DNA of 64,000 nucleotides from Affinirhizobium straminoryzae (lineage in GTDB: Bacteria > Pseudomonadota > Alphaproteobacteria > Rhizobiales > Rhizobiaceae). The stretch is from positions 62,001-126,000 of the forward strand of contig NZ_VJMG01000016.1 in assembly GCF_007004135.1 (NCBI RefSeq), read 5' to 3'. Below, one piece after another: positions 1-64,000 of this stretch (within the stretch, counting starts at the first letter, position 1; every line of letters begins with the position of its first letter). The notes under the pieces were generated by a model. The model made no database searches, was not told the origin of the DNA, and saw only the letters and a list, made by a program, of their open reading frames with translations. Both the position numbers and the translations under genes were made by a program.

Positions 1-1012
1 TGTCGAGCGTGGCAAGGGCTGCGGCAGAAGCGATCGGGTTGCCGGAATAGGTGTAGCCGTGGAAGAACTCGATCAGATGTTCCGGGCCGTTCATGAAGGC
101 GTCGTGGATTTCGGCGGTCACGAAGACGGCGCCCATCGGGATCACGCCATTGGTCAGGCCCTTGGCGGTGACCATGATGTCCGGCTTGACGTCGAAATAC
201 TGCGAGGCGAAGGGGGTGCCGAGGCGGCCGTAACCGGTGATGACTTCATCGAAGATCAGCAGGATGCCATGCTTGGTGCAGATCTCGCGCAGCTTCTGCA
301 AATACCCCTTCGGCGGGATGAGCACGCCGGTGGATCCGGCGACCGGTTCGACGATGACGGCGGCCACGGTGGAGGCGTCATGCAGCGTGACGATGCGCTC
401 CAGTTCGGTCGCCAGATCGCCGCCCACTTCGGGCTCGCCGCGGGTGAACGCGTTCTTGCCGGGAAGATGCGTGTGCGGCATGTGGTCGACGCCGGTCAGC
501 AGCGTGCCGAACATCTTGCGGTTGGCGACGATGCCACCAACGGAAATGCCGCCGAAATTGACGCCGTGATAGCCGCGCTCGCGGCCGATCAGGCGAAACT
601 TTGCGCCATTGCCCTTGGCGCGATGATAGGCGATCGCGACCTTCAGGGCGGTATCGACCGATTCGGAGCCGGAATTGGTGTAGAGCACGTGCTCCAGACC
701 CTCGGGCGCGATGTCGACCAGACGATTCGCAAGTTCGAACGCCTTGGGATGGCCCAGCTGGAAGGCGGGTGCATAATCCAGTTCGCCGGCCTGTTCGCGG
801 ATCGCCTCGGTGATCTTCGGGCGGCAATGGCCGGCATTCACGCACCACAGGCCCGCCGTCGCATCCAGAACCTGGCGGCCGTCATGCGTCGTATAGTGCA
901 TGTCCTTGGCAGACACGAACAGGCGCGGTTCTTTCTTGAACTGGCGATTGGCGGTGAAAGGCATCCAGAACGCCCGCAAGTCGTTCGGGGCGGTATTCAG
1001 GCGGTTCGACAT
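1..1012 (-). CDS. Omega-amino acid (beta-alanine)--pyruvate aminotransferase, 3' end missing
   Basis: Class III PLP-dependent aminotransferase, truncated by the left window edge, so the C-terminus is not seen. The protein begins near SNRLNTAPNDLRAFWMPFTANRQFK, typical of beta-alanine/omega-amino-acid:pyruvate transaminases. Family marks are the cofactor-phosphate loop (YTNSGSESVDTAL, about residue 108), the metal/PLP Asp motif (IFDEVITGYGRLG, about 262) and the probable PLP lysine in VTAKGLTNG (about 284). The start at 1012 is chosen because GGAG lies 6 nt upstream. In-frame ATGs at 1015, 1024 and 1039 are alternatives. It probably moves amino groups from beta-alanine, polyamine-derived or similar amines to pyruvate; the substrate cannot be fixed from sequence. 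Confidence 0.9.
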   Translation of the reverse strand, partial: MSNRLNTAPNDLRAFWMPFTANRQFKKEPRLFVSAKDMHYTTHDGRQVLDATAGLWCVNAGHCRPKITEAIREQAGELDYAPAFQLGHPKAFELANRLVDIAPEGLEHVLYTNSGSESVDTALKVAIAYHRAKGNGAKFRLIGRERGYHGVNFGGISVGGIVANRKMFGTLLTGVDHMPHTHLPGKNAFTRGEPEVGGDLATELERIVTLHDASTVAAVIVEPVAGSTGVLIPPKGYLQKLREICTKHGILLIFDEVITGYGRLGTPFASQYFDVKPDIMVTAKGLTNGVIPMGAVFVTAEIHDAFMNGPEHLIEFFHGYTYSGNPIASAAALATLD

Positions 1013-1293
1013 CATGATCTCCATGGCCTTCTTTTCCATAACGGGGGCCATATCCCGGTCGTCGCCCGTTCCCCGGGGCGAGACATGCGAGGCAGGTTAG
1101 CAAGCGCGCGCGAGCCGTCAAGCGCTGTTCAGCGCCCTTGCATGGCTTTGCTGCGCCATGTCGCAGCCATCAAAAAGGCGCAGCCCGAGACGGGCGGCGC
1201 CTATCAATCATCGATCCCTCACATGCCTGAGGCTGCCCAACTCCCAGGGCATGTGCAGTCTTGAATTATCTCAACGCCATGTCAGCGCTGTCA

Positions 1294-1605
1294 TCACGCT
1301 GCAGACTTGGCCTGCTCAGGCTCGCAATACAGCGTCTCCAGCGTTTCGAGAACCTTCATCACGGCCTCGGCGGAGCTGGAGTAGTAGATGGTCTGCGCAT
1401 CGCGGCGCGTGTTAACAAGCTTCTGCGCACGCAGTTTGGAAAGGTGCTGAGAGAGAGCCGACTGGCTCAGCCCAACCTTCGTTGCCAGCGCACCAACGGC
1501 CACTTCGCCCTTGACCAGGCAACACAGAATCATCAGCCGCTTTGGATTGGCCATGGCAGACAGCAGATTGGCGGCTGCAGCTGAATGCTCAGTGAGTTGG
1601 GTCAT
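1294..1605 (-). CDS. nolR: NolR-like ArsR-family transcriptional regulator
   Basis: A 103-residue winged-helix repressor of the ArsR family. The segment LSAMANPKRLMILCCLVKGE followed by VGLSQSALSQHLSKLRAQ and TRRDAQTIYYSSS is close to my recollection of rhizobial NolR, which represses nodulation and other genes. No metal-binding Cys cluster (ELCVCDL type) is visible at the alpha-3 position, consistent with a non-metal sensor. Recognition helix is about residues 47-60. It lies between an aminotransferase and the cho operon in the same orientation, with its own 118-bp upstream gap that holds a NolR-consensus match. Calling it a true NolR orthologue rather than a close paralogue is inference. 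Confidence 0.8.
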   Translation of the reverse strand: MTQLTEHSAAAANLLSAMANPKRLMILCCLVKGEVAVGALATKVGLSQSALSQHLSKLRAQKLVNTRRDAQTIYYSSSAEAVMKVLETLETLYCEPEQAKSAA

Positions 1606-1694
1606 CTCTAAATCCCTCGGTCATCCCCTAGCAATTGCTGACCGACCGCACGGTCGGTAACAATCTATCATAAATCTAGCAAGTTTCGGAAAGG

Positions 1695-1710
1695 ATTGTA
1701 TATCCCTAAA
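1695..1710 (-). promoter_or_regulatory. Putative NolR operator upstream of nolR
   Basis: Read on the minus strand the site is TTTAG-GGATATACA-AT, matching the published NolR consensus (A/T)TTAG-N9-A(T/A). It sits about 90 nt upstream of the nolR start, where an autoregulatory site would be expected. The motif is short and AT-rich, so a chance match is possible. Confidence 0.45.
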
Positions 1711-1723
1711 TTTTACGTAGAGG

Positions 1724-2461
1724 TTATGTAGCGACCGATATTGTACGCACATAATCTTCAGCCGCCTGCGGCGTCGTGGCTGGCGAGCGAAACTCCCACC
1801 GAAACCCGCGATTGTCGCAGACGATGTCAAAACCTGCCGGATCCACGCCGCTGATACGGCAATTCGAATCATCGGGTGCGCCCGCGGCTTTCGCAAGGCG
1901 AGACGCATTCCGATACTTGATCATAATCGATTCTTCCGCCCTCTGCCAGCTGGCGGCGTCCTCTGTTCCGTCAAGCACAAGATCTTTGCCGTTCATCGTA
2001 TAGGCTTTGCCAAAACCGCCATTCATGGCGGCCCGAATTGGCACAAGCCGGAGGAAACGGAAGTCGGGAAAATCCACGTAGAGGGCGGCCTTGGGGTGGC
2101 GGTTCAGAAAGCGTCGACGCAGTCGCTGGTGCAGCTCGCCTTCCCGCGTCACGGCTTGCGCCTCACAGAACACCGTGATGCGCGCATGGGCAAGCGGGTC
2201 TCCCTTGCCGGGTTCTCCGGCGAGGAAGGAGCAGCGAGCATCCGCGGCAAGCGCACGGGCATGTCCTGCCAGACCCGAGACAAGGATCACCGGCGTGCAG
2301 TCGAAATCGAAGCCGAGCAGAACGCGGCTGACGGCCGGAAACCCGGTCTCCGGCTCCAGCACGCTGAGAGGGACGTGACGTGCCGAGCGGATGAGCTTTC
2401 GGGCGTCGATCAGCGCCTCCTCGTCCGTTTCCCTGAGAAGGGAGCTCGGCTCTGTCGTCAT
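1724..2461 (-). CDS. HugZ/PPOX-type FMN-binding split-barrel protein
   Basis: A 245-residue protein with an N-terminal pyridoxamine-5'-phosphate-oxidase-like split barrel (about residues 12-160) and a C-terminal DUF2470-like segment (about 165-245). This layout is known from HugZ-type haem-iron utilisation proteins. Its ATG overlaps the choV stop codon by 4 nt (ATGA), so it is translationally coupled as the last gene of the choline-transport operon. Whether it binds haem is not shown; the C-terminal haem-ligand region was not verified. A general FMN/F420-type reductase role is the alternative. Confidence 0.75.
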   Translation of the reverse strand: MTTEPSSLLRETDEEALIDARKLIRSARHVPLSVLEPETGFPAVSRVLLGFDFDCTPVILVSGLAGHARALAADARCSFLAGEPGKGDPLAHARITVFCEAQAVTREGELHQRLRRRFLNRHPKAALYVDFPDFRFLRLVPIRAAMNGGFGKAYTMNGKDLVLDGTEDAASWQRAEESIMIKYRNASRLAKAAGAPDDSNCRISGVDPAGFDIVCDNRGFRWEFRSPATTPQAAEDYVRTISVAT

Positions 2462-3513
2462 GGGCTGTGAGCGTCCCTTCGCCTGTGCCGGGTCAGGCCG
2501 GCAATCACATCGTCAGCGCCAATGGTGCCGATGATGAGGCCGTTGTCAACAATGCCGATCTGGCCCGGCTGGCGGGCCATGGCGTCGAGAATGTCGGTCA
2601 GCGGCGTGTCGGCACGCGCCGTGGCCGTGACCGGCGTCGGCAGGGTCGAGGCGCCCGGACGCATGATGTCGCCGGCCGTCAGCATGTTGATCGGGTTCAG
2701 GTTCTGCACGAACTCGGCGACATACTGGTCTGCCGGCGCCTGGACGATCTGCTGCGGCGTACCGCACTGGACGATGCGGCCGCCTTCCATGATGGCGATG
2801 CGGTTGCCGATGCGGAAGGCCTCGTCCAGATCGTGGCTGACGAAGAGGATTGTCTTCTTCAGCCGGCTCTGGAACTCCAGAAGTTCGTCCTGCAGACGCG
2901 TGCGGATCAGAGGATCGAGCGCAGAGAAGGGCTCGTCCATCAGAAGGATCGGCGCGCCGGTGGCGAAGGCGCGGGCAAGGCCGACACGCTGCTGCATGCC
3001 GCCCGAGAGTTCGCCCACCTTGCGGTCCGCCCAGTTGGAGAGGTTCACCAGCGCGAGCTGTTCGGCCACCCGGTCCTTGCGGTCCTTTTCGCTGACGCCT
3101 GCGAGCTCGAGGCCGAAGCCGACATTTTCCGCCACGCTGCGCCAGGGCAGGAGGCCGAACTGCTGGAACACCATGGACACCGTGTGCATGCGCAGATCGC
3201 GCAGCATCTTCGGCGAGCACTTGTAGGGATCGACCGCGCCGGTCTTGGTCATGACGGTCACCGACCCGCGGACAACCGGAGCAAGCCCGTTGACGGCACG
3301 CAGCAGGGTGGATTTGCCGGAGCCGGACAGGCCCATCAGCACCAGGATCTCGCCTTCCTGAATGGAGAGCGAGGCCTTGGAAACGCCGAGCACCAGCCCG
3401 GTCTCCTTGCTGATCTCCTCGCGTGAACGTCCCTGGTCCATGAAGGGGAGCGCACGCTCCGGCCGGTCACCGAAGACGATGTCGACATTGCCGAAAATGA
3501 TCGCGTCCGTCAT
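2458..3513 (-). CDS. choV: Choline ABC transporter, ATP-binding protein
   Basis: 351-residue ATPase of the ProV/OpuAA class that powers choline import through ChoW. Walker A is GLSGSGKST (61-69), the signature is LSGGMQQR (about 169-176) and Walker B is ILLMDEP (about 189-195). The Q-loop VFQQFGLLPW and the ~40-residue N-terminal extension before the ATPase core are typical of glycine-betaine/choline importers. The C-terminus (about 275-345) is a CBS-type regulatory region containing TPLTDILDAMARQPGQIGIVD. Its start overlaps the choW stop by 4 nt and its stop overlaps the next gene by 4 nt, so choW-choV-PPOX are coupled. Confidence 0.93.
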   Translation of the reverse strand: MTDAIIFGNVDIVFGDRPERALPFMDQGRSREEISKETGLVLGVSKASLSIQEGEILVLMGLSGSGKSTLLRAVNGLAPVVRGSVTVMTKTGAVDPYKCSPKMLRDLRMHTVSMVFQQFGLLPWRSVAENVGFGLELAGVSEKDRKDRVAEQLALVNLSNWADRKVGELSGGMQQRVGLARAFATGAPILLMDEPFSALDPLIRTRLQDELLEFQSRLKKTILFVSHDLDEAFRIGNRIAIMEGGRIVQCGTPQQIVQAPADQYVAEFVQNLNPINMLTAGDIMRPGASTLPTPVTATARADTPLTDILDAMARQPGQIGIVDNGLIIGTIGADDVIAGLTRHRRRDAHSP

Positions 3514-4352
3514 GCGCCTTCTCCTTCATCGGTGCGGAACATGCGGTCGAGGATGATCGCGAGGATCACGATGCAGAGACCTGCCTCGAAGCCGCGCGCG
3601 ATGTTGACGGTGTTGAGCGCGCGCACCACCGGCACGCCGAGGCCGCTGGCGCCAACCAGTGCCGCGATGACCACCATCGACAGCGACAGCATGATCGTCT
3701 GCGTGAGACCCGCCATGATCTGCGGCATGGCAAACGGCAGTTCCACCTTGCGCAACACCTGCGATGGTGTCGCGCCGAAGGCAATTGCCGCTTCCGTCAA
3801 CGAATCCGGTGTCGAGATGATGCCGAGCCGTGTCAGCCGGATCGGAGCCGGAATGGCGAAGATCACGGTGGCGATCAGGCCGGGCACCATGCCGAGGCCG
3901 AATAGGATCAGCGCCGGGATCAGGTAGACGAAGGTCGGGATGGTCTGCATCAGGTCCAGCACCGGCCGCAGCCCCTCGTAGAGCCAGGGTCGGCGCGCCG
4001 CCGCAATGCCGACGGGAATGCCCACGGCCATGCTGACGGCGGTCGAGGCGATCACCAGCGCCAGCGTCTCCGTGGTTTCCTTCCAGTAGCCCTGGTTGAT
4101 GATCAGCAGCAGCCCGAGACAGGTGAAGAGGGAAATGCCGATCGAGCGGCGCAGAAGCCAAGAGAGTACGGTAAAGGCTGCGACCACCGCCAGCGGATGG
4201 GGCCATTGCAGCACGAAGAGCAGCGCGTTGATGACGGCGGAGAGGACGGCGGAGAGCCAGTCGAAGAAGGCGGCGCCATTCAGCGTCAGCCAATCGACGA
4301 AGGTCTTGGCCCAGATGCCGATGGGAATGCGTTGTTCGGTGAGGAGTTCCAA
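3510..4352 (-). CDS. choW: Choline ABC transporter, permease
   Basis: Inner-membrane permease of the ProW/OpuAB class, about 280 residues with at least six hydrophobic segments. The cytoplasmic coupling loop is seen around [26 protein letters not shown] (EAA motif). The frame stays open to 4604, but that extension is a Pro/Arg-rich low-complexity stretch unlike the family. The chosen start is TTG at 4352, giving LTEQRIPIG, with GAAG just upstream. It follows choX after a 220-nt gap holding a hairpin and overlaps choV. Confidence 0.9.
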
Positions 4353-4519
4353 GGACTTCTTCCCGTTCTGGTCAGGTTTCGGCAGGAGCGAAGGGCGCGC
4401 GAAATCGCGGGCGCGCGCCGGTCTCTCGGCGACATCGGCCTGGCCGGGGTCAGGCCCGCCGCGGCTGATGGACACAATCGGAAACGCCGCCCGCCGGTTC
4501 GTATGCCGTGGGCTTTCGC

Positions 4520-4546
4520 GAAGAAACCGGGGCAGGGGTGCCCCGG
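4520..4546 (-). terminator. Intra-operon hairpin between choX and choW
   Basis: A perfect 8-bp inverted repeat, CCGGGGCA (4527-4534) and TGCCCCGG (4539-4546), with a 4-nt loop. On the minus strand it is followed by TTTCTTC. Such hairpins after a binding-protein gene commonly stabilise the upstream message or partly terminate, giving more binding protein than permease/ATPase. Which of the two applies here is inference. Confidence 0.55.
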
Positions 4547-4572
4547 CCGGCTTGCGGGCGGCAGCAGAAGCC

Positions 4573-5523
4573 TCAGAGGCCAAGCTTCGCCTTGACGGCG
4601 GCAAGGCCGTCCTTGCCGTCGACGGTCGTCACGCCGGCAAGCCAGGGCGTAATGGCGGCGGGGTTGGCCTTCAGCCAGGCGCTCGCGGCCTTCTGCGGCT
4701 CCTCGCCATCGTTCAGGATCTTGCCCATGATCACGTTTTCCATGGGCAGCGTGAACTTGAGGTTGGTGATGAACTTGCCGACGTTCGGGCATTCGGTGGT
4801 GAAACCGGCGCGAATGTTGGTGAAGACTTCCGCGCCGCCGAAGTTCGGCCCGAAGACGTCGTCGCCGCCGGTCAGATAGGTCAGCTTGAAGTTGGTGTTC
4901 ATCGGATGGGGTTCCCAGCCGAGGAAGACGACCGGCTTGCCGGAACGGTCGGCACGGGCAACTTGGGCCAGCATGCCCTGTTCGGAGGATTCCACCACCT
5001 CGAAGCCCTTGAGGCCGAAGGTGTCCTTGGAGACCATGTCGAGGATCAGGCGGTTGCCGTCATTGCCGGGCTCGATGCCGTAGATCTTGCCGTCGAGTTC
5101 GGCCTTGTGGGCAGCGATATCCTTGAAATCCTTGATGCCGAGTTCGGCGCCCTTGGCATTGGTGGCCAGCGTGTACTTGGCGCCGACAAGGTTGGGGCCG
5201 AAGGATTCAACCGACTTGTCGGTCAGGAAGGGCCGCACATCGGCTTCCTGCGTCGGCATCCAGTTGCCGAGATAGACGTCGATGTCCTTGTTCTTCAGCG
5301 ACTGGTAGGTGACCGGCACCGACAGAACCTGGATGCTCGGCTTGTAGCCCAGGGCGTCCAGCAGCACGGCGGCGGTTGCGGTGGTTGCGGTAATGTCCGT
5401 CCAGCCCACATCCGAGAAACGGACCTTGGTACAGCTTGCAGGTTCGGCGGCCAGCGCCTGTGTCGTGACAAGCGCGGCGAGGCTGGCCGCGAGTGCGAAT
5501 TTCAACGAGGTCGTTCCCGGCAT
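4573..5523 (-). CDS. choX: Choline ABC transporter, periplasmic binding protein
   Basis: 316-residue OpuAC-type binding protein. A signal peptide of about 25 residues ends ALA/AEPASC. All residues described for Sinorhizobium meliloti ChoX ligand binding are present at a constant offset of -2: W41 and D43 (GWTDI), W88 (GNWMP), Y117 (KYTLA), N154 (EPGND) and W203 (GWEPHP). That makes choline rather than generic betaine the likely ligand. The ATG at 5523 is preceded by AGGAG and starts the signal peptide; the open frame extends upstream without family similarity. It is the first gene of choXWV and divergent from the pseudoazurin gene. Confidence 0.95.
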
Positions 5524-5638
5524 GAGGTTGCTCCTTCTTTGTTCCCCGGTCATTATCAATATCTCCGACAGGCAAGCAAGCACGCCTATTCGCGCCGAAA
5601 TGCAGGGGGTGTTTGCGACAATGTGTCCAGAATGCGGT

Positions 5639-5652
5639 TTGACCTCGGTCAA
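5639..5652 (+). promoter_or_regulatory. FNR/FixK-type box upstream of pseudoazurin
   Basis: TTGACCTCGGTCAA is a perfect inverted repeat (TTGAC-CTCG-GTCAA) fitting the TTGA-N6-TCAA pattern of FNR, FixK and FnrN sites. It is centred about 92 nt upstream of the pseudoazurin ATG. Pseudoazurin carries electrons to copper nitrite reductase in denitrifiers and is commonly under FNR-family control. The same site is about 115 nt upstream of choX on the other strand. Confidence 0.7.
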
Positions 5653-5736
5653 GACGGGGCAGCGATTCCTTGCGTAAAGCAGCGATCGAACCATGCATGC
5701 GGCCGTATCCACGGCCATCTGGAAGGAGCCTCTGAC

Positions 5737-6192
5737 ATGACACTGAAATCCGTTCTTGCCGCCAGCTTCCTCGCGCTCGGGCCGGCCCTTGCCGCACCGG
5801 CCGCCTTTGCCGCCGATATCGAGGTGAAGATGCTGAACAAGGGTGCCGATGGCGAGGCCATGGTGTTCGAGCCGGCGGCCATCCGTGCCGCTGTCGGCGA
5901 TACCATCCACTTCGTGCCCGTCGACAAGGGCCATGATGCCGCGGCCGTCAAGGAACTGCTGCCGGAAGGCGTCGAGGAGTTCAAGGGCAAGATGAACCAG
6001 GAACTGGTCGTCACCGTGGCCAAGGAAGGCGCCTATGTCGTGAAGTGCTCGCCGCACTGGGGCATGGGCATGGTGGCACTTGTCGTGGTGGGCGAGGGCA
6101 AGCCGGCCAATCTCGATGCGGTGAAAGCCGCCAAGATGCCGAAGAAGACGCGCGATCGCCTGGATGCGGCGATTGCCCAGCTCGGCCTCTGA
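5737..6192 (+). CDS. Pseudoazurin (type 1 blue copper protein)
   Basis: 151-residue periplasmic cupredoxin with a signal peptide ending AAFA/ADIEV (about residue 25). The four type-1 copper ligands are visible with family spacing: H66 (KGHD), C104, H107 and M112 ([10 protein letters not shown]). Pseudoazurins donate electrons to copper nitrite reductase or other periplasmic acceptors; no nirK is in this window. The ATG at 5737 is preceded by GGAAGGAG at 8-nt spacing. The frame runs far upstream, but that part is antisense to choW/choX. An FNR-type box lies upstream, suggesting low-oxygen induction. Confidence 0.93.
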
Positions 6193-6400
6193 TCCTGCCA
6201 GCATGCCGGAACGGGCACAGGCGCGCGCAGCGGGCCGGTGCCTCGCCGGCCATTCGGCAGATGTCTTGATCGGGTCGTGGAAAACGGACTGTCTCGTCAA
6301 TTGAGGTCTGGTCTTCGGCCCTGGCATGCTACAGTGCCAGCCTGCCGGCAACGCGGCGCGGCGTGCAGGCGACGGAAGTCTGGAATGGAAGGGCGCGGGC

Positions 6401-7342
6401 ATGGCAACAGGCGGCGAAAGGCAGCAGACGGCGGATCCGGGCGTGGCGATGGCCGAGGTCGGTCGGCAGCTGGAAAGCCTGCTGGCGCATCTGCAGTCTC
6501 AGAGATCACGCATCGCGGCAGGCCACCGTGCGGACCCGACCGAAGCCTCTGCCCAGGCGGCAGACCTTGTCGAGGTGGCGATCGATGCGCCGGATGCTGC
6601 GGAACAGGATCTGGCTGATCTTGGCGTGCGTTTCCGCGCCGCCGACAGTGCCCTTGCCCATCGCATTGCCGAGCTTGCCGCCGACATCCATCACCTCGGC
6701 ACACCCTATCTGCAGCCCGCCGACGCAAGCCGCCGATCGGCCTTCCGACTGTTTCGGCTGTTTGGGGCGCGCTCGCGCGGCCACCGACAGAACGTCCCTG
6801 ATCCGCTGTTCGGGGGACAGGCCGCAATCCTTCTGCGCCGCACGGAGACATTGACCGCCAGCCTTGAAGAGCAGCGTGCCGTTCTTGCCCGCCTTCTGTC
6901 AGCCTGCGAGGACTGGCTGGATGCGGGGCCGCGCCGGGAGCCGTCCGGGTCGGGTTCTGTTCAGCAAGCCGCTGAGGATGTGGCCGCTTCTGTGCAATCG
7001 CGCTGGCGCAGCCTGGGCTTTGATTTCGCCGATCTGCTGATCGACATGTCGAAAAGCGTGCATGTGCTGGCCAATCTGCTCTGCGTTGAAGCGGAAGCGC
7101 TGGTTCTTCTGGTCGGCGGCGTCGATCCCGTGCTGCTGAGTGTCCTTCAGCCGCAGCTGCCATGGCTTTCCCGACAGGCGCAGCGACGTGAACTCGGCCT
7201 CATCTCCGTGCGCGGCATCCGCACAAGGCGGGCGCATCTGCGCGATCTTTTCCATCAGCGCTATGCGGCTTCGCGGCAGGCGACATCTCGACAAGCGGCA
7301 GGCGCCTTCCTACCTCATGCCTCGCAACAGGAGGGTGCTTGA
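6401..7342 (+). CDS. Hypothetical protein coupled to DUF2333
   Basis: 313-residue protein that I do not recognise. It is Ala/Arg/Leu-rich and mostly predicted helical, with no signal peptide. One moderately hydrophobic stretch (VHVLANLLCVEAEALVLLVGG) lies near residues 227-247. The C-terminal 70 residues are basic. The start at 6401 has GGAAGGG 7 nt upstream. Its stop overlaps the ATG of the DUF2333 gene by one base, so the two are almost certainly co-translated and may act together at the inner membrane. Confidence 0.75.
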   Translation: MATGGERQQTADPGVAMAEVGRQLESLLAHLQSQRSRIAAGHRADPTEASAQAADLVEVAIDAPDAAEQDLADLGVRFRAADSALAHRIAELAADIHHLGTPYLQPADASRRSAFRLFRLFGARSRGHRQNVPDPLFGGQAAILLRRTETLTASLEEQRAVLARLLSACEDWLDAGPRREPSGSGSVQQAAEDVAASVQSRWRSLGFDFADLLIDMSKSVHVLANLLCVEAEALVLLVGGVDPVLLSVLQPQLPWLSRQAQRRELGLISVRGIRTRRAHLRDLFHQRYAASRQATSRQAAGAFLPHASQQEGA

Positions 7343-8514
7343 TGGTTTCGGAGTTTTTCAGCCGGGTGCTTGCGGCGGCAGGGCGGGCCGTGCGTCTCGC
7401 TTTCGTTGCGATTGCCTGGCCCTTCATGGCCGCGCATGGCTGGTATCGCCAGCGGCATCTGATGGTGAAGCTGCCGATCCTCGCGGTGCTGGTGGTGCTT
7501 GGCGCCTTCTATGGCTATTTCATCTGGCAGACGCAGGTCTGGACCGGTTTTGATCCCAATTTCGTCGACCGTTACAAGCTTGCCGAGCGTCAGGCTGCCG
7601 GGCAGGAGCGGCCCGTTCCTGCGGCGGGTTCTGTGCCACAGGCGACCGGCACTGCCGCCGGTGCGAGCCCGGCAACCACGGCGGCTGCGGTTGTCCCGCG
7701 GCAGTGTCAGCCCTCGGCGATCGTGGAGGTGGCGGCCGATCTCACCGACCAGAACGTCAACCAGAACGCATGGATTTCCTCCATGCTGCTTTACCGCCTT
7801 GGCTTCTTCGGCATTGACTGGGATCACACCCTGTTCCTCGACAACAAGGCAAGCTTCCAGCGGGGCGTCAACCAGGCGGTCCGGCGGACTTCCGCGGAAC
7901 TGGTCGATACGCTTGGCCGCGTGCGGGGCACGTCCGGCATCAACGGCGATCTGCAGGATGCGCGTGGCAATCTGCAATTCGATGAATTCTCGTGGTATTT
8001 CGGCCTCGATCCGTTCGGATTCAAGACGCCGACACCGGCCTATTATCGCGCTGCCATCAAGAGCCTGCACAAGTTCAACACCGATCTTGCCGCCTGCGCG
8101 GCCACCTTCGACGGTCGTGCCGACAATCTGGTGCAGTTCGTCGATCGCATTGCCAGTGACCTCGGCTCGACGGCGGCGATCCTGCGTGAACGCTCGGAGA
8201 ACTATAATGGCGGCTGGTTCGACACGCGGGCCGATGACCGCTTCTGGTTCGCCTATGGTCAGCTTTACGGCTACTATGCCGTGCTCTCCGCCGCCCAGGC
8301 GGATTTCAGCCAGGTGGTCCGCGAGCGCAATCTGACCTCGCTCGTCAACGATACCCTTGCCCAGTTCCGCGCAGCGCTGCGCATCCAGCCGGCAATCATC
8401 TCCAATGGCCGCGAAGACGGCTGGATCATGCCGACGCATCTGGCGACGATGGGCTTTTACATCCTGCGGGTTCGATCCAATCTTGTCGAGATTCGCGCCG
8501 TGCTGGACCGCTGA
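7342..8514 (+). CDS. DUF2333 family inner-membrane protein
   Basis: 390-residue protein matching my recollection of DUF2333. A basic N-terminus is followed by one transmembrane segment (about residues 38-58, LPILAVLVVLGAFYGYFIW). A Pro/Ala-rich linker (about 80-125) leads into a large presumably periplasmic domain. That domain contains NAWISSMLLYRLGFFGIDWDHTLFLDNKASFQRG and NLQFDEFSWYFGLDPFG. The function is unknown. The start is the ATG at 7342 with AGGAGGG upstream; a TTG one codon earlier is also open. It overlaps the preceding hypothetical gene by one base. Confidence 0.8.
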   Translation: MVSEFFSRVLAAAGRAVRLAFVAIAWPFMAAHGWYRQRHLMVKLPILAVLVVLGAFYGYFIWQTQVWTGFDPNFVDRYKLAERQAAGQERPVPAAGSVPQATGTAAGASPATTAAAVVPRQCQPSAIVEVAADLTDQNVNQNAWISSMLLYRLGFFGIDWDHTLFLDNKASFQRGVNQAVRRTSAELVDTLGRVRGTSGINGDLQDARGNLQFDEFSWYFGLDPFGFKTPTPAYYRAAIKSLHKFNTDLAACAATFDGRADNLVQFVDRIASDLGSTAAILRERSENYNGGWFDTRADDRFWFAYGQLYGYYAVLSAAQADFSQVVRERNLTSLVNDTLAQFRAALRIQPAIISNGREDGWIMPTHLATMGFYILRVRSNLVEIRAVLDR

Positions 8515-8536
8515 TGCTGATGGAGCCCAGCGGCCT

Positions 8537-8555
8537 CGCCGTCGGGGCGTTTTTT
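8537..8555 (+). terminator. Candidate terminator after DUF2333 gene
   Basis: A short GC stem, CGCC (8537-8540) and GGCG (8546-8549), is followed directly by six T residues. It stands 22 bp after the DUF2333 stop. The stem is short, so efficiency is uncertain. Confidence 0.45.
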
Positions 8556-8583
8556 CAGAGCATGCAGGCGTCGGTTGGCCTGG

Positions 8584-9129
8584 TCATGGAAAATGCTGCA
8601 GATCGGTGGCCTGCTTCGGCATGTCGAAGACGACGCCGACGATTTCGCCGCCGGTGTCCGATTTCGCACGCCAGGTGCCAAGACAACAGATGAACTTGTA
8701 GGTGTTCCCGTGCTGGAGAACCCGGTGGATCTTCTGGAAGCTGCAGTGATCGACGGCTGCCAGTTCGTGGCTTTCCATCACCACGCCGAGATCCTCCGGG
8801 TGGATGCGGGCGCTGAATTCCATGAGGCCGATCGGGCCGTCCCGATAGTCGAAACCGTAGATCTCGGCGGTTCGCTCATCACAGAAGGAATGCCCGCTGT
8901 CGATGTCGATCCGCCAGAAACCGAGAGCGTTGAACGTGGAGAACAGCCGCACGAAATCCGGCAGCAGCATGCCGAATGTCTGTTCTCCGAATGCAATGTC
9001 GTCGCGTGTATTCTGTGTCTGAAGCAAAGCTTCACACTCCCCGGCGTTAAAAAACGCCCGAACCCAATCCGTTAGCTGATCAATCGCAAGCGTATGGCTT
9101 TCGCTACCAGCTGGGTTCGATTCACGCAA
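8584..9129 (-). CDS. PAS-domain protein
   Basis: 181-residue cytoplasmic protein. Residues about 60-175 look like a PAS fold of the PAS_3 kind: FSTFNALGFWRIDIDSGHSFCDERTAEIYGFDYRDGPIG, then RIHPEDLGVVMES and a C-terminal strand YKFICCLGTWRAKSDTGGEIVGVVFD. There is no attached kinase, GGDEF or HTH output domain, so it may be a single-domain sensor or partner. Its predicted ATG lies inside the 3' end of the upstream LuxR-type gene (58-bp overlap), implying coupling. No shorter in-frame ATG precedes the PAS core. Confidence 0.7.
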   Translation of the reverse strand: MRESNPAGSESHTLAIDQLTDWVRAFFNAGECEALLQTQNTRDDIAFGEQTFGMLLPDFVRLFSTFNALGFWRIDIDSGHSFCDERTAEIYGFDYRDGPIGLMEFSARIHPEDLGVVMESHELAAVDHCSFQKIHRVLQHGNTYKFICCLGTWRAKSDTGGEIVGVVFDMPKQATDLQHFP

Positions 9130-9797
9130 TCGAGTTTCTTGATTGCCTTATTGAGATAAGCATTAACTGTGTGGTCTGAGAGCGACAGGATGCTGGCAAT
9201 TTCGGAGGATGTCTTTCCCTGGGACGTCCAGCGTACAACTTCCAGTTCGCGCACGGTCAGCAGCTTCTGCTGCACCGGCTCCTGTCGGCGCAGCCGGTCG
9301 AACATGGTGAAGGCGTGCAGGAACAGCATGCCCACCTCGTTCAGTTCGGGCAGCGTCAGCATCGGTCGATCGCCGTCGAGCCGCATCATGAACACGGAGC
9401 CGTCCGCCGAATAGAGCGGCATGGCGACGCCTGTCGAGATCTCGTGGCGGCCGAGGAAGGCCAGGAGACGCGGCGAGAAGTTCAGGATTCGCCCTTCCTT
9501 GACGCTTTCATGGCAGCTCCAGCAAAGCGGCAGCACCATGTTCTTCATCATCGGTGCCAGCGGGCATTCCTTGAGAAGCTTCAGTTCGTCGAATTCCGTG
9601 ACGAAATTGGCGGGAAAGGTTGTCTCGACGGCCAGGGGCGCGATCAGCGTATCGGTCGCAGCCGGCGAGTTCATCAGCGTGAAGTATTTGAAGCCGAATT
9701 GTGCCGGCAATCGTGCCATCGCACGCGCAAGCGCTTCGCGACTATCCGCGGTTGAGATCGACTGGCTGAGGAGCGAATGGCGTTCGAGCGTGATCAT
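9072..9797 (-). CDS. LuxR-family transcriptional regulator
   Basis: 241-residue regulator. The N-terminal half (about 15-160) resembles an autoinducer-binding domain (AMARLPAQFGFKYFTLMN, then LPLCWSCHESVKEGRILNFSPRLLAFLGRHEISTGVAMPLYSADGSVFMMRLD). The C-terminus (about 178-238) is a GerE-type HTH: LTVRELEVVRWTSQGKTSSEIASILSLSDHTVNAYLNKAIKKL. No luxI-type synthase is in the window, so it would be a LuxR solo; the ligand is unknown. No clear Shine-Dalgarno precedes the ATG at 9797. It is the first gene of a two-gene unit with the PAS protein. Confidence 0.85.
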   Translation of the reverse strand: MITLERHSLLSQSISTADSREALARAMARLPAQFGFKYFTLMNSPAATDTLIAPLAVETTFPANFVTEFDELKLLKECPLAPMMKNMVLPLCWSCHESVKEGRILNFSPRLLAFLGRHEISTGVAMPLYSADGSVFMMRLDGDRPMLTLPELNEVGMLFLHAFTMFDRLRRQEPVQQKLLTVRELEVVRWTSQGKTSSEIASILSLSDHTVNAYLNKAIKKLDCVNRTQLVAKAIRLRLIS

Positions 9798-10086
9798 AAT
9801 TTCGGGAGGTAAAAGTGTGACAAATACCGCTGCTGCAAGAAGTATATCAAACTGTGTCAGGAACCAACATAATTTTCGAAAGTCTGCACTTAAAGAATGG
9901 CGGTTCCCGGTAACGTTTCGTGAGACGCATGGCTGGTGCCCTCAAGATCCGTCATCGGCATGAAATGCAGATGATAGCGCTAACATCGAGCTGGATTCCG
10001 TATTCGCGTCTCATTCAATTGCACCTTGTGTGGCGTGACCTTTGCGCATGCGCAGTATCCCGTCCAGTGCTGCTGCACAGGTTCTG

Positions 10087-10107
10087 CCCCTGAATCTTCG
10101 GGGTTTT
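10087..10107 (+). terminator. Orphan terminator-like hairpin
   Basis: CCCC-TGAATCTTC-GGGG is followed by TTTT; inside the loop GAA and TTC can add pairs. It faces right in an intergenic region where no rightward gene is annotated upstream. It could end a small RNA starting after about 9950, or be a chance structure. Confidence 0.4.
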
Positions 10108-10175
10108 ATACAAAATCATGACAATGTGTCGACTTGGTCACAAGTGTGATGTCGAATGATGCTCCTCGCCAAACA

Positions 10176-10215
10176 TGATTAAATTTATCATGTTTAATCT
10201 TGACATAATAAATCA
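10176..10215 (+). promoter_or_regulatory. Tandem RirA-type iron boxes and promoter of haem receptor
   Basis: Two perfect TGA-N9-TCA elements (the rhizobial IRO-box pattern bound by RirA) occur at 10176-10190 and 10201-10215, exactly 25 bp apart. The first lies inside a longer inverted repeat, AAACATGAT (10171-10179) and ATCATGTTT (10187-10195). The half-site ATCATGTTT recurs at 10212-10220. A consensus -35, TTGACA (10200-10205), overlaps the second box, so bound repressor would block RNA polymerase. The TonB receptor ATG is about 120 nt downstream. Confidence 0.75.
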
Positions 10216-10333
10216 TGTTTTTTAAGTGGCGGAAACCGGGCGAGGCTCTGGCCCGGTCATCGTCCATCTTGCCATCTCACGTCGGGCGCACGCGCTTCGG
10301 CGCGATCGCTCATGCCTTTCGAAAGGGGTTCGA

Positions 10334-12610
10334 ATGCTTCGCCGTCTTCAACTTTCGCTTCTCGCCTGCTCGGCGCTGTCCGTTGCCGCACTGGCGGTGC
10401 AGGCGTCTGCCCAGGAGGCTGCCTCAGGGGAGACGGCCACCGTTTTGCCGCGTGTCGCCATCAAGGGCGAGCGGGTCACGGCTCCCAAGGGCAGCGCAAC
10501 CGATACGCCATTGGCGACCGAAACCACCGCCCGTGAACTGGCCGACAAGCAGATCACCAATCTCGAGGACCTCGGCCGCGTGGCGGAGCCGGGGGTAAAC
10601 GTCAACAAGACGACCGGTTCGGTGAATATCCGCGGTCTCGAAGGCAACCGTGTGCTGTCCACCATCGATGGCATTCCGGTTCCCTATTTCAACGATCCGA
10701 CCCGCAGCGCGACGGGCGGCGTCGATACCTTCAGCTTCTCCTCGCTCTCCGCCGTCGACGTGATGCGCGGCGCCGATTCAAGCCGCGCTGGTGCCGGTGC
10801 GCTCGGCGGCGTTATCGCCTACCGCACGCTGGAGCCGGAGGATCTGATCGGCGAGGGACGTGACTGGGGGGCACTGGCGAAAACGACCTATGACAGCAGT
10901 GATCGCAGCTGGGAGGGGTCTGCCGCGATTGCCAAGCGGATCGAAAACACCTCGATCCTGTTCCAGGGCAGCTATCGCAAGGGCCATGAGCGCAAGACGG
11001 CCGGCGATGTCGGTGGCTATTCCACGACCCGTACCGAGGCGAACCCGTCCGATTACGATCAGCACAACCTGCTTTTCAAGCTGCGCCAGCAGCTGGAAGG
11101 CGGCCATACCATCGGCCTCACGGCGGAGCGCTATCGCAAGGATCGCGACACCGACATGAAGACCTCTCAGTCGACCACCGGCAACTATCGCCCGGGCGAC
11201 TATATCGGCCACAAGGACAATGAGCGCGACCGCGTATCGCTCGACTACAAATTCGAAAGCGAGAGCGACGACAGCCTCTTCGACAATGCCTGGGCCTCGC
11301 TCTACTTTATGCGCACCCGCACCGCCGATGGCTACACCGGTTATCGCACCACATCGGTGATCGGCCCGATCGGCCGCGTCAACGACAACGAGGAACGCAC
11401 CTTCGGCCTGATCGGTGCTGCGCAGCGCGAGGCGGAGATCGGCGGGTTCAACAACCGCTTCACCTTCGGCTTCGATCTCGCCACCAGCACCATCGAACAG
11501 TACTCGTCGGGCTATGACAACTGCGGTCCGAAGCCTTCCAGCGGCAGCTATACCGGTGCGCTCGCCGCCTGCAACAACCTGCACACCAACCAGGCCGATA
11601 CACCAAAAGTCGACAGCCAGCGGATCGGACTTTACGTGGACGACGAGATTGCGCTTGGCGGAAGCGGCGTGCGCCTGACGCCCGGTGTTCGCTTCGACTG
11701 GGTAAAGCATGACCCGAAGATGACCGATGCCTTCGCCAGCAATGCCAGCAATCCGAGCCTGCCGGACGGCTTTGAGGATGCCGGTCTCTCGCCGAAACTG
11801 CGCCTGGCCTATGACGTCGCGCCGCAGGCGGAGCTGTTCGCCCAATGGTCCATGGCCTTCCGCGCCCCGACCGCCGGCGAACTCTACAGCTCCTTCGGCG
11901 CGCCGGGCACCTACCTGCGTCTCGGCAATGCGGATCTCGAATCGGAAACCAGCAATGGTGTCGAGGTGGGAGCAAATCTGGGCGACGAGGCCTTTGGCGG
12001 GCGCGTCAACCTCTTCTACAACCGCTATCGCAACTTCATTGACGTGCGCAGCCTGAGTGCCGCCGAGGCGACCGCGATGGGTTACAGTCTGGCCTCCTAT
12101 CCGCAGGGCGGTATCACCCAGTACCGCAACATCGCGCGCGCCGAAATCTACGGCGTCGAACTCTCCGCTCACCGCACCTTCGACAACGGCATCCGCTTCG
12201 GCGGCGGCCTCGTTGCCTCGCTCGGCAAAAACCTCGACAATGACAAGTATCTGAAGTCGGTGGCGCCGGTAAAGGCCGTGGCGAGCATCGGTTACGATAC
12301 CGAACACTGGGGCGTCGGGCTGGATTTCACCGCTGTTGCCGCCTCGCGCAATCAGAACGACGTCGACATCAGCACGGTGGCCGGACAGACCAGCTACTTC
12401 AGGACGCCCGGCTATGGGCTGACGGATCTCGTTGCCTGGTGGGAGCCGGAACAGGTGAAGGGCCTGCGCATCAATGCGGGCATCTACAACCTCTTCGACA
12501 AGAAGTATTATGACTACACGACGGTGCGCGACAATGCCGCAAGCCAGGCGCGTGCCTTCTATTCGGAGCCGGGCCGCAGCTTCAAGATTTCCCTGACGCA
12601 GCGCTTCTGA
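10334..12610 (+). CDS. TonB-dependent haem/haemoprotein receptor
   Basis: 758-residue outer-membrane receptor. A signal peptide ends QASAQEA (about residue 28). The plug domain (about 45-170) contains [20 protein letters not shown] and [10 protein letters not shown] large beta-barrel follows, ending in a C-terminal Phe (ISLTQRF). The FRAP motif of haem/haemoglobin receptors is present ([12 protein letters not shown]), though the usual NPNL is replaced by [11 protein letters not shown]. It belongs to the haemoglobin/transferrin/lactoferrin receptor class; haem is the best ligand guess. The start at 10334 has AAAGGGG upstream and begins the signal peptide. Tandem iron boxes indicate induction in low iron. 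Confidence 0.88.
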
Positions 12611-12630
12611 TCTCCGGTTGCTGCGTGCGG

Positions 12631-12662
12631 AAAAGGCGGTGGGGGTTTCCTCGCCGCCTTTT
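12631..12662 (+). terminator. Rho-independent terminator after TonB receptor
   Basis: Perfect 9-bp stem AAAAGGCGG (12631-12639) and CCGCCTTTT (12654-12662), with the U-run built into the 3' arm. It lies 20 bp after the receptor stop codon. Confidence 0.8.
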
Positions 12663-12753
12663 CTGTTTGTCCCGGGCTTTGGCTGCGGGGCTCCATTTCC
12701 ACACAGCCTTGCCATGGTCTATGAAAGGCAAAACAACTGCTGCGAGGAACATC

Positions 12754-14433
12754 ATGGGAGCCGTGCCGTCCGATATCGAAATTGCCCGCGCCGCCAGGAA
12801 GCAACCGATCTTCGAGATCGGCGCGAAGCTCGGCATTCCCGCCGAAAGCCTCGTCCCCTACGGCCATGACAAGGCGAAGATCAGCCCGGATTTCATCGCG
12901 GCCCAGAAGGGGAGGCCGGACGGCAAGCTGATCCTCGTCACGGCGATCAACCCGACACCGGCCGGCGAGGGCAAGACCACCACGACGGTCGGCCTCGGCG
13001 ATGGCCTGAACCGCATCGGCAAGCGGGCGATCATCTGCGTGCGCGAACCCTCGCTCGGCCCCTGTTTCGGCGTGAAGGGCGGGGCTGCCGGCGGTGGTTA
13101 TGCGCAGGTGGTGCCGATGGAAGACATCAACCTGCACTTCACCGGCGATTTCCATGCCATCACCGCCGCGCACAATCTGCTCTCGGCGATGGTGGACAAC
13201 CACATCTACTGGGGCAATGCGCTGGATCTCGATCTGCGCCGCATCACCTGGAAGCGGGTGATGGACATGAACGACCGGGCGCTGCGCCAGATCGTCGGCC
13301 CGCTCGGTGGTGTCTCCAACGGTTTTGCCCGCGAGACCGGCTTCGACATCACGGTCGCCTCCGAAATCATGGCGATCCTGTGCCTTGCCACCGACCTCAA
13401 GGATCTGGAAGCCCGGCTCGGCGCCATCATCGTCGGCTATCGCCGCGACCGCACGCCGGTCTTTGCCCGCGACCTGAAGGCCGATGGCGCCATGGCCGTG
13501 CTGCTGAAGGATGCCATGCAGCCGAACCTCGTGCAGACCCTGGAAAACAATCCGGCCTTCGTGCATGGCGGCCCCTTCGCCAACATCGCCCATGGCTGCA
13601 ATTCGGTGGTGGCGACCCGGACGGCGCTGAAGCTTGCCGATTACGTGGTGACCGAAGCCGGCTTCGGTGCCGATCTCGGCGCCGAAAAATTCTTCGACAT
13701 CAAGTGCCGCAAGGCCGGGCTTTCGCCCTCTGCCGCCGTCATCGTCGCGACTGTGCGCGCGCTGAAGATGAACGGCGGTGTCGCCAAGCCGGACCTGTCG
13801 CAGGAAAACGTCGAGGCGCTGCGCGCAGGCTGCGTCAACCTTGGCCGCCATATCGAGAACCTCCAGAAGTTCGGCGTGCCGGTCGTCGTCGCGATCAATC
13901 ACTTCTCGTCCGATACCGAGGCCGAGGTGGCGGCGGTGAAGGCCTATGCGGCGGCGCTCGGCGTGGAGGCCATCCTCTGCCGCCACTGGGCGGACGGCTC
14001 GGCCGGCATCGAGGATCTGGCGCGGCGGGTGGCGCAGATTGCCGAGGACGGCACCGCGCGCTTCAAGCCGCTCTATGCTGACGATCTCTCCCTGTTTTCC
14101 AAGATCGAGAAGGTTGCCCGCGAGATCTACCGGGCCGGCGAGGTGACGGCCGAGCGCGCCGTGCTGGCGCAGCTGCGCAGCTTCGAGGAGCAGGGCTATG
14201 GCCACCTGCCGGTCTGCATTGCCAAGACGCAATACTCCTTCTCCACCAATCCGGACCTGCTCGGCGCACCGAGCGGCCATGTGGTGCCGGTGCGCGAGGT
14301 GCGGCTTTCTGCCGGCGCCGGCTTCGTGGTGGCGATAACAGGCGAAATCCGCACCATGCCCGGCCTGCCGCGTTCACCATCGGCCGAACGCATCCGGCTG
14401 AATGCCGAGGGTCATGTGGAAGGATTGTTCTGA
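12754..14433 (+). CDS. fhs: Formate--tetrahydrofolate ligase
   Basis: 559-residue enzyme, full family length. It makes 10-formyl-THF from formate, ATP and THF in the cytosol, feeding purine and one-carbon metabolism. The nucleotide-binding loop [10 protein letters not shown] is at 68-77. Family blocks include [42 protein letters not shown]-like [14 protein letters not shown] and [21 protein letters not shown]. The ATG at 12754 has GAGGA about 6 nt upstream; an in-frame ATG at 12721 would add 11 residues. It stands alone, with no folD or purU beside it. Confidence 0.95.
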
Positions 14434-14576
14434 CGGACACTCCCGGTTCTGGTTGACACGCGTCTACCACCCGTTAACCGCTGCGGCAAAATCGGTGGCA
14501 GGCAAGGACACAAGGCGTGTGCGCTAAGGGGATTTCAAGGCTCGAATGGCAGGCTTCTGTCATTCGGAGACCCTGA

Positions 14577-15722
14577 ATGACACACAGAATAGCCGGCGGC
14601 ATTGATCCGCCACGATGGCCGGTCCTCAGATGGATCGGCAGCCTGGGCAGCGACGTCAGCGAGGAGATGCGCCATCGTCTTGGCGCGACCATCGCCAATT
14701 CGACGCATGCCATCGTCTGCGGCAGCGTCAACTCCATCTGCGTGACGCTGGTCGCCTATGCGCGTCTCGACCATCCGGTTCTCTTGGTTATCGCCGCTCT
14801 GGATCTTCTCTCGCTTTTGGCGCGGCTCGGTGTGATGCATGGCAGGTTCGCCCGGTTTGCCCCGGACGTCGTATTTGCCTGCGGTCTGCTGTGGGCCAGC
14901 CTGATTGCAGCGACGACGACGGTGGTGGGGTTCAGCGATGACATGCCGATGTTCATCATCGTGGTGGCGTCTGCGCTCGGCTCCTGTGCCGGCATCGTCT
15001 CGCGCAATTTTGCGGCCATGCGCTATGCGCTGATCCAGGTCGCAATCATCGATCTGTCCTACAAGGTGCCGTTTGCCCTGCGAAACCCGGATTTCGCCCC
15101 GCTGCTGGCCCTGCAGGGCCTGCTGTTCGTCATCGTCTGCATCGGCATCATGCGCCAGCAGCGTGCCACCACCGTGCGGGCCATTGCCGCCGAGATCGAA
15201 AGCCGCAAGCAGTCCTTCGCCGATCCGTTGACAGGACTTCTCAACCGCCGAGGTCTCGATGCGCAGGCACGTGAAATGCTGGCTGGCGGCATGGCCAATG
15301 CCCTGCTCTGTCTGGATCTCGATGGCTTCAAGTCCGTCAATGACCGGCTTGGCCATGTGGCGGGCGATGATCTGCTGTGTCAGGTCGCGGACCGGCTGCG
15401 GGAACAGGCGCCGTCCGGCTCCGCCATCTGTCGTCTGGGCGGGGACGAATTTCTGCTGCTGACGACCTGCGTCGGCGAGGAGGATGCCAAGGCGCTGGCC
15501 AGCCGCCTCATCCGGCGGCTCATGACGCCCTATCCAGTGGCTGGCAGTCTGTCGACAATCGGCGTCAGCATCGGCATCGGCCTGATCCCCGCCGATGCGA
15601 CCGACCTCCGGCAGGCAACGCTCGATGCCGATCGGGCGCTCTACAGGGCCAAGGCCGCGGGCAAAGGCTGCTTCCGGATCGCTGCGCAGCCGGGACCGCT
15701 GTTCGGCGAAATGGCCGGCTGA
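14577..15722 (+). CDS. Membrane-anchored diguanylate cyclase (GGDEF)
   Basis: 381-residue protein with about five or six hydrophobic segments (roughly residues 40-195). A C-terminal GGDEF domain (about 215-375) carries DPLTGLLNRRGLD, LDLDGFKSVNDRLGHVAGDDLL and an intact RLGGDEF site, so c-di-GMP synthesis is likely. No RxxD inhibitory site is seen at the usual spacing before GGDEF (that stretch reads PSGSAICRLGGDEF). The membrane part is of unknown sensing specificity. It is convergent with the extensin-like gene. Confidence 0.9.
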   Translation: MTHRIAGGIDPPRWPVLRWIGSLGSDVSEEMRHRLGATIANSTHAIVCGSVNSICVTLVAYARLDHPVLLVIAALDLLSLLARLGVMHGRFARFAPDVVFACGLLWASLIAATTTVVGFSDDMPMFIIVVASALGSCAGIVSRNFAAMRYALIQVAIIDLSYKVPFALRNPDFAPLLALQGLLFVIVCIGIMRQQRATTVRAIAAEIESRKQSFADPLTGLLNRRGLDAQAREMLAGGMANALLCLDLDGFKSVNDRLGHVAGDDLLCQVADRLREQAPSGSAICRLGGDEFLLLTTCVGEEDAKALASRLIRRLMTPYPVAGSLSTIGVSIGIGLIPADATDLRQATLDADRALYRAKAAGKGCFRIAAQPGPLFGEMAG

Positions 15723-15778
15723 CCGCGGCTGGCGCTGAATGCGGTGTTTTGCCGGCCTGTGCCGCCGTTGCCCCATCG

Positions 15779-16657
15779 CTACCGGCAATAACGATAGCCG
15801 CCCTTTCGCTCCAGCACGTCGAGATGCAGGTGATCCTGATGGGTCGCGTCGCTGCCGGGCGGCAGCACGGTTGAAAAATGCAGGCAGGCCCCGGCGGTCG
15901 CAGTGCGCTGGAAGGCTCCCGTCAGCGTTGAATCCTCTTGTCGCGGGGTCATGGCAATCGTCTGCCTGTCGTCCAGCACGAAGCCGGTGATGTCGATGGC
16001 ATTGCCGCGGGCATGCTCGGAAATCTTGCCCCGCTCGGCGCTGTTGCGGTTGCGACAGGAATAGGCGGCGGCATTCTTCACGGACGTGATCCGCCGGTCC
16101 GGAAAGGCGATGTGCAGGGCAGGATTGACCGTCTCCGCCATCCAGCGGGCCAGCGACAGCGCCGTCTCGCATCGCATCGGTGTTTCCTCTGAGAGGGGGA
16201 CGTCCGGCAGGATCTCGCGCACGACGATCGGGCTGTCAATTCCGCAGCCGGGCTCCTCGCCGGTGATGGCGGGGCGTGTTTCGTAGCGCGTGCCGAGCCT
16301 GTCGAGATCCGCAAGGCAGGCCTTCAGCGCCACCGGATCCTCCTTTTCGACGGCGGGCGGAGGGGGCTCCGTTTCGGCGCCGCTCGCGCCCTTTTCCGTC
16401 TCTTCCCCATCTTTCGTCGGGGCAGCATTGGGGGCGGTGTTCGCAGCCGGTGCCGGTTCGGACGAAGCCTTGTCGGCGTCCTGTGGCGGTTCTGGCCTTG
16501 CCTCGGGAACGGGCGCGGTCGCCGGTGCCGTCCCGGCGGGCGCAGAGGCAGGCTCTGCGGCTTGCGGCCTTTCGGCGGGACGTGGCCCGGTCTCGGGCAG
16601 ATCCATGCCGGTCGAGAGCAGCATGGCGGCTGCGGCAGCAAGAAAACGGGCGAACAT
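15779..16657 (-). CDS. Extensin-like family secreted protein
   Basis: 292-residue exported protein. An N-terminal signal (about 1-20) precedes a long Pro/Ala/Glu-rich linker (about 22-105). The extensin-like C-terminal domain follows (about 108-292). That domain carries SEHARGNAIDITGF (His-x6-Asp) and HQDHLHLDV (His-x-His), resembling metal ligands of LAS-type peptidoglycan peptidases, and several Cys residues (CGIDSP, CRNR, ACLHF, YRYC). A cell-wall or envelope hydrolase role is inferred only. The ATG at 16657 is preceded by GGGAAGGAA; the frame extends 22 codons further without a signal. Confidence 0.8.
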   Translation of the reverse strand: MFARFLAAAAAMLLSTGMDLPETGPRPAERPQAAEPASAPAGTAPATAPVPEARPEPPQDADKASSEPAPAANTAPNAAPTKDGEETEKGASGAETEPPPPAVEKEDPVALKACLADLDRLGTRYETRPAITGEEPGCGIDSPIVVREILPDVPLSEETPMRCETALSLARWMAETVNPALHIAFPDRRITSVKNAAAYSCRNRNSAERGKISEHARGNAIDITGFVLDDRQTIAMTPRQEDSTLTGAFQRTATAGACLHFSTVLPPGSDATHQDHLHLDVLERKGGYRYCR

Positions 16658-16747
16658 GGCGCTTCCTTCCCTGTTGGTTCGGGAAGGAAACGCGCCAGAC
16701 GCCATTTGGTGGCGTCCTCGCATGGCTTCTTGTGGTCGACCGGTGCC

Positions 16748-18568
16748 TCAGGCGGCGCGCGGTGCCATGGCCTGACCCGGCCGGTTGTCGTCACGGATGA
16801 ACTGGCCGACGAGGCTGACCATCTCGCCCACCTCTTCGGTCAGCGAATGGGAGGCGGCATTCATTTCCTCCACCATCGCGGCGTTCTGCTGGGTGATCTG
16901 GTCCATCTGGTTGACGGAGGTATTGATCGCCTGCAGCACGTCGGACTGTTCGGAGGTGCTTTGGGAAATCGTCTCGATATCCGTGGCGATCGAGACGATG
17001 TCGCCCTCGATTTCCTGCAGCGACTGCCCCGTGCGGCTGACAAGATCGACGCCTCCGGCCACCTCGCGGTTGGAATGGGCAATCAGCGTGCTGATTTCCT
17101 GGGCGGCAGCAGCCGAGCGCTGGGCCAGCGCACGGACTTCCTGGGCCACAACGGCAAAGCCCTTGCCGGCCTCGCCGGCGCGGGCGGCCTCGACGCCGGC
17201 ATTGAGAGCCAGAAGATTGGTCTGGAAGGCGATCTCGTCGATCACGCCGGTGATCGAGCCGATCTGCCGCGACGCCTCCTCGATGCGGCTCATGGCGGCA
17301 ATCGCCTCGCGGACCACGCCGGCCGAGCGACCGACATTGTCGCGGGCATGGCTGCTCTTGACGCGGGTGGTGCGGGTCAGTTCGTTGGAGGAGGCAACCT
17401 TGGAGGTGATCTGGTCGAGGGCCGCCGCCGTTTCCTCGAGTGCGGCCGCCTGCTGTTCGGTGCGGCGGGCGAGATTGTCGGCGGAGCCGTCGAGGCTTTC
17501 GGCATTGGCGCGGATCTCGTCCGCCTTGCCCAGCACACGCCGCATCGTCTGCTGGAAGACGGCCAGCGAGCGGTTGAAATTCTGCCGCAGAACCTCGAAC
17601 TCAGCCTGGAAGGGCTGGTCCAGTGTATCGTGGATGTTGAAGCGCGACAGCCGGTCGAGGCCCGCACCCAGTTCGCCGATCACCTTGTTCAGCGTCTCCG
17701 CCCGCTCGATCTCGGCGCTCAGCCGGTTGTTGCGTTCGGCGGCGGCCTGTTCGGCCTGGCGGCGCGCCTCTTCTTCAAGCGCCTGCTTTTCGAGAGCGGC
17801 TTTGCGGAAATGGGCGACGGCCTTGGCCATCTCGCCGACCTCGTCGCGTCGCTTAAGATGCGGCACCGCAGTCTGGTAGTCTCCACCGGCCAGCGCGGTC
17901 ATGTAGCGGTCCATGTCGCGCATGGGGGTGATGGCCATGCGCCGGAACAGGAAGAGACCGCCGATCAACGCCAGAAACGCCAGCAGGCTTGCCGCATAGG
18001 CCGACAGGCGATAGGTGATGTCTGCCTTGCGTGCCCGCGCTTCCACGCTCTTCTGATAGGCCTCAGAGAGGGCGACCAGTTCGACCACGGCTGCGCGCTG
18101 CACCTGGAACTGGCGCCGCAGCGGGGCGAGATTGGTATCGCGTCCGTCATTCTTGGCAAGATTGAACTGCGGCACGATGCGACGGAACAGCAGGTCCCAG
18201 AAGGCTTCTGCCGCCGGCTTCACCTTGGTGTCCAGATGCGTGCGGATCTCGGGGGGCAGGTCCTTGCCGGCCCAGACGGCCATCCGCGTGTCATAATCCT
18301 GCCGGAGCTTCTTCAGGATCTCGATATTGGCATCGGTCTCATCCGGATGACGCGCCGTTTCCGTCGCCGTCAGATAAGCTTCCACCAGAAACATCGGTGG
18401 CGGCAGGATATCGGCAATGAGATCCTTGGCATCGACGACGCGTTCGTATTCCGGGCCGTCCACCTTCAGTTGCTGCAGAGAATAGAGCAGCACGCCGATG
18501 GCAAGCCCAAGGCTCAGCAGCAGCGTGAGGCCGAAGAGCCCCAGAAACCGCGAGATTGTGATGTTCAT
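16748..18568 (-). CDS. Methyl-accepting chemotaxis protein
   Basis: 606-residue chemoreceptor. TM1 is about 8-30, a periplasmic helical sensor domain spans about 31-185, and TM2 is about 186-208. A HAMP segment follows ([22 protein letters not shown]), then a second HAMP-like stretch and a signalling domain. The hairpin tip is intact: [43 protein letters not shown]. The C-terminus APRAA shows no CheR pentapeptide. The ligand is unknown. It is a lone receptor, separated from any che cluster in this window. Confidence 0.93.
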
Positions 18569-18738
18569 GCGAATGGCCCCCGGACCAGGCGTTGCCGGGC
18601 GAATGCCCGATCTTTCGCATTAACTAATACACACAAAAATTATTTAATCGCTAATTGTATTGCCTTGTCTATGTTCGCGTAAAAATGACACTCATTTCAG
18701 GACTTGCAGGCACCGGCCGGTCGCGCTATCACATCAGC
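18569..18738. other. Divergent intergenic region before trpL
   Basis: AT-rich near 18615-18660, where the chemoreceptor promoter probably lies. The trpL promoter occupies the right end. No gene was recognised. Confidence 0.6.
18704..18732 (+). promoter_or_regulatory. trpL promoter
   Basis: TTGCAG (18704-18709), a 17-bp spacer, then TATCAC (18727-18732). Six bases separate the -10 from the trpL ATG, placing the predicted transcription start at or within a base of A18739. That would make the trpL message leaderless, as described for S. meliloti trpL. Confidence 0.6.
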
Positions 18739-18783
18739 ATGAAAACGTCGATGATCATGGTTATCTGGTGGTGGGCTCGCTGA
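18739..18783 (+). CDS. trpL: trp leader peptide
   Basis: 14-codon ORF reading MKTSMIMVIWWWAR, with three consecutive TGG codons two codons before the stop. The S. meliloti leader also ends WWWAR. Ribosome stalling at the Trp codons when charged tRNA-Trp is scarce should free region 2 to pair with region 3. Region 1 CTGGT (18765-18769) can pair with ACCAG (18795-18799). Region 2 GCGGC (18786-18790) can pair with GCCGC (18822-18826), which is part of the terminator stem. In S. meliloti the released peptide also acts in trans; whether it does so here is unknown. Confidence 0.93.
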   Translation: MKTSMIMVIWWWAR

Positions 18784-18818
18784 CAGCGGCCTTGACCAGT
18801 CATGTCCTGAGACGAGAC

Positions 18819-18851
18819 AAAGCCGCCCGAAACTCCCGAGGCGGCTTTTTT
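18819..18851 (+). terminator. trp attenuator terminator
   Basis: Perfect 9-bp stem AAAGCCGCC (18819-18827) and GGCGGCTTT (18840-18848), ending in six T residues. It sits between trpL and trpE(G), and its 5' arm can alternatively pair with 18786-18790. Confidence 0.9.
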
Positions 18852-18906
18852 CGTGCAAAGCCTCCTCCAGAACCGGGTCCGAAGGGAAAGTGGAAGAGGT
18901 GACAGC

Positions 18907-21096
18907 ATGGTAACCATCATCGAAGACGACGGTTCGGAAGTCTATGAGACCCGCGGCGGGATTACTGTTAGCCGCAAGCGTCGGCCAACCCCCTATGCCG
19001 ATGCGGTGTCCAGCTATGTGGACAAGCTGGACGAACGCCGTGGCGCTGTCTTTTCCTCCAACTACGAATATCCGGGCCGCTATACCCGCTGGGATACGGC
19101 CATCGTCGACCCGCCGCTCGGTGTCTCGTCCTTTGGCCGCGCTGTCTGGATCGAGGCCTATAACGGCCGTGGCGAGGTGCTGCTCGATTTCATCGCAGAG
19201 CGCCTGTCGCGCGAGCCGGACCTGACGCTGGGCGCGCGCACCGCTCGCAGGCTGGATCTTTCCGTCAATGCCCCCACCCGCGCCTTTACCGAGGAAGAGC
19301 GCTCCAAGATGCCGACGGTGTTTACCGTGCTGCGCGCCATCGTCGATCTCTTCCATTCGGAAGCCGATAGTGCCATCGGCCTGTTCGGCGCCTTCGGTTA
19401 CGATCTCGCCTTCCAGTTCGATTCCATCGACCTTTCGCTCACCCGTCCCGATGACCAGCGCGACATGGTGCTGTTCCTGCCGGATGAAATCCTCGTCGTG
19501 GACCATCATGCCGCCAAGGCCTGGATCGACCGCTACGACTTTTCCCGCGAGGACAGGACCACTGTCGGCAAGGCGGAGGAGATTGCGCCGGAACCCTTCC
19601 GCACCACGGACATGATCCCGCCGAAGGGCGATCACCGCCCCGGCGAATATGCCGAACTCGTCGTCAAGGCGAAGGAAAGCTTCCGTCGCGGGGACCTGTT
19701 CGAGGTGGTCCCCGGCCAGAAGTTCATGGAGCGCTGCGATTCGAAGCCTTCGCAGATCTCCAACCGGCTGAAGGCGATCAACCCGTCGCCCTATTCCTTC
19801 TTCATCAATCTCGGTCATCAGGAATATCTGGTCGGCGCCTCGCCGGAAATGTTCGTGCGCGTCTCCGGCCGCCGCATCGAGACCTGCCCGATTTCCGGTA
19901 CGATCCGTCGCGGCGAGGATGCGATCTCCGACAGCGAGCAGATCCTGAAGCTGCTGAATTCCAAGAAGGACGAGTCTGAACTGACGATGTGCTCGGACGT
20001 CGACCGCAACGACAAGAGCCGCGTCTGCGAACCCGGTTCCGTCAAGGTGATCGGCCGCCGGCAGATCGAGATGTATTCGCGTCTCATCCACACGGTCGAC
20101 CATATCGAGGGACGCCTGCGCCCGGATATGGATGCCTTCGATGGCTTCCTCTCCCACGCCTGGGCCGTCACCGTTACCGGTGCGCCAAAACTGTGGGCCA
20201 TGCGCTTCATCGAGAAACACGAAAAGAGCCCGCGCGCCTGGTATGGCGGTGCGATCGGCATGGTCGGCTTCAACGGTGACATGAATACGGGTCTCACGTT
20301 GCGCACCATCCGCATCAAGGACGGCATTGCCGAGGTGCGCGCCGGCGCAACCCTGCTGAACGACAGCGATCCGCAGGAAGAAGAAGCCGAAACCGAACTG
20401 AAGGCCTCCGCCATGATTGCCGCCATCCGGGATGCCCGCACGGGCAATACCGCCAAGATCAGCCGCGATGTGCAGACGGTCGGGCAGGGGGTGAAGATCC
20501 TGCTCGTCGATCACGAGGACAGTTTCGTTCACACACTGGCCAACTATTTCCGCCAGACGGGGGCCGAGGTTTCCACGGTGCGTACGCCGGTGCCGGAAGA
20601 GATCTATGACCGGATCAAGCCGGACCTCGTGGTGCTCTCGCCCGGACCGGGCAATCCAAAGGACTTTGACTGCAAGACGACGATCCGGACGGCCCGCGCC
20701 AAGGGTCTGCCGATCTTCGGCGTGTGCCTTGGTCTCCAGGCGCTGGCGGAAGCCTATGGCGGCGAACTCCGCCATCTCGCGGTTCCCATGCACGGCAAGC
20801 CGTCGCGCATCCGCGTGCTGGAACCCGGCATCGTGTTTGCAGGCCTCGGCCGCGAGGTGACGGTGGGGCGCTATCACTCCATCTTTGCCGATCCGAAGAC
20901 GCTGCACCCCGATTTCATCATCACCGCCGAAAGCGAGGATGGCACGATCATGGGCATCGAGCATGCCAGGGAGCCGGTGGCCGCCGTTCAGTTTCATCCG
21001 GAATCGATCATGACGCTCGGCGGCGATGCCGGCATGCGGATGATCGAGAACGTGGTGGCCAAGCTGTCGCGCCGCGCCAAGGAACAGGCGGCGTAA
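18907..21096 (+). CDS. trpE: Anthranilate synthase, fused TrpE-TrpG
   Basis: 729-residue fusion making anthranilate from chorismate and glutamine, the first step of tryptophan synthesis. The TrpE part is about residues 1-515, with the chorismate-binding blocks [28 protein letters not shown] and [21 protein letters not shown]. The glutaminase part is about 530-729, with the nucleophile Cys in [15 protein letters not shown] and the His-Glu pair in QFHPESIMT. This fusion, written trpE(G), is typical of Rhizobiaceae. The ATG at 18907 has GGAAGAGG upstream; the frame extends 18 codons earlier through the attenuator. It is controlled by trpL attenuation. Confidence 0.97.
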
Positions 21097-21097
21097 G

Positions 21098-21595
21098 ATG
21101 GAGCCGATCGGCATCGAACCGATCCGGGAAGCGCATGTCGAGGGCTTTCATGCGGCCCTCGATACCGTCGCGCGCGAGCGTCGATATCTTTCCTTTCTGG
21201 AGGCGCCGCCGCTGGAAGGCACACGCGATTTCGTGCAGGACAATATCCGCAACGGCCATCCGCAATTCGTTGCGCTCGCTGAGGGGCGGGTTGTCGGCTG
21301 GTGTGATATTCGTCGCCATCCACGCGAGGTCCATGCCCATCGCGGTACGCTCGGCATGGGGATCATCCCCGGCTATCGCGAGCGCGGGCTCGGCCGCCGG
21401 CTGATCACCGCCACCATCGATGCGGCCCGGGCGCAGGGGCTGCACCGCATTGATCTCGATGTCCATGCAGACAACCTGCGCGCCCGGGCACTCTACGAAA
21501 AGGTCGGCTTCGTTGAGGAAGGCATCGCGCGCGATGGTGTGCGTATCGACGGCCGGTTCATCGATGTGGTCCAGATGGGGTTGCTGCTGAGCTGA
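21098..21595 (+). CDS. GNAT-family N-acetyltransferase
   Basis: 165-residue acetyltransferase. The acetyl-CoA loop is seen as GIIPGYRERGLGRRLI (about 88-103), followed by the typical helix and LDVHADNLRARALYEKVGFVEEG. The substrate is unknown; it resembles RimJ/RimL/phosphinothricin-type members. The ATG lies one base after the trpE(G) stop codon, so it is probably co-transcribed and would then also be subject to trp attenuation. Confidence 0.88.
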   Translation: MEPIGIEPIREAHVEGFHAALDTVARERRYLSFLEAPPLEGTRDFVQDNIRNGHPQFVALAEGRVVGWCDIRRHPREVHAHRGTLGMGIIPGYRERGLGRRLITATIDAARAQGLHRIDLDVHADNLRARALYEKVGFVEEGIARDGVRIDGRFIDVVQMGLLLS

Positions 21596-21629
21596 GGCAG
21601 GGTTGACGTGCCGTAAGGCTCCGGACCGG

Positions 21630-22196
21630 TCAGCTTGGCAATCCCACCAGTTTCTCGAACTGCTCCCAGGTATCGTCCATGGCATAGACACCGGTGAAGG
21701 GAATGTTGAGATGCCCGAACAGCGGTGTCAGCTGCCATTCGGCTGTCTTTTCATCAACACCAGCGATCTGCTGCAGATACATGACGGAGGCAAGCCCCGT
21801 GCGGTCGGCGCCGCTCTTGCAGTGAACGAGGATCGGCCCCTCCGCGTTGCGCATCAGTGCCACCAGCGCAAAGCTCTGCGCGGGCGTCAGCTCCCGCTCG
21901 GCCGACATGGTAAAGTCCACGTGGTTCACCCCATGCGCTCTTGCCACGGCCAGTTCGTCCTCATACCAGCCTGCGCCGGGCTGGGCCCCCCGCAGGTTGA
22001 TGACCGTGCGGATATGGTATGTCTCGATGTCCTGGCTGAGCGCCGTGCCGGAAAGCTGTGCGGAGCGGTAGAAGCGTCCGGGGATCACCTCATGGAAATT
22101 GCCCGTCCATTGCAGAGCGCACAGATAGGTGCCGAACGAGAGCGACAGCGCCAGAACCGTCTGGCCCGCACGCATGGCAATCCGTCTGTAGATCAT
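21630..22196 (-). CDS. Dual-specificity/tyrosine-type phosphatase
   Basis: 188-residue protein. The N-terminus has one hydrophobic segment (about 10-27, TVLALSLSFGTYLCALQW), suggesting a signal anchor or exported location. The catalytic P-loop VHCKSGADRTG (HCx5R) is near residues 123-133. An upstream VINLRGA block and a candidate general-acid region around the FTMSAERELTP segment fit a DSP/Siw14-like fold. The substrate may be a phosphoprotein or a phospholipid/inositol phosphate; this cannot be decided here. It is divergent from the CDF gene. Confidence 0.85.
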   Translation of the reverse strand: MIYRRIAMRAGQTVLALSLSFGTYLCALQWTGNFHEVIPGRFYRSAQLSGTALSQDIETYHIRTVINLRGAQPGAGWYEDELAVARAHGVNHVDFTMSAERELTPAQSFALVALMRNAEGPILVHCKSGADRTGLASVMYLQQIAGVDEKTAEWQLTPLFGHLNIPFTGVYAMDDTWEQFEKLVGLPS

Positions 22197-22207
22197 CCGT
22201 CTGTTCC

Positions 22208-22233
22208 GCCCGAACCCGCTGCCCGAACCCGCT
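22208..22233. repeat. Perfect 13-bp tandem repeat
   Basis: GCCCGAACCCGCT occurs twice back to back in the gap between the phosphatase and the CDF gene. It could be a regulatory direct repeat or slippage product. Confidence 0.7.
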
Positions 22234-22355
22234 GAGGGTCCTCGGCCTGTGGCGCCAGCAAGGGTCGGAGTCGTGGCCTATTTATGGCATTCCGGCCCCG
22301 GTTGAGAAGCGCTTTGACTTTTTGCGCAATCCGAGCGATAGACGCCACGAAATCG

Positions 22356-22391
22356 AAACCGCCGGGCGCTACAAGAGCGCTTCGGCGGTTT
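22356..22391 (+). promoter_or_regulatory. Long hairpin in the CDF gene leader
   Basis: AAACCGCCG (22356-22364) pairs perfectly with CGGCGGTTT (22383-22391). Inside, GCGCT (22366-22370) pairs with AGCGC (22376-22380) around an ACAAG loop. It lies between divergent genes, 48 nt upstream of the CDF start, so it is not an ordinary end-of-gene terminator. It may be a 5'-UTR control element. Confidence 0.5.
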
Positions 22392-22439
22392 CGCTGTTTC
22401 AGGCCTCTTGCAAATCATTCGCATGCGCACGGAAAGACG

Positions 22440-23351
22440 ATGACCGACGACGAGAAACAACTGGTGCAGCGGCTGGCCCTGTGGGGGATTCCCCTGTCGG
22501 TCGGCGTCATGGCGCTGAAACTCCTGGCCTGGTGGGTCACCGGTTCGGTGGCGCTGCTTTCCGACGGCCTGGAATCCTCCGTCAATGTCACGGCTGCCGT
22601 GGTGGCCTATGGCGTGATCCGCTACGCGCAGCGTCCGGCCGACGAGGACCACCAGTTCGGCCACCACAAGGCGGAATATCTCTCGGCGGTGCTGGAGGGC
22701 GTTCTGATCGTGGTGGCCGCGCTTCTGATCGTCAAGGAAGCCTGGGGCGGGCTGATGGAGCCGCACCTGCCGGAGGCGCCGGTGCTCGGCCTTGCCATCA
22801 ATGCGCTGGCCGGCGTCATCAATGCCGTCTGGGCAACGGTGCTGATCCGCATCGGCACCAGCCATCGCTCGCCCGCGTTGAAGGCCGATGGCCAGCACAT
22901 TCTCTCCGATGTGGTCACCTCCATCGGTGTGCTGATCGGCCTCGTGCTGGCGCTGCTGACCGGCTATGCCATTCTCGACCCGGTCATGGCGATCATCGTT
23001 GCCCTCAACATTCTCTATCAGGGCTACAAGGTGATCACCTATTCGCTGGGCGCCCTCATGGACAAGGCGGTGGAGCCGGAAGAGGAAGAGGCGATCCGCG
23101 AGGCGATCCGGACCAATTCATCCGGCGTGCTTGGCGTGCATGATCTGCGCACCCGTCGCGCGGGAGCGGCCGCCTTCATCGATTTCCACCTCGTTGTTCC
23201 CGCCAACATGGCTGTCGGCGAGGCGCATGAAATCTGCGATCGCTTGGAAGATGCGATCAAGGAGGCTATTCCCGGCGCTTCTCTCGCCATTCATGTGGAG
23301 CCGGAGGGCGAACGCGCTCATGGGCTCAAGGTCAAGGTAGAAGGTCAGTAA
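22440..23351 (+). CDS. Cation diffusion facilitator (metal exporter)
   Basis: 303-residue inner-membrane CDF transporter with about six membrane helices (residues 12-220) and a cytoplasmic C-terminal dimerisation domain (about 225-303). Candidate metal-site residues are in SDGLESSVN (TM2), [10 protein letters not shown] and [12 protein letters not shown] (TM5 HxxxD). Members export divalent metals such as Mn, Fe or Zn in exchange for protons; the ion is not assignable by eye. The ATG at 22440 is chosen because the upstream open frame runs through the leader hairpin. The queF ATG follows one base after its stop. Confidence 0.9.
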
Positions 23352-23352
23352 G

Positions 23353-23817
23353 ATGAGCATGACGGATGTCAGCGGGCTCTCGCAGCTCGGAAAGCAGGTG
23401 GATGCCCCCACCAGCCCGGAAACGGCGGTGCTGGAGCGTGTGCCGAACAGCAATGCCGGAACCGATTACGTGGTGCGCTTCACCGCCCCGGAATTTACTT
23501 CGCTCTGCCCGATGACGGGCCAGCCGGATTTCGCCCATATCGTCATCGATTACATCCCGGGCGAGTTTCTGGTGGAATCGAAGTCGCTGAAGCTGTTTTT
23601 GTTTTCCTTCCGCAACCACGGTGCCTTCCACGAGGATTGCTCCGTCTACATCGCCAAGCGTCTTGTCGATCTCCTGGCGCCGAAGTGGCTGCGGATCGGG
23701 GCCTACTGGTATCCGCGCGGCGGCATTCCGATCGACGTCTTCTGGCAGACGGGTGCGGCACCCGAGGGCGTGTGGCTTCCGGACCAGGGCGTGCCGACCT
23801 ATCGCGGCCGCGGCTGA
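23353..23817 (+). CDS. queF: NADPH-dependent 7-cyano-7-deazaguanine reductase
   Basis: 154-residue short (unimodular, T-fold) QueF, which reduces preQ0 to preQ1 in queuosine synthesis. The catalytic Cys is C52 in [11 protein letters not shown] with D59 nearby. The QueF signature ESKSLKLF is at 75-82, and the substrate-site pair H93-E94 is in AFHEDC. It follows the CDF gene after one base, suggesting co-transcription, and ends before a strong terminator. Confidence 0.95.
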
Positions 23818-23848
23818 TCCGGTCCACCTGATCAAATCCTGAATACGA

Positions 23849-23883
23849 AAAGGCCCGGTCTGCGCGAAGGAGGCCGGGCCTTT
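23849..23883. terminator. Bidirectional terminator between queF and DUF2076 gene
   Basis: Perfect 10-bp stem AAAGGCCCGG (23849-23858) and CCGGGCCTTT (23874-23883). It lies between convergent genes and has short T-runs on both strands. Confidence 0.8.
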
Positions 23884-23914
23884 CGTGTGTGCGTTTGCTC
23901 AGGCGGCGTCTCGA

Positions 23915-24688
23915 TCAGACGAAATCGCTGTCGTCGCTGCCATCGTCGGTATCGTCGGCGTTCCAGTCGGTATTGTCATCATAGCCTGCCTGCTGCAGGT
24001 TGTCGCCCACATCGGCCACCGTGGTCTGGCCCGCATCGCCGTAATAGTTGTTGATCACGGTTTCCTCGATCGGGCCGTGGCCAAAACCTTCCCCCAGAGG
24101 ATTGCCGAGGCCCAGCCCCGACATGTGGTTGCCGAAAATGCCGCTGAGTGAATTGGCAAGCAGCATGCCGCCGGCAACACCGGCTGCCGTGCCGAGCGCA
24201 CCTGTGAGAAAGCTGCTGCCGGCAGACGGCGCGCGGATGCCCTGCTGCGCCCAAGGGCCGGCAACCGGCTGTTGCTGCGGCGGCGCATAAGCCTGGGGTG
24301 CACCATAGGCCGGCTGCGTGCTTCCCCACGGGCCAGCGGAAGGGGCCGTCGAGGGAATGGGATTATAGGCGGGACGCTGCGCGGGGCGCGGCGGCTGGCC
24401 GGAGCCGAAGATGGAGCTCAGGAAGCCGCCACGCTGCTCCTCGGCAGGTGTGGCTGCCTGCGCTTCCAGGTCGCGCACGCGCGCTTCCAGTTCGTTGATG
24501 CGGCGAGAGGCGGCTTCCAGCCCCTTTTCCTGGACGATTACGGCCTGCGCCAGATAATAGGGCGCAGAAGGTTCGTTGCGCACCGCATCGGCAATCAGGC
24601 GCTCGGCCTCGCCATCCCGCGGTGTCGCGGTGGCGCTCCTGATGCGTTGGAACAGATCATTCAGCAGCTGGCGTTCTTCCGGTGACAT
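23915..24688 (-). CDS. DUF2076 family protein
   Basis: 257-residue protein. The N-terminal part (about 1-75, SPEERQLLNDLFQRIRSA then DAVRNEPSAPYYLAQAVIVQEKGLEAA) matches DUF2076. A short coiled coil (about 65-80) precedes a Pro/Gln/Ala-rich middle (about 90-155). A Gly-rich hydrophobic stretch (about 160-185) leads to a very acidic C-terminus (DDTDDGSDDSDFV). Function is unknown. The ATG at 24688 has AGGAG 6 nt upstream. Confidence 0.8.
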   Translation of the reverse strand: MSPEERQLLNDLFQRIRSATATPRDGEAERLIADAVRNEPSAPYYLAQAVIVQEKGLEAASRRINELEARVRDLEAQAATPAEEQRGGFLSSIFGSGQPPRPAQRPAYNPIPSTAPSAGPWGSTQPAYGAPQAYAPPQQQPVAGPWAQQGIRAPSAGSSFLTGALGTAAGVAGGMLLANSLSGIFGNHMSGLGLGNPLGEGFGHGPIEETVINNYYGDAGQTTVADVGDNLQQAGYDDNTDWNADDTDDGSDDSDFV

Positions 24689-24802
24689 GGCGATCTCCTG
24701 ACGGGCGGATAGGTCCCCGTGCATGAGAATAAAATAGGGCCGGATTCCGGCTTTTTCAGCCGCCGCAATCTTAAATCTCGGTAAGCTTGAGAGGGCGTAA
24801 AC

Positions 24803-24822
24803 GGGGCCGGCGAACCGGCCCC
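24803..24822 (-). terminator. Hairpin after hupE
   Basis: Perfect 8-bp stem GGGGCCGG/CCGGCCCC with a UUCG tetraloop on the minus strand, 10 bp after the hupE stop. The following T-run is weak (GTTTACG). Confidence 0.6.
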
Positions 24823-24832
24823 GAAAAAGCGG

Positions 24833-25423
24833 TCAGCCGCCGAAGACGAGCGACAGGCCGGCAAGTGCCGTCAGCGCCCCGACGATGCGGGCAACGACGG
24901 GCGTCACGCGCTGGGCAACGATGCCAAGGCCGATGCCGACGACATGCAGGAAGGCGGTGGAGAGGACGAAGCCGAGGCCGAATTCCAGCGCGCCGGCCTC
25001 GCCAATTTCCGTGCCGTGCGCATGGCCATGGAAGAGGGCAAAGACGGCAACGACTGCGGCGGAGGCGGCCACCGGCAGGCGAACCGCAACGGCGACCAGC
25101 AGGCCAAGGCCGATGACGGAAGCGAGGATTGCCGGCTCCACGAAGGGCAGGTGAACGCCGAGCACGGCGAGCAGGAAGCCGAAGGCCATGGTGGAGACAA
25201 AGGCGGCCGGCACGGCCCAGAGAGCGGCCCGCCGCTCCGGATCCCCGGCGATCTGCGCTGCCCAGAGGCCGACGGAAATCATCACCAGCACGTGGTCGGC
25301 GCCGAAGATCGGGTGCGAAAGGCCGGCGGCAAACGAGCCGTGTTCCAGCGGATCGAGATGGGCAAAGGCCGGTGCGGCGGCGGCGGCCAGCATGGCGGCG
25401 GTGAGCGAAAGGCGTTTCAACAT
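24833..25423 (-). CDS. hupE: HupE/UreJ family metal transporter
   Basis: 196-residue inner-membrane protein with a signal peptide (ends AFA/HLDPL, about residue 21) and about six hydrophobic segments. The family motif HPIFGADHVLVMI is at about 37-49, and a second His block FHGHAHGTEIGE lies at about 128-139. The mature N-terminus begins with His, a possible metal ligand. HupE/UreJ proteins import nickel or cobalt. No hydrogenase or urease genes are in the window. The ATG at 25423 begins the signal peptide; the open frame extends upstream without similarity. Confidence 0.9.
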   Translation of the reverse strand: MLKRLSLTAAMLAAAAAPAFAHLDPLEHGSFAAGLSHPIFGADHVLVMISVGLWAAQIAGDPERRAALWAVPAAFVSTMAFGFLLAVLGVHLPFVEPAILASVIGLGLLVAVAVRLPVAASAAVVAVFALFHGHAHGTEIGEAGALEFGLGFVLSTAFLHVVGIGLGIVAQRVTPVVARIVGALTALAGLSLVFGG

Positions 25424-25623
25424 GGTGGTTCCCCTGAAATGGCGGCGAGCGGATGCCGGGAGGCGGGCACCCATCGTCAGCCGCAAGATTAGGCAGTGCC
25501 CAAAAATCTGTCCATCCGCAAAATGACGAAGGCGGCATTCACCTTACTCGTGTTTCGCTCATTGTTTTACGTCGCCGAACGCATTATGTCCGAAGCTACG
25601 GAACTGAGATTGGAGAGCGCTCG

Positions 25624-26211
25624 ATGCTTGATGAAAACGACGACGACAAGAGCAAGGAATTGCCGCTCGGCAAGGAAACGGAGGCGAACCTTTTCAAGTC
25701 GCGCTCGATCTTCATCTATGGCGGGATCACGCAGGAACTGGCGCAGAAGGTCTGCACCCAGCTGGTGGCTCTGGCCGCCGCCTCCGACGAAGACATTCGC
25801 ATCTACGTGAACTCGCCCGGCGGCCACGTGGAATCGGGCGATTCGATTCATGACATGATCAAGTTCATCAAGCCGAAGGTCTGGATCATCGGCACGGGCT
25901 GGGTCGCATCGGCTGGCGCGCTGATCTACGTGTCGGTGCCGAAGGAACGCCGTATCTGCCTGCCGAACACCCGCTTCCTGCTGCATCAACCGTCCGGCGG
26001 CACCCGCGGCATGGCCTCCGACATCGAGATCCAGGCGCGCGAAATCATCAAGATGAACCAGCGTCTGATCAAGATCTTCTCCAAGGCCACCGGCCAGACG
26101 GAAGAGAAGATCGCCAAGGACATCGACCGCGACTACTGGCTGTCGGCCGAAGACGCCGTGGCCTATGGCCTGGTCTCGAAGATCGTCGAAAGCCAGTCCG
26201 AAATCGGCTGA
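25624..26211 (+). CDS. clpP: ClpP-family serine protease
   Basis: 195-residue cytosolic protease subunit. The catalytic triad fits S96 (GWVASAGAL), H121 (LLHQPSGG) and D170 ([11 protein letters not shown]). The active-site Ser context GWVASAGA differs from the canonical GQAASMGA, and the N-terminus is unusually acidic ([11 protein letters not shown]) without the usual processed propeptide. This suggests a divergent paralogue rather than the main ClpP. No clpX/clpA neighbour is present. The ATG at 25624 has GGAG 8 nt upstream. Confidence 0.9.
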
Positions 26212-26240
26212 GCCTTTCGCGGCAACCTGTTCGACATGCA

Positions 26241-26268
26241 CCCCGCCGGAGCGATTCGGCGGGGTTTT
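26241..26268 (+). terminator. Terminator after clpP
   Basis: CCCCGCCG (26241-26248) pairs with CGGCGGGG (26257-26264), followed by TTTT, 29 bp after the stop. Confidence 0.8.
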
Positions 26269-26341
26269 CCGTATCGATGCACCCGACAGAGGCGGCGCCT
26301 TCCGCCCGTCCGGGACCCGTTCTGCAAGGCAAGATCCAGCG

Positions 26342-27307
26342 ATGAGCATTCCGACCGTTCACCCCTATCCCTTCGATCCGACCTATGGCTACAGCCTGGA
26401 GGCGCTGCTGGCGCTGATGCCGCCCGAGGCGCCGGAGGGGTTCGATGCCTTCTGGGCGCGGCGTTACGAGCGGGCGCTGAAGGTGAAGCCGCAGCCGGAG
26501 CTTCTGCCCGGCGCCAGCGACCATGACGACTGGCATGTGCGCGAGATCCGCTTCACCTCCACCGACCGGGTGCGCATCGGCGGCTGGCTCTTGACGCCGA
26601 AGGGGCGCGAGGCACGGCGTGGCATCGTCGTCGGCCATGGCTATGGCGGACGCGATGCACCGGATTACGATTATCCCGTCAAGGATGCCGCACTTCTCTT
26701 TCCCTGCTTTCGCGGCATGTCGAAAAGCCCGCATCCGCCGATTTCCGGCAATGCCGTCTGGCATGTGCTGCACCACATCGACAAGCCGGAGCGCTATGTG
26801 ATCGGCGGTTGCGTGGAGGATCTGTGGATCGCGGTCTCGGCGCTTTCCACCCTGTTTCCGAAGCTTGCCGGGCGCATCGGCTATAGCGGCATCAGTTTTG
26901 GCGGCGGCATCGGCGCGCTCGCCATGCCGTACGACCGGCGCATCGATCGCGGCTTTCTGGAAGTGCCGACCTTCGGCAACCGTCCGCTGTGGCTGACGCT
27001 GCCGAGCACCGGCAGTGCGGCCTCCGTGCAGGCCTACCGACGCACGCATCCGGAGGTGGACGAGATGCTGCGGCTCTTCGATTCGGCGACCGCTGCCACC
27101 CGCATCACCCAGCCGATGCTGGTGGCGGCGGCGCGCTTCGATCCGGCGGTGGCACCCCCCTGCCAGTTTTCGGTGGCCAATGCGCTTGCGAAATCAAAAT
27201 TTAATGAAACCTTCATTCTCGACGCGGGGCACTTCGACTATCCTGACGCTGCGGTGCAGCATAACCTTCTCTCCGAGAAGGTCAGGCAGTTCTTCGGGGT
27301 GACATGA
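26342..27307 (+). CDS. Acetylxylan-esterase-like alpha/beta hydrolase
   Basis: 321-residue predicted cytosolic hydrolase of the AXE1/cephalosporin-C-deacetylase type. The N-terminal block PEGFDAFWARRYERAL and the core IGGWLLTPKGREARRGIVVGHGYGGRD fit this family. The nucleophile is in GYSGISFGGG (about residue 183), a probable Asp in ARFDPAVAPP (about 268) and the His in DAGHFDYPD. The natural substrate is unknown. Its stop overlaps the ATG of the following hydrolase by 4 nt, so the two are coupled. Confidence 0.85.
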   Translation: MSIPTVHPYPFDPTYGYSLEALLALMPPEAPEGFDAFWARRYERALKVKPQPELLPGASDHDDWHVREIRFTSTDRVRIGGWLLTPKGREARRGIVVGHGYGGRDAPDYDYPVKDAALLFPCFRGMSKSPHPPISGNAVWHVLHHIDKPERYVIGGCVEDLWIAVSALSTLFPKLAGRIGYSGISFGGGIGALAMPYDRRIDRGFLEVPTFGNRPLWLTLPSTGSAASVQAYRRTHPEVDEMLRLFDSATAATRITQPMLVAAARFDPAVAPPCQFSVANALAKSKFNETFILDAGHFDYPDAAVQHNLLSEKVRQFFGVT

Positions 27308-28032
27308 TCCGGGAATATCTACGCTGGTACAGTCCACGGCTCCATCGCGACATGGAGCTTCTTGTTTTCGGTCATGCCGGCGCCAAGGTTCTGATGTTCC
27401 CAACCCGGGAGGGCCGCTTCTTCGAATATGAACAGCTCGGCGTGGTGGCGAGCCTTTCGGAAAAGGTGAGGGCGGGGCAGTTGCAGCTCTTCTGCATCGA
27501 GGGGCTGGCGGGGGAAACCTTCTACAGCCACTGGCGCCACCCCGCCGATCGCATCCGCCGCCACGCGCTCTTCGAGGACTATGTGCTGGAAGAAGTGCTG
27601 CCGCTGATGAATGCCCGCAACCCCCATGACTGCACCATCGTCCAGGGCTGCAGCCTCGGCGCCTTCCAGGCCGCCAGCCTCGCCTTCCGCCACCCGCATC
27701 TGTTCCGCAAGCTCGTTGCCTTTTCCGGCCGCTACGACCTCACCCTCAAGGTGGAACATTTCGACGATCTGCTGGGCGGCTATTATGACACCGACGTCTA
27801 TTTCCGCACCCCGACCCACTTTCTCGCCAATCTTCCCGCCGGCCCGCAGCTCGACCACCTGCGCCGGATGGAAATCGTGCTGACGATCGGCGCCGAAGAC
27901 CCGTTTCTCGACAACAACCGCCACCTCAGCCACCTGCTGCAGGAACACGGCGTGCAGCACCAGATGCACATCTGGCACGGCCGCGCCCACCGCGCCAGCG
28001 CCTGGCGAAGGATGGCCCCGCTTTATATTTGA
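27304..28032 (+). CDS. Esterase-family alpha/beta hydrolase
   Basis: 242-residue protein related to the putative esterase (EstD/Fes-like) group. It shows LLVFGHAGAKVLMFPTREGRFFEYE, the nucleophile elbow QGCSLGAF (about residue 116), and candidate Asp and His in GAEDPFLDNN and WHGRAHRASAW. Substrate unknown. It overlaps the preceding hydrolase by 4 nt; the pair could act sequentially on an acylated compound. Confidence 0.85.
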   Translation: MIREYLRWYSPRLHRDMELLVFGHAGAKVLMFPTREGRFFEYEQLGVVASLSEKVRAGQLQLFCIEGLAGETFYSHWRHPADRIRRHALFEDYVLEEVLPLMNARNPHDCTIVQGCSLGAFQAASLAFRHPHLFRKLVAFSGRYDLTLKVEHFDDLLGGYYDTDVYFRTPTHFLANLPAGPQLDHLRRMEIVLTIGAEDPFLDNNRHLSHLLQEHGVQHQMHIWHGRAHRASAWRRMAPLYI

Positions 28033-28066
28033 GTGGGGCGGGTTGGGGGTCGCTCCAGGTGTTTCC

Positions 28067-28909
28067 CTAGAGGATCTGAAGTATGGCCTGCCAGGCTTTC
28101 CTGCCAAGCCTTGCGTCTGCTTCGTCATTGCCTCCATGGGCGTGTAACGCTGATCTCGGAGTGTCTTCGCCCGGCAGAAGAATGCGGTGCCCCGCCTCTG
28201 CATCCGTCAAAAGGAGCGTCAATCTGCTGTCATTGCGTCGTTGTGCGGATAGTTCCGTCGCAAAAACCTCCGATGGCCAGAGAGCATCATCGCAGCCGGC
28301 GATCAGGATCATGTCGGCGGGAGACTTTTCGATCAGGATACGAGCGGAGGCCACAGCGTGGCTGTTCTGCACCAGGCATTGTTGGAAAAACGAGCGATAG
28401 GAGATCAACTGCTCGCGGTATTCCGGTTGCCAATCAAGTATGGCGGGGACGAACGATAAGGGCTGACCACGGAACGACCACGAGGACCGTTCGGGCCATG
28501 CGATGCCATCGATGCCTGGTCCTATATTGCCCCACACGACAGAGCTTGGACTGATCGCGATCACAACGCGAATGCGGTGATCAAGTGTTGACGCCAACAG
28601 GGCCGCTTCTGCGCCCTTCGACGTTCCAATGAAAATTACTCGCTGACAGCCCTTTGAGATCAGGAAGTCGGTCGCATCCGTGAAGACTTCAAGCGGGATT
28701 TCACATATCCCCGCTGCCTGGTTGCGTCCGCCGAACCATTGCAGGGCGAGTGCGTGAACTCCCGTCCGTGCGAAAAGGTGCGCTCTGGGAACGTCAACCC
28801 TGCCACTGGAACCGCCGAGGACGACGATTCCAGTCCCGTTCGGCTTGAGGGCAGCGACGAAGGTGCCTCTGATCGGGCCGTCCAACTTCTCTTCAACGAA
28901 CAATGACAT
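28067..28909 (-). CDS. BAAT/acyl-CoA thioesterase C-terminal-like hydrolase
   Basis: About 280 residues. The nucleophile elbow IGTSKGAEAALLAS, the HALALQWFGGRNQAAGICEIPLEVF block, and candidate Asp (AGCDDALWPSE) and His (EAGHRILLP) residues fit the bile-acid-CoA:amino-acid acyltransferase/thioesterase C-terminal family. The frame is open to 29035, but that end is covered by the terminator of the upstream operon. ATG 28909 is used, with GTG 28963 as an alternative; neither has a strong Shine-Dalgarno. Base composition appears less GC-rich than its neighbours, hinting at acquisition. Confidence 0.7.
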   Translation of the reverse strand: MSLFVEEKLDGPIRGTFVAALKPNGTGIVVLGGSSGRVDVPRAHLFARTGVHALALQWFGGRNQAAGICEIPLEVFTDATDFLISKGCQRVIFIGTSKGAEAALLASTLDHRIRVVIAISPSSVVWGNIGPGIDGIAWPERSSWSFRGQPLSFVPAILDWQPEYREQLISYRSFFQQCLVQNSHAVASARILIEKSPADMILIAGCDDALWPSEVFATELSAQRRNDSRLTLLLTDAEAGHRILLPGEDTPRSALHAHGGNDEADARLGRKAWQAILQIL

Positions 28910-29000
28910 CGCAGGAATCCGCTTTCGGCTTTCAAGCCTTTCAAAGGCTCTCTGAACGAACACGGTGTCAACTGCCGGTTTGGCGGGATGGGGTGCAAAC

Positions 29001-29030
29001 AAAAACCCCGCCGAATTCCTCCAGCGGGGT
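29001..29030 (-). terminator. Terminator of the nspC operon
   Basis: ACCCCGC (29005-29011) pairs with GCGGGGT (29024-29030). On the minus strand the stem is followed by TTTTT. It lies 30 bp beyond the carboxynorspermidine synthase stop. Confidence 0.85.
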
Positions 29031-29059
29031 CCCATCTCTTATCACATCTCTAACTTGGC

Positions 29060-30298
29060 TCAGAACGCCACGGCCCGATCACCATCCTCGTCCTGAATGC
29101 GCGTCGGCAGGCCGATCTTGTTGAGCAGGTTGATAAACGGCTTCGGCGGCAGTTCCTCGACGTTGGCCATCTTCTTCACGTCCCATTCGCCGGTTGCCAC
29201 CAGCATGGCGGCGGCGACCGGGGGAACACCGGCGGTGTAGGAAATGCCCTGGCTGCCCACTTCGTTATAGGCTTCCTTGTGATCGGCGACGTTATACAGG
29301 AAGACGGTCTTTTCCTTGCCGTCCTTGAAACCCTTTACATAGTCGCCGATGCAGGTCTTGCCTTCGTAGTTGGGGGCAAGCGAGGCCGGGTCGGGCAGGC
29401 AGGCCTTCACCACCTTGAGCGGCACGACTTCGGACCCGTCGGCGAGCTTCACCGGCTGCTCGGAGAGAAGGCCGATCGATTTCAGCACGGTGAAGACGTT
29501 GATGTAGTGATCGCCAAAACCCATCCAGAAGCGCACATCGGCGCCGTCCATGTTCTTCGCCAATGAGTGCACTTCGTCATGGCCGCAGAGATAGGCGCGG
29601 CGGGTGCCGACGACTGGCAGGTCATAATCCTTGCCGATCTCGAACATCTTGTTCACCTGCCACTGGCCCTTCTGCCAGGAATAGACAACGCCGGTAAACT
29701 CGCGGAAATTGATTTCCGGGTCGAAATTGGTGGCGAAATATTTGCCGTGGCTGCCGGCATTGATGTCGACGATATCGACATCGGTCACCTTGTCGAGATA
29801 CTCGTCCTTGGCGAGCCGCGCATAGGCGTTGACGACGCCCGGATCGAAGCCGGCGCCGAGAATGGCGGTGATGCCCTTTTCAGCGCATTCTTCCGCACGC
29901 TTCCACTCATAGTTTCCGTACCACGGCGGGGTCTCGCAAATCTTGTTCGGCTCTTCGTGGATGGCGGTGTCGATATAGGCGACGCCGGTGTCCATGCAGG
30001 CGCGCAGCACCGACATGTTGAGGAAGGCGGTGCCGACATTGATGACGATCTCAGTGCCCAGCCTGGTGATCAGGGCCTTGGTAGCTTCGATGTCGAGCGC
30101 GTCGAGCGCATGGGCTTCGAGAACGCCCGGCTGCTTCATCGCCTTCTTTTCGTGAACCGAGGCAATGATGGCGTCGCACTTGGCCTTGGTGCGCGAGGCA
30201 ATGTGGATATCGCCCAGCACGTCGTTGTTCTGCGCACATTTGTGCGCCACGACCTGTGCCACGCCGCCCGCGCCGATGATGAGCACGTTCTTTTTCAT
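29060..30298 (-). CDS. Carboxynorspermidine/carboxyspermidine dehydrogenase
   Basis: 412-residue saccharopine-dehydrogenase-like enzyme. It condenses aspartate semialdehyde with a diamine and reduces the product with NADPH, giving carboxy(nor)spermidine. The N-terminal dinucleotide fold is NVLIIGAGGVAQVVAHKC (about 4-21). Typical blocks are DTAIHEEPNKICETPPWYGNYEW, GAGFDPGVVNAYAR and the C-terminal SYTAGVPPVAAAMLVATGEW. It follows nspC by about 52 nt in one operon. The ATG at 30298 begins the Rossmann fold; AAGGAG lies 12 nt upstream, a slightly long spacing. Confidence 0.93.
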   Translation of the reverse strand: MKKNVLIIGAGGVAQVVAHKCAQNNDVLGDIHIASRTKAKCDAIIASVHEKKAMKQPGVLEAHALDALDIEATKALITRLGTEIVINVGTAFLNMSVLRACMDTGVAYIDTAIHEEPNKICETPPWYGNYEWKRAEECAEKGITAILGAGFDPGVVNAYARLAKDEYLDKVTDVDIVDINAGSHGKYFATNFDPEINFREFTGVVYSWQKGQWQVNKMFEIGKDYDLPVVGTRRAYLCGHDEVHSLAKNMDGADVRFWMGFGDHYINVFTVLKSIGLLSEQPVKLADGSEVVPLKVVKACLPDPASLAPNYEGKTCIGDYVKGFKDGKEKTVFLYNVADHKEAYNEVGSQGISYTAGVPPVAAAMLVATGEWDVKKMANVEELPPKPFINLLNKIGLPTRIQDEDGDRAVAF

Positions 30299-30350
30299 GA
30301 TGGGGACCAACTCCTTGTCCAATCGTCAGAAACCTTTGCCATGAGGAATT

Positions 30351-31448
30351 TCAGGAAAGGCTTTGTTCGTAGTCCGTGTATGAAAACTCGCGGACCGTCC
30401 TGAGGCTGCCATCCAGTTCGCGGATGGCGATTGCCGGCATTTTCACGCCGTTAAACCAGTTTTTCTTGACCATCGTGTAACCTGCGGCGTCCTGGATGGA
30501 GATCCGGTCGCCCACGTTCAGCTCGCTCGGAAAATCGAACTCGCCAAAAATGTCGCCGGCCAGGCAGGACTTGCCGCAGACCATGTAACGATGCGGTCCC
30601 TGGTTGGGGGAGACCTTCGCATTCTCACGATAGATCAGAAGATCCAGCATGTGCGCTTCGATGGATGAATCCACCACGACAAGGTCCTTGCCGTTGTAGA
30701 GCTTGTCGAGCACGGTGACTTCCAGCGTGGTCGATCGGGTGATCGAGGCTTCGCCCGGCTCGAGATAGACCTGCACGCCGTAGTCGCCGGCAAACCGCTT
30801 CAGCCGCTCGGCAAAGCGTTCGAGCGGATAGGCGTCGCCGGTGAAATGGATGCCGCCGCCGAGGCTCACCCATTCAGCCTTCTTCAGAAGGGGCGAAAAT
30901 TTCTCCTCGATCTGGCCGAGCATGGTATCGAACAGGTCGAAATCGCCGTTTTCGCAATTGTTGTGGATCATGAAGCCGGAGATCAGATCCATCACCGGTT
31001 CGACCTGTTTGACATCCCATTCGCCAAGCCGCGAGAAGGGGCGGGCGGGGTCTGCCAGGTCGAAGGTAGAGGACGATACGCCGGGGTTCAGCCGCAGGCC
31101 GCGGATGATGCCGGCCGACTGTTTTTCGAAGCGCTGCAACTGGCCGATCGAGTTGAAGATGATCTTGTCGGCGTGCGAAACGACCTCGTCGATCTCGTAA
31201 TCGGCATAGGCGACCGAATAGGCGTGCGTCTCCTTGCCGAAACGCTCGTGGCCAAGGCGCACTTCGTTGAGCGAGGACGAGGTGGTGCCGTCCATGTAGT
31301 CGCGCATGAAGTCGAACACGCCCCAGGTGGCAAAGCATTTCAGCGCCAGAAGCGCTTTGGCGCCGGAACGTTCGCGCAGCAACGCGATCTTCTCCATATT
31401 CCGGAGCAGCTTCGACTTGTCGATGAGATAATAGGGAGTCTGGATCAA
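30351..31448 (-). CDS. nspC: Carboxynorspermidine decarboxylase
   Basis: About 365 residues, alanine-racemase-fold PLP decarboxylase that removes CO2 from carboxy(nor)spermidine. The PLP Lys is K37 in ALLALKCFATW. Other family marks are LGGGIHFTGDAYP, YLEPGEAS, the active-site Cys in VCGKSCLAGD, and IQDAAGYTMVKKNWFNG. The frame is open to an ATG at 31547, but the family normally begins at IQTPYYLIDKSKL. I chose TTG at 31448, which has AAGGA about 7 nt upstream. With the dehydrogenase it forms the alternative spermidine route known in Agrobacterium and Vibrio. Confidence 0.9.
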   Translation of the reverse strand: MIQTPYYLIDKSKLLRNMEKIALLRERSGAKALLALKCFATWGVFDFMRDYMDGTTSSSLNEVRLGHERFGKETHAYSVAYADYEIDEVVSHADKIIFNSIGQLQRFEKQSAGIIRGLRLNPGVSSSTFDLADPARPFSRLGEWDVKQVEPVMDLISGFMIHNNCENGDFDLFDTMLGQIEEKFSPLLKKAEWVSLGGGIHFTGDAYPLERFAERLKRFAGDYGVQVYLEPGEASITRSTTLEVTVLDKLYNGKDLVVVDSSIEAHMLDLLIYRENAKVSPNQGPHRYMVCGKSCLAGDIFGEFDFPSELNVGDRISIQDAAGYTMVKKNWFNGVKMPAIAIRELDGSLRTVREFSYTDYEQSLS

Positions 31449-31832
31449 GGCTTCATCCTTCGTGAACCCAGCCGTTTCCGGCGGAAGTGAACGGGACGCC
31501 CCGAATGCGTCGGAGGGGGTCCTATGCAAAAGGGGGGAGGAAGGCAAGAGCCTCCGCGGATGCGGCGTGGCTATACGGTTATTTTCCTGCTTCTCCGGCC
31601 TTTGCGCCGCGGTCTGCGTGTTCCGCTGCTACGCGTCGATGCGGGTCGCGACCATCTCGGGGCGCATCATCCGGCAAGGTTCCGGCGGCCGCGCAGGCGC
31701 GGCAAAATCTCTCTGTGCTGTCCCGCAAGCCGTCTGTCCTTGATCGAGAGGCGGGAAAATGAAGCGGTCATTTAGCCATATGTCACTTTTGTCGCTTATG
31801 GGGATGAAACGTGGTTGTTTCCGGAAGTTGTC
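31449..31832. other. 384-bp intergenic region between nspC and GGDEF gene
   Basis: No gene was recognised. It must carry two divergent promoters. A 7-bp inverted repeat GCCGCGC/GCGCGGC stands at 31688-31703. The right end (31770-31815) is relatively AT-rich. The longer N-terminal form of nspC, if used, would extend to 31547. Confidence 0.5.
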
Positions 31833-33023
31833 ATGCATCTTGATTTTGCGACCGTTCTTGTCCTGCATCCTCTGTCTCTGATCGTCGGTGCGATCTGTCT
31901 GCTTTACCTGCGCTGGCACGCCCCTCAGCATCGCGGACTGGGCAATATGGCGGCCGCCTTTCTCATCGTTGCGGCCGGGGCGCTTCTTGCGGGCATCAGC
32001 GAGCGGCATCAGTGGGGGAGTGGCATCTGGACGCTGTTCAGTTTCGCGAGCGTGCCATTCGCCTACACCCTGTTCTGGATCAGCCTGCGCAATCTCGTGC
32101 ATGAGCGGCCGGCAGGCCGCTGGTTGCTGCTTCTTCTGTTGCCGGCAGTGTTGGTTCTTCTGGCTGCCTTGACCGGATTCTATCTGGTGGGCATCTATCG
32201 TGCCATCGCCTACATCTCCGTCATGTCCGGCTTTGCGCTGGCCGGTGCCTGGGTGGTGATGTCTGATCCGCTGGAGGAGAGTCTCTCCAGCCGCCATGCA
32301 CTGGCGGTGGTGCTCTGCATCAAGCCGCTGATCGGGCTTGTCATGGCGATCGGTCTCATCAATCCGGATCTGGCGTTGATGACGATGGCCCAGACCTTTT
32401 CCGTTCTCATCCTCTGCCAGTTTGCCACCTCGATGTTCGTGGTGATCCTTGTCCAGGAACGCGTCGAACGTCGATTGATACGGTTGTCGGAGACCGATGC
32501 GCTGACGCGGGTCCACAATCGTCGCTGGCTGCATGACCGCCTGCCGCAGCGCGCCGTGCCGGGCGATGCCTTCGTGGTGATCGACATCGATCACTTCAAG
32601 GCGGTCAACGATCGCCATGGGCACGCCGCCGGCGATCATGTGCTGACGATGGTCGCGCAGACCATGGCCGGCCTTCTGTCCCGCGATGCGCTGTTTGCGC
32701 GCATGGGGGGCGAGGAGTTCGGGCTGTTCCTGCCGCGCCATGTGGATGTGAAGCCCGGCGTGATTGCGGAGACGCTGCGCCAGGCCGTGGCTGTGCTGCC
32801 CGTTGTCTTCCACGAAGAGCGCATTCCCGTGACGATCAGCCTCGGGCTCGGCATGGCCAGCCGGGATACCTCGCTGACCGCGCTGATGGCCAAGGCCGAC
32901 GAAGCGCTTTATGCCGCCAAGCGGGGCGGGCGCAACCGCGTCGTCTGCTTCCGCAACGCCGTTTCCGGCGACGGCGCACCGCAGATGCCGGACGGCCAGG
33001 CGCCGGACCGGATGAGTGCCTGA
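31833..33023 (+). CDS. Membrane diguanylate cyclase (GGDEF, GGEEF site)
   Basis: 396-residue protein with an N-terminal membrane domain of about seven hydrophobic helices (about 5-205) resembling bacterial integral-membrane sensors. A C-terminal GGDEF domain (about 218-375) has DALTRVHNRRWL, IDIDHFKAVNDRHGHAAGDHVL and an active-type RMGGEEF. No RxxD inhibitory site is at the usual position. The ATG at 33 bases into the upstream ATG/TTG cluster (31833) has GGAAG 6 nt before it. The ligand is unknown. Confidence 0.9.
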   Translation: MHLDFATVLVLHPLSLIVGAICLLYLRWHAPQHRGLGNMAAAFLIVAAGALLAGISERHQWGSGIWTLFSFASVPFAYTLFWISLRNLVHERPAGRWLLLLLLPAVLVLLAALTGFYLVGIYRAIAYISVMSGFALAGAWVVMSDPLEESLSSRHALAVVLCIKPLIGLVMAIGLINPDLALMTMAQTFSVLILCQFATSMFVVILVQERVERRLIRLSETDALTRVHNRRWLHDRLPQRAVPGDAFVVIDIDHFKAVNDRHGHAAGDHVLTMVAQTMAGLLSRDALFARMGGEEFGLFLPRHVDVKPGVIAETLRQAVAVLPVVFHEERIPVTISLGLGMASRDTSLTALMAKADEALYAAKRGGRNRVVCFRNAVSGDGAPQMPDGQAPDRMSA

Positions 33024-33167
33024 TAGACGCGCACCTCACCATGTCCCGCGAAAAATCTCCAGCTTGCCTGTGGTGAGGAACCGCAGTCGACGCCCTTTCG
33101 CCTTGCCAGCCGGCGGGGAATTTGCTTCGGCTCTCCGACCCATATTCAAATCAGCCGGACTGTGCCG

Positions 33168-34346
33168 ATGCTCAGAGATTTTTCCATCCAAGCCATGGTC
33201 ATGGGCCTGCTTGCGGCCTTTGTCGGCTTCGTCAGTTCCTTTGCCGTCATCATGCAGGGGCTGAGCGCCATGGGGGCCGGGCCGGACCAGGTGGCCTCCG
33301 CGCTGCTGGTGCTGTCGGTGCTGATGGGTGTGCTCGGCATCCTCCTGCCGCTCTGGCTTCGCATGCCGATCAGCGTGGCGTGGTCGACGCCGGGGGCGGC
33401 GCTTTTGAGCAGCGTCGGCATGATCGAGGGCGGATTTCCGGCGGCGGCTGGCGCCTTTGTTCTCTGCGGCGGGCTGATCGTGCTGTCGGGCCTGTTTTCG
33501 CCGCTCGGCCGCGCGATCCGGATGATCCCCGCGCCGCTGGCCAATGCCATGCTGTCAGGCATTCTCGTCAATCTGTGCCTCGCGCCGGTCAAGGCGGTTG
33601 CCTTCAATCCCTGGCTCGGCCTGCCGATCGTCGCGACCTGGATGCTGGTGGTGATCTGGAAGCGTCTCTGGGCCGTGCCGGCGGCACTGCTCGCCTTTGC
33701 GCTGGTGCTGGTGTTTGGCGTGGATCTGCCGCCGGATGTGCTGTCAAGGCTTGGCCAGTCCATTCATCCGCAGCTTCTTCTGGTGGTCCCCGTCTTTACC
33801 CTGCATGGCTTCATCTCGGTGGCCGTGCCGCTTTTCATCGTCACCATGGCTTCGCAGAACATTCCGGGCATCGCCATTCTCAAGGTGAACGGCTACGAGC
33901 CGCCGCCGAACCCGCTTTTCGTCGCCTCCGGCCTGTTTTCCGCCATTGGCGCGGCCTTCGGTGCCGTGCCGGTGAACCTTGCGGCGATCACGGCGGCAAT
34001 GTGCGCCAGCGAAGAGGCGCATCACGATCCCAAGCGGCGCTACTGGTCGGCGATCGTTGCGGGCATCGCCTATATCTTCTTTGGCCTGCTCGCTTCCGGC
34101 ATCATCGCTTTCGTCGCCCTGTCGCCGCCGATCCTGTTGCAGGCGGTGGCGGGGCTCGCCCTGATCGGCGCCTTTTCCAGCGCCGCACAGGCCGCCTTCC
34201 GCGACGCCGATACCCGCGAAGCCGCCGCCATCACCTTCCTTGTCACCGCCTCCGGCACCGCTTTTGCCGGCGTCTCCGGCGCCTTCTGGGGGCTGATTGC
34301 GGGGGCGGTCATGCTGGGGCTGAAGCGGATGGCGACGAAGGGTTGA
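33168..34346 (+). CDS. benE: BenE-family benzoate/H+ symporter-like transporter
   Basis: About 392 residues with roughly eleven or twelve hydrophobic segments. Family blocks are VMGLLAAFVGFVSSFAVIMQGL, AWSTPGAALLSS, FVVTMASQNIPG-like LFIVTMASQNIPGIAILK and AAFGAVPVNLAAITAAMCASEEAHHDP. BenE proteins import benzoate by proton symport, but many family members have untested substrates and no benzoate catabolic genes are nearby. The ATG at 33168 is used; GTG at 33162 is equally possible. Confidence 0.88.
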   Translation: MLRDFSIQAMVMGLLAAFVGFVSSFAVIMQGLSAMGAGPDQVASALLVLSVLMGVLGILLPLWLRMPISVAWSTPGAALLSSVGMIEGGFPAAAGAFVLCGGLIVLSGLFSPLGRAIRMIPAPLANAMLSGILVNLCLAPVKAVAFNPWLGLPIVATWMLVVIWKRLWAVPAALLAFALVLVFGVDLPPDVLSRLGQSIHPQLLLVVPVFTLHGFISVAVPLFIVTMASQNIPGIAILKVNGYEPPPNPLFVASGLFSAIGAAFGAVPVNLAAITAAMCASEEAHHDPKRRYWSAIVAGIAYIFFGLLASGIIAFVALSPPILLQAVAGLALIGAFSSAAQAAFRDADTREAAAITFLVTASGTAFAGVSGAFWGLIAGAVMLGLKRMATKG

Positions 34347-34386
34347 ACTTCTCGATTTCACCGCATGGTTGTGATTTGATGATGAG

Positions 34387-34659
34387 ATGCAGTTCGAATT
34401 CGATCCAGCCAAAAGCGAGATGAACAGGGCGAAACACGGAATCGATTTCGTGGAGGCTCAGGCTTTGTGGTATGATCGATCGAAGAAGACGCTTCCGCTC
34501 TCCTTCGAGGGAGAGCCCCGGTTCATTTGCATCGGCAAAATCGGGCCTGCTCTGTGGGCCGGTATTTTTACCTGGCGCGGTCAGAGGATCCGAATCATCT
34601 CCGTGAGGCGGGTGCGTAAATCGGAAAGGTTGATCTATGAGCAAGATCTCGGCGGATGA
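34387..34659 (+). CDS. brnT: BrnT-family toxin
   Basis: 90-residue type II toxin, a RelE-like ribonuclease. The hallmark N-terminus FEFDPAKSEMNRAKHGIDFVEAQALW, then FICIGKIGPALWAGIFTWRGQRIRIISVRRVRKSER, are typical. Active-site Lys/Arg residues lie in the RIISVRRVRKSERLIYE segment. It overlaps the antitoxin gene by 23 bp, the common toxin-first order for this system. Confidence 0.92.
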   Translation: MQFEFDPAKSEMNRAKHGIDFVEAQALWYDRSKKTLPLSFEGEPRFICIGKIGPALWAGIFTWRGQRIRIISVRRVRKSERLIYEQDLGG

Positions 34660-34885
34660 ATTCGACAGAAAATTCGATGATGGTGACGACATCGATGATT
34701 ATCTCGATGGGGCCACGGCCAAGACAGGTGACATTGGGCGCGACCTGTTCCTCGTCAAATTGTCTGAAACGGCTGCCGTCGAAATGGCGGCGGAAGCGGG
34801 GCGGCTGGGGCTGGGTATCGACCGATTGATTGAACGGTGGGTCGAAGAGAGGCTGGCGCAACATCGCAAGGACGCCGCCGAATAA
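34637..34885 (+). CDS. brnA: BrnA-family antitoxin
   Basis: 82-residue antitoxin. The N-terminus is acidic (DEFDRKFDDGDDIDDYLD) and probably wraps the toxin. The C-terminus (VKLSETAAVEMAAEAGRLGLGIDRLIERWVEERLAQ) resembles a ribbon-helix-helix DNA-binding domain for autorepression. It overlaps the end of brnT. Confidence 0.88.
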   Translation: MSKISADEFDRKFDDGDDIDDYLDGATAKTGDIGRDLFLVKLSETAAVEMAAEAGRLGLGIDRLIERWVEERLAQHRKDAAE

Positions 34886-34974
34886 CACCCTTGCGCTGCC
34901 ATTCTTCTCGCGTTATGTCTCGGCCCATGAAGATTTCGGGCGAAACCATTTCTGCTTCATACGCCGCGGGCCGC

Positions 34975-35052
34975 ATGGCTGACCGCGCGTCGTCGTTTGC
35001 CCTAAACTCGCTTCTTCTCCTCGGCCTTATCCGCGGTTGCCGGGTCCTTTGA
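34975..35052 (+). CDS. Leucine-rich leader peptide of leuA
   Basis: 25-codon ORF reading MADRASSFALNSLLLLGLIRGCRVL. Four consecutive Leu codons (CTT CTT CTC CTC) are followed by Gly and another CTT, with further Leu at CTA and at the last codon. It ends 159 nt before leuA, the gene that commits carbon to leucine. This is the expected layout of ribosome-mediated attenuation by leucine supply. No strong Shine-Dalgarno precedes it. Confidence 0.8.
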   Translation: MADRASSFALNSLLLLGLIRGCRVL

Positions 35053-35095
35053 GGAGCGCCCGGCGGCCGATAGAGCCTGCCGGCAAAAGCTCCTC
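35051..35095 (+). promoter_or_regulatory. Candidate leu attenuator hairpin
   Basis: GAGGAGC (35051-35057), starting at the leader stop codon, can pair with GCTCCTC (35089-35095). Nested inside, CCGGC (35060-35064) can pair with GCCGG (35079-35083). A second small hairpin, GCCTC-gcat-GAGGC, is at 35124-35137. Neither has a good U-run, so which is terminator and which antiterminator is unclear. Confidence 0.45.
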
Positions 35096-35211
35096 GCACA
35101 AAATCCCCGTTTGAAGACCAAAAGCCTCGCATGAGGCCTTGATCCACCGTCATGGCGCTGTAACAGCCTTGGGCCACAAGCGCCGACGCTGGACGCGAAG
35201 GAGAAGAGACC

Positions 35212-36936
35212 ATGGATGCCAAGATTTCCGCTGCCGAAGACACCGCTTCCGGCAAGAAGGGCATGCCCGATGCCGCCCGCAAGTACCGGGCCTATCCCAC
35301 CATCAACATTCCGGATCGCACCTGGCCGTCCAAGGTGATCGACAAGGCGCCGATCTGGTGCTCGGTCGATCTGCGCGACGGCAACCAGTCGCTGGTCAAC
35401 CCGATGGGGCATGACCGCAAGGCGCGCATGTTCAAGCTGCTGCTCGACATGGGCTTCAAGGAAATCGAGATCGGCTTTCCATCCGCCTCGCAGACCGATT
35501 TCGATTTTGCCCGCTGGTGCGTGGAAGAGGGGGGCGTGCCGGAGGATGTTTCCCTGCAGGTGCTGGTGCAGTGCCGGCCGGAGCTGATCACCCGCACGTT
35601 TGAATCGCTGGAAGGCGCGCACAAGCCGATCATCCATTTCTACAACTCCACGTCAGAACTGCAGCGCCGCGTGGTGTTTGCCAAGGATGTGCCGGGCATC
35701 AAGCAGATCGCCGTCGATGCGGCCAAGATGATCATGGACATGTCGCAAAAGGCTGGTGGCGGCTATCGCTTCGAATATTCGCCGGAAAGCTTTACCGGCA
35801 CGGAACTCGAGGTGGCGCTGGAGATCTGCAATGCCGTGATTGCCGAAGTGAAGCCGACGGCCGAGAACAAGCTGATCCTCAACCTGCCGTCGACCGTGGA
35901 AATGGCGACGCCGAACATCTATGCCGACCAGATCGAATGGATGTGCCGCAACATCGACAACCGCGAGAACGTCATCATCTCGCTGCATCCGCACAATGAC
36001 CGCGGCACCGGCATCGCCGCCACCGAACTCGGCCTGATGGCTGGTGCGGATCGCGTGGAAGGCACGCTGTTCGGCAATGGCGAGCGCACCGGCAATGTCG
36101 ATGTGGTGACGCTGGCGCTCAACATGTTCACGCAAGGCGTCGATCCCGAACTGGACTGCACGGACATCGAGCGCATCAAGGCCGTCTACGAATATTCCAA
36201 CGAGATGACCATTCCGGAGCGCCATCCGTATGTCGGCGAACTGGTCTACACGGCCTTTTCCGGCTCGCACCAGGATGCCATCAACAAGGGCATGAAGGCG
36301 ATCAAGTCGGCGAACTCGCCGCTGTGGGAAGTGCCGTATCTGCCGATCGATCCGCAGGACGTGGGGCGCACCTACGAGGCGATCATCCGCATCAACTCGC
36401 AGTCCGGCAAGGGCGGCATCGCCTATATTCTGCAGCAGGATTACGGCATCAACCTGCCGCGGAACCTGCAGGTGGAATTCCGCGAGGACATCCAGCGCAT
36501 TACCGATGAGGAAGGCAAGGAACTGCCCTCGAAGCGCATCTACGAGCGCTTCATCGAGCGCTACGTCGAGCAGCCGGAAGGCCGCATCAAGTTCGTCGAT
36601 CACCACACCTATCCGGCCGGCATCGACCAGAAGGGCATCCGTATCGTCGCCGCCGAAATCACCGATAACGGCGAGACGAAGCGCATCGAAGGCAAGGGCA
36701 CCGGACCGATCGACGGCTTCATCAATGCGCTGTCGATCTATCTCGGCGTCGATCTCTCCGTTGCCGACTATTCGGAGCATTCGCTGCAGCACGGTTCCAA
36801 TGCCGCGGCCATTGCCTATGTCGAGGTCGAGCATGCCGGTGGAAAGCTGTTCGGCGCCGGCATCAACAAGAACATCGTGACGGCCTCGCTGGAGGCGATC
36901 GTCTCCGCCGCGAACCGGGTGCTGGCCGGCAAGTGA
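35212..36936 (+). CDS. leuA: 2-isopropylmalate synthase
   Basis: 574-residue enzyme joining acetyl-CoA to 2-ketoisovalerate, first step of leucine synthesis. It is the longer LeuA type. The HMGL-like catalytic start is APIWCSVDLRDGNQSLVNPMG, and the metal-site HxH is in SLHPHNDRGTG. The C-terminal allosteric domain (about 440-574) is present, so leucine feedback is expected. A leucine-rich leader peptide precedes it. The ATG at 35212 is preceded by GGAGAAG. Confidence 0.96.
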   Translation: MDAKISAAEDTASGKKGMPDAARKYRAYPTINIPDRTWPSKVIDKAPIWCSVDLRDGNQSLVNPMGHDRKARMFKLLLDMGFKEIEIGFPSASQTDFDFARWCVEEGGVPEDVSLQVLVQCRPELITRTFESLEGAHKPIIHFYNSTSELQRRVVFAKDVPGIKQIAVDAAKMIMDMSQKAGGGYRFEYSPESFTGTELEVALEICNAVIAEVKPTAENKLILNLPSTVEMATPNIYADQIEWMCRNIDNRENVIISLHPHNDRGTGIAATELGLMAGADRVEGTLFGNGERTGNVDVVTLALNMFTQGVDPELDCTDIERIKAVYEYSNEMTIPERHPYVGELVYTAFSGSHQDAINKGMKAIKSANSPLWEVPYLPIDPQDVGRTYEAIIRINSQSGKGGIAYILQQDYGINLPRNLQVEFREDIQRITDEEGKELPSKRIYERFIERYVEQPEGRIKFVDHHTYPAGIDQKGIRIVAAEITDNGETKRIEGKGTGPIDGFINALSIYLGVDLSVADYSEHSLQHGSNAAAIAYVEVEHAGGKLFGAGINKNIVTASLEAIVSAANRVLAGK

Positions 36937-36947
36937 GACGGATGACG

Positions 36948-36971
36948 GGGCGGCCTTCGGGTCGCCCTTTT
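36948..36971 (+). terminator. Terminator after leuA
   Basis: GGGCGGCC (36948-36955), a TTCG loop and GGTCGCCC (36960-36967; one G-U pair), followed by TTTT. Confidence 0.85.
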
Positions 36972-36999
36972 CGTTTGGGCAAACGAGGTGTGTTTCGCG

Positions 37000-37836
37000 T
37001 CAGATGATGCCGGCGACCGTGCGCGCAAGCGTATCGAGCGTGGCCTCGGAGGAGGGCCCGGTCAGGACGTAATTGGCCTGAAGACCCTGCCAGGTGATCA
37101 GGCCGATGTCGTCGCGGATGATCTGGCGCATCTGCGCGTCCGGTGCCTGTGGCGCAATGAGCTTGGTGAACGCGATCGCGATCACCTCGCCCTCGGTGTT
37201 GCGATAGAGAAGCTGGCCCACCGGCCGGCCGCCGGCAGAAAACAGCCGCGCGCCCATGAACTCCAGATTCTGTGCGGAAAGATCCGGAATCCGGAAGGAA
37301 ACCCCGGTCGTTGCCATCAGCCATTCGACGATATGGGCCGATTCGTTGGCGGGGATTTCCACCAGATGGCGTGACTGGCGGGAATAGAGCCGGTAGTAGG
37401 AGGCAACATCGTCCAGCCAGGCCTTCGTCGGGTCGCCCGCCATGTCCGCGTAGGTCGTCATGTTCGGTCGCTCGGCGGCCATGTAGCCTGCGCCTGCGCC
37501 GAGGCCGAACATCAGCAGCGAGGTGACCATGGCGACACCGAAACTCGGCTGCGGCCGCCAGGAGGCGCGCGCCGGTTCGGGAAGGCTGATCGCGCGCCGT
37601 GGCGGGGCGGCAGTCTTGATCGAGCGCACGAGATCCAGCGAAACCGGCGCCTTCAGCATGGCATCGAAGGCATCGCGGCCGAGGCGGTCGGCACTCTCAA
37701 GGGTATCGCGCAGTGTACGGGCGTTGACATCTGCGATGAGAAGCGCCTCCACCTCCTGCCGCTCGGCTTCATTGAGTTCCTCGTCGATGAAGGCCGAAAG
37801 GCGCATGTCGAGGGGCGCGTTGCGCAGGCTGTCCAT
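37000..37836 (-). CDS. Anti-sigma factor-like membrane protein
   Basis: 278-residue protein. A cytoplasmic N-terminal part (MRLSAFIDEELNEAERQEVEALL, about 11-33) resembles anti-sigma domains without a clear zinc HxxxCxxC motif. One transmembrane segment is at about 99-119 (FGVAMVTSLLMFGLGAGAGYM), followed by a periplasmic domain. It starts 4 nt after the stop of the sigma gene, so the two are coupled. It probably holds the sigma factor at the membrane; the trigger is unknown. Confidence 0.82.
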   Translation of the reverse strand: MDSLRNAPLDMRLSAFIDEELNEAERQEVEALLIADVNARTLRDTLESADRLGRDAFDAMLKAPVSLDLVRSIKTAAPPRRAISLPEPARASWRPQPSFGVAMVTSLLMFGLGAGAGYMAAERPNMTTYADMAGDPTKAWLDDVASYYRLYSRQSRHLVEIPANESAHIVEWLMATTGVSFRIPDLSAQNLEFMGARLFSAGGRPVGQLLYRNTEGEVIAIAFTKLIAPQAPDAQMRQIIRDDIGLITWQGLQANYVLTGPSSEATLDTLARTVAGII

Positions 37837-37840
37837 CGGC

Positions 37841-38326
37841 TTACGCTCTCCGTTCGCTGGTCTGGCTGTCCTCGGCGCCCAGTTCGCGCCGGGCCAGCAG
37901 CATGCGCACGGCAACGGCGTCGGGCGTGATGCCCATGATGCTTGCGGCTTGCGCATAGCTCAGACCTTCGACGCTGCACAGCAGGAACACCGGTGCGCTG
38001 CTGCGCGAGAGCGCATCGAGCACCGGCTTTCCGAGCGACATCCGCCCCGGTTCGGCGCGGCGGCCATTGTCGTCGCGCTCCGCCTGGTTCTTGCGCCGGC
38101 GTGTCTCTTCCGTCCACAGCACACGCATCAGGGTAAAGGCCCAGGGCAGCAGTTCCTGGCCGGGTTTCGGCTGGGCTGCCTTTTCGACAGCTGCCTCGCA
38201 GGTTCGCACCACCAGAGGATCGACACTGTTGGCATCGCGCACCAGCACGGCCGCAAAGCGGCGAAGCTGGGGCAGAAGCCCCACGAGGTCGCGTCGGATA
38301 TCGGTCTGCGCAGGCATTTCGTTCAT
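37841..38326 (-). CDS. ECF-type RNA polymerase sigma factor
   Basis: 161-residue small sigma factor. The sigma-2-like part is RRDLVGLLPQLRRFAAVLVRDANSVDPLVVRTCEAAVEK. The sigma-4 HTH is LSRSSAPVFLLCSVEGLSYAQAASIMGITPDAVAVRMLLARREL (about 105-150). The ATG at 38326 is chosen over a frame that opens at 38371 because family similarity begins there. It is the first gene of a two-gene unit with an anti-sigma factor. Confidence 0.85.
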   Translation of the reverse strand: MNEMPAQTDIRRDLVGLLPQLRRFAAVLVRDANSVDPLVVRTCEAAVEKAAQPKPGQELLPWAFTLMRVLWTEETRRRKNQAERDDNGRRAEPGRMSLGKPVLDALSRSSAPVFLLCSVEGLSYAQAASIMGITPDAVAVRMLLARRELGAEDSQTSERRA

Positions 38327-38414
38327 GAGAACAGTGCAACGTCCCTGGTGGTGATTCTGGGTGCGAATCAATCAGATCCGCAATGAGATCAGGTGGGGCT
38401 TTCGTCAGGCTGGC

Positions 38415-39380
38415 TCAGAATTGTGCCGCAATTGAGGGACGTTGCGCAAGTCCCGCTTCGGTGCCGTAAAATAGTTGCCGCTGTTCGAGCGCAATGGCAT
38501 CGGCATCGGGGGTGAGGCCGTAGCGCTCGCACATCAGGTTCCAGGCGCCGGGTTCTCCCGATAGGGAAAAGAGGTTGTAGGCGGCGGGCGGCTTGTGGCC
38601 GCCCGGGCCCTGCGAGGCAGAGGCGATGCCTACCACCGGCACGTCGCCATGATGCGTCTTCAACGGATAGACCGTGTTGAGATGCGTGTGGCCGTGCAGC
38701 ACGAGTTCGGCGCCGCCGAGCGAGAGGGCTGCGGCAAAGCGGCGGATGCCGATCATGCGCTTGTGCGAGGGGGCGGCGCCCCGGATCGGCGGATGGTGGA
38801 TCATCACCACGCGAAACAGGCCTTCTTCTCCGGCGCGGCGCAGCAGGTTTGCCGTTTCGCGCGCCTGGCGGGCGCTGAAATAGCCGCCGGCCGAAAAGGG
38901 CGGCGTGGCATTGGAGGTGGAGCAGCCGATGATGGCAACCGGCCCGCGACGCCGATAGGTCGGGAAGACGTGTTCCTCGTCCGGCCAGTCGTCCGGGCTC
39001 TCGTCGCCGGCAATGAAGGGATACCACTGACGTACCGAGCGATCATGCGCGCCCGGCACATAGGCATCATGGTTGCCGGGCACCAGCGTCGTCTCGCGGG
39101 GATCGCCGACGCTTTCCAGCCACTCGCCGGCCAGCCGGATTTCAATGGACGTCGCAAGATTGACGAGATCGCCGGTGATCATCAGGTGGTCGGGCTGGCG
39201 CTGGCGCATGTCGCTCAGCAGAAGATCCAGCGTGTTGACCAGAAGATGCTTGCGGCGGTTGCGATGCCAGTTCACAAAGCCGGTAATGCGCTTCGAAGCC
39301 AGTTCGCGCAGCGTGAGGCGGGGAAGCGGCCCCAGATGGATGTCGGAAATATGCGCAAACGTGAACATGTCTGGAGACAT
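38415..39380 (-). CDS. Metallophosphoesterase
   Basis: About 321 residues of the calcineurin-like superfamily. All metal motifs are present: DIHLG, GDLVN, GNHDAY, MIHHPP and LHGHTHLN. The closest family type is the 3',5'-cAMP phosphodiesterase CpdA group, but the substrate is untested. Two start ATGs are possible, 39380 and 39368. It is divergent from the NUDIX gene by about 48 bp. Confidence 0.9.
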   Translation of the reverse strand: MSPDMFTFAHISDIHLGPLPRLTLRELASKRITGFVNWHRNRRKHLLVNTLDLLLSDMRQRQPDHLMITGDLVNLATSIEIRLAGEWLESVGDPRETTLVPGNHDAYVPGAHDRSVRQWYPFIAGDESPDDWPDEEHVFPTYRRRGPVAIIGCSTSNATPPFSAGGYFSARQARETANLLRRAGEEGLFRVVMIHHPPIRGAAPSHKRMIGIRRFAAALSLGGAELVLHGHTHLNTVYPLKTHHGDVPVVGIASASQGPGGHKPPAAYNLFSLSGEPGAWNLMCERYGLTPDADAIALEQRQLFYGTEAGLAQRPSIAAQF

Positions 39381-39427
39381 AGAGCCAACACGGCCCGTGG
39401 GCAAGGCGCATTGCCGGAGTGGGACCG

Positions 39428-39949
39428 ATGAGCGGCGAAAACCGGCCCGCAAGCCCTGCCGGTCGTGAGAGGGGCATTCCGGAAATTGCCGGTTTTCCCA
39501 CCCGCGCCGTCGTCTTCCTCATGCACAAGGTGTTTGCCGTCACCCGCGGCATGACGCTTGGCGTGCGGGCGGCCTGCTTTGACGAAGAGGGCCGCATCTT
39601 CCTCGTTCGCCATTCCTATGTGCCCGGCTGGTACATGCCGGGCGGCGGCGTGGAGCGCGGCGAGACCGTGCAGGCGGCGCTTGCCAAGGAACTGCGGGAG
39701 GAGGGCAATCTGGAAATCATCGGCGAGCCGGAACTTTTTCACGTCTACCGCAACCTCAATGCCAGCCCCCGCGATCATGTGGTTTTCTACCGCGCCACCG
39801 TGCGCCAGACGGCGCCCCGCCTGCCGGATCGGGAGATTGTCGAGAGCGGCTTCTTTGCGCTCGATGCCCTTCCGGAGGCGGTGACGACCGCAACACTGAG
39901 GCGACTGGCGGAACTGTCCGGCGAAGCGGAGAAGCCCGCCAACTGGTGA
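39428..39949 (+). CDS. NUDIX hydrolase
   Basis: 173-residue hydrolase. The Nudix box is GGVERGETVQAALAKELREEGNLEI, with Lys replacing the first Arg of the REUXEE core. The preceding strand YVPGWYMPGGG fits nucleotide-type members. The substrate is unknown. The ATG at 39428 is used; a GTG at 39419 is in frame. It ends 9 nt before the convergent reductase gene. Confidence 0.88.
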   Translation: MSGENRPASPAGRERGIPEIAGFPTRAVVFLMHKVFAVTRGMTLGVRAACFDEEGRIFLVRHSYVPGWYMPGGGVERGETVQAALAKELREEGNLEIIGEPELFHVYRNLNASPRDHVVFYRATVRQTAPRLPDREIVESGFFALDALPEAVTTATLRRLAELSGEAEKPANW

Positions 39950-39958
39950 GCGTGACGA

Positions 39959-40954
39959 TCACGTGGTCGTGCCGAGCCGCTCGCGGCCATGCGGTGTGGT
40001 GAAATCGAGTTCGGGACCCAGCGGCACGACGCCGGTCGGATTGATGGTCTTGTGGCTGCGGTAGTAATGCTCCTTGATGTGACGCAGGTTCACAGTCTCC
40101 GCCACGCCCGCCACCTGATAAAGCTCGCGCAGATAAGCCGAGAGGTTCGGAAAGTCGGCGATGCGGCGGATGTTGCACTTGAAGTGGCCGACATAGACCG
40201 CATCGAAGCGCACCAGCGTGGTGAACAACCGCCAGTCCGCCTCCGTCAGCCGGTCGCCGACGAGATAACGCTGCCGGCCGAGGCGCGCTTCCAGCTCGTC
40301 CAGGGTCGCAAACAGCCGTGTGACGCTGTCGGAATAGGCTGCCTGCGTGGTGGCAAAGCCTGCCTTGTAGACGCCATTGTTGACGGTATCGTAGACATGC
40401 GCGTTGATCCGGTCGATCTCATCGATCAGCGCCGGCGGACAGAAATCATCCGTCGAGCCGGTCAGGCCGTTAAACGCGGTATTGAACATGCGGATGATGT
40501 CGGCCGATTCATTGGAGACGATGGTGTTCTCCCGCCTGTCCCACAGCACCGGCACGGTGACCCGGCCGCTGTAGTGCGGATCGGCCTTTACATAGATCTG
40601 CCAGAGCGTCGACGCGTCGAACAGATGGTCCGGCGTCGCATCGCGGTCGTCGTCAGGACGGAATTCCCAGCCGTTTTCCACCATCAGCGGATGAACGATC
40701 GACACACTGATCAGGTCCTCCAGCTTCTTCAGCGTGCGGAAGATCAGCGTACGATGCGCCCAGGGACAGGCAAGCGACACATAGAGATGATAGCGCCCGG
40801 CCTCCGCCTTGAAGCCGGCGCGCCCGCTCGGACCCGCCGCGCCATCGGCCGTCACCCAGTTGCGGAACTGCGATTCGGATCGCTTGAAATGCCCGCCCGT
40901 CGATGTCGTGTCGTACCAGACGTCCTGCCAGACGCCATCCACCAGCCTGCCCAT
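39959..40954 (-). CDS. Glutathionyl-hydroquinone reductase (Xi-class GST)
   Basis: 331-residue thiol transferase that reduces glutathionyl-hydroquinones. The catalytic Cys is C63 in LACPWAHRTL. The N-terminal FKRSESQFRNWV and WDRRENTIVSNESADIIRMFN blocks, and the C-terminal helical domain with VGDRLTEADWRLFTTLVRFDAVYVGHFKCN, are typical of the YqjG/PcpF family. It is cytosolic and convergent with the NUDIX gene. Confidence 0.93.
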   Translation of the reverse strand: MGRLVDGVWQDVWYDTTSTGGHFKRSESQFRNWVTADGAAGPSGRAGFKAEAGRYHLYVSLACPWAHRTLIFRTLKKLEDLISVSIVHPLMVENGWEFRPDDDRDATPDHLFDASTLWQIYVKADPHYSGRVTVPVLWDRRENTIVSNESADIIRMFNTAFNGLTGSTDDFCPPALIDEIDRINAHVYDTVNNGVYKAGFATTQAAYSDSVTRLFATLDELEARLGRQRYLVGDRLTEADWRLFTTLVRFDAVYVGHFKCNIRRIADFPNLSAYLRELYQVAGVAETVNLRHIKEHYYRSHKTINPTGVVPLGPELDFTTPHGRERLGTTT

Positions 40955-41212
40955 GGCCTATCCTTCCCTGTCTTTTCTCTTGTCGACAATCTGGCATTCC
41001 GGATGCGGAATTTCGACCCCTCCTGCGGTAGACAGTGTGTTTTCGATGGACGGAATGGGGTTTTGTTGCTACTCGCTTGCGCCAATTGGGAAACAGCAAG
41101 ACATGATCGAAACCCGGACGCTTCGACGACGCTGATCGAGCCTGACACGGTGCCTTGCCATGGGCGCCGCGCCGAACCGTTGTTCTGTCCGCCTTTCCGG
41201 TGTCTTCTCCTC

Positions 41213-41746
41213 ATGCCCAGCCATGACCTCGTCTACCTGACCGAAGATGCGTCTCACGACGCGATCATCGACATCATCAATGCCGAAGCCTTCGGCCCCG
41301 GTCGGTTTGTCAAATCCTCCGCCCGTATCCGTGAGCAGGGGCCGCATGACCGGTCGCTGTCGTTCATCTGCGCCGACAGCGGCGAAACCATCGCTTCCGT
41401 GCGCATGACCCCCGTGCGGGCCGGCGATGTGGACGGTCATCTGCTCGGACCGCTTGCCGTTCGCCCCAGCCACAAGAACCGCGGTATCGGCCGTGAACTG
41501 GTGCGGATCGCCATCGAGGCGGCGCGCCGCAAGGGCTCCGAGGCCGTCATCCTGGTCGGCGACCCGCCCTATTACATGCCGCTCGGCTTCGAGAAGGTGG
41601 CCTATGGCGCTCTGACCTTCCCCGGCCCGGTCGATCCCGGTCGCGTGCTGGTGGTGCCGCTTACAGACGGCGTGCATGCGCGGCTGAAGGGCTCAATTGC
41701 CTGGCAGGACTGGCAGCCGCAGGCTCTGGCGGCGGCCGCCGAATAA
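41213..41746 (+). CDS. GNAT-family N-acetyltransferase (YhbS-like)
   Basis: 177-residue acetyltransferase. The acetyl-CoA motif is LAVRPSHKNRGIGRELVRIAIEAARRKGSEAVILVGDPPYYMPLGFEKV, typical of the YhbS/COG3153 group. The frame is open far upstream, antisense to the reductase gene, but similarity begins at the ATG 41213. Substrate unknown. Confidence 0.88.
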   Translation: MPSHDLVYLTEDASHDAIIDIINAEAFGPGRFVKSSARIREQGPHDRSLSFICADSGETIASVRMTPVRAGDVDGHLLGPLAVRPSHKNRGIGRELVRIAIEAARRKGSEAVILVGDPPYYMPLGFEKVAYGALTFPGPVDPGRVLVVPLTDGVHARLKGSIAWQDWQPQALAAAAE

Positions 41747-41756
41747 GACGCGGGTT

Positions 41757-42479
41757 TCAAGCCTTCGTCCACTCCATCACATGCGCATAAGGCACGCGGT
41801 TATAGGCAGCCCGCGCTTCTGTCGGGCCGCCGATGGCCGGTGGTTCGTCGAAGCGCGTCAGTCTGAGGCCGGCCGCGAGAAGCAGCGTCATGTAGCGGCT
41901 CAGCGGCCGGTGGTGGTTGAGAATGCGGATGCCCCGCCAGGCCTGCCAGTCGGAATGCTCCTGCAGATAGCGATCGACCTTGACGAAGCGCTTGGCACCG
42001 GAATCGTCCTTCACCCAGGCGGTGCCGCCCGAGGCCGTGATGAACGGGTTGAGATTGGCGATCAGCAGCGTGCCTCCGGGTGCCGTCACGCGGGCCATTT
42101 CCGCAATGGCGCGTTCGATGTCGGGAATGTCGATCAGCGTCAGGTAGCTGACGGTGAGATCGAAGCGGTGATCCTCGAAGGGCAGGTTTTCTGCTGATGC
42201 CAGCCGATAATCGCCTGCGGGGTCCTTGGCGCGGGCAGTGGCAAGCAACGGTTCGGTGGGGTCGATGCCGGTCACGGCGACAATGCCGTGGCGTGCCTTC
42301 AGCCGTCTGCAGAAGCGGCCTTCGCCGCAGCCGACATCGAGCGCCGAGGCGAAGGAGCGGCCGGCAAGCCAGGCGTCGATGACGGGGTCCAGCACGAATT
42401 GCCGCGTGAAGTCGCCGTTCTCGCCCTGTGCGATGACCCAGGCCGATGCGGACATGTCCCAGCCGTTCTCATCGGTCAT
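41757..42479 (-). CDS. Class I SAM-dependent methyltransferase
   Basis: 240-residue methyltransferase of the type-11 fold. SAM-binding motif I is ALDVGCGEGRFCRRL (about 44-58), an acidic strand follows (VTGIDPTEPLL), and motif post-I/II are seen at ENLPFEDHRFDLTVSYLTLIDIP. The ATG at 42479 has GGAAGGAGA upstream. It overlaps the preceding acetyltransferase by 11 bp, so they are co-transcribed. Substrate unknown. Confidence 0.88.
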   Translation of the reverse strand: MTDENGWDMSASAWVIAQGENGDFTRQFVLDPVIDAWLAGRSFASALDVGCGEGRFCRRLKARHGIVAVTGIDPTEPLLATARAKDPAGDYRLASAENLPFEDHRFDLTVSYLTLIDIPDIERAIAEMARVTAPGGTLLIANLNPFITASGGTAWVKDDSGAKRFVKVDRYLQEHSDWQAWRGIRILNHHRPLSRYMTLLLAAGLRLTRFDEPPAIGGPTEARAAYNRVPYAHVMEWTKA

Positions 42480-42915
42480 CGCCGTCTCCTTCCTTCGCAA
42501 AGCGTTTGCTGAGCCAGGTGATCGACATGCCGCCCGCCAGCGGCCCGTGTTCGCCGATCACCGTATAGCCGCATGCGAGATAGCTCCGCCGCGCCTTCGG
42601 GTTCATGGTGTCGAGATAGGCGCCGATGCAGCCGCGGCGGCGCGCTTCCTCTTCCGCAAGCGTCAGCAGGCGTGGGCCGAGCCCCTCGCCACGCGCGTTT
42701 TCGGGAATGAACAGCAGCCGCACATAGAGCCAGCCGCGCGCCGTATAGCCGATCAGTCCACCCTCGACCTTGCCGTCCGCATCGCGCAGCAGAATGGAGA
42801 GATCGCGCTTGCCGCTCTGGCCGAAGGTTTCGAGGTTGTAGGCGACAAGCGGCGCCTCGACAGCCTTCTCCTCCTCCGGCGAAATGCTGTCGGTGACGGT
42901 CAGTTCGTAACCCAT
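42469..42915 (-). CDS. GNAT-family N-acetyltransferase
   Basis: 148-residue acetyltransferase. The acetyl-CoA loop is RLLFIPENARGEGLGPRLLTLAEEEARRRGC and the C-terminal part is AYLDTMNPKARRSYLACGYTVIGEH. Substrate unknown. It forms a two-gene unit with the methyltransferase. Confidence 0.85.
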   Translation of the reverse strand: MGYELTVTDSISPEEEKAVEAPLVAYNLETFGQSGKRDLSILLRDADGKVEGGLIGYTARGWLYVRLLFIPENARGEGLGPRLLTLAEEEARRRGCIGAYLDTMNPKARRSYLACGYTVIGEHGPLAGGMSITWLSKRFAKEGDGDDR

Positions 42916-42981
42916 GCCTGTCTCCTCTGTCTTGCCCCGGGGCTCTATCAGATGGGGCAGGCCGTGGCGAGGAGGAGGGGG

Positions 42982-45048
42982 TCAGCGCCCCTCGCGCCAC
43001 CACATGGCGGAAATGGCGGCGAGCAGGGCGGCAAGACCCGCAAAGCCGGCAAACAGCGGCGTCGTGTCGATGCCCTTCAACACCGTCTCGTCGGTCATGC
43101 GGATGACCATGCGGCTCTGGTCGCTGATGCGCACCTCGCCGCGCACCGGCAGAAGGTCCGGCAGGCGGATGCCGCTGCCGCTTTCGACGCGGGCGACGAG
43201 GCCGCGCGTCCTGGCCGCATAGGGAGCAAGGGTGGCGGTGGTCGAAATCATCGCCTTGAATTCCGGCGCATCCACCGCGCCGATATGCACCAGCGTCGAG
43301 AACTGCCCGTTGCGCACCTCGAACAGGCCGGTTTCGTCCATCCGCTGCTCGATGCGGTAGAGACCGGGGCCGGCAGCGGTAAACGGCACCTGGGCGGTGC
43401 GGCCGGAGGGATAGCGGATGGTGGCCGGGCCCGGATCGTTGCCGATCGTCTGGCGGGTCGCCTCCAGCGTGCGGCCGACGGCGCGCGCCGTCAGTGCCTC
43501 TTCCTCCAGTTCCGGCTCCTTCATCAGCCAGTGGGCGATGCGGCGATAGAGCGCCACATGCGGGCCGCCACCTTCGAAGCCGCGGGCCCAGAGCCAGCCC
43601 TGGTCGGACAGGAACATGGCGACGCGGCCCTGGCCCTGCCGGTTGAGGATCAGCAACGGGCGTCCGCCATCGCCCTGCATCACGGTTTCGCCGCGCGCGG
43701 GGCCGACATCGATGGTGCGGAACCAGCGGCCCCAGGCCGGCGGCTCGCTTCCCGAACCGTCGAGGCCACGGGTCACGGGGTGTTTCTTGCCAAGCTCGGA
43801 CAGGCGCGGGAAGAAGCCCGCCTGATGAATGTCGCCGGTCGGCGCTGCCGGCAGTACGGTCGCCAGCGGCGTCGAGGCAATGGAATCGGGGCCTGCATGT
43901 TCCGGGCCGGCGGCAATCAGCAAGGCACCGCCATTTTCCACATATTGCGCGATATAGTCGTAATAGAGGATCGGCAGCACGCCGCGATGCTGGTAGCGGT
44001 CGAAGATGATCAGGTCGAAATCGTTGATCTTCTCGACGAAGAGTTCGCGGGTGGGAAACGCGATCAGCGACAATTCATTGATCGGCGTGCCGTCCTGCTT
44101 TTCCGGCGGGCGCAGAATGGTGAAGTGGACGAGATCCACGGAGGCATCGGATTTCAACAGGTTGCGCCAGGCGCGCTCGCCGGCATGCGGCTCGCCGGAC
44201 ACCAGCAGAACCCGCAGGTTCTGGCGGATGCCGTCGATCACATGGACGGCGCGGTTGTTGGCGGTCGTCACCTCGCCCGGCAGCTCCGCTACCGAGAATT
44301 CCATGATGTTGTTGCCACCGCGCGGCACGGTGAAGCGGAAGGGTGTCGGGGCGCCAGGTGTCGCCTGCAGATTGGCAATCACCTCGCCGTTCATGCGCAC
44401 CGTCACGGTTGCCGTGCCGCCCTGGGCGCGGCCGTCGTCGAAGACGCGCAGCGTCATGTCCTGCTCTTCGCCGACGATGCCGAAACGCGGCGCGCGCACC
44501 ACTTCGACACGGCGGTCGAACTCGCCGGCATGGCCGGTTATCAGGCCGTGGATCGGCGCGTTGAAGCCCAGTTCCTGATTGATGCCGGGCAGATCGTGGA
44601 TCTGACCGTCGGTGATGAAGATGGCCGCACCGATCCGGCTCGGCGGGACGTCGGAAATCGCCGAGGTCAGCGCTGAAAACAGGCGGGTGGAGGGCGTGTC
44701 GGAGCTGGCATCGTCGCGCACCTCGACAATGCGCGGTTCAAGTCGCGGGAAACGGGCCAGCCGGTCGCGCAGTTGCGCGAGTGCCGCATCGGTCTGGGCG
44801 CGCCGCTCGGCCGTGTCCTGGCTCTGCGAGCGGTCCACGACCACCGGCACGATGGTGGAGAGCGGCGCACGCTCTTCCTGCAGCAGCGTCGGGTTGGCGA
44901 GCGCCAGCAAAAGCGCGGCAAGGGCAAGCGCTCTGAGCAGCGCGCCGCGCAGCCCGCGCCACAGCGAGAAGACCACGAGACAGGCAGCAAGCAGGCCAAG
45001 CAGGGCCAGCACTTGCCAGGGCAGGAAGGGGGCGAACTGAATCTCCAT
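42982..45048 (-). CDS. Membrane protein with GATase-like domain, end of moxR-type operon
   Basis: 688-residue protein. Two N-terminal hydrophobic helices (about 10-52) precede a vWA-like region (about 65-180, VVVDRSQSQDTAERR) and a C-terminal transmembrane segment (about 665-685). Its middle (about 280-490) looks like a class-I glutamine-amidotransferase fold without a catalytic Cys that I can identify (VLLVSGEPHAGERAWRNLL, DLIIFDRY, YVENGGALLIAAGPEH). It is the fourth gene of the MoxR-DUF58-BatA/DUF4159 cluster, 12 nt downstream of its partner. Function unknown; an envelope-stress role is inferred from similar clusters. Confidence 0.8.
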   Translation of the reverse strand: MEIQFAPFLPWQVLALLGLLAACLVVFSLWRGLRGALLRALALAALLLALANPTLLQEERAPLSTIVPVVVDRSQSQDTAERRAQTDAALAQLRDRLARFPRLEPRIVEVRDDASSDTPSTRLFSALTSAISDVPPSRIGAAIFITDGQIHDLPGINQELGFNAPIHGLITGHAGEFDRRVEVVRAPRFGIVGEEQDMTLRVFDDGRAQGGTATVTVRMNGEVIANLQATPGAPTPFRFTVPRGGNNIMEFSVAELPGEVTTANNRAVHVIDGIRQNLRVLLVSGEPHAGERAWRNLLKSDASVDLVHFTILRPPEKQDGTPINELSLIAFPTRELFVEKINDFDLIIFDRYQHRGVLPILYYDYIAQYVENGGALLIAAGPEHAGPDSIASTPLATVLPAAPTGDIHQAGFFPRLSELGKKHPVTRGLDGSGSEPPAWGRWFRTIDVGPARGETVMQGDGGRPLLILNRQGQGRVAMFLSDQGWLWARGFEGGGPHVALYRRIAHWLMKEPELEEEALTARAVGRTLEATRQTIGNDPGPATIRYPSGRTAQVPFTAAGPGLYRIEQRMDETGLFEVRNGQFSTLVHIGAVDAPEFKAMISTTATLAPYAARTRGLVARVESGSGIRLPDLLPVRGEVRISDQSRMVIRMTDETVLKGIDTTPLFAGFAGLAALLAAISAMWWREGR

Positions 45049-45060
45049 CGGTCCTGCCTC

Positions 45061-47907
45061 CTACTGTCCGAGCCGTTCGAGAAGGGCCGGCACATGCACC
45101 TGGTCGGCCTTGTAGTTGCCGGTCAGCATGTACATCATGATGTTGACCCCGGCCCGGTAGGCATATTCGCGCTGCATCTCGTCCGGCGGAACGGTGGGCA
45201 GAACCGGTGCGCCATTGGCATCGATTGCCCAGGCGCCGGCGAAATCGTTGCCCGTGATCAGGATCGGCGTCACGCCGTCACCCGTAGACGAAAGATTGCT
45301 GCCGGAATTGCGCGAATCCTGCCGCGCCTCCACCCACAAAGGGCTTCCGGTGTAACGGCCGGGGAAGCTGGAGAGCAGGTAGAAGGTGCGGGTCAGCACA
45401 TGGTTTTCCGGCGTCGGCTCGAGCGGCGGAATGTCGATATTGGCAAGAATTTCCTGCAGGCGCCGGCTGTTGGCGCTGGTGCCGCCGCCGGCGTCGAGCG
45501 CGGTAAACTGGTCGCGCGTATCGAACAGCACCGTGCCGCCATTGCGCATGTAGGCGTCGATGCGGGAAATCGCCGCCTGGGTCGGCATCGGCGCGCTGGC
45601 CGAAATCGGCCAGTAGATGATCGGGTAGAAGGAAAGCTCGTCCTTCGAAATGTCGAGGCCCACAGGGGCGCCGGGTTCCAGCGTCGTGCGATAGGTCAGA
45701 AACTGGCTGAGCCCTTCCAGCCCCTGTTCCGACAGCCTGTCCACATCCGCCTCGCCCGTCACGACATAGGCGAGATGGGTGGTGTCCAGCCGCTCCAGCG
45801 CCTGTTCGTCGCCGGGGCGGGCGTCCTGGCCCGGCGCCTGGGCGCGGCTTTCGCCGGGCGCAAGCGCAAAGGGCAAAAGCGCGATCATCAGCAGCGCCGC
45901 CGTCGCGCGGCCCGCACGCGGCAGACGCGAAAACGCGCCGTTCATGGCGAGCACGATCAGGCTGTCGAGCAGCAGCAGCAGGAAGGCGATCGTGAAGAGG
46001 GCAGGGCGCAGCGACCAGGCCTCGCGGCCGATCAGGCCTGCGCGCGTCACAGTGAGGTTTCCGGCAGCAGAAAGATCCACCGGGTTCAGCTCCGTGCCCG
46101 CCGGCAAGAGGTTCAGCGCCGTAAAGCCGTCCTCGCTGCCATAGAGGCCGGGCGGATGGTCGGGGCTGGCGCCCGGGGTCCGGCCGGCGGCAAGCGTCAG
46201 GGGTTTTGCCGTGCCGGTCTCGGTGGTCAGCGCGCCATCAGCCGTCAGAAGGCGGAAGGGCGGCAGAACCGTCTCAGCCGGGGCCGCACCGGCGACGGCG
46301 GCAGCGCCACCGGTTGCCGTCACCGCGCCGCCTGCCCGTGCCATCTGCACGAGACGGCGCAGCATCTCGACGAAGGTGCCTGATATCGGCAGGTTCGACC
46401 AGGTTGCTTCCGCGCTGACGTGGAAGAGGACGATGCGGCCGTTGTTGACCTGCCGTGTGGTGACGAGCGGCGTGCCATCGCCAAGGCTTGCCCAGGTCCG
46501 TTCCGCGAGATCGGGTGTCGGCTCGGCGAGCACCTGACGGTTCACGCGCACATCCTCGGCGCGCGGCATGCCGGCGAAGGGGCCGAAATTCGGGAAGTCG
46601 GCAAGTGGTTGCGGCTCGGCCCAGGAGAGCGCGCCGCCGAGCGTGCGTTCGCCGCGGCGCAGGATGACCGGCACCAGCGGATCATCGGCCGGGGCCGCCG
46701 CAAGGCGCGGGCCGGCAAAGCGGATCAGCGTGCCGCCGCGTGCGATCCATTGCTGCAACGGCTCATAGGTTTCCGCCGGAAGGCGGCCGATATCGGCCAT
46801 GATGATGGCCGAGGGGTTCTGCTGCAGGATGTCCGGCAGGGAGGTGGAGAGGTCGGCACCACGCGGCTCGATCAGGTCGGCATAGGGCTGCAGCGCGCGG
46901 CTGATGTAATAGAGCGGCAGCAGCAGCGGCTGCATGTCATTGCCGCCGTCGCCCGCCAGCAATGCCACGCGCCGGCGCTTGAAGCCGTCATCCAGAAGAT
47001 GCGCTGCCCCGGCCGTCGCCTTGCCGTCGATGGCGAGGCGGGCAAAATCGTTGCGCAGTTCGAAAGGCGCGGAAATATCGGCTCGCGCGGTCGCAGCCCC
47101 GGCGGCGAAGGTGAGATCGGCAGAGGCGAGCGAACGGCCCTGCTGGTCCAGCGCATTGACCTTCAGCGTTTCCGGATGCTCGCGGCTGAGGCGCGCGGCC
47201 GTCACCGTCATCGACGCGGCGGTGTTTACCGCGTCCGTCAGCGCCACCGCGCCATCGCCGTCGCCCTGGATCAGGTTGAGCTGCTGCGGCAAAAGGCCGG
47301 CAAGTCTGGTCATCATGGCTCCGTCGTCCGGCGTCGAGACACCGTCCGACAGAAATGCGACCGTACCGGGGCGCGTGCCGTTCAGCGCCGCGGCTACGGC
47401 GTCCACGGCGAGGGCCCGCTGGGGAACGAGCGGCTTCGGCCGCGCCGCGCGCAGTTTTTCGCGCGCACTGGAAGCGCTGCCGGGCACGGCATCGTGGGTG
47501 GCATCCGCCGTGAAGACGATCGAGACCGGCAGATCGGCCTGTTCGGCATCGCCGATCAGCTGGTCGGCCGTCTCCACCCTCCGTCCCCAGTCGGGCGCGG
47601 CCGACCAGCTGTTGTCGACGATCAGCACCAGCGGCCCGCCACCGGAAATCGCCGCGCTGCGCGGGTTCATCACAGGGCCGGCGATGGCGAGAATGACGGC
47701 CGCCGCTAAGGCCATGCGCAGCAGCGTCAGCCACCACGGGCTTTTCGAAGGCGTTTCCTGCCGCTTCAGAACCGTGGCCAGAATGGCGAGCGGCGGAAAC
47801 ACCTCTGCCTTCGGGCGCGGCGGGGTGAGCCGCAGCAGCCACCAGATGGCCGGAAGCGCGATCAGTCCGAACAGGATGGCGGGATTTGCGAAGGCAAGCA
47901 GACCCAT
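45061..47907 (-). CDS. BatA/DUF4159 domain membrane protein
   Basis: 948-residue protein. The N-terminal BatA-type membrane domain spans about 1-80. A vWA-like domain starts at about 90, with a DxSxS MIDAS motif at 98-102 (DNSWS). A GATase-like middle is followed by a transmembrane helix near 640-660. The DUF4159 domain is about 720-945 (LAYVVTGEADVDRLSEQGLEGL and the GSNLSSTGDGVTPILITGNDFAGAWAIDANG region). Its start overlaps the DUF58 stop by one base. Biological role is not established. Confidence 0.87.
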   Translation of the reverse strand: MGLLAFANPAILFGLIALPAIWWLLRLTPPRPKAEVFPPLAILATVLKRQETPSKSPWWLTLLRMALAAAVILAIAGPVMNPRSAAISGGGPLVLIVDNSWSAAPDWGRRVETADQLIGDAEQADLPVSIVFTADATHDAVPGSASSAREKLRAARPKPLVPQRALAVDAVAAALNGTRPGTVAFLSDGVSTPDDGAMMTRLAGLLPQQLNLIQGDGDGAVALTDAVNTAASMTVTAARLSREHPETLKVNALDQQGRSLASADLTFAAGAATARADISAPFELRNDFARLAIDGKATAGAAHLLDDGFKRRRVALLAGDGGNDMQPLLLPLYYISRALQPYADLIEPRGADLSTSLPDILQQNPSAIIMADIGRLPAETYEPLQQWIARGGTLIRFAGPRLAAAPADDPLVPVILRRGERTLGGALSWAEPQPLADFPNFGPFAGMPRAEDVRVNRQVLAEPTPDLAERTWASLGDGTPLVTTRQVNNGRIVLFHVSAEATWSNLPISGTFVEMLRRLVQMARAGGAVTATGGAAAVAGAAPAETVLPPFRLLTADGALTTETGTAKPLTLAAGRTPGASPDHPPGLYGSEDGFTALNLLPAGTELNPVDLSAAGNLTVTRAGLIGREAWSLRPALFTIAFLLLLLDSLIVLAMNGAFSRLPRAGRATAALLMIALLPFALAPGESRAQAPGQDARPGDEQALERLDTTHLAYVVTGEADVDRLSEQGLEGLSQFLTYRTTLEPGAPVGLDISKDELSFYPIIYWPISASAPMPTQAAISRIDAYMRNGGTVLFDTRDQFTALDAGGGTSANSRRLQEILANIDIPPLEPTPENHVLTRTFYLLSSFPGRYTGSPLWVEARQDSRNSGSNLSSTGDGVTPILITGNDFAGAWAIDANGAPVLPTVPPDEMQREYAYRAGVNIMMYMLTGNYKADQVHVPALLERLGQ

Positions 47908-48821
47908 CAGCGCGCCCCCGACAGCTGCGGCGGATTGCCGGAGAGATGGCCGTGCAGCGCGGCAAGTGCCTCCGAAGCAAGATGATCGGTGCGATGGAAG
48001 ACGAAGCTCCAGCCCATGCGCCGGAGCGACTGGCCAAGGTGATCGCGCCGCGCCAGATAGGCGCGCTGGTAATCCTCGCGCAGCGTCTCGGCACGGCCGG
48101 AGACCAGCTTTTCGCCGGTTTCGGGATCGGTGAATTCGGTACGGCCGCTATAGGGGAACGTCTCTTCGGCCGGATCGGCGATCTCCACCACATGGCCGCG
48201 CAGGTTGCGGCGGGCAAGCGGCGCGATGCGCGCCATGATCCGGTCGGCATCGTCGAGAAAATCGCCGATCAGCACGATGTCGCTGGCGCCGCGGATCATC
48301 TGCGTATCCGGCAGGCCTTCCGGCGGTGGCGAGAGCATGATGGCGCTGGCCAGCCGTTCGGCGGCATTGCGGGCCGCGACCGGTTCCATGATGCCGGGGC
48401 AGCCGATGCGCTCGCCCGAGCGCGCCAGGATTTCCGCCAGCGCCAGCATCAGCACCAGCGCGCGGCTTTCCTTCGACACGGTGCCGAGGGTGGATTTGTA
48501 CATCATGGAGGGCGACATGTCGGCCCACAGCCAGACGGTATGCGCCGCCTCCCATTCGCGGTCGCGCACATAGGTATGGTCGTCGCGGGCCGAGCGGCGC
48601 CAGTCGATGCGTGACAGGCTCTCGCCCTCGCTATAGGGGCGGAACTGCCAGAAGTTTTCGCCGATACCGCGCTTGCGGCGCCCGTGCCAGCCGGCAATCA
48701 CCGTGTTGGCGATGCGGCGTGCCTCCACCATGCAATCGGGCACGAGAATGGCACGCTGCCTTGCGCGTGCCAGAACTTCGCTGCCGGGGGTCTGCGGAAC
48801 GATCTGGCCGATGGATGCCAC
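47907..48821 (-). CDS. DUF58 domain protein
   Basis: 304-residue protein of the DUF58 (vWA-like) family, which usually partners MoxR ATPases. The core is RRKRGIGENFWQFRPYSEGESLSRIDWRRSARDDHTYVRDREWE, followed by LWADMSPSMMYKS as a degenerate MIDAS. It is the second gene of the operon, 43 nt after moxR. Confidence 0.9.
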   Translation of the reverse strand: MASIGQIVPQTPGSEVLARARQRAILVPDCMVEARRIANTVIAGWHGRRKRGIGENFWQFRPYSEGESLSRIDWRRSARDDHTYVRDREWEAAHTVWLWADMSPSMMYKSTLGTVSKESRALVLMLALAEILARSGERIGCPGIMEPVAARNAAERLASAIMLSPPPEGLPDTQMIRGASDIVLIGDFLDDADRIMARIAPLARRNLRGHVVEIADPAEETFPYSGRTEFTDPETGEKLVSGRAETLREDYQRAYLARRDHLGQSLRRMGWSFVFHRTDHLASEALAALHGHLSGNPPQLSGAR

Positions 48822-48864
48822 GCGATCACTCTTGCTCCTGTTGCCTTACGTCAGGACGCGCCGG

Positions 48865-49878
48865 TCAGCCGCGTGCCTGCTTCACCAGACCGGCGATCAC
48901 GTCGCGGACGGTCATGCCTTCCGCGCGGGCCGAGAAGGTCAGCGCCATGCGGTGCTGCAGCACCGGCTCGGCCAGCGAATGCACGTCGTCGAGCGAAGGC
49001 GCGAGCCGTCCCTCGTAGAGCGCGCGCGCTCGGGCGCACAGCATCAGCGCCTGTCCGGCGCGCGGGCCGGGGCCCCAGGCCACATGCCGGTCGGTCATCG
49101 TGTTGCCCTGGCCGGGGCGGGCGGAGCGCACCAGCGCGAGGATCGCATCCACCACCGTGTCGCTGACCGGCATCTGGCGGATCAGCGCCTGGATGTCCTG
49201 CAGACGCGCCGCATCGATGACGCCGCTTGCCTTCGCCTCGGAGAGGCCGGTGGTTTCGAGCAGGATGCGCCGCTCGGCCTCGAGTTCGGGATAGAGCACG
49301 TCGACCTGCAACAGGAAGCGGTCCAGCTGCGCTTCCGGCAGCGGATAGGTGCCTTCCTGCTCCAGCGGGTTCTGGGTCGCCAGCACATGGAAGGGGGCCG
49401 GCAGGTCATAGCGTTGGCCGGCCACCGTGATGTGATATTCCTGCATGGATTGCAGCAGCGCCGACTGGGTGCGCGGCGAGGCACGGTTGATTTCGTCGGC
49501 CATCAGAAGCTGGGCGAAGACAGGCCCCTTGACGAAACGGAACGACCGGCGGCCGGTCTCGTCCTGGTCCATCACCTCGGTGCCGAGAATGTCCGACGGC
49601 ATCAGGTCCGGCGTGAACTGGATGCGGCTCGCATCAAGGCCGAGCACGGTGCCGAGCGTCGAGACGAGCTTGGTCTTTGCCAGACCCGGCACGCCGACCA
49701 GAAGCGCATGACCGCCGGACAGCACGGCGATCAGCGTGTTTTCCACCACATGTTCCTGGCCGAAAATCACCTTGGAGACTTCGGCGCGGATGCCGGCGAT
49801 ATCGGCGAGCGCCCGTTCGGCGGCGGCGACAATCGCCTTTTCGTCAAGCGCTGCGTCGGTGGAAGTCATCAGGCCCAT
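48865..49878 (-). CDS. MoxR-family AAA+ ATPase
   Basis: 337-residue AAA ATPase of the MoxR group, thought to act as a chaperone for vWA-domain partners. Walker A is GVPGLAKTKL, Walker B is LLMADEINRA, sensor 1 is FHVLATQNPLEQEG and an arginine-finger region is PEAQLDRFLLQVDV. The ATG at 49878 has GGAG 6 nt upstream; ATGs at 49890 and 49869 are alternatives. It leads the leftward operon and is divergent from the DUF1285 gene. Confidence 0.93.
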   Translation of the reverse strand: MGLMTSTDAALDEKAIVAAAERALADIAGIRAEVSKVIFGQEHVVENTLIAVLSGGHALLVGVPGLAKTKLVSTLGTVLGLDASRIQFTPDLMPSDILGTEVMDQDETGRRSFRFVKGPVFAQLLMADEINRASPRTQSALLQSMQEYHITVAGQRYDLPAPFHVLATQNPLEQEGTYPLPEAQLDRFLLQVDVLYPELEAERRILLETTGLSEAKASGVIDAARLQDIQALIRQMPVSDTVVDAILALVRSARPGQGNTMTDRHVAWGPGPRAGQALMLCARARALYEGRLAPSLDDVHSLAEPVLQHRMALTFSARAEGMTVRDVIAGLVKQARG

Positions 49879-50047
49879 GCTGGTCTCCATCAGGCTCTCA
49901 TGCCCGAAAGCGCCGGGCCGGGGAATCATCGTGGTTGCACGATCTGTCCATACTAACCAACTTATTCGCGCGGTGGCGGCTGACAAGCACGTTATGAATG
50001 ACTATCTCGTGAGACAGGACGCATAAACCGGAAGCGTGACTTAAATT

Positions 50048-50671
50048 ATGGCAGGCGAGACTTTTCATGCGGCCGGCGATGCCGCGGGCCTTGCGGCAAT
50101 GATTGCCCGCGCGGCCGAGCAGACTGGTGGCCGAGCGAGGGGCCTGCCCCCGGTCGAGCGCTGGAATCCGCCCTTCTGCGGCGATCTGGACATGGAAATC
50201 CGCGCTGACGGCACCTGGTTCTACCTCGGCACGCCGATTGGTCGCCCGGCGCTGGTGCGCCTGTTTTCCACTGTTTTGCGCAAGGACGAGGACGGTCGCA
50301 CCTATCTCGTCACGCCTGTGGAAAAAGTCGGCATCCGCGTCGAGGACGCGCCGTTCCTTGCCGTGGAGATGACGGTCGCGGAGCGGGAGGGGGAGCCGGT
50401 TCTCACCTTCCGCACCAATGTCGGCGATGTGGTCGAGGCGGGAGCGGACAACCCCTTGCGCTTCGTGACGGAAGGGGAGGAGGGGCAGCTCAAACCCTAT
50501 CTCCTGGTGCGCGGACGGCTGGAGGCGCTTGTCTCGCGCGCCGTGATGTATGATCTGGTGGCTCTGGGCGAGAATGTTTCGGTCGAGGGGCGTGCCATGT
50601 TTGCGGTGCGCTCGGGCGGTGCGATCTTTCCCGTGATGCCCGCCGACGAACTGGACCGCCTCTCGCAATGA
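50048..50671 (+). CDS. DUF1285 family protein
   Basis: 207-residue predicted cytosolic protein. The blocks VERWNPPFCGDLDMEIRADGTWFYLGTPIGRPALVRLFSTVLRKDEDGRTYLVTPVEKVGIRVEDAPF match DUF1285. Function unknown. Its stop overlaps the next ATG by 4 nt, so it is coupled to the NUDIX and CCA genes. Confidence 0.88.
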   Translation: MAGETFHAAGDAAGLAAMIARAAEQTGGRARGLPPVERWNPPFCGDLDMEIRADGTWFYLGTPIGRPALVRLFSTVLRKDEDGRTYLVTPVEKVGIRVEDAPFLAVEMTVAEREGEPVLTFRTNVGDVVEAGADNPLRFVTEGEEGQLKPYLLVRGRLEALVSRAVMYDLVALGENVSVEGRAMFAVRSGGAIFPVMPADELDRLSQ

Positions 50672-51315
50672 CCGACCTTCTTCTCAATCCGGCCTTCTAT
50701 TCCGCCGATGAATTTCGCCGTCGCGCCGGCCACCAGAACGGCGACCCCATCGAGATCGCCTCGGCCGACCATGGTGATCATCGGTTGAATCCCGGCATTC
50801 TCACCCATGTGCAGGGGTTGAGGTTGAAGGATGCGGCGGTGCTGGTGCCGGTGGTCGATGATGCCGATGGCGCCAAGGTGATCCTCACCCAGCGCACCGC
50901 GTCGCTGCGCAAGCATTCCGGCCAGATCGCCTTTCCGGGCGGCGGCGTCGATCCCGAGGATGGCAGCGTCGAAATGGCGGCGCTGCGCGAGGCGGAGGAG
51001 GAGATCGGGCTTGCGCGCCGCTTCGTCGAGCCGGTCGGCCGCCTGCCGGATTATTTTGCCGCAACCGGTTTCCGGATCACGCCGGTGCTGTCCGTCGTGC
51101 AGCGGGGTTTTGAACTGAAGCCTAATCCGGGCGAGGTGGCGGAGGTCTTCGAAGTGCCGCTCGCCTTTCTGATGGATCCCGCCAACCACGAGACCGGCAG
51201 TCGCGAATGGAACGGCACGGTGCGCCATTTCTACCGCATGCCCTATGGCGACTGGAACATCTGGGGCATCACGGCGGGCATTCTGCGCACGCTTTACGAA
51301 AGGTTGTATGCATGA
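50668..51315 (+). CDS. NUDIX CoA-pyrophosphatase-like hydrolase
   Basis: 215-residue hydrolase of the NudL/CoAse group. The signature is LRKHSGQIAFPGGGVDPEDGSVEMAALREAEEEIGL, combining the CoAse motif (SGQIAFPGG) with the Nudix core REAEEEIGL. Known members cleave CoA to phosphopantetheine and 3',5'-ADP. It overlaps both flanking genes by 4 nt. Confidence 0.9.
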   Translation: MTDLLLNPAFYSADEFRRRAGHQNGDPIEIASADHGDHRLNPGILTHVQGLRLKDAAVLVPVVDDADGAKVILTQRTASLRKHSGQIAFPGGGVDPEDGSVEMAALREAEEEIGLARRFVEPVGRLPDYFAATGFRITPVLSVVQRGFELKPNPGEVAEVFEVPLAFLMDPANHETGSREWNGTVRHFYRMPYGDWNIWGITAGILRTLYERLYA

Positions 51316-52577
51316 CGAGCCTTGCCGGCCAGAACTGGCTGACCGATCCGGTGACGCAACGGGTGTTTGCGCTCCTCAATGCCGAGGGCGGTGAAGGCCG
51401 CATCGTGGGCGGTGCAGTACGCAACGCGCTGATGGGCCATCCGATCAGCGATCTCGATTTCGCCACCACCAACCTGCCGCAGGTGGTGATCGCGCGCGCG
51501 AAGACCGCCGGCATCAAGGCGGTGCCGACCGGCATCGACCATGGCACGGTGACGCTGGTGGTGGAGGGCCGTCCCTTCGAGGTGACGACGCTGCGCCGCG
51601 ACGTGGAGACAGACGGCCGCCGGGCGACGGTTGCCTTCGGGACCGATTGGCAGGTGGATGCCGACCGGCGGGATTTCACCATCAATGCGCTTTACGTGAC
51701 GGCGGATGGAACGGTGATCGATCTGGTCGACGGTCTCCCCGACATCGAAAGCCGCAGCCTTCGCTTCATCGGCAATGCCGAAGCCCGCATTGCCGAGGAT
51801 TATCTGCGCGTGCTGCGCTTCTTCCGTTTCTTTGCCTGGTATGGCAGCGGCCGGCCGGATGCCGAGGGGCTGAAGGCCGCGGCCCGCGCCAGGGACAGGC
51901 TCGCCACCCTGTCGGCCGAGCGCATCTGGGCGGAAATGAAGAAGCTTCTCTCGGCTCCCGATCCGTCGCGCGCGCTGTTGTGGATGCGCACTTCCGGCGT
52001 GCTGGGCGCCGTTCTGCCGGAAAGCGAGAAATGGGGCATCGATGCCGTCCACGGCCTTGTCGCAACCGAGCAGGGGCTGGGCTGGACGCCCGATCCGCTG
52101 CTCAGGCTGGCCGCGATCGTGCCGCCGGATGTGGAACGTCTCGCGATGCTGGCCCGTCGCTGGCGTCTGTCGAATGCCGAAGCGGAACAGCTGGCGCAAT
52201 GGGCACGCGTGCCGGAACCTTCCGCCGACCTCGCTCATACCGCACTTGACCGCATGCTCTACCGGGATGGAAAGAGCGGCATGATGATGCGGCTGCGCCT
52301 GTCGCTGGCGAGCGCGCGCCGTGCCGCCGAGGGAAGTCCCGAGGCCATGGCCAAGGCCGCCAGACTTTCGGCGCTGCTGGCCCGCGCGGAAGCTTTCGCC
52401 AGGCCCGTCTTTCCGCTGACCGGCGGCGACGTGATGGCGCTTGGAATATCCGCCGGACCGCGCGTCGGCCAGCTGTTGCACGATCTGGAAGCCTTCTGGC
52501 TTGAGCGGAATTTTGCGCCGGACAAGGCAGCGCTGACGGCCCGGCTCAAGGATCTCGCAGACAAACCGGCAGACTGA
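51312..52577 (+). CDS. cca: CCA tRNA nucleotidyltransferase
   Basis: 421-residue enzyme that adds or repairs the tRNA 3' CCA end. Catalytic motifs are RIVGGAVRNALMG and the DxD in ISDLDFATT. The RRDFTINALY block and the ERIWAEMKKLL domain are typical of class II nucleotidyltransferases. The ATG at 51312 overlaps the NUDIX stop (ATGA). It is the last gene of the three-gene operon. Confidence 0.94.
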   Translation: MTSLAGQNWLTDPVTQRVFALLNAEGGEGRIVGGAVRNALMGHPISDLDFATTNLPQVVIARAKTAGIKAVPTGIDHGTVTLVVEGRPFEVTTLRRDVETDGRRATVAFGTDWQVDADRRDFTINALYVTADGTVIDLVDGLPDIESRSLRFIGNAEARIAEDYLRVLRFFRFFAWYGSGRPDAEGLKAAARARDRLATLSAERIWAEMKKLLSAPDPSRALLWMRTSGVLGAVLPESEKWGIDAVHGLVATEQGLGWTPDPLLRLAAIVPPDVERLAMLARRWRLSNAEAEQLAQWARVPEPSADLAHTALDRMLYRDGKSGMMMRLRLSLASARRAAEGSPEAMAKAARLSALLARAEAFARPVFPLTGGDVMALGISAGPRVGQLLHDLEAFWLERNFAPDKAALTARLKDLADKPAD

Positions 52578-52684
52578 CACGAGCGCCGTCTGCCGCCGCG
52601 TTTGCGCTGTCTCGGAACTGCATGACATGGGGTGCCCTGCAGTTTCAAGGTTTGATGCCTCTATGCTTTATACGGCTGAACGGC

Positions 52685-52879
52685 TCATGCCGTCTGACCG
52701 GCCGTGTGGTCGTCGCGGATGCGCGCCTTGATGTTATCGATCATGGTCTCGCGGATCACGGTTTCCCCGTGGACCGTGCGCATGTGGTCCACAGTCCGGC
52801 GCACCACTTCGGCATCCTCGCCGGCGCGCGTGTGCCAGTCACAACCGGGCACCAGCGTGCCGCACTCGAACAGTCTCAT
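52685..52879 (-). CDS. DUF1059-like small protein
   Basis: 64-residue protein. MRLFECGTLVPGCDWHTRAGEDAEVVRRTVDHMRTVHG matches the small DUF1059 family, with two Cys and two His that could bind a metal. The ATG at 52879 has GGAGGA 5 nt upstream. Function unknown. Confidence 0.8.
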   Translation of the reverse strand: MRLFECGTLVPGCDWHTRAGEDAEVVRRTVDHMRTVHGETVIRETMIDNIKARIRDDHTAGQTA

Positions 52880-53124
52880 GGCATCCTCCATTCAAGGTTT
52901 GCGCCGGAAATGCGGTTCTTGCCGCATCCGGCCTGCCGTTTGAACGAAGTGGAAGGCCATGCCGTTCCATCTCTGCCATGCGAATGGCGATCCTCCTGTT
53001 CGCCATTCGCGCCCAGCCTCTCGCCGCAGACGAAAACAACATAACTGCCCTCGGGTCAGGAGCCGAAGGGTGTTCTACGGCAGCGGATGGCAGCTGCGGT
53101 AACGCCGCAGAAGAGCGCGGACTC

Positions 53125-53394
53125 CTATTCGGAAAGCGCCCAGGCGTGGAAGACCGACGGATGCGCTTCGCCCGCCCGCTTCTTCCACGATGCGGAATCG
53201 GGTGCGGCAGCCGCTACAGTCTGCTTGCGACCGGCCAGCTGGCCACGCACCTGCGCCACATAGAACGAATGCGGCAGGTCCGTGTCGCTGCGGGCACGAA
53301 GCTCCGCTGCCATGCGGTCGATCATTTCGGCTGTGTCGAGATTGCGGGCGTCTTCGGCCTTCTGGGGTACTGCTACGCTCTTTGATATGATCAT
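53125..53394 (-). CDS. Small hypothetical protein
   Basis: 89 residues, not recognised. No signal peptide or membrane segment. It contains AEMIDRMAAELRARSDTDLPHSFYVAQVRGQLAGRK. The ATG at 53394 has GGAGGAGG upstream, which strongly supports translation. It lies in an accessory stretch between cca and hemF. Confidence 0.65.
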   Translation of the reverse strand: MIISKSVAVPQKAEDARNLDTAEMIDRMAAELRARSDTDLPHSFYVAQVRGQLAGRKQTVAAAAPDSASWKKRAGEAHPSVFHAWALSE

Positions 53395-53577
53395 GACGAT
53401 CCTCCTCCGATGCAGTCCTGCCATATCTGGCATCAGCAGCATGAAGCCACGCGCGTATTTGTCAATTCCTGAATGTATCCTAAACGCAGCTGTGATGTGT
53501 TTTGCCGCAGGCACAACCGAAGGGAGGCCCCGTTTGCCCCGCTCCGCCTCGAAATGGTGGCGTCCGCCAGCGCCGGC

Positions 53578-54492
53578 TCAGGGCCAGCGCACCATCGGCG
53601 GCAGGGAGGACAGAATCGATTCCACATTACCGCCCGTCTTCAGCCCGAAGATGGTGCCGCGGTCGTACAGAAGATTGAACTCCACATAGCGTCCGCGGCG
53701 CACCAGCTGTTCCTCGCGGTCAGCCTCGCTCCAGGGCGTGTTGAAATTGGCGCGCACCAGTTTCGGATAGATCGCGCGGAAGGCCCGGCCGACATCCTGC
53801 ACGAAGGCGAAGTTCGCCTCCCAGCCGCCCTTGTCCGCCTGCGGGTAGAGCCAGTCGAAGAAGATGCCGCCGATACCGCGCGCCTCGTTGCGGTGCTTCA
53901 GGAAGAAATACTCGTCGCACCAGGCCTTGTATCGTGCGTAGTCGGCAACGCCGGCATGGGTCCGGCACGGCTCTTCCATGGCCCCGTGAAAGGCCTGCGT
54001 ATCCGGATCCTCCTGCGTGCGGCGCCGATCGAGTACGGGTGTCAGGTCCGCCCCGCCGCCGAACCACTGGCTGGAGGTGACCACCATGCGGGTGTTCATG
54101 TGCACGGCCGGCACATTGGGATTGACGGGGTGGGCGATCAGCGAAATGCCGGAGGCCCAGAAGCGCGGATCGTCGGAAGCACCCGGCATCTGCTTGCGGA
54201 ATTCCTCGGAAAACTCGCCATGCACGGTCGAGGTGTGGACGCCGACCTTTTCGAACACGCGTCCGCTCATCATCGACATGCGTCCGCCGCCGCCGTGTCC
54301 CTCCTCGCGCAGCCAGTCCTTCGGCTGGAAGCGTCCGGGCGTGCGATCCGACAGGGGGCCGGTCAGTTCGTCCTCGAGCGCCTCGAAATCGGAACAGATG
54401 CCGTCGCGCAGCGCCTCGAACCACTGGCGGGCCTTGTCCTTCTTCTCCTCGATGCCATCCGGCAGGCCGGCGGGGATCTGCGGTCTTTCCAT
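53578..54492 (-). CDS. hemF: Oxygen-dependent coproporphyrinogen III oxidase
   Basis: 304-residue cytosolic enzyme that converts coproporphyrinogen III to protoporphyrinogen IX using O2. Family blocks are [79 protein letters not shown] and [25 protein letters not shown]. The ATG at 54492 is preceded by GAGGAGG; the open frame continues upstream without similarity. Confidence 0.96.
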
Positions 54493-54691
54493 GGCGTTGG
54501 TGCCTCCTCGGGTCGCTTCGGCGCATGTCGCGGCCTGCATCTTGCGACTTACCCCTCCGTTCTGCCGCAGGCAACCGTGCAAATGCCGCGACGTGACGGC
54601 AGGCGAGGCAGCGCCGCCGATGGCGCACCGCAAGAATCGACTCGCCATCTGCGCTTGCGCGGCTTACCTTGGTTCCACGGAGGGTGAACGC

Positions 54692-54955
54692 ATGGCGAAA
54701 TTCACATCCCCGCCGCTCGACGGCTTGAAGCGCAGGATCAGCCGGCACCGCGCCGAAACCGCGGCCGGCCGCGACCAGCAGGGCCATTTCATCCGCGAAA
54801 CCTATTGTCTCAGCCGCGAGGACGCGCGCCGGAAGGCCCGTGAATGGTTCGATACCTTCCCGAAAGCCGCCTACTGGACCGAGGTGGAGAGCTGGCGCCC
54901 CTTGGAGGGCGACCGGATCGAGTTCACCATGCGTCGCCTGCCCACCGCCGACTGA
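54692..54955 (+). CDS. Conserved-looking small hypothetical protein
   Basis: 87 residues, basic, no membrane segment. RDQQGHFIRETYCLSREDARRKAREWFDTFPKAAYWTEVESW suggests a compact alpha/beta protein. GGAGGG lies 7 nt before the ATG at 54692. Function unknown; divergent from hemF. Confidence 0.7.
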   Translation: MAKFTSPPLDGLKRRISRHRAETAAGRDQQGHFIRETYCLSREDARRKAREWFDTFPKAAYWTEVESWRPLEGDRIEFTMRRLPTAD

Positions 54956-55090
54956 GCGGATATTTGCAATTTTGCGTATGCTAAAATTCTAAGTTTCCGT
55001 TAAACGCGACGGCAAGACCTCTTGCTTTATTCGTAGCAGGCATCGGGAACCGGCAAGGTCCCCGGACGAAGAACGGATAGCGGAGATCTG

Positions 55091-56050
55091 ATGTTTTCCA
55101 CCTCTCTCAACCCCACGGCGTCGTCGGCGCTTTCGCTTCTGGGCGGCACAAGCCGGGCCGTGACGGACACCGCAAGCCGCGTGGCGTCGGGCCGCGAGGT
55201 GCAGAAGGCCGCCGACAATGCTGCCTACTGGTCTATCGCCACCACGATGAAGTCCAGCAATCTGTCGCTGTCGAGCGCCGAGGATGCGCAGGCCTTTTCC
55301 GCGGCGATTGCCGACACCGCATCCGTCGGCATGCAGGCGGCCACTGACATCATGTCCGAGATCCAGTCCAAGCTGATCCTGGCGAAGAGCCCCGGTGTCG
55401 ACAAGTCGGTCGTCAACAAGGAGATCAGCCAGTTGAAGGAACAACTGAACACGGTCGTCGACAGCAGTTCCTTCAACGGCCAGAACTGGCTGAAGACGGG
55501 TGCGGGCGAAACGCCGAAGGTGCAGTCCATGGTTGGCTCCGTCACCAGCGACAAGAGCGGCGACGTATCGATCAACGTCATCGATTTCGACAAGGGCAAG
55601 TCGACGCTCGTCGCCAAGGGCAATGCGGCCGACGGCGTTCTGACACGCACCTATTCCGGCATCACCCAGTCCGGCGCTGCCTATGACTACTACCTGCTGA
55701 ATGCCGGCTCCACGACGCCGAACGGTCCCGGCGCCAAGGAGATCGCGCTGTCCTCGACCACGACCAACGAGGAGATCGACGGTATGATCTCCTCGATGAA
55801 CAGCATGATGTCGCGCATGATCGATGGCGGAGCGGAGATCGGCTCCACCAGCCGCCGCATCGCCTCGAACACCGACTTTCTGCAGAAGCTTCAGGATGTG
55901 ACCCAGACCGGCATCGGTCGCCTGGTGGATGCCAACATGGGGGAAGAGGCGGCGCGCCTGTCTTCGCAGTCCGCCCAGCAGCAGTTGCAGACCATTGGTC
56001 TCAACATCACCAATGCGTCCATGGGGCAATCGCTGGCGCTCTTCCTCTGA
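55091..56050 (+). CDS. Flagellin
   Basis: 319-residue flagellin. The conserved N-terminal D0/D1 region (NPTASSALSLLGGTSRAVTDTASRVASGREVQKAADNAAYWSIATTM) and C-terminal D1/D0 region (RIASNTDFLQKLQDVTQTGIGRLVDANMGEEAARLSSQSAQQQL...) are intact. The length and central domain resemble rhizobial FlaA-D. It stands alone, outside any flagellar cluster in this window, with its own terminator. It may be an extra flagellin gene. Confidence 0.94.
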   Translation: MFSTSLNPTASSALSLLGGTSRAVTDTASRVASGREVQKAADNAAYWSIATTMKSSNLSLSSAEDAQAFSAAIADTASVGMQAATDIMSEIQSKLILAKSPGVDKSVVNKEISQLKEQLNTVVDSSSFNGQNWLKTGAGETPKVQSMVGSVTSDKSGDVSINVIDFDKGKSTLVAKGNAADGVLTRTYSGITQSGAAYDYYLLNAGSTTPNGPGAKEIALSSTTTNEEIDGMISSMNSMMSRMIDGGAEIGSTSRRIASNTDFLQKLQDVTQTGIGRLVDANMGEEAARLSSQSAQQQLQTIGLNITNASMGQSLALFL

Positions 56051-56180
56051 GCGGCCGTGCTGCCGCAACGGTGTGAAGATAAAGAACAACGCACCTGCAA
56101 AAGACCGCAGGCGCAAACCGCTTCAGGACGATGACGTCGGGAACTGTCCCCTTGTCGGTTTCACCTCGTCCGTCCGAAGG

Positions 56181-56216
56181 AAAGTGCCGATGGCTTCCGC
56201 CGCCATCGGCACTTTT
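56181..56216 (+). terminator. Terminator after flagellin
   Basis: AAAGTGCCGATGGC (56181-56194) pairs perfectly with GCCATCGGCACTTT (56202-56215), a 14-bp stem with a built-in T-run. It stands 130 bp after the stop. Confidence 0.85.
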
Positions 56217-56301
56217 ACGTTTTGCAGATGTGTTGCGCGGCCCACCGTCGTGACCGGCGTGACGCCGCGCTGGATTCATGCCTCAGCGGCATGCGATCAT
56301 G

Positions 56302-57780
56302 TCAGCCCTTGCGACCGCGGCCCGTCTTGCGAGGTGCGGCGCGGCCGGTAGGCCTGCCGGCTGCGCGTGCTGGAGCGGGGGCAGGGGGCGGGCTGTCCGG
56401 TTCAGGTTCCGCCACCGGTTCGACGGCTGCGACGGCCTCCAGTTCGACGGGATCGGCCGCAATCGGTTCCGCGTCGGCAATCGGCGCCTCTTCCGGTGCA
56501 GACACGGCCTCAAGGGTCTGGCTCCCGGCTTCCAACTCCGCCGCGAGGGGCCGTGTGGTCATCGCGTCTGTTTCGGGCGTTGCTTCCGCTGCAGCAGACT
56601 CGGTGTTTTCCGCCGGGAGGGTGGGCGTGGCAATCTCCGGCGCGGGCTCTTCGGGTGCGGCGACAGCCTGCGCCTCGACAGCCGGTTCCTCCGCAGGGGT
56701 TTCTTCGCGGACGGGCAGGGCAGGCATGGTCTCTGCTACCGCCTCCGGTTCCGCAAGGCTCGTTTCCAGCGCGGGCGCAGCGGCCGCAATCCTGAAGGGT
56801 AGCGGCAGGATGGTGGCATCGATCTGGGGGCGAGGTTCGGCGGGGCTGAGCCCGACGATCTTTCGGATCACCTCGGTGACCGGCAGATGGTTCGGCAGTT
56901 CGGTATTGGTGTGATGCCCTGCCTGCGGCACGATCTCGTCGGATTCGATGCTGTGGCGGGAATTGATCTCGCCGAACCAGTCCCATTCGCCCATCACGTC
57001 GACAATGTTGCGGAAGGGGCGCGGCATGGCGATGCGGGCGCTCAGCGTGATGATCCGCATGGTCCTGGCCAGTGCCTCGGCCGTCGACAGATCGCTATGG
57101 GCGATAGCGTAGAGCGCTTCCGAGATGACCAGGTTGCCCTTGGAATGGCCGACGACAAGGTTGAACGAGAGACGCGGATCGGTCAGCAGCGCCTTGACCG
57201 TCTGCATGTCGAGGCTCGCCTCCAGCAGCTTTTCCGCACTGAGCTTGGGTGCCACGCCGAATTGCGGGCGTCCGAAGAACTCGTCCAGCCGTTCGAAAGT
57301 ATGGCGGAACCCGTTGAGATAGCCGAACAGGAAATGACCGCCGAGCGCTTCCGTCACCACGTCGGCGAGGCCATAGCCGGAGACCACAACGGCCACGGGC
57401 TTGCCCAGCGCATCGGCAATGTTGCGGGCAAGTGCTGCCGAGCCGAGAGCGGAGCTGCCGACACCGGCCACGGCCAGCGTATCGACGCCAGCGCCACCGC
57501 CGAACACGAAATCATCAATGGTGTCGCAGAGCGTCAGTGGCTGGCCGCCGCTCGGGTGCACGATCAGGATCGCGCCTTCAGCCGCCAGACAACTGCTGAT
57601 ATAGAAGGCCTCCTCGGCGGAAATGGATTTTACGTCGTAGAAAAGCGAGTCCAGCGTGGTGTTGCGCTGCCGAAAGCCTTCCAGCGTGAGATTGCGCAGA
57701 GGGGAGTGCTGCACGCGCTCGGGAAGGCTGAGAGTCCTGGCAAACTGGGTGATGCTGTGCGTGAATGCGGTGGGGAACAT
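56302..57780 (-). CDS. Lipase-like alpha/beta hydrolase with long disordered tail
   Basis: 492-residue protein. Residues about 1-320 look like an alpha/beta hydrolase with the elbow VVGHSKGNL (nucleophile S213). Also seen are VSGYGLADVV (134-142) and GEWDWFGEINSRHSIESDEIVPQAGHH, which may supply Asp/His. Residues about 325-475 are an Ala/Pro/Glu-rich acidic tail, ending in a basic ARAAGRPTGRAAPRKTGRGRKG stretch. No signal peptide is seen. The ATG at 57780 has GGAGAG 7 nt upstream. Substrate unknown. Confidence 0.75.
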   Translation of the reverse strand: MFPTAFTHSITQFARTLSLPERVQHSPLRNLTLEGFRQRNTTLDSLFYDVKSISAEEAFYISSCLAAEGAILIVHPSGGQPLTLCDTIDDFVFGGGAGVDTLAVAGVGSSALGSAALARNIADALGKPVAVVVSGYGLADVVTEALGGHFLFGYLNGFRHTFERLDEFFGRPQFGVAPKLSAEKLLEASLDMQTVKALLTDPRLSFNLVVGHSKGNLVISEALYAIAHSDLSTAEALARTMRIITLSARIAMPRPFRNIVDVMGEWDWFGEINSRHSIESDEIVPQAGHHTNTELPNHLPVTEVIRKIVGLSPAEPRPQIDATILPLPFRIAAAAPALETSLAEPEAVAETMPALPVREETPAEEPAVEAQAVAAPEEPAPEIATPTLPAENTESAAAEATPETDAMTTRPLAAELEAGSQTLEAVSAPEEAPIADAEPIAADPVELEAVAAVEPVAEPEPDSPPPAPAPARAAGRPTGRAAPRKTGRGRKG

Positions 57781-57874
57781 GTGATGTCTCTCCAAGGCTG
57801 GCGACCGATTATACTGTTCATTATGAGCATTCTCTGTAACAGCCTCTCACAAACCGGTCTCGCCGCCAATACCA

Positions 57875-58351
57875 CTACGGGCTGTGGTTCCCGCTCCAGG
57901 CGATTTGCCGCATGGCCTCTCCCGCAATCATGGCAGCGGAGACCGCGACATTGATGGAGCGTTGCCCGTCGACCATCGGAATGATCACGCGGTGATCGGC
58001 CGTCTCGTGCACCGAATCGGGAACTCCCGCGCTTTCCCGGCCGAACAGCAGGATGTCGCCATCCGCGAAGCGGAAATCCGTGTAGCGTTCTGCGGCCCTG
58101 GTGGAGGCGAGCACGAGGCGGCGGCCTTCTGCCCGCCGCCAGTCCTCGAACTGCTGCCAGTTGACATGGCGGGTCATGGTGACGCTTGCCAGATAGTCCA
58201 TGCCGGCGCGTCGCAGGTTCTTGTCCGAGAGCACGAAGCCAGCCGGCTCGATGATGTCGACCTGAAGGCCGAGACAGGCGACGAGCCGCAGAATCGTGCC
58301 GGTATTGCCGGGAATGTCGGGCTGGTAGAGGGCGATGCGCAGCGTCGTCAT
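57875..58351 (-). CDS. trmL: tRNA (cytidine/uridine-34-2'-O)-methyltransferase
   Basis: 158-residue SPOUT methyltransferase that methylates the wobble ribose of tRNA-Leu. The N-terminus is LRIALYQPDIPGNTGTILRL, and knot motifs are DILLFGRESAGVP and PMVDGQRSINVAVSAAMIAGE. The ATG at 58351 is chosen by family length; the frame opens at 58381. Confidence 0.94.
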   Translation of the reverse strand: MTTLRIALYQPDIPGNTGTILRLVACLGLQVDIIEPAGFVLSDKNLRRAGMDYLASVTMTRHVNWQQFEDWRRAEGRRLVLASTRAAERYTDFRFADGDILLFGRESAGVPDSVHETADHRVIIPMVDGQRSINVAVSAAMIAGEAMRQIAWSGNHSP

Positions 58352-58509
58352 GGTCTTCCGTCTCTGATGGGCGGGGTTCATCCACAGGCTGTGTTACGCA
58401 ACCGTCACAGCCGCCGAACCATCCGGGCAGATGTCGGATTTCGGCTTTCCAAGCCCGCCCTTTGCTGCTACAGGCATTTCATCTTCAACGCCAGCCAAAG
58501 GAGGCAGAC

Positions 58510-58560
58510 ATGGACATGACCGTGATGACACGCCTCCCAGCTTGGATTGTCCGAGCCTAG
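58510..58560 (+). CDS. Short upstream ORF (possible leader peptide) of ABC exporter
   Basis: 16-codon ORF reading MDMTVMTRLPAWIVRA with stop TAG. AAAGGAGG (58497-58504) stands 5 nt before its ATG, stronger than the site of the downstream gene. It lies 156 nt upstream of the first ABC exporter. There is no run of one amino acid, so classical amino-acid attenuation is not indicated. Ribosome-stalling or drug-responsive control is possible. Unrecognised; translation is inferred from the ribosome-binding site. Confidence 0.5.
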   Translation: MDMTVMTRLPAWIVRA

Positions 58561-58562
58561 GC

Positions 58563-58626
58563 AAACGGCGTTCGCGGTTTCCGCAAACCCTCTTCCCCAT
58601 TCCCATTTTGCGGCCGGTTCCCGGCC
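58563..58626 (+). promoter_or_regulatory. Alternative hairpins after the upstream ORF
   Basis: GGTTT (58576-58580) can pair with AAACC (58585-58589), while part of it (GTTT) can instead pair with AAAC (58563-58566), just after the uORF stop. A separate perfect hairpin, GGCCGG-TTC-CCGGCC, is at 58612-58626. The mutually exclusive pairing resembles an attenuator. Confidence 0.35.
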
Positions 58627-58716
58627 TCAGCGTTTGAATTTCGTCGTGCCCTGACCATCTTAACCCGCGCAGTGCGTGCGGTGGGCCGCGACCGAGCCGA
58701 TTGACGGAGCCAATTC

Positions 58717-60576
58717 ATGTTTGCCTGGTTCGAATCCCGTGTGAACCCCTATCCCGCCGGCGAGCCGGAACTGCCGCCCAAGGGGCTGGTCTCCTTCTGC
58801 TGGTACTATACAAAGCCTGTCTGGCCGTGGCTTCTGGTGCTGGGCCTCTGCTCGATGGGCATCGCGGTCATCGAGGTGTTCCTTTACCAGTTCCTCGGCA
58901 ATATCGTGGACTGGCTGAGCCATGCCGACCCCGCCACCTTCCTGCAGCAGGAGAGTGGCCGGCTGATCGGCATGGCCGCTCTCCTGCTGGTTGGCCTGCC
59001 GGTGATCGGGCTTTTCCATACGCTGACCATGCACCAGGTGCTGGCCGGCAGCTTTCCGATGATTGCGCGCTGGCAGATGCACCGTTTCCTGCTGCGCCAC
59101 TCAATGACATTCTTCGCCAACGAGTTTGCCGGTCGTGTCTCGACCAAGGTCATGCAGACGGCGCTTGCCGTGCGCGATGCGGCCATGAAGATCATCGACG
59201 TCTTCGTCTATGCCGCCAGCTTCTTCATCTCGATGCTGGCGCTGGTGGCGGCCATCGACTGGCGTCTTGGCTTGCCGCTGCTCGTCTGGCTGATCATCTA
59301 CCTGCTGATTCTCCGCCACTTCATTCCGAAGCTGCGCACGCTCTCCAGCGAGCAGGCGGATGCCCGGTCGCTGATGACCGGCCGCATCGTGGATAGCTAT
59401 ACCAATATCGCCACCGTCAAGCTGTTTTCCCATGCGGGGCGCGAGGAGCGCTATGCCCGGGAGGGCATGGACCAGTTTCTCGGCACGGTGAACCGGCAGA
59501 TGCGTCAGATCACGCTGCTGAATGTCGCCGTCGACCTCAACAATGTGCTGGTGCAGTTTTCTGTGGCGGCGCTCGGCATCTGGTTCTGGCTGGGTGGCAG
59601 CGTCAGCATCGGCGCGCTGGCGGTCGCGATCGGCCTGTCCATGCGCGTCAACGGCATGTCCAACTGGATCATGTGGGAAGTGGCAGCCCTCTTCGAAAGC
59701 ATCGGCACGGTCTATGACGGCATGGGCATGATGACCAAGCCGCACGACATCATCGACCGTCCTTCCGCACAGGCGCTCACCGCGCCGAAGGGCGAGATCG
59801 TCTATGACGATGTGCGCTTCCATTACGGCAAGCAGAAGGGCGTGATCGACAATTTCTCGCTCACCATCAAGGCGGGGGAAAAGGTCGGCCTCGTCGGTCG
59901 CTCAGGCGCCGGCAAGACCACGCTGATGAACCTCTTGTTGCGCTTCTACGATGTGGAGAAGGGCCGCATCCTGATCGATGGCCAGGATATCTCGCAGGTC
60001 TCGCAGGACAGTCTGCGGGCGCTGGTCGGCGTGGTGACGCAGGATACCTCGCTTCTGCATCGCTCGATCCGCGACAACATCGCCTATGGTCGTCCGGAGG
60101 CAAGCGATGCCGAGGTGATCGAGGCGGCCAAGCGCGCAAATGCCTGGGAGTTCATCCAGAGCCTTGCCGACCAGCAGGGGCGTACCGGCCTTGATGCGCA
60201 TGTGGGCGAGCGCGGCGTCAAGCTGTCCGGTGGCCAGCGGCAGCGTATCGCGATTGCGCGTGTGTTCCTGAAGGATGCGCCGGTCCTGATCCTCGATGAG
60301 GCGACCTCCGCGCTCGATTCCGAAGTGGAAGCGGCCATCCAGGAAAGCCTGTTCAAGCTGATCGAGAACAAGACGGTGATCGCGATCGCCCACCGCCTCT
60401 CGACGTTGACGCAGATGGACCGGCTGATCGTACTCGACAAGGGGCGGATCGTCGAGCAGGGCACGCATGGTGAACTGGTCGGTCAAGGCGGCATCTATGC
60501 CGACCTGTGGACGCGCCAGTCCGGCGGCTTCCTCGCCGATCAGGTGACACAGGAAACGGAGGCGGCGGCGGAATAG
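58717..60576 (+). CDS. ABC exporter half-transporter (permease-ATPase fusion)
   Basis: 619-residue inner-membrane exporter of the MsbA/multidrug type. The membrane domain has about six helices (about 38-320). The ATPase domain (about 350-600) has Walker A GRSGAGKTTL (about 394), signature LSGGQRQRIAIAR (about 503) and Walker B VLILDEATSALDSE (about 524). The substrate is unknown. It is very similar to the exporter at 61983, suggesting a duplicated or heterodimeric pair. It is preceded by a small upstream ORF. Confidence 0.93.
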   Translation: MFAWFESRVNPYPAGEPELPPKGLVSFCWYYTKPVWPWLLVLGLCSMGIAVIEVFLYQFLGNIVDWLSHADPATFLQQESGRLIGMAALLLVGLPVIGLFHTLTMHQVLAGSFPMIARWQMHRFLLRHSMTFFANEFAGRVSTKVMQTALAVRDAAMKIIDVFVYAASFFISMLALVAAIDWRLGLPLLVWLIIYLLILRHFIPKLRTLSSEQADARSLMTGRIVDSYTNIATVKLFSHAGREERYAREGMDQFLGTVNRQMRQITLLNVAVDLNNVLVQFSVAALGIWFWLGGSVSIGALAVAIGLSMRVNGMSNWIMWEVAALFESIGTVYDGMGMMTKPHDIIDRPSAQALTAPKGEIVYDDVRFHYGKQKGVIDNFSLTIKAGEKVGLVGRSGAGKTTLMNLLLRFYDVEKGRILIDGQDISQVSQDSLRALVGVVTQDTSLLHRSIRDNIAYGRPEASDAEVIEAAKRANAWEFIQSLADQQGRTGLDAHVGERGVKLSGGQRQRIAIARVFLKDAPVLILDEATSALDSEVEAAIQESLFKLIENKTVIAIAHRLSTLTQMDRLIVLDKGRIVEQGTHGELVGQGGIYADLWTRQSGGFLADQVTQETEAAAE

Positions 60577-60586
60577 CCGCCGCCTC
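60559..60586 (+). repeat. Perfect inverted repeat at the ABC exporter stop codon
   Basis: GAGGCGGCGGC (60559-60569) and GCCGCCGCCTC (60576-60586) form an 11-bp stem spanning the TAG stop (60574-60576). No T-run follows, so it may protect the 3' end or pause transcription. Confidence 0.6.
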
Positions 60587-60694
60587 TCATCACGCAGGAT
60601 GCGCCTGCAGCCCGCATTTTAGCAAACGCTTTTAAACTCCTGGAACGGTTTTGCGCCTATGCTCTGGACCATGCTGGTCTGGGAGAATGCCGCA

Positions 60695-61858
60695 ATGCCG
60701 ATGATCCCGCAGATGCCGCCAGAGGTGACGAGTCCCGGTCATCACGCCGTGACCATGCTGACGCGCCTTGGCCTCGACCTCACGCCGGTCAATTTCGAAC
60801 TGATGACGCTGCTGCTGGACGGACGGCGCGCCGACCTGCGGCTTGCCTTTGCCGCCCTCAAGCGACCCATCGCCGCCGAGGATTGGGAGGGGCTTGCCCG
60901 CCAGTTCCTGCCGCAGCATTTCGTCGCGGCCGCCGACCTGCAGGCGGGGCTTTCCTTGTTGCGCTCCCTGCAGGACGTGTGTGCTGCGCTGAGCCGCGCC
61001 GAGACAGCCTTCGCGGAGGACGGGCGCGCGCTTGAAAAGAGCAAGACGCTGCTCGCTGCCAGTGCCGGCATGTCGCAGGCGCAGCTGGCCCATGTGGCGG
61101 TCGGAATGGTCGGCGTCAACAGCCGGGCCGGCGAGCGGCTGACGGACCTTCTCAAAACGCTGGCCCGCTGGCTGGCGGTGTCGAAGCCGGATGTCGCAGA
61201 TACCCCGTCCGCCGACGGCGTTGCGCCTGGCGCATCGCAAGTGGCAACGTCGGAAACGCCGGGCGCCTCCATGCCGGCCGCGGCCTTAGTTGGGGGCGCC
61301 GTTTCCAGCCCTGTGACGCTGCACGGTCTTGCCGAGCGTTCGGTGCTGATGGGCCGCCTGCAGGACCTGCATACCGGCGGGCAGAAGCTCGATGGTTCCA
61401 GTCTGATGCTCTGCCATCTGAAGGGGCTCGACGGTTATCGCGGGCCGGACATGCTGAAGGCCCGTGATTTCGTGTTGGACACGCTTGGTCACCAGACACA
61501 ACGGCTGATGGGAGAGGGGGATCTTGCCTGCTGGATGTCGCCGGAGGAACTCGGCCTGCTGCTGGATGCCAACAATGATCTGCTGCTGACCGACATCAGC
61601 CAGAAGCTCCGGCGTATTGTGACGGGATCCGTACGGCATGCACGCCGCACTGTCTCGGGCCTGCCGGACCTTCGCTGCCACATCGGTTGCGCCAGCGCCT
61701 TCGGGCCCGTGTCGCCCGGCCAGCTTTACAGCAGCGCCAAGCTGGCGTTGCAGCGTGCGGAATTTGCCGATGACGATCGGCTTGTCATCAACGACCTCTC
61801 AGGCCCGCTGAAAGTCGACCGTCGCTATGACGCGCTCTATGGCAGGCGCATGCAGTAA
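60695..61858 (+). CDS. Degenerate GGDEF-like protein
   Basis: 387-residue predicted soluble protein. The N-terminal half (about 1-165) is helical and unrecognised. The C-terminal half (about 205-385) follows the GGDEF fold order: LAERSVLMGRLQDL resembles the first motif, MLCHLKGLDGYRG the DxD motif. The GGDEF site is replaced by WMSPEELGLLL, so it is almost certainly catalytically inactive. It might bind c-di-GMP or GTP, or be a structural partner. GGGAGA lies 8 nt before the ATG at 60695. It lies between two ABC exporters in the same direction. Confidence 0.7.
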   Translation: MPMIPQMPPEVTSPGHHAVTMLTRLGLDLTPVNFELMTLLLDGRRADLRLAFAALKRPIAAEDWEGLARQFLPQHFVAAADLQAGLSLLRSLQDVCAALSRAETAFAEDGRALEKSKTLLAASAGMSQAQLAHVAVGMVGVNSRAGERLTDLLKTLARWLAVSKPDVADTPSADGVAPGASQVATSETPGASMPAAALVGGAVSSPVTLHGLAERSVLMGRLQDLHTGGQKLDGSSLMLCHLKGLDGYRGPDMLKARDFVLDTLGHQTQRLMGEGDLACWMSPEELGLLLDANNDLLLTDISQKLRRIVTGSVRHARRTVSGLPDLRCHIGCASAFGPVSPGQLYSSAKLALQRAEFADDDRLVINDLSGPLKVDRRYDALYGRRMQ

Positions 61859-61860
61859 CG

Positions 61861-61881
61861 GGTCCTGCACTCGTCAGGACC
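61861..61881 (+). repeat. 7-bp inverted repeat
   Basis: GGTCCTG (61861-61867) and CAGGACC (61875-61881), 3 bp after the GGDEF-like gene stop. There is no T-run; it may be a weak terminator or operator. Confidence 0.45.
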
Positions 61882-61982
61882 AGCCGGCTGCCCTGCCGAC
61901 CGTAGCCGCGCGGCCGAAGATTGCCAAGATTTAACGCAGAGGCAGCCTTGTTGCGCCCGCGAAAGAGCCTATACCCAAGGGC

Positions 61983-63845
61983 ATGATCGACGCCCTGTTC
62001 CGCTTCTTCGAAACCCGTATCGACCCCTTCGCCGCCCGGCGGGATCTGCGCCCGCCGAATGGCACGATCGCCTTCATCTGGTTCTATGTGCGCCAGGCGA
62101 GAGCCCCCTTCTTCGCCATGCTGGTGCTGGGCGGCCTGACGGCAGCCATCGAGGCGGCGCTCTTCTGGTTTGTCGGCCGGCTCGTCGATATCCTTGCCTC
62201 GGTCGAGCGGGCGGCCGGCTGGTCCGGACTGCTGGCGGCACATGGCTGGGAACTCGCCGGCATGCTGGTGCTGATCGGCCTCGTGCGCTTTCTCGTCACC
62301 ATGGCGACTGCCCTCATCGACCAGCAGGTGATCACGCCCGGCTTCTACAATCTGGTGCGCTGGCAATCCTACCAGCACGTGGCGCGCCAATCGATTTCCT
62401 TCTTCCAGAACGATTTCGCCGGTCGCATCGTCACAAAAGTCTGGTCCGGCGGCCAGGCCGCGGGCGACCTCGTGACCTCGCTGATGGAAAGCGTGTGGTT
62501 CGTCGCCGTCTATTCCATCTCCATGATGGCACTGATCGGCGGGCTGGACTGGCGCCTCGCCCTTGTCGTGCTCGTCTGGGTCGTCATCTTCTCCTTCCTC
62601 GCCCGCTTCTTCGTGCCGCGCATCCGCTATCACTCCCGCGAAACGGCGGAAGCCGCCTCGATGCTGAGCGGACGCATGGTGGATGCCTACAGCAACATCC
62701 AGACGCTGCGCCTGTTCGGCCGCGACGATGTCAACGACCGCTACATGCGGGAAGGGTTCGACATCTTCCAGTCGGCCACCATGATGTTCACCCGCTTCAT
62801 CACCGGGGTCCGGGCCTCGCTGGCGCTGTTGTCCGGCGTGATGATCACCACCATGGCGGCGCTCTGCATTCATCTTTGGCTGTCCGGCCGCATCAGCGCA
62901 GGCGCGGTGGCCTTCACGCTGGCGCTGGTGCTGCGGCTGAACTTCCTGCTCGGCCGCCTGATGACCCAGTTCAACGGCATCATGCGCAATTTCGGCACGG
63001 TGCAGAACGCCGCCGAGCTGATCTCGCAGCCGATCGGCCTCGTGGACCGCCCGAACGCACCGGCACTGACCATCAATGCACCGGAAATCCGCTTCGAGGA
63101 TGTCAGCTTCCACTATGGTCGGGACAAGGGCGTCATCGATCACCTTTCGCTGACGATCCGACCGGGCGAGAAGGTCGGTATCGTCGGCCGGTCCGGCGCC
63201 GGGAAATCCACGCTCGTCAATCTCCTGCTGCGCTTTTACGATGTAGAAGGCGGCCGTATTCTGATCGACGGGCAGGATATTGCCGGCGTGACGCAGGAAT
63301 CGCTGCGCGGCCAGATCGGCATGGTTACGCAGGATACCTCGCTGCTGCATCGCTCGATCCGCGACAACATCCTGTTCGGCCGGCAGGACGCCAGCGATGC
63401 GCAGTTGCTGCTGGCGGCCGAGCGCGCCGAGGCGGACGGGTTCATTCAGGCGCTGGAGGACCAGCGCGGCCGCAAGGGGTTCGACGCCCATGTCGGCGAG
63501 CGCGGCGTAAAACTCTCCGGCGGCCAGCGTCAGCGCATCGCGATTGCCCGCGTGATGCTGAAGGATGCGCCGATCCTCGTGCTGGACGAGGCGACCTCGG
63601 CGCTGGATTCCGAGGTGGAGGCGGCGATCCAGTCCAATCTCGATGTCCTGATGCAGGGCAAGACGGTGCTGGCCATTGCCCACCGCCTCTCCACCATCGC
63701 AGCGCTTGACCGGCTGATCGTGATGGATCGAGGTCGCATCGTGCAGCAGGGCACCCATGCCGAGCTGATTGCGAAAGGCGGGCTTTACGCAGAACTCTGG
63801 TCGCGCCAGTCCGGCGGCTTCATCGCCGTGGACGACCCTGCCTGA
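61983..63845 (+). CDS. ABC exporter half-transporter (permease-ATPase fusion)
   Basis: 620-residue exporter closely related to the one at 58717. The membrane domain is about 40-330. The ATPase has Walker A GRSGAGKSTL (about 402), signature LSGGQRQRIAIAR (about 509) and Walker B ILVLDEATSALDSE (about 530). Both ATPase sites look intact, so each could work as a homodimer. Substrate unknown. The ATG at 61983 is followed by IDALFRFFETRIDPFA. Confidence 0.93.
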   Translation: MIDALFRFFETRIDPFAARRDLRPPNGTIAFIWFYVRQARAPFFAMLVLGGLTAAIEAALFWFVGRLVDILASVERAAGWSGLLAAHGWELAGMLVLIGLVRFLVTMATALIDQQVITPGFYNLVRWQSYQHVARQSISFFQNDFAGRIVTKVWSGGQAAGDLVTSLMESVWFVAVYSISMMALIGGLDWRLALVVLVWVVIFSFLARFFVPRIRYHSRETAEAASMLSGRMVDAYSNIQTLRLFGRDDVNDRYMREGFDIFQSATMMFTRFITGVRASLALLSGVMITTMAALCIHLWLSGRISAGAVAFTLALVLRLNFLLGRLMTQFNGIMRNFGTVQNAAELISQPIGLVDRPNAPALTINAPEIRFEDVSFHYGRDKGVIDHLSLTIRPGEKVGIVGRSGAGKSTLVNLLLRFYDVEGGRILIDGQDIAGVTQESLRGQIGMVTQDTSLLHRSIRDNILFGRQDASDAQLLLAAERAEADGFIQALEDQRGRKGFDAHVGERGVKLSGGQRQRIAIARVMLKDAPILVLDEATSALDSEVEAAIQSNLDVLMQGKTVLAIAHRLSTIAALDRLIVMDRGRIVQQGTHAELIAKGGLYAELWSRQSGGFIAVDDPA

Positions 63846-63849
63846 GGCA

Positions 63850-64000
63850 TCACGGCGCCGGTGGCAGGATCAAGTCGCCGATCAGGCCGTAATGGTTCGA
63901 TCCGTGCGCATCCGCGATGCGCGTCACCTGTTTGATGCCGATCGGTGCCTTCACATAGATGTGGTCGATCGGCACGCCCCAGTCGCCAGCGCCCACCGGC
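63850..64000 (-). CDS. Endonuclease/exonuclease/phosphatase-family protein, 5' part missing
   Basis: Only the C-terminal 49 residues are in the window. PIDHIYVK followed by GSNHYGLIGDLILPP matches the end of the EEP fold, where an Asp-His pair (usually SDHxP) is replaced by SNHY. The rest, including the start, lies beyond the right edge. Confidence 0.7.
   Translation of the reverse strand, partial: PVGAGDWGVPIDHIYVKAPIGIKQVTRIADAHGSNHYGLIGDLILPPAP

Follow-up and report, generated by a model that had tools for sequence, protein, structure and literature searches.

Among the systems described so far, the leader reported here is best compared with the duf1127_1 leader of S. meliloti, whose transcript starts 30 nt before a uORF of 29 amino acids named sORF26 (Kothe 2025, PMC12218461). 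According to the available text of that article, a fold of the ribosome-binding site (RBS) of duf1127_1 onto codons 1-10 is predicted, and de-repression follows when C-rich codons are changed synonymously or the start codon is lost. Of this uORF the second half is dispensable. Moreover, an element with C over G directly after the stop codon is required, and 3' ends cluster past it. Attenuation is relieved by tetracycline, and an involvement of Rho is proposed, not proven.

Other leaders with an ORF ahead of the regulated gene, cited here from the accessible parts of the respective articles, are known from other bacteria. In Bacillus subtilis, translation of the leader ORF bmrB is proposed to control the BmrC/BmrD ABC exporter under translation inhibitors (PMC4191407). 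In E. coli, ribosome inhibitors of several classes are sensed by toiL, the uORF of topAI, and Rho is involved (PMC12121999). In Bordetella pertussis, CruR (bp2923) belongs to a system in which Rho-dependent termination takes place past a uORF, before a transporter gene (PMC9426467).

The window analysed here is the whole stretch of 64,000 nt taken from Affinirhizobium straminoryzae (GCF_007004135.1, contig NZ_VJMG01000016.1, positions 62,001-126,000, forward strand). It contains an ABC exporter gene preceded by a short uORF with its own Shine-Dalgarno sequence (SD). In this arrangement the locus resembles bmrB, a leader ORF ahead of an ABC exporter, toiL, a uORF upstream of a regulated gene, and CruR, where a uORF precedes a transporter gene. 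The features of the locus, in coordinates of the window, are the following:

57878-58381, divergent from the exporter: trmL-type tRNA methyltransferase gene (PF00588)
58446-58451 and 58469-58474, plus strand: predicted promoter, TTTCCA and TACAGG separated by 17 nt, with the start expected near 58481
58487-58492, plus strand: 5' arm of helix P1, AACGCC, pairing with 58567-58572 (swap tests, RNAalifold)
58497-58504, plus strand: SD of the uORF, AAAGGAGG, 5 nt before the ATG at 58510, conserved
58500-58505, plus strand: 5' arm of helix P2, GGAGGC (SD), pairing with 58532-58537 (shuffle test, RNAalifold, pair counts)
58509-58513 and 58520-58524, plus strand: start-codon hairpin, CATGG with CCGTG (RNAalifold, pair counts)
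58510-58560, plus strand: uORF of 16 codons, MDMTVMTRLPAWIVRA, between trmL and the exporter, with stop TAG at 58558-58560
58532-58537, plus strand: 3' arm of P2, GCCTCC, inside codons 8-10 (shuffle test, pair counts)
58567-58572, plus strand: 3' arm of P1, GGCGTT, 6 nt past the stop codon (swap tests, RNAalifold)
58574-58584, plus strand: small hairpin P3, GCGG-TTT-CCGC (RNAalifold; over 25 leaders, 90% paired cells)
58585-58609, plus strand: C-/T-rich, G-poor stretch, rut-like by composition only
58612-58626, plus strand: hairpin P4, GGCCGG-TTC-CCGGCC (from the sequence)
58706-58709, plus strand: SD of the exporter, GGAG, before its ATG at 58717
58717-60576, plus strand: ABC exporter (PF00664, PF00005), the presumed regulated gene
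61983-63845: second exporter gene, downstream of the first

The preliminary description of this DNA had reported AAAGGAGG at 5-nt spacing, a short uORF and the exporter downstream, and all its statements on the sequence are correct. The distance from the uORF stop to the exporter start is 156 nt. By sequence, the nearest solved chains to the exporter are ABCB-type exporters; none of the NCBIfam matches listed for it (25 of 187) reaches the cut-off. An ORF between both exporter genes (60659-61858, plus strand) matches GGDEF with 19.5 bits, below the Pfam cut-off of 23.8 bits, and possibly encodes a degenerate GGDEF-like protein.

Leaders for comparison were gathered in two sets. The first consists of 80 loci obtained through the trmL protein and 25 loci (23 genomes) obtained through the leader DNA; the exporter is divergent from trmL and alignable from its first residue in 104/105 loci, which gave 96 distinct leaders. 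The extra family set consists of 60 more leaders, nearly all from other genera of Rhizobiaceae; a locus without exporter (L072) was excluded. An SD-preceded ATG uORF 11-30 codons long, located 150-320 nt before the exporter, is found in 130 of the 153 distinct leaders (96/96 in the first set and 34/57 in the extra family set) and is missing by these criteria in 23. Control leaders contain far fewer: 1.4 (sd 1.2) after mononucleotide shuffling, 1.0 (sd 1.1, max 4) after dinucleotide shuffling and 1 on the opposite strand of the 153 leaders. The uORF has 18 codons in 55 leaders and 17 codons in 40; at 16-18 codons it differs in length from the duf1127_1 uORF with its 29 codons.

From 63 representatives, four (L165, L149, L122 and L136) were excluded for most counts, leaving 59 for the region-pair scans, exporter-start pairing, promoter motif and seeds, terminators and hairpins, accessibility, frame, substitutions and the GCCTCC motif; the composition count of C versus G uses 60 representatives, and the arm-swap and SD-codon pairing tests use all 63. 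The first in-frame stop lies at a median of 54 nt (quartiles 54-54) and at 45-60 nt in 48/59 representatives, a spread that the criterion of 11-30 codons narrows without forcing it. The +1 and +2 frames have a stop at 45-60 nt in 0 and 1 of 59 representatives respectively, and show no focus. Comparison of the leader across relatives, proposed as a check in the preliminary description, finds the frame kept; a frame not kept in relatives had been named there as a refuting outcome.

A promoter-like motif, TTTTCA-N17-TANAAG, stands at a fixed distance before the uORF in the 59 representatives (score 11.6 vs 6.9 shuffled), with a median of 35 nt between the end of its -10 element and the uORF ATG. 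Seeding with the standard promoter hexamers leads there as well, to within 3 nt in 46 and 51 of the 59 representatives. Because a plain consensus scan found no promoter site in this region of the window leader, the start near 58481 is a prediction; it would place the SD-preceded uORF about 30 nt past the transcript start, a likeness to duf1127_1. A transcript starting after 58560 had been named earlier as an observation that would speak against a role of the uORF, and the conserved motif predicts the upstream start instead. A promoter between uORF and exporter was also considered and rejected, as scores there are slightly above shuffles and the position is not fixed (13, 2 and 6 of 59).

Comparison of the leaders indicates that the uORF lies within its own RNA structure and that its start site can fold away; the conserved architecture itself is very probably real. 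From 25 genus-type leaders and structure-free input, RNAalifold pairs CAUGG with CCGUG in a nested hairpin at the start codon, the GGAGGC of the SD with the GCCUCC of codons 8-10, and a CGCC upstream of the SD with a GGCG at the stop; the last of these is P1, the helix that encloses the uORF. In this structure 96.6% of cells pair, against 34-48% in slid versions, and two-sided changes are seen in 7 cells (1.2 in shuffles) and 4 pairs (1.0 in shuffles; 3/500). Its covariation score is matched by 0/500 shuffles. All these counts are biased toward the structure because it was derived from the same 25 leaders. A smaller hand-made structure has weaker support (2 cells, 12/500; score, 6/500). The leader sets used here, A1 (25 leaders) and A2 (7 leaders), are hand-chosen clear cases, and A1 includes several close relatives.

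The SD pairs with codons 4-13 at -13.4, versus -10.7 (sd 0.32) for shuffled partners, over the 63 representatives; the swap test of the same pairing (z -1.66, 105/2000) is uninformative because the pairing core varies too little. A GCCTCC-type motif is present in 45/59 representatives and has the same offset in 38 of these 45. In the pairing that its RBS can form with C-rich early uORF codons the leader is similar to duf1127_1, except in the 14 representatives in which the motif is absent.

The arms of the enclosing helix differ by clade: AACGCC/GGCGTT in the window, AACACC/GGTGTT in L116 and L118, and CGCGAACC / GGTT-CGCG in the seven other leaders of A2, among which the helix is nearly invariant (63/500 shuffles). 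Its register shifts; column counts are therefore of limited use, and the arms were swapped instead. Native arms pair better than swapped ones in the 63 representatives (z -5.1, 0/2000 permutations). The permutations ignore relatedness, so that a z value is best judged by the remaining region pairs of its scan; in this test four further region pairs had z -0.9 to -2.2. In an unbiased scan of 626 region pairs the enclosing pairing ranked ahead of all others, with z -5.98 against a mean of 0.05 (sd 1.23) over all pairs. The same two regions occupy 8 of the 9 best places, in windows that run from around the SD as far as the final codons and the stop, so that the exact pairs vary. A covarying helix involving the stop region distinguishes the exporter leader from duf1127_1 as described in the available text.

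Accessibility in 59 leaders, compared with shuffles in which SD and start were fixed, is 0.14 vs 0.22 at the SD and 0.28 vs 0.47 at the start codon; 0/60 shuffled sets are as low, and the SD falls under its own shuffle mean in 47/59 leaders. In the window itself the SD is not lower (0.40 vs 0.35 shuffled), and the start codon has 0.23 vs 0.52. A slightly longer window leader has an MFE of -38.8 kcal/mol with all helices present, and the folding of the full window leader is not unusual (z -1.41; 18/200 shuffles as good). Taken across the leaders, the uORF of the preliminary description is real: it is conserved, is preceded by an SD and lies within RNA structure ahead of the exporter.

Start, frame and stop of the uORF are retained, and the C-terminal half of the peptide is variable, even between close relatives, which points to selection for translation more than for the peptide. 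The constant parts of genus-type leaders are ATGGAYATGACCGTG (MDMTV) and CGCCTCC (RL), and most of the constant residues of the peptide fall where the RNA is base-paired; the case shows that conserved residues in a very short ORF can be the shadow of RNA pairing. Synonymous changes among single-change codons number 54 vs 35.9 expected in 42 disjoint pairs, and 282 vs 272 in 241 non-independent pairs, which suggests weak selection on the uORF peptide. Because of this weak selection, and of the coincidence of most of the constant residues with paired RNA, we judge less likely the nascent-peptide sensor that the preliminary description had preferred along with an antibiotic sensor. Its remark that no amino acid is enriched holds: by eye, codon runs are absent from the window peptide and from the 63 representatives, and amino-acid attenuation of the trp type was rejected. 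CruR differs in being a copper-sensing nascent protein with an arrest motif, as far as the available text describes it, whereas the exporter uORF is without a conserved motif of that kind (PMC9426467).

Two details of the uORF are recorded here. The loop of the start hairpin (58514-58519, AYAUGA), in which another ATG lies in frame, hardly varies among genus-type leaders and is predicted to be unpaired. Ala is found just before the stop (58555-58560 region of the window) in 40/63 representative uORFs.

Downstream of the uORF, C exceeds G at stop+18..58 in 57/60 representatives, a likeness by composition to the stretch past the stop in duf1127_1; the excess is not confined to this stretch, since it is found in 48/60 at stop+70..110 and in 21/60 before the uORF. 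A hairpin of the GGCC..GGCC type, about 40-60 nt past the uORF stop in 30/59 representatives, might act as a pause site or belong to an expression platform. At 58300-58800 the window contains no terminator-like site, and an ORF-controlled intrinsic terminator of the bmrB type was not found there; the bmrB leader, from a Gram-positive bacterium, uses such a terminator together with alternative stem-loops inside its ORF (PMC4191407). In the comparison with duf1127_1, a leader without intrinsic terminator, the picture is mixed: the window leader has none, yet terminator-like sites after the stop occur in 18/59 leaders vs 8.2 (sd 2.2) in shuffles, because of which some leaders may use intrinsic ends. 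The two competing partners earlier ascribed to GTTT exist in the window sequence, where the GTTT of 58577-58580 has one possible partner in the AAAC of 58563-58566, directly past the stop, and another in that of 58585-58588; the nearest relative by DNA (L002) is without the AAAC after the stop, and the two-partner switch, not being conserved, was rejected.

A covariance model (R1) built from the 25 leaders gives a single strong match (E 3.4e-9 or better) per genome in 57/57 genomes of the genus, 20 of them not sampled before, and other matches within these 57 genomes have E above 0.1. All of the 20 loci checked among the 57 hits lie before the exporter and have the uORF. In other genomes of the order a match is found in 9/149, all weak (E 0.009 to 0.09; stricter filters). 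For a second copy in the source genome the model gives weak matches only, E 4.1 or worse. The pattern SD-ATG-CCTCC occurs at 43 places in that genome, of which 29 loci were inspected; 18 rows have a stop within 45 codons, including this uORF. Inspection by eye near the DUF1127 genes of the source genome revealed no clear counterpart of the duf1127_1 uORF. Rfam 15 has no match to the leader, neither at gathering level nor with the limit relaxed to E 5. The available main text of the literature searched, including passages of PMC10117765 and PMC11109978, was found to contain no description of it.

Judging from the leaders compared, control of the exporter in cis by translation of the uORF is its most likely role. 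By analogy with duf1127_1, the leader may be a cis-acting attenuator that senses the initiation of ribosomes on the short uORF, a mechanism that we think has about an even chance of being correct. Under normal growth the first ribosome would load before the structure closes and would translate the uORF; its passage would expose C-rich RNA in and past the uORF, and a termination factor, most likely Rho, would halt transcription, so that the exporter stays low. A block of initiation, such as that imposed by tetracycline, or a shortage of ribosomes would leave the C-rich RNA masked, either by a stuck ribosome or by the hairpin in its closed form, and transcription would reach the exporter. The signal would be the act of translation, and the peptide would be of little weight. 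The leader may in this way let the cell make more pump when ribosomes are in trouble, e.g. under antibiotics, and an antibiotic response is plausible. In the available text, duf1127_1 regulates a DUF1127 gene, here the presumed output is an ABC exporter; moreover duf1127_1 has been dissected experimentally, and the likeness of the exporter leader to it is one of sequence anatomy. Homology of the two would be conjectural, model R1 having this locus as its one strong match in the source genome.

In a classical stall attenuator a drug, a metabolite or the nascent peptide would stall the ribosome at given codons and switch downstream hairpins. Such a device agrees with the short, conserved uORF that precedes the exporter, with the weak purifying selection seen at its codons (54 vs 35.9), with the GTTT alternatives of the window sequence and with the bmrB precedent (PMC4191407); however, the C-terminal half of the peptide differs among close relatives, the GTTT switch is not conserved, the window leader is without terminator and most of the constant residues coincide with paired RNA, and we regard stalling as unlikely. 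Ribosomes on the uORF might instead alter pairing around the RBS of the exporter, as toiL, in the accessible text, frees the RBS of the next gene (PMC12121999). The exporter leader is without such a conserved pairing: the best of 338 region pairs has z -3.16 (mean 0.37, sd 1.13), nothing clusters as the enclosing helix does, and stop and exporter start are 156 nt apart. The toiL precedent, the short exporter SD (GGAG in 49/59 representatives) and an extensive pairing between stop region and exporter start in the window MFE (-23.3 kcal/mol vs median -9.7) would favour control of this kind, but this pairing is private to the window, with 0/58 others as strong, and was rejected; translational control appears quite improbable.

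The covarying helices would also be expected of a structured RNA, be it a riboswitch, a thermometer or a processed sRNA, with an ORF that is there by accident. Conservation of frame, SD and stop goes against this, as does the lack of an Rfam match up to E 5, and the chance that it is right is slender. A leader peptide of the family, peTrpL, reportedly acts in trans (PMC7298713), a precedent for a similar action of the uORF peptide; to this we attach next to no credence, the peptide being poorly conserved and the element standing before the exporter in 20/20 loci checked of the 57 model hits.

If the reading as an initiation-sensing attenuator is extended to the family, a class of Rhizobiaceae attenuators may be envisaged, tentatively and with somewhat more doubt than confidence. 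In such leaders a uORF of 17-18 codons would hide its own SD and start codon, and the RNA would time the first ribosome against folding; any block or shortage of initiation, whatever the drug, would induce an ABC exporter, and the peptide would be without role. The exporter leader may widen a single recent unusual case, the duf1127_1 leader, into a broader design with a covariation-backed structure and a transporter as output. If right, it would make it possible to test directly how Gram-negative soil bacteria gauge the supply of available ribosomes, and the exporter could be raised by sublethal translation inhibitors without a dedicated drug receptor.

Elsewhere in the window, the sRNA RcsR1 (RF02552) matches at 18755-18851 (plus strand) with 85.2 bits, the sole gathering-level Rfam match in the 64,000 nt.
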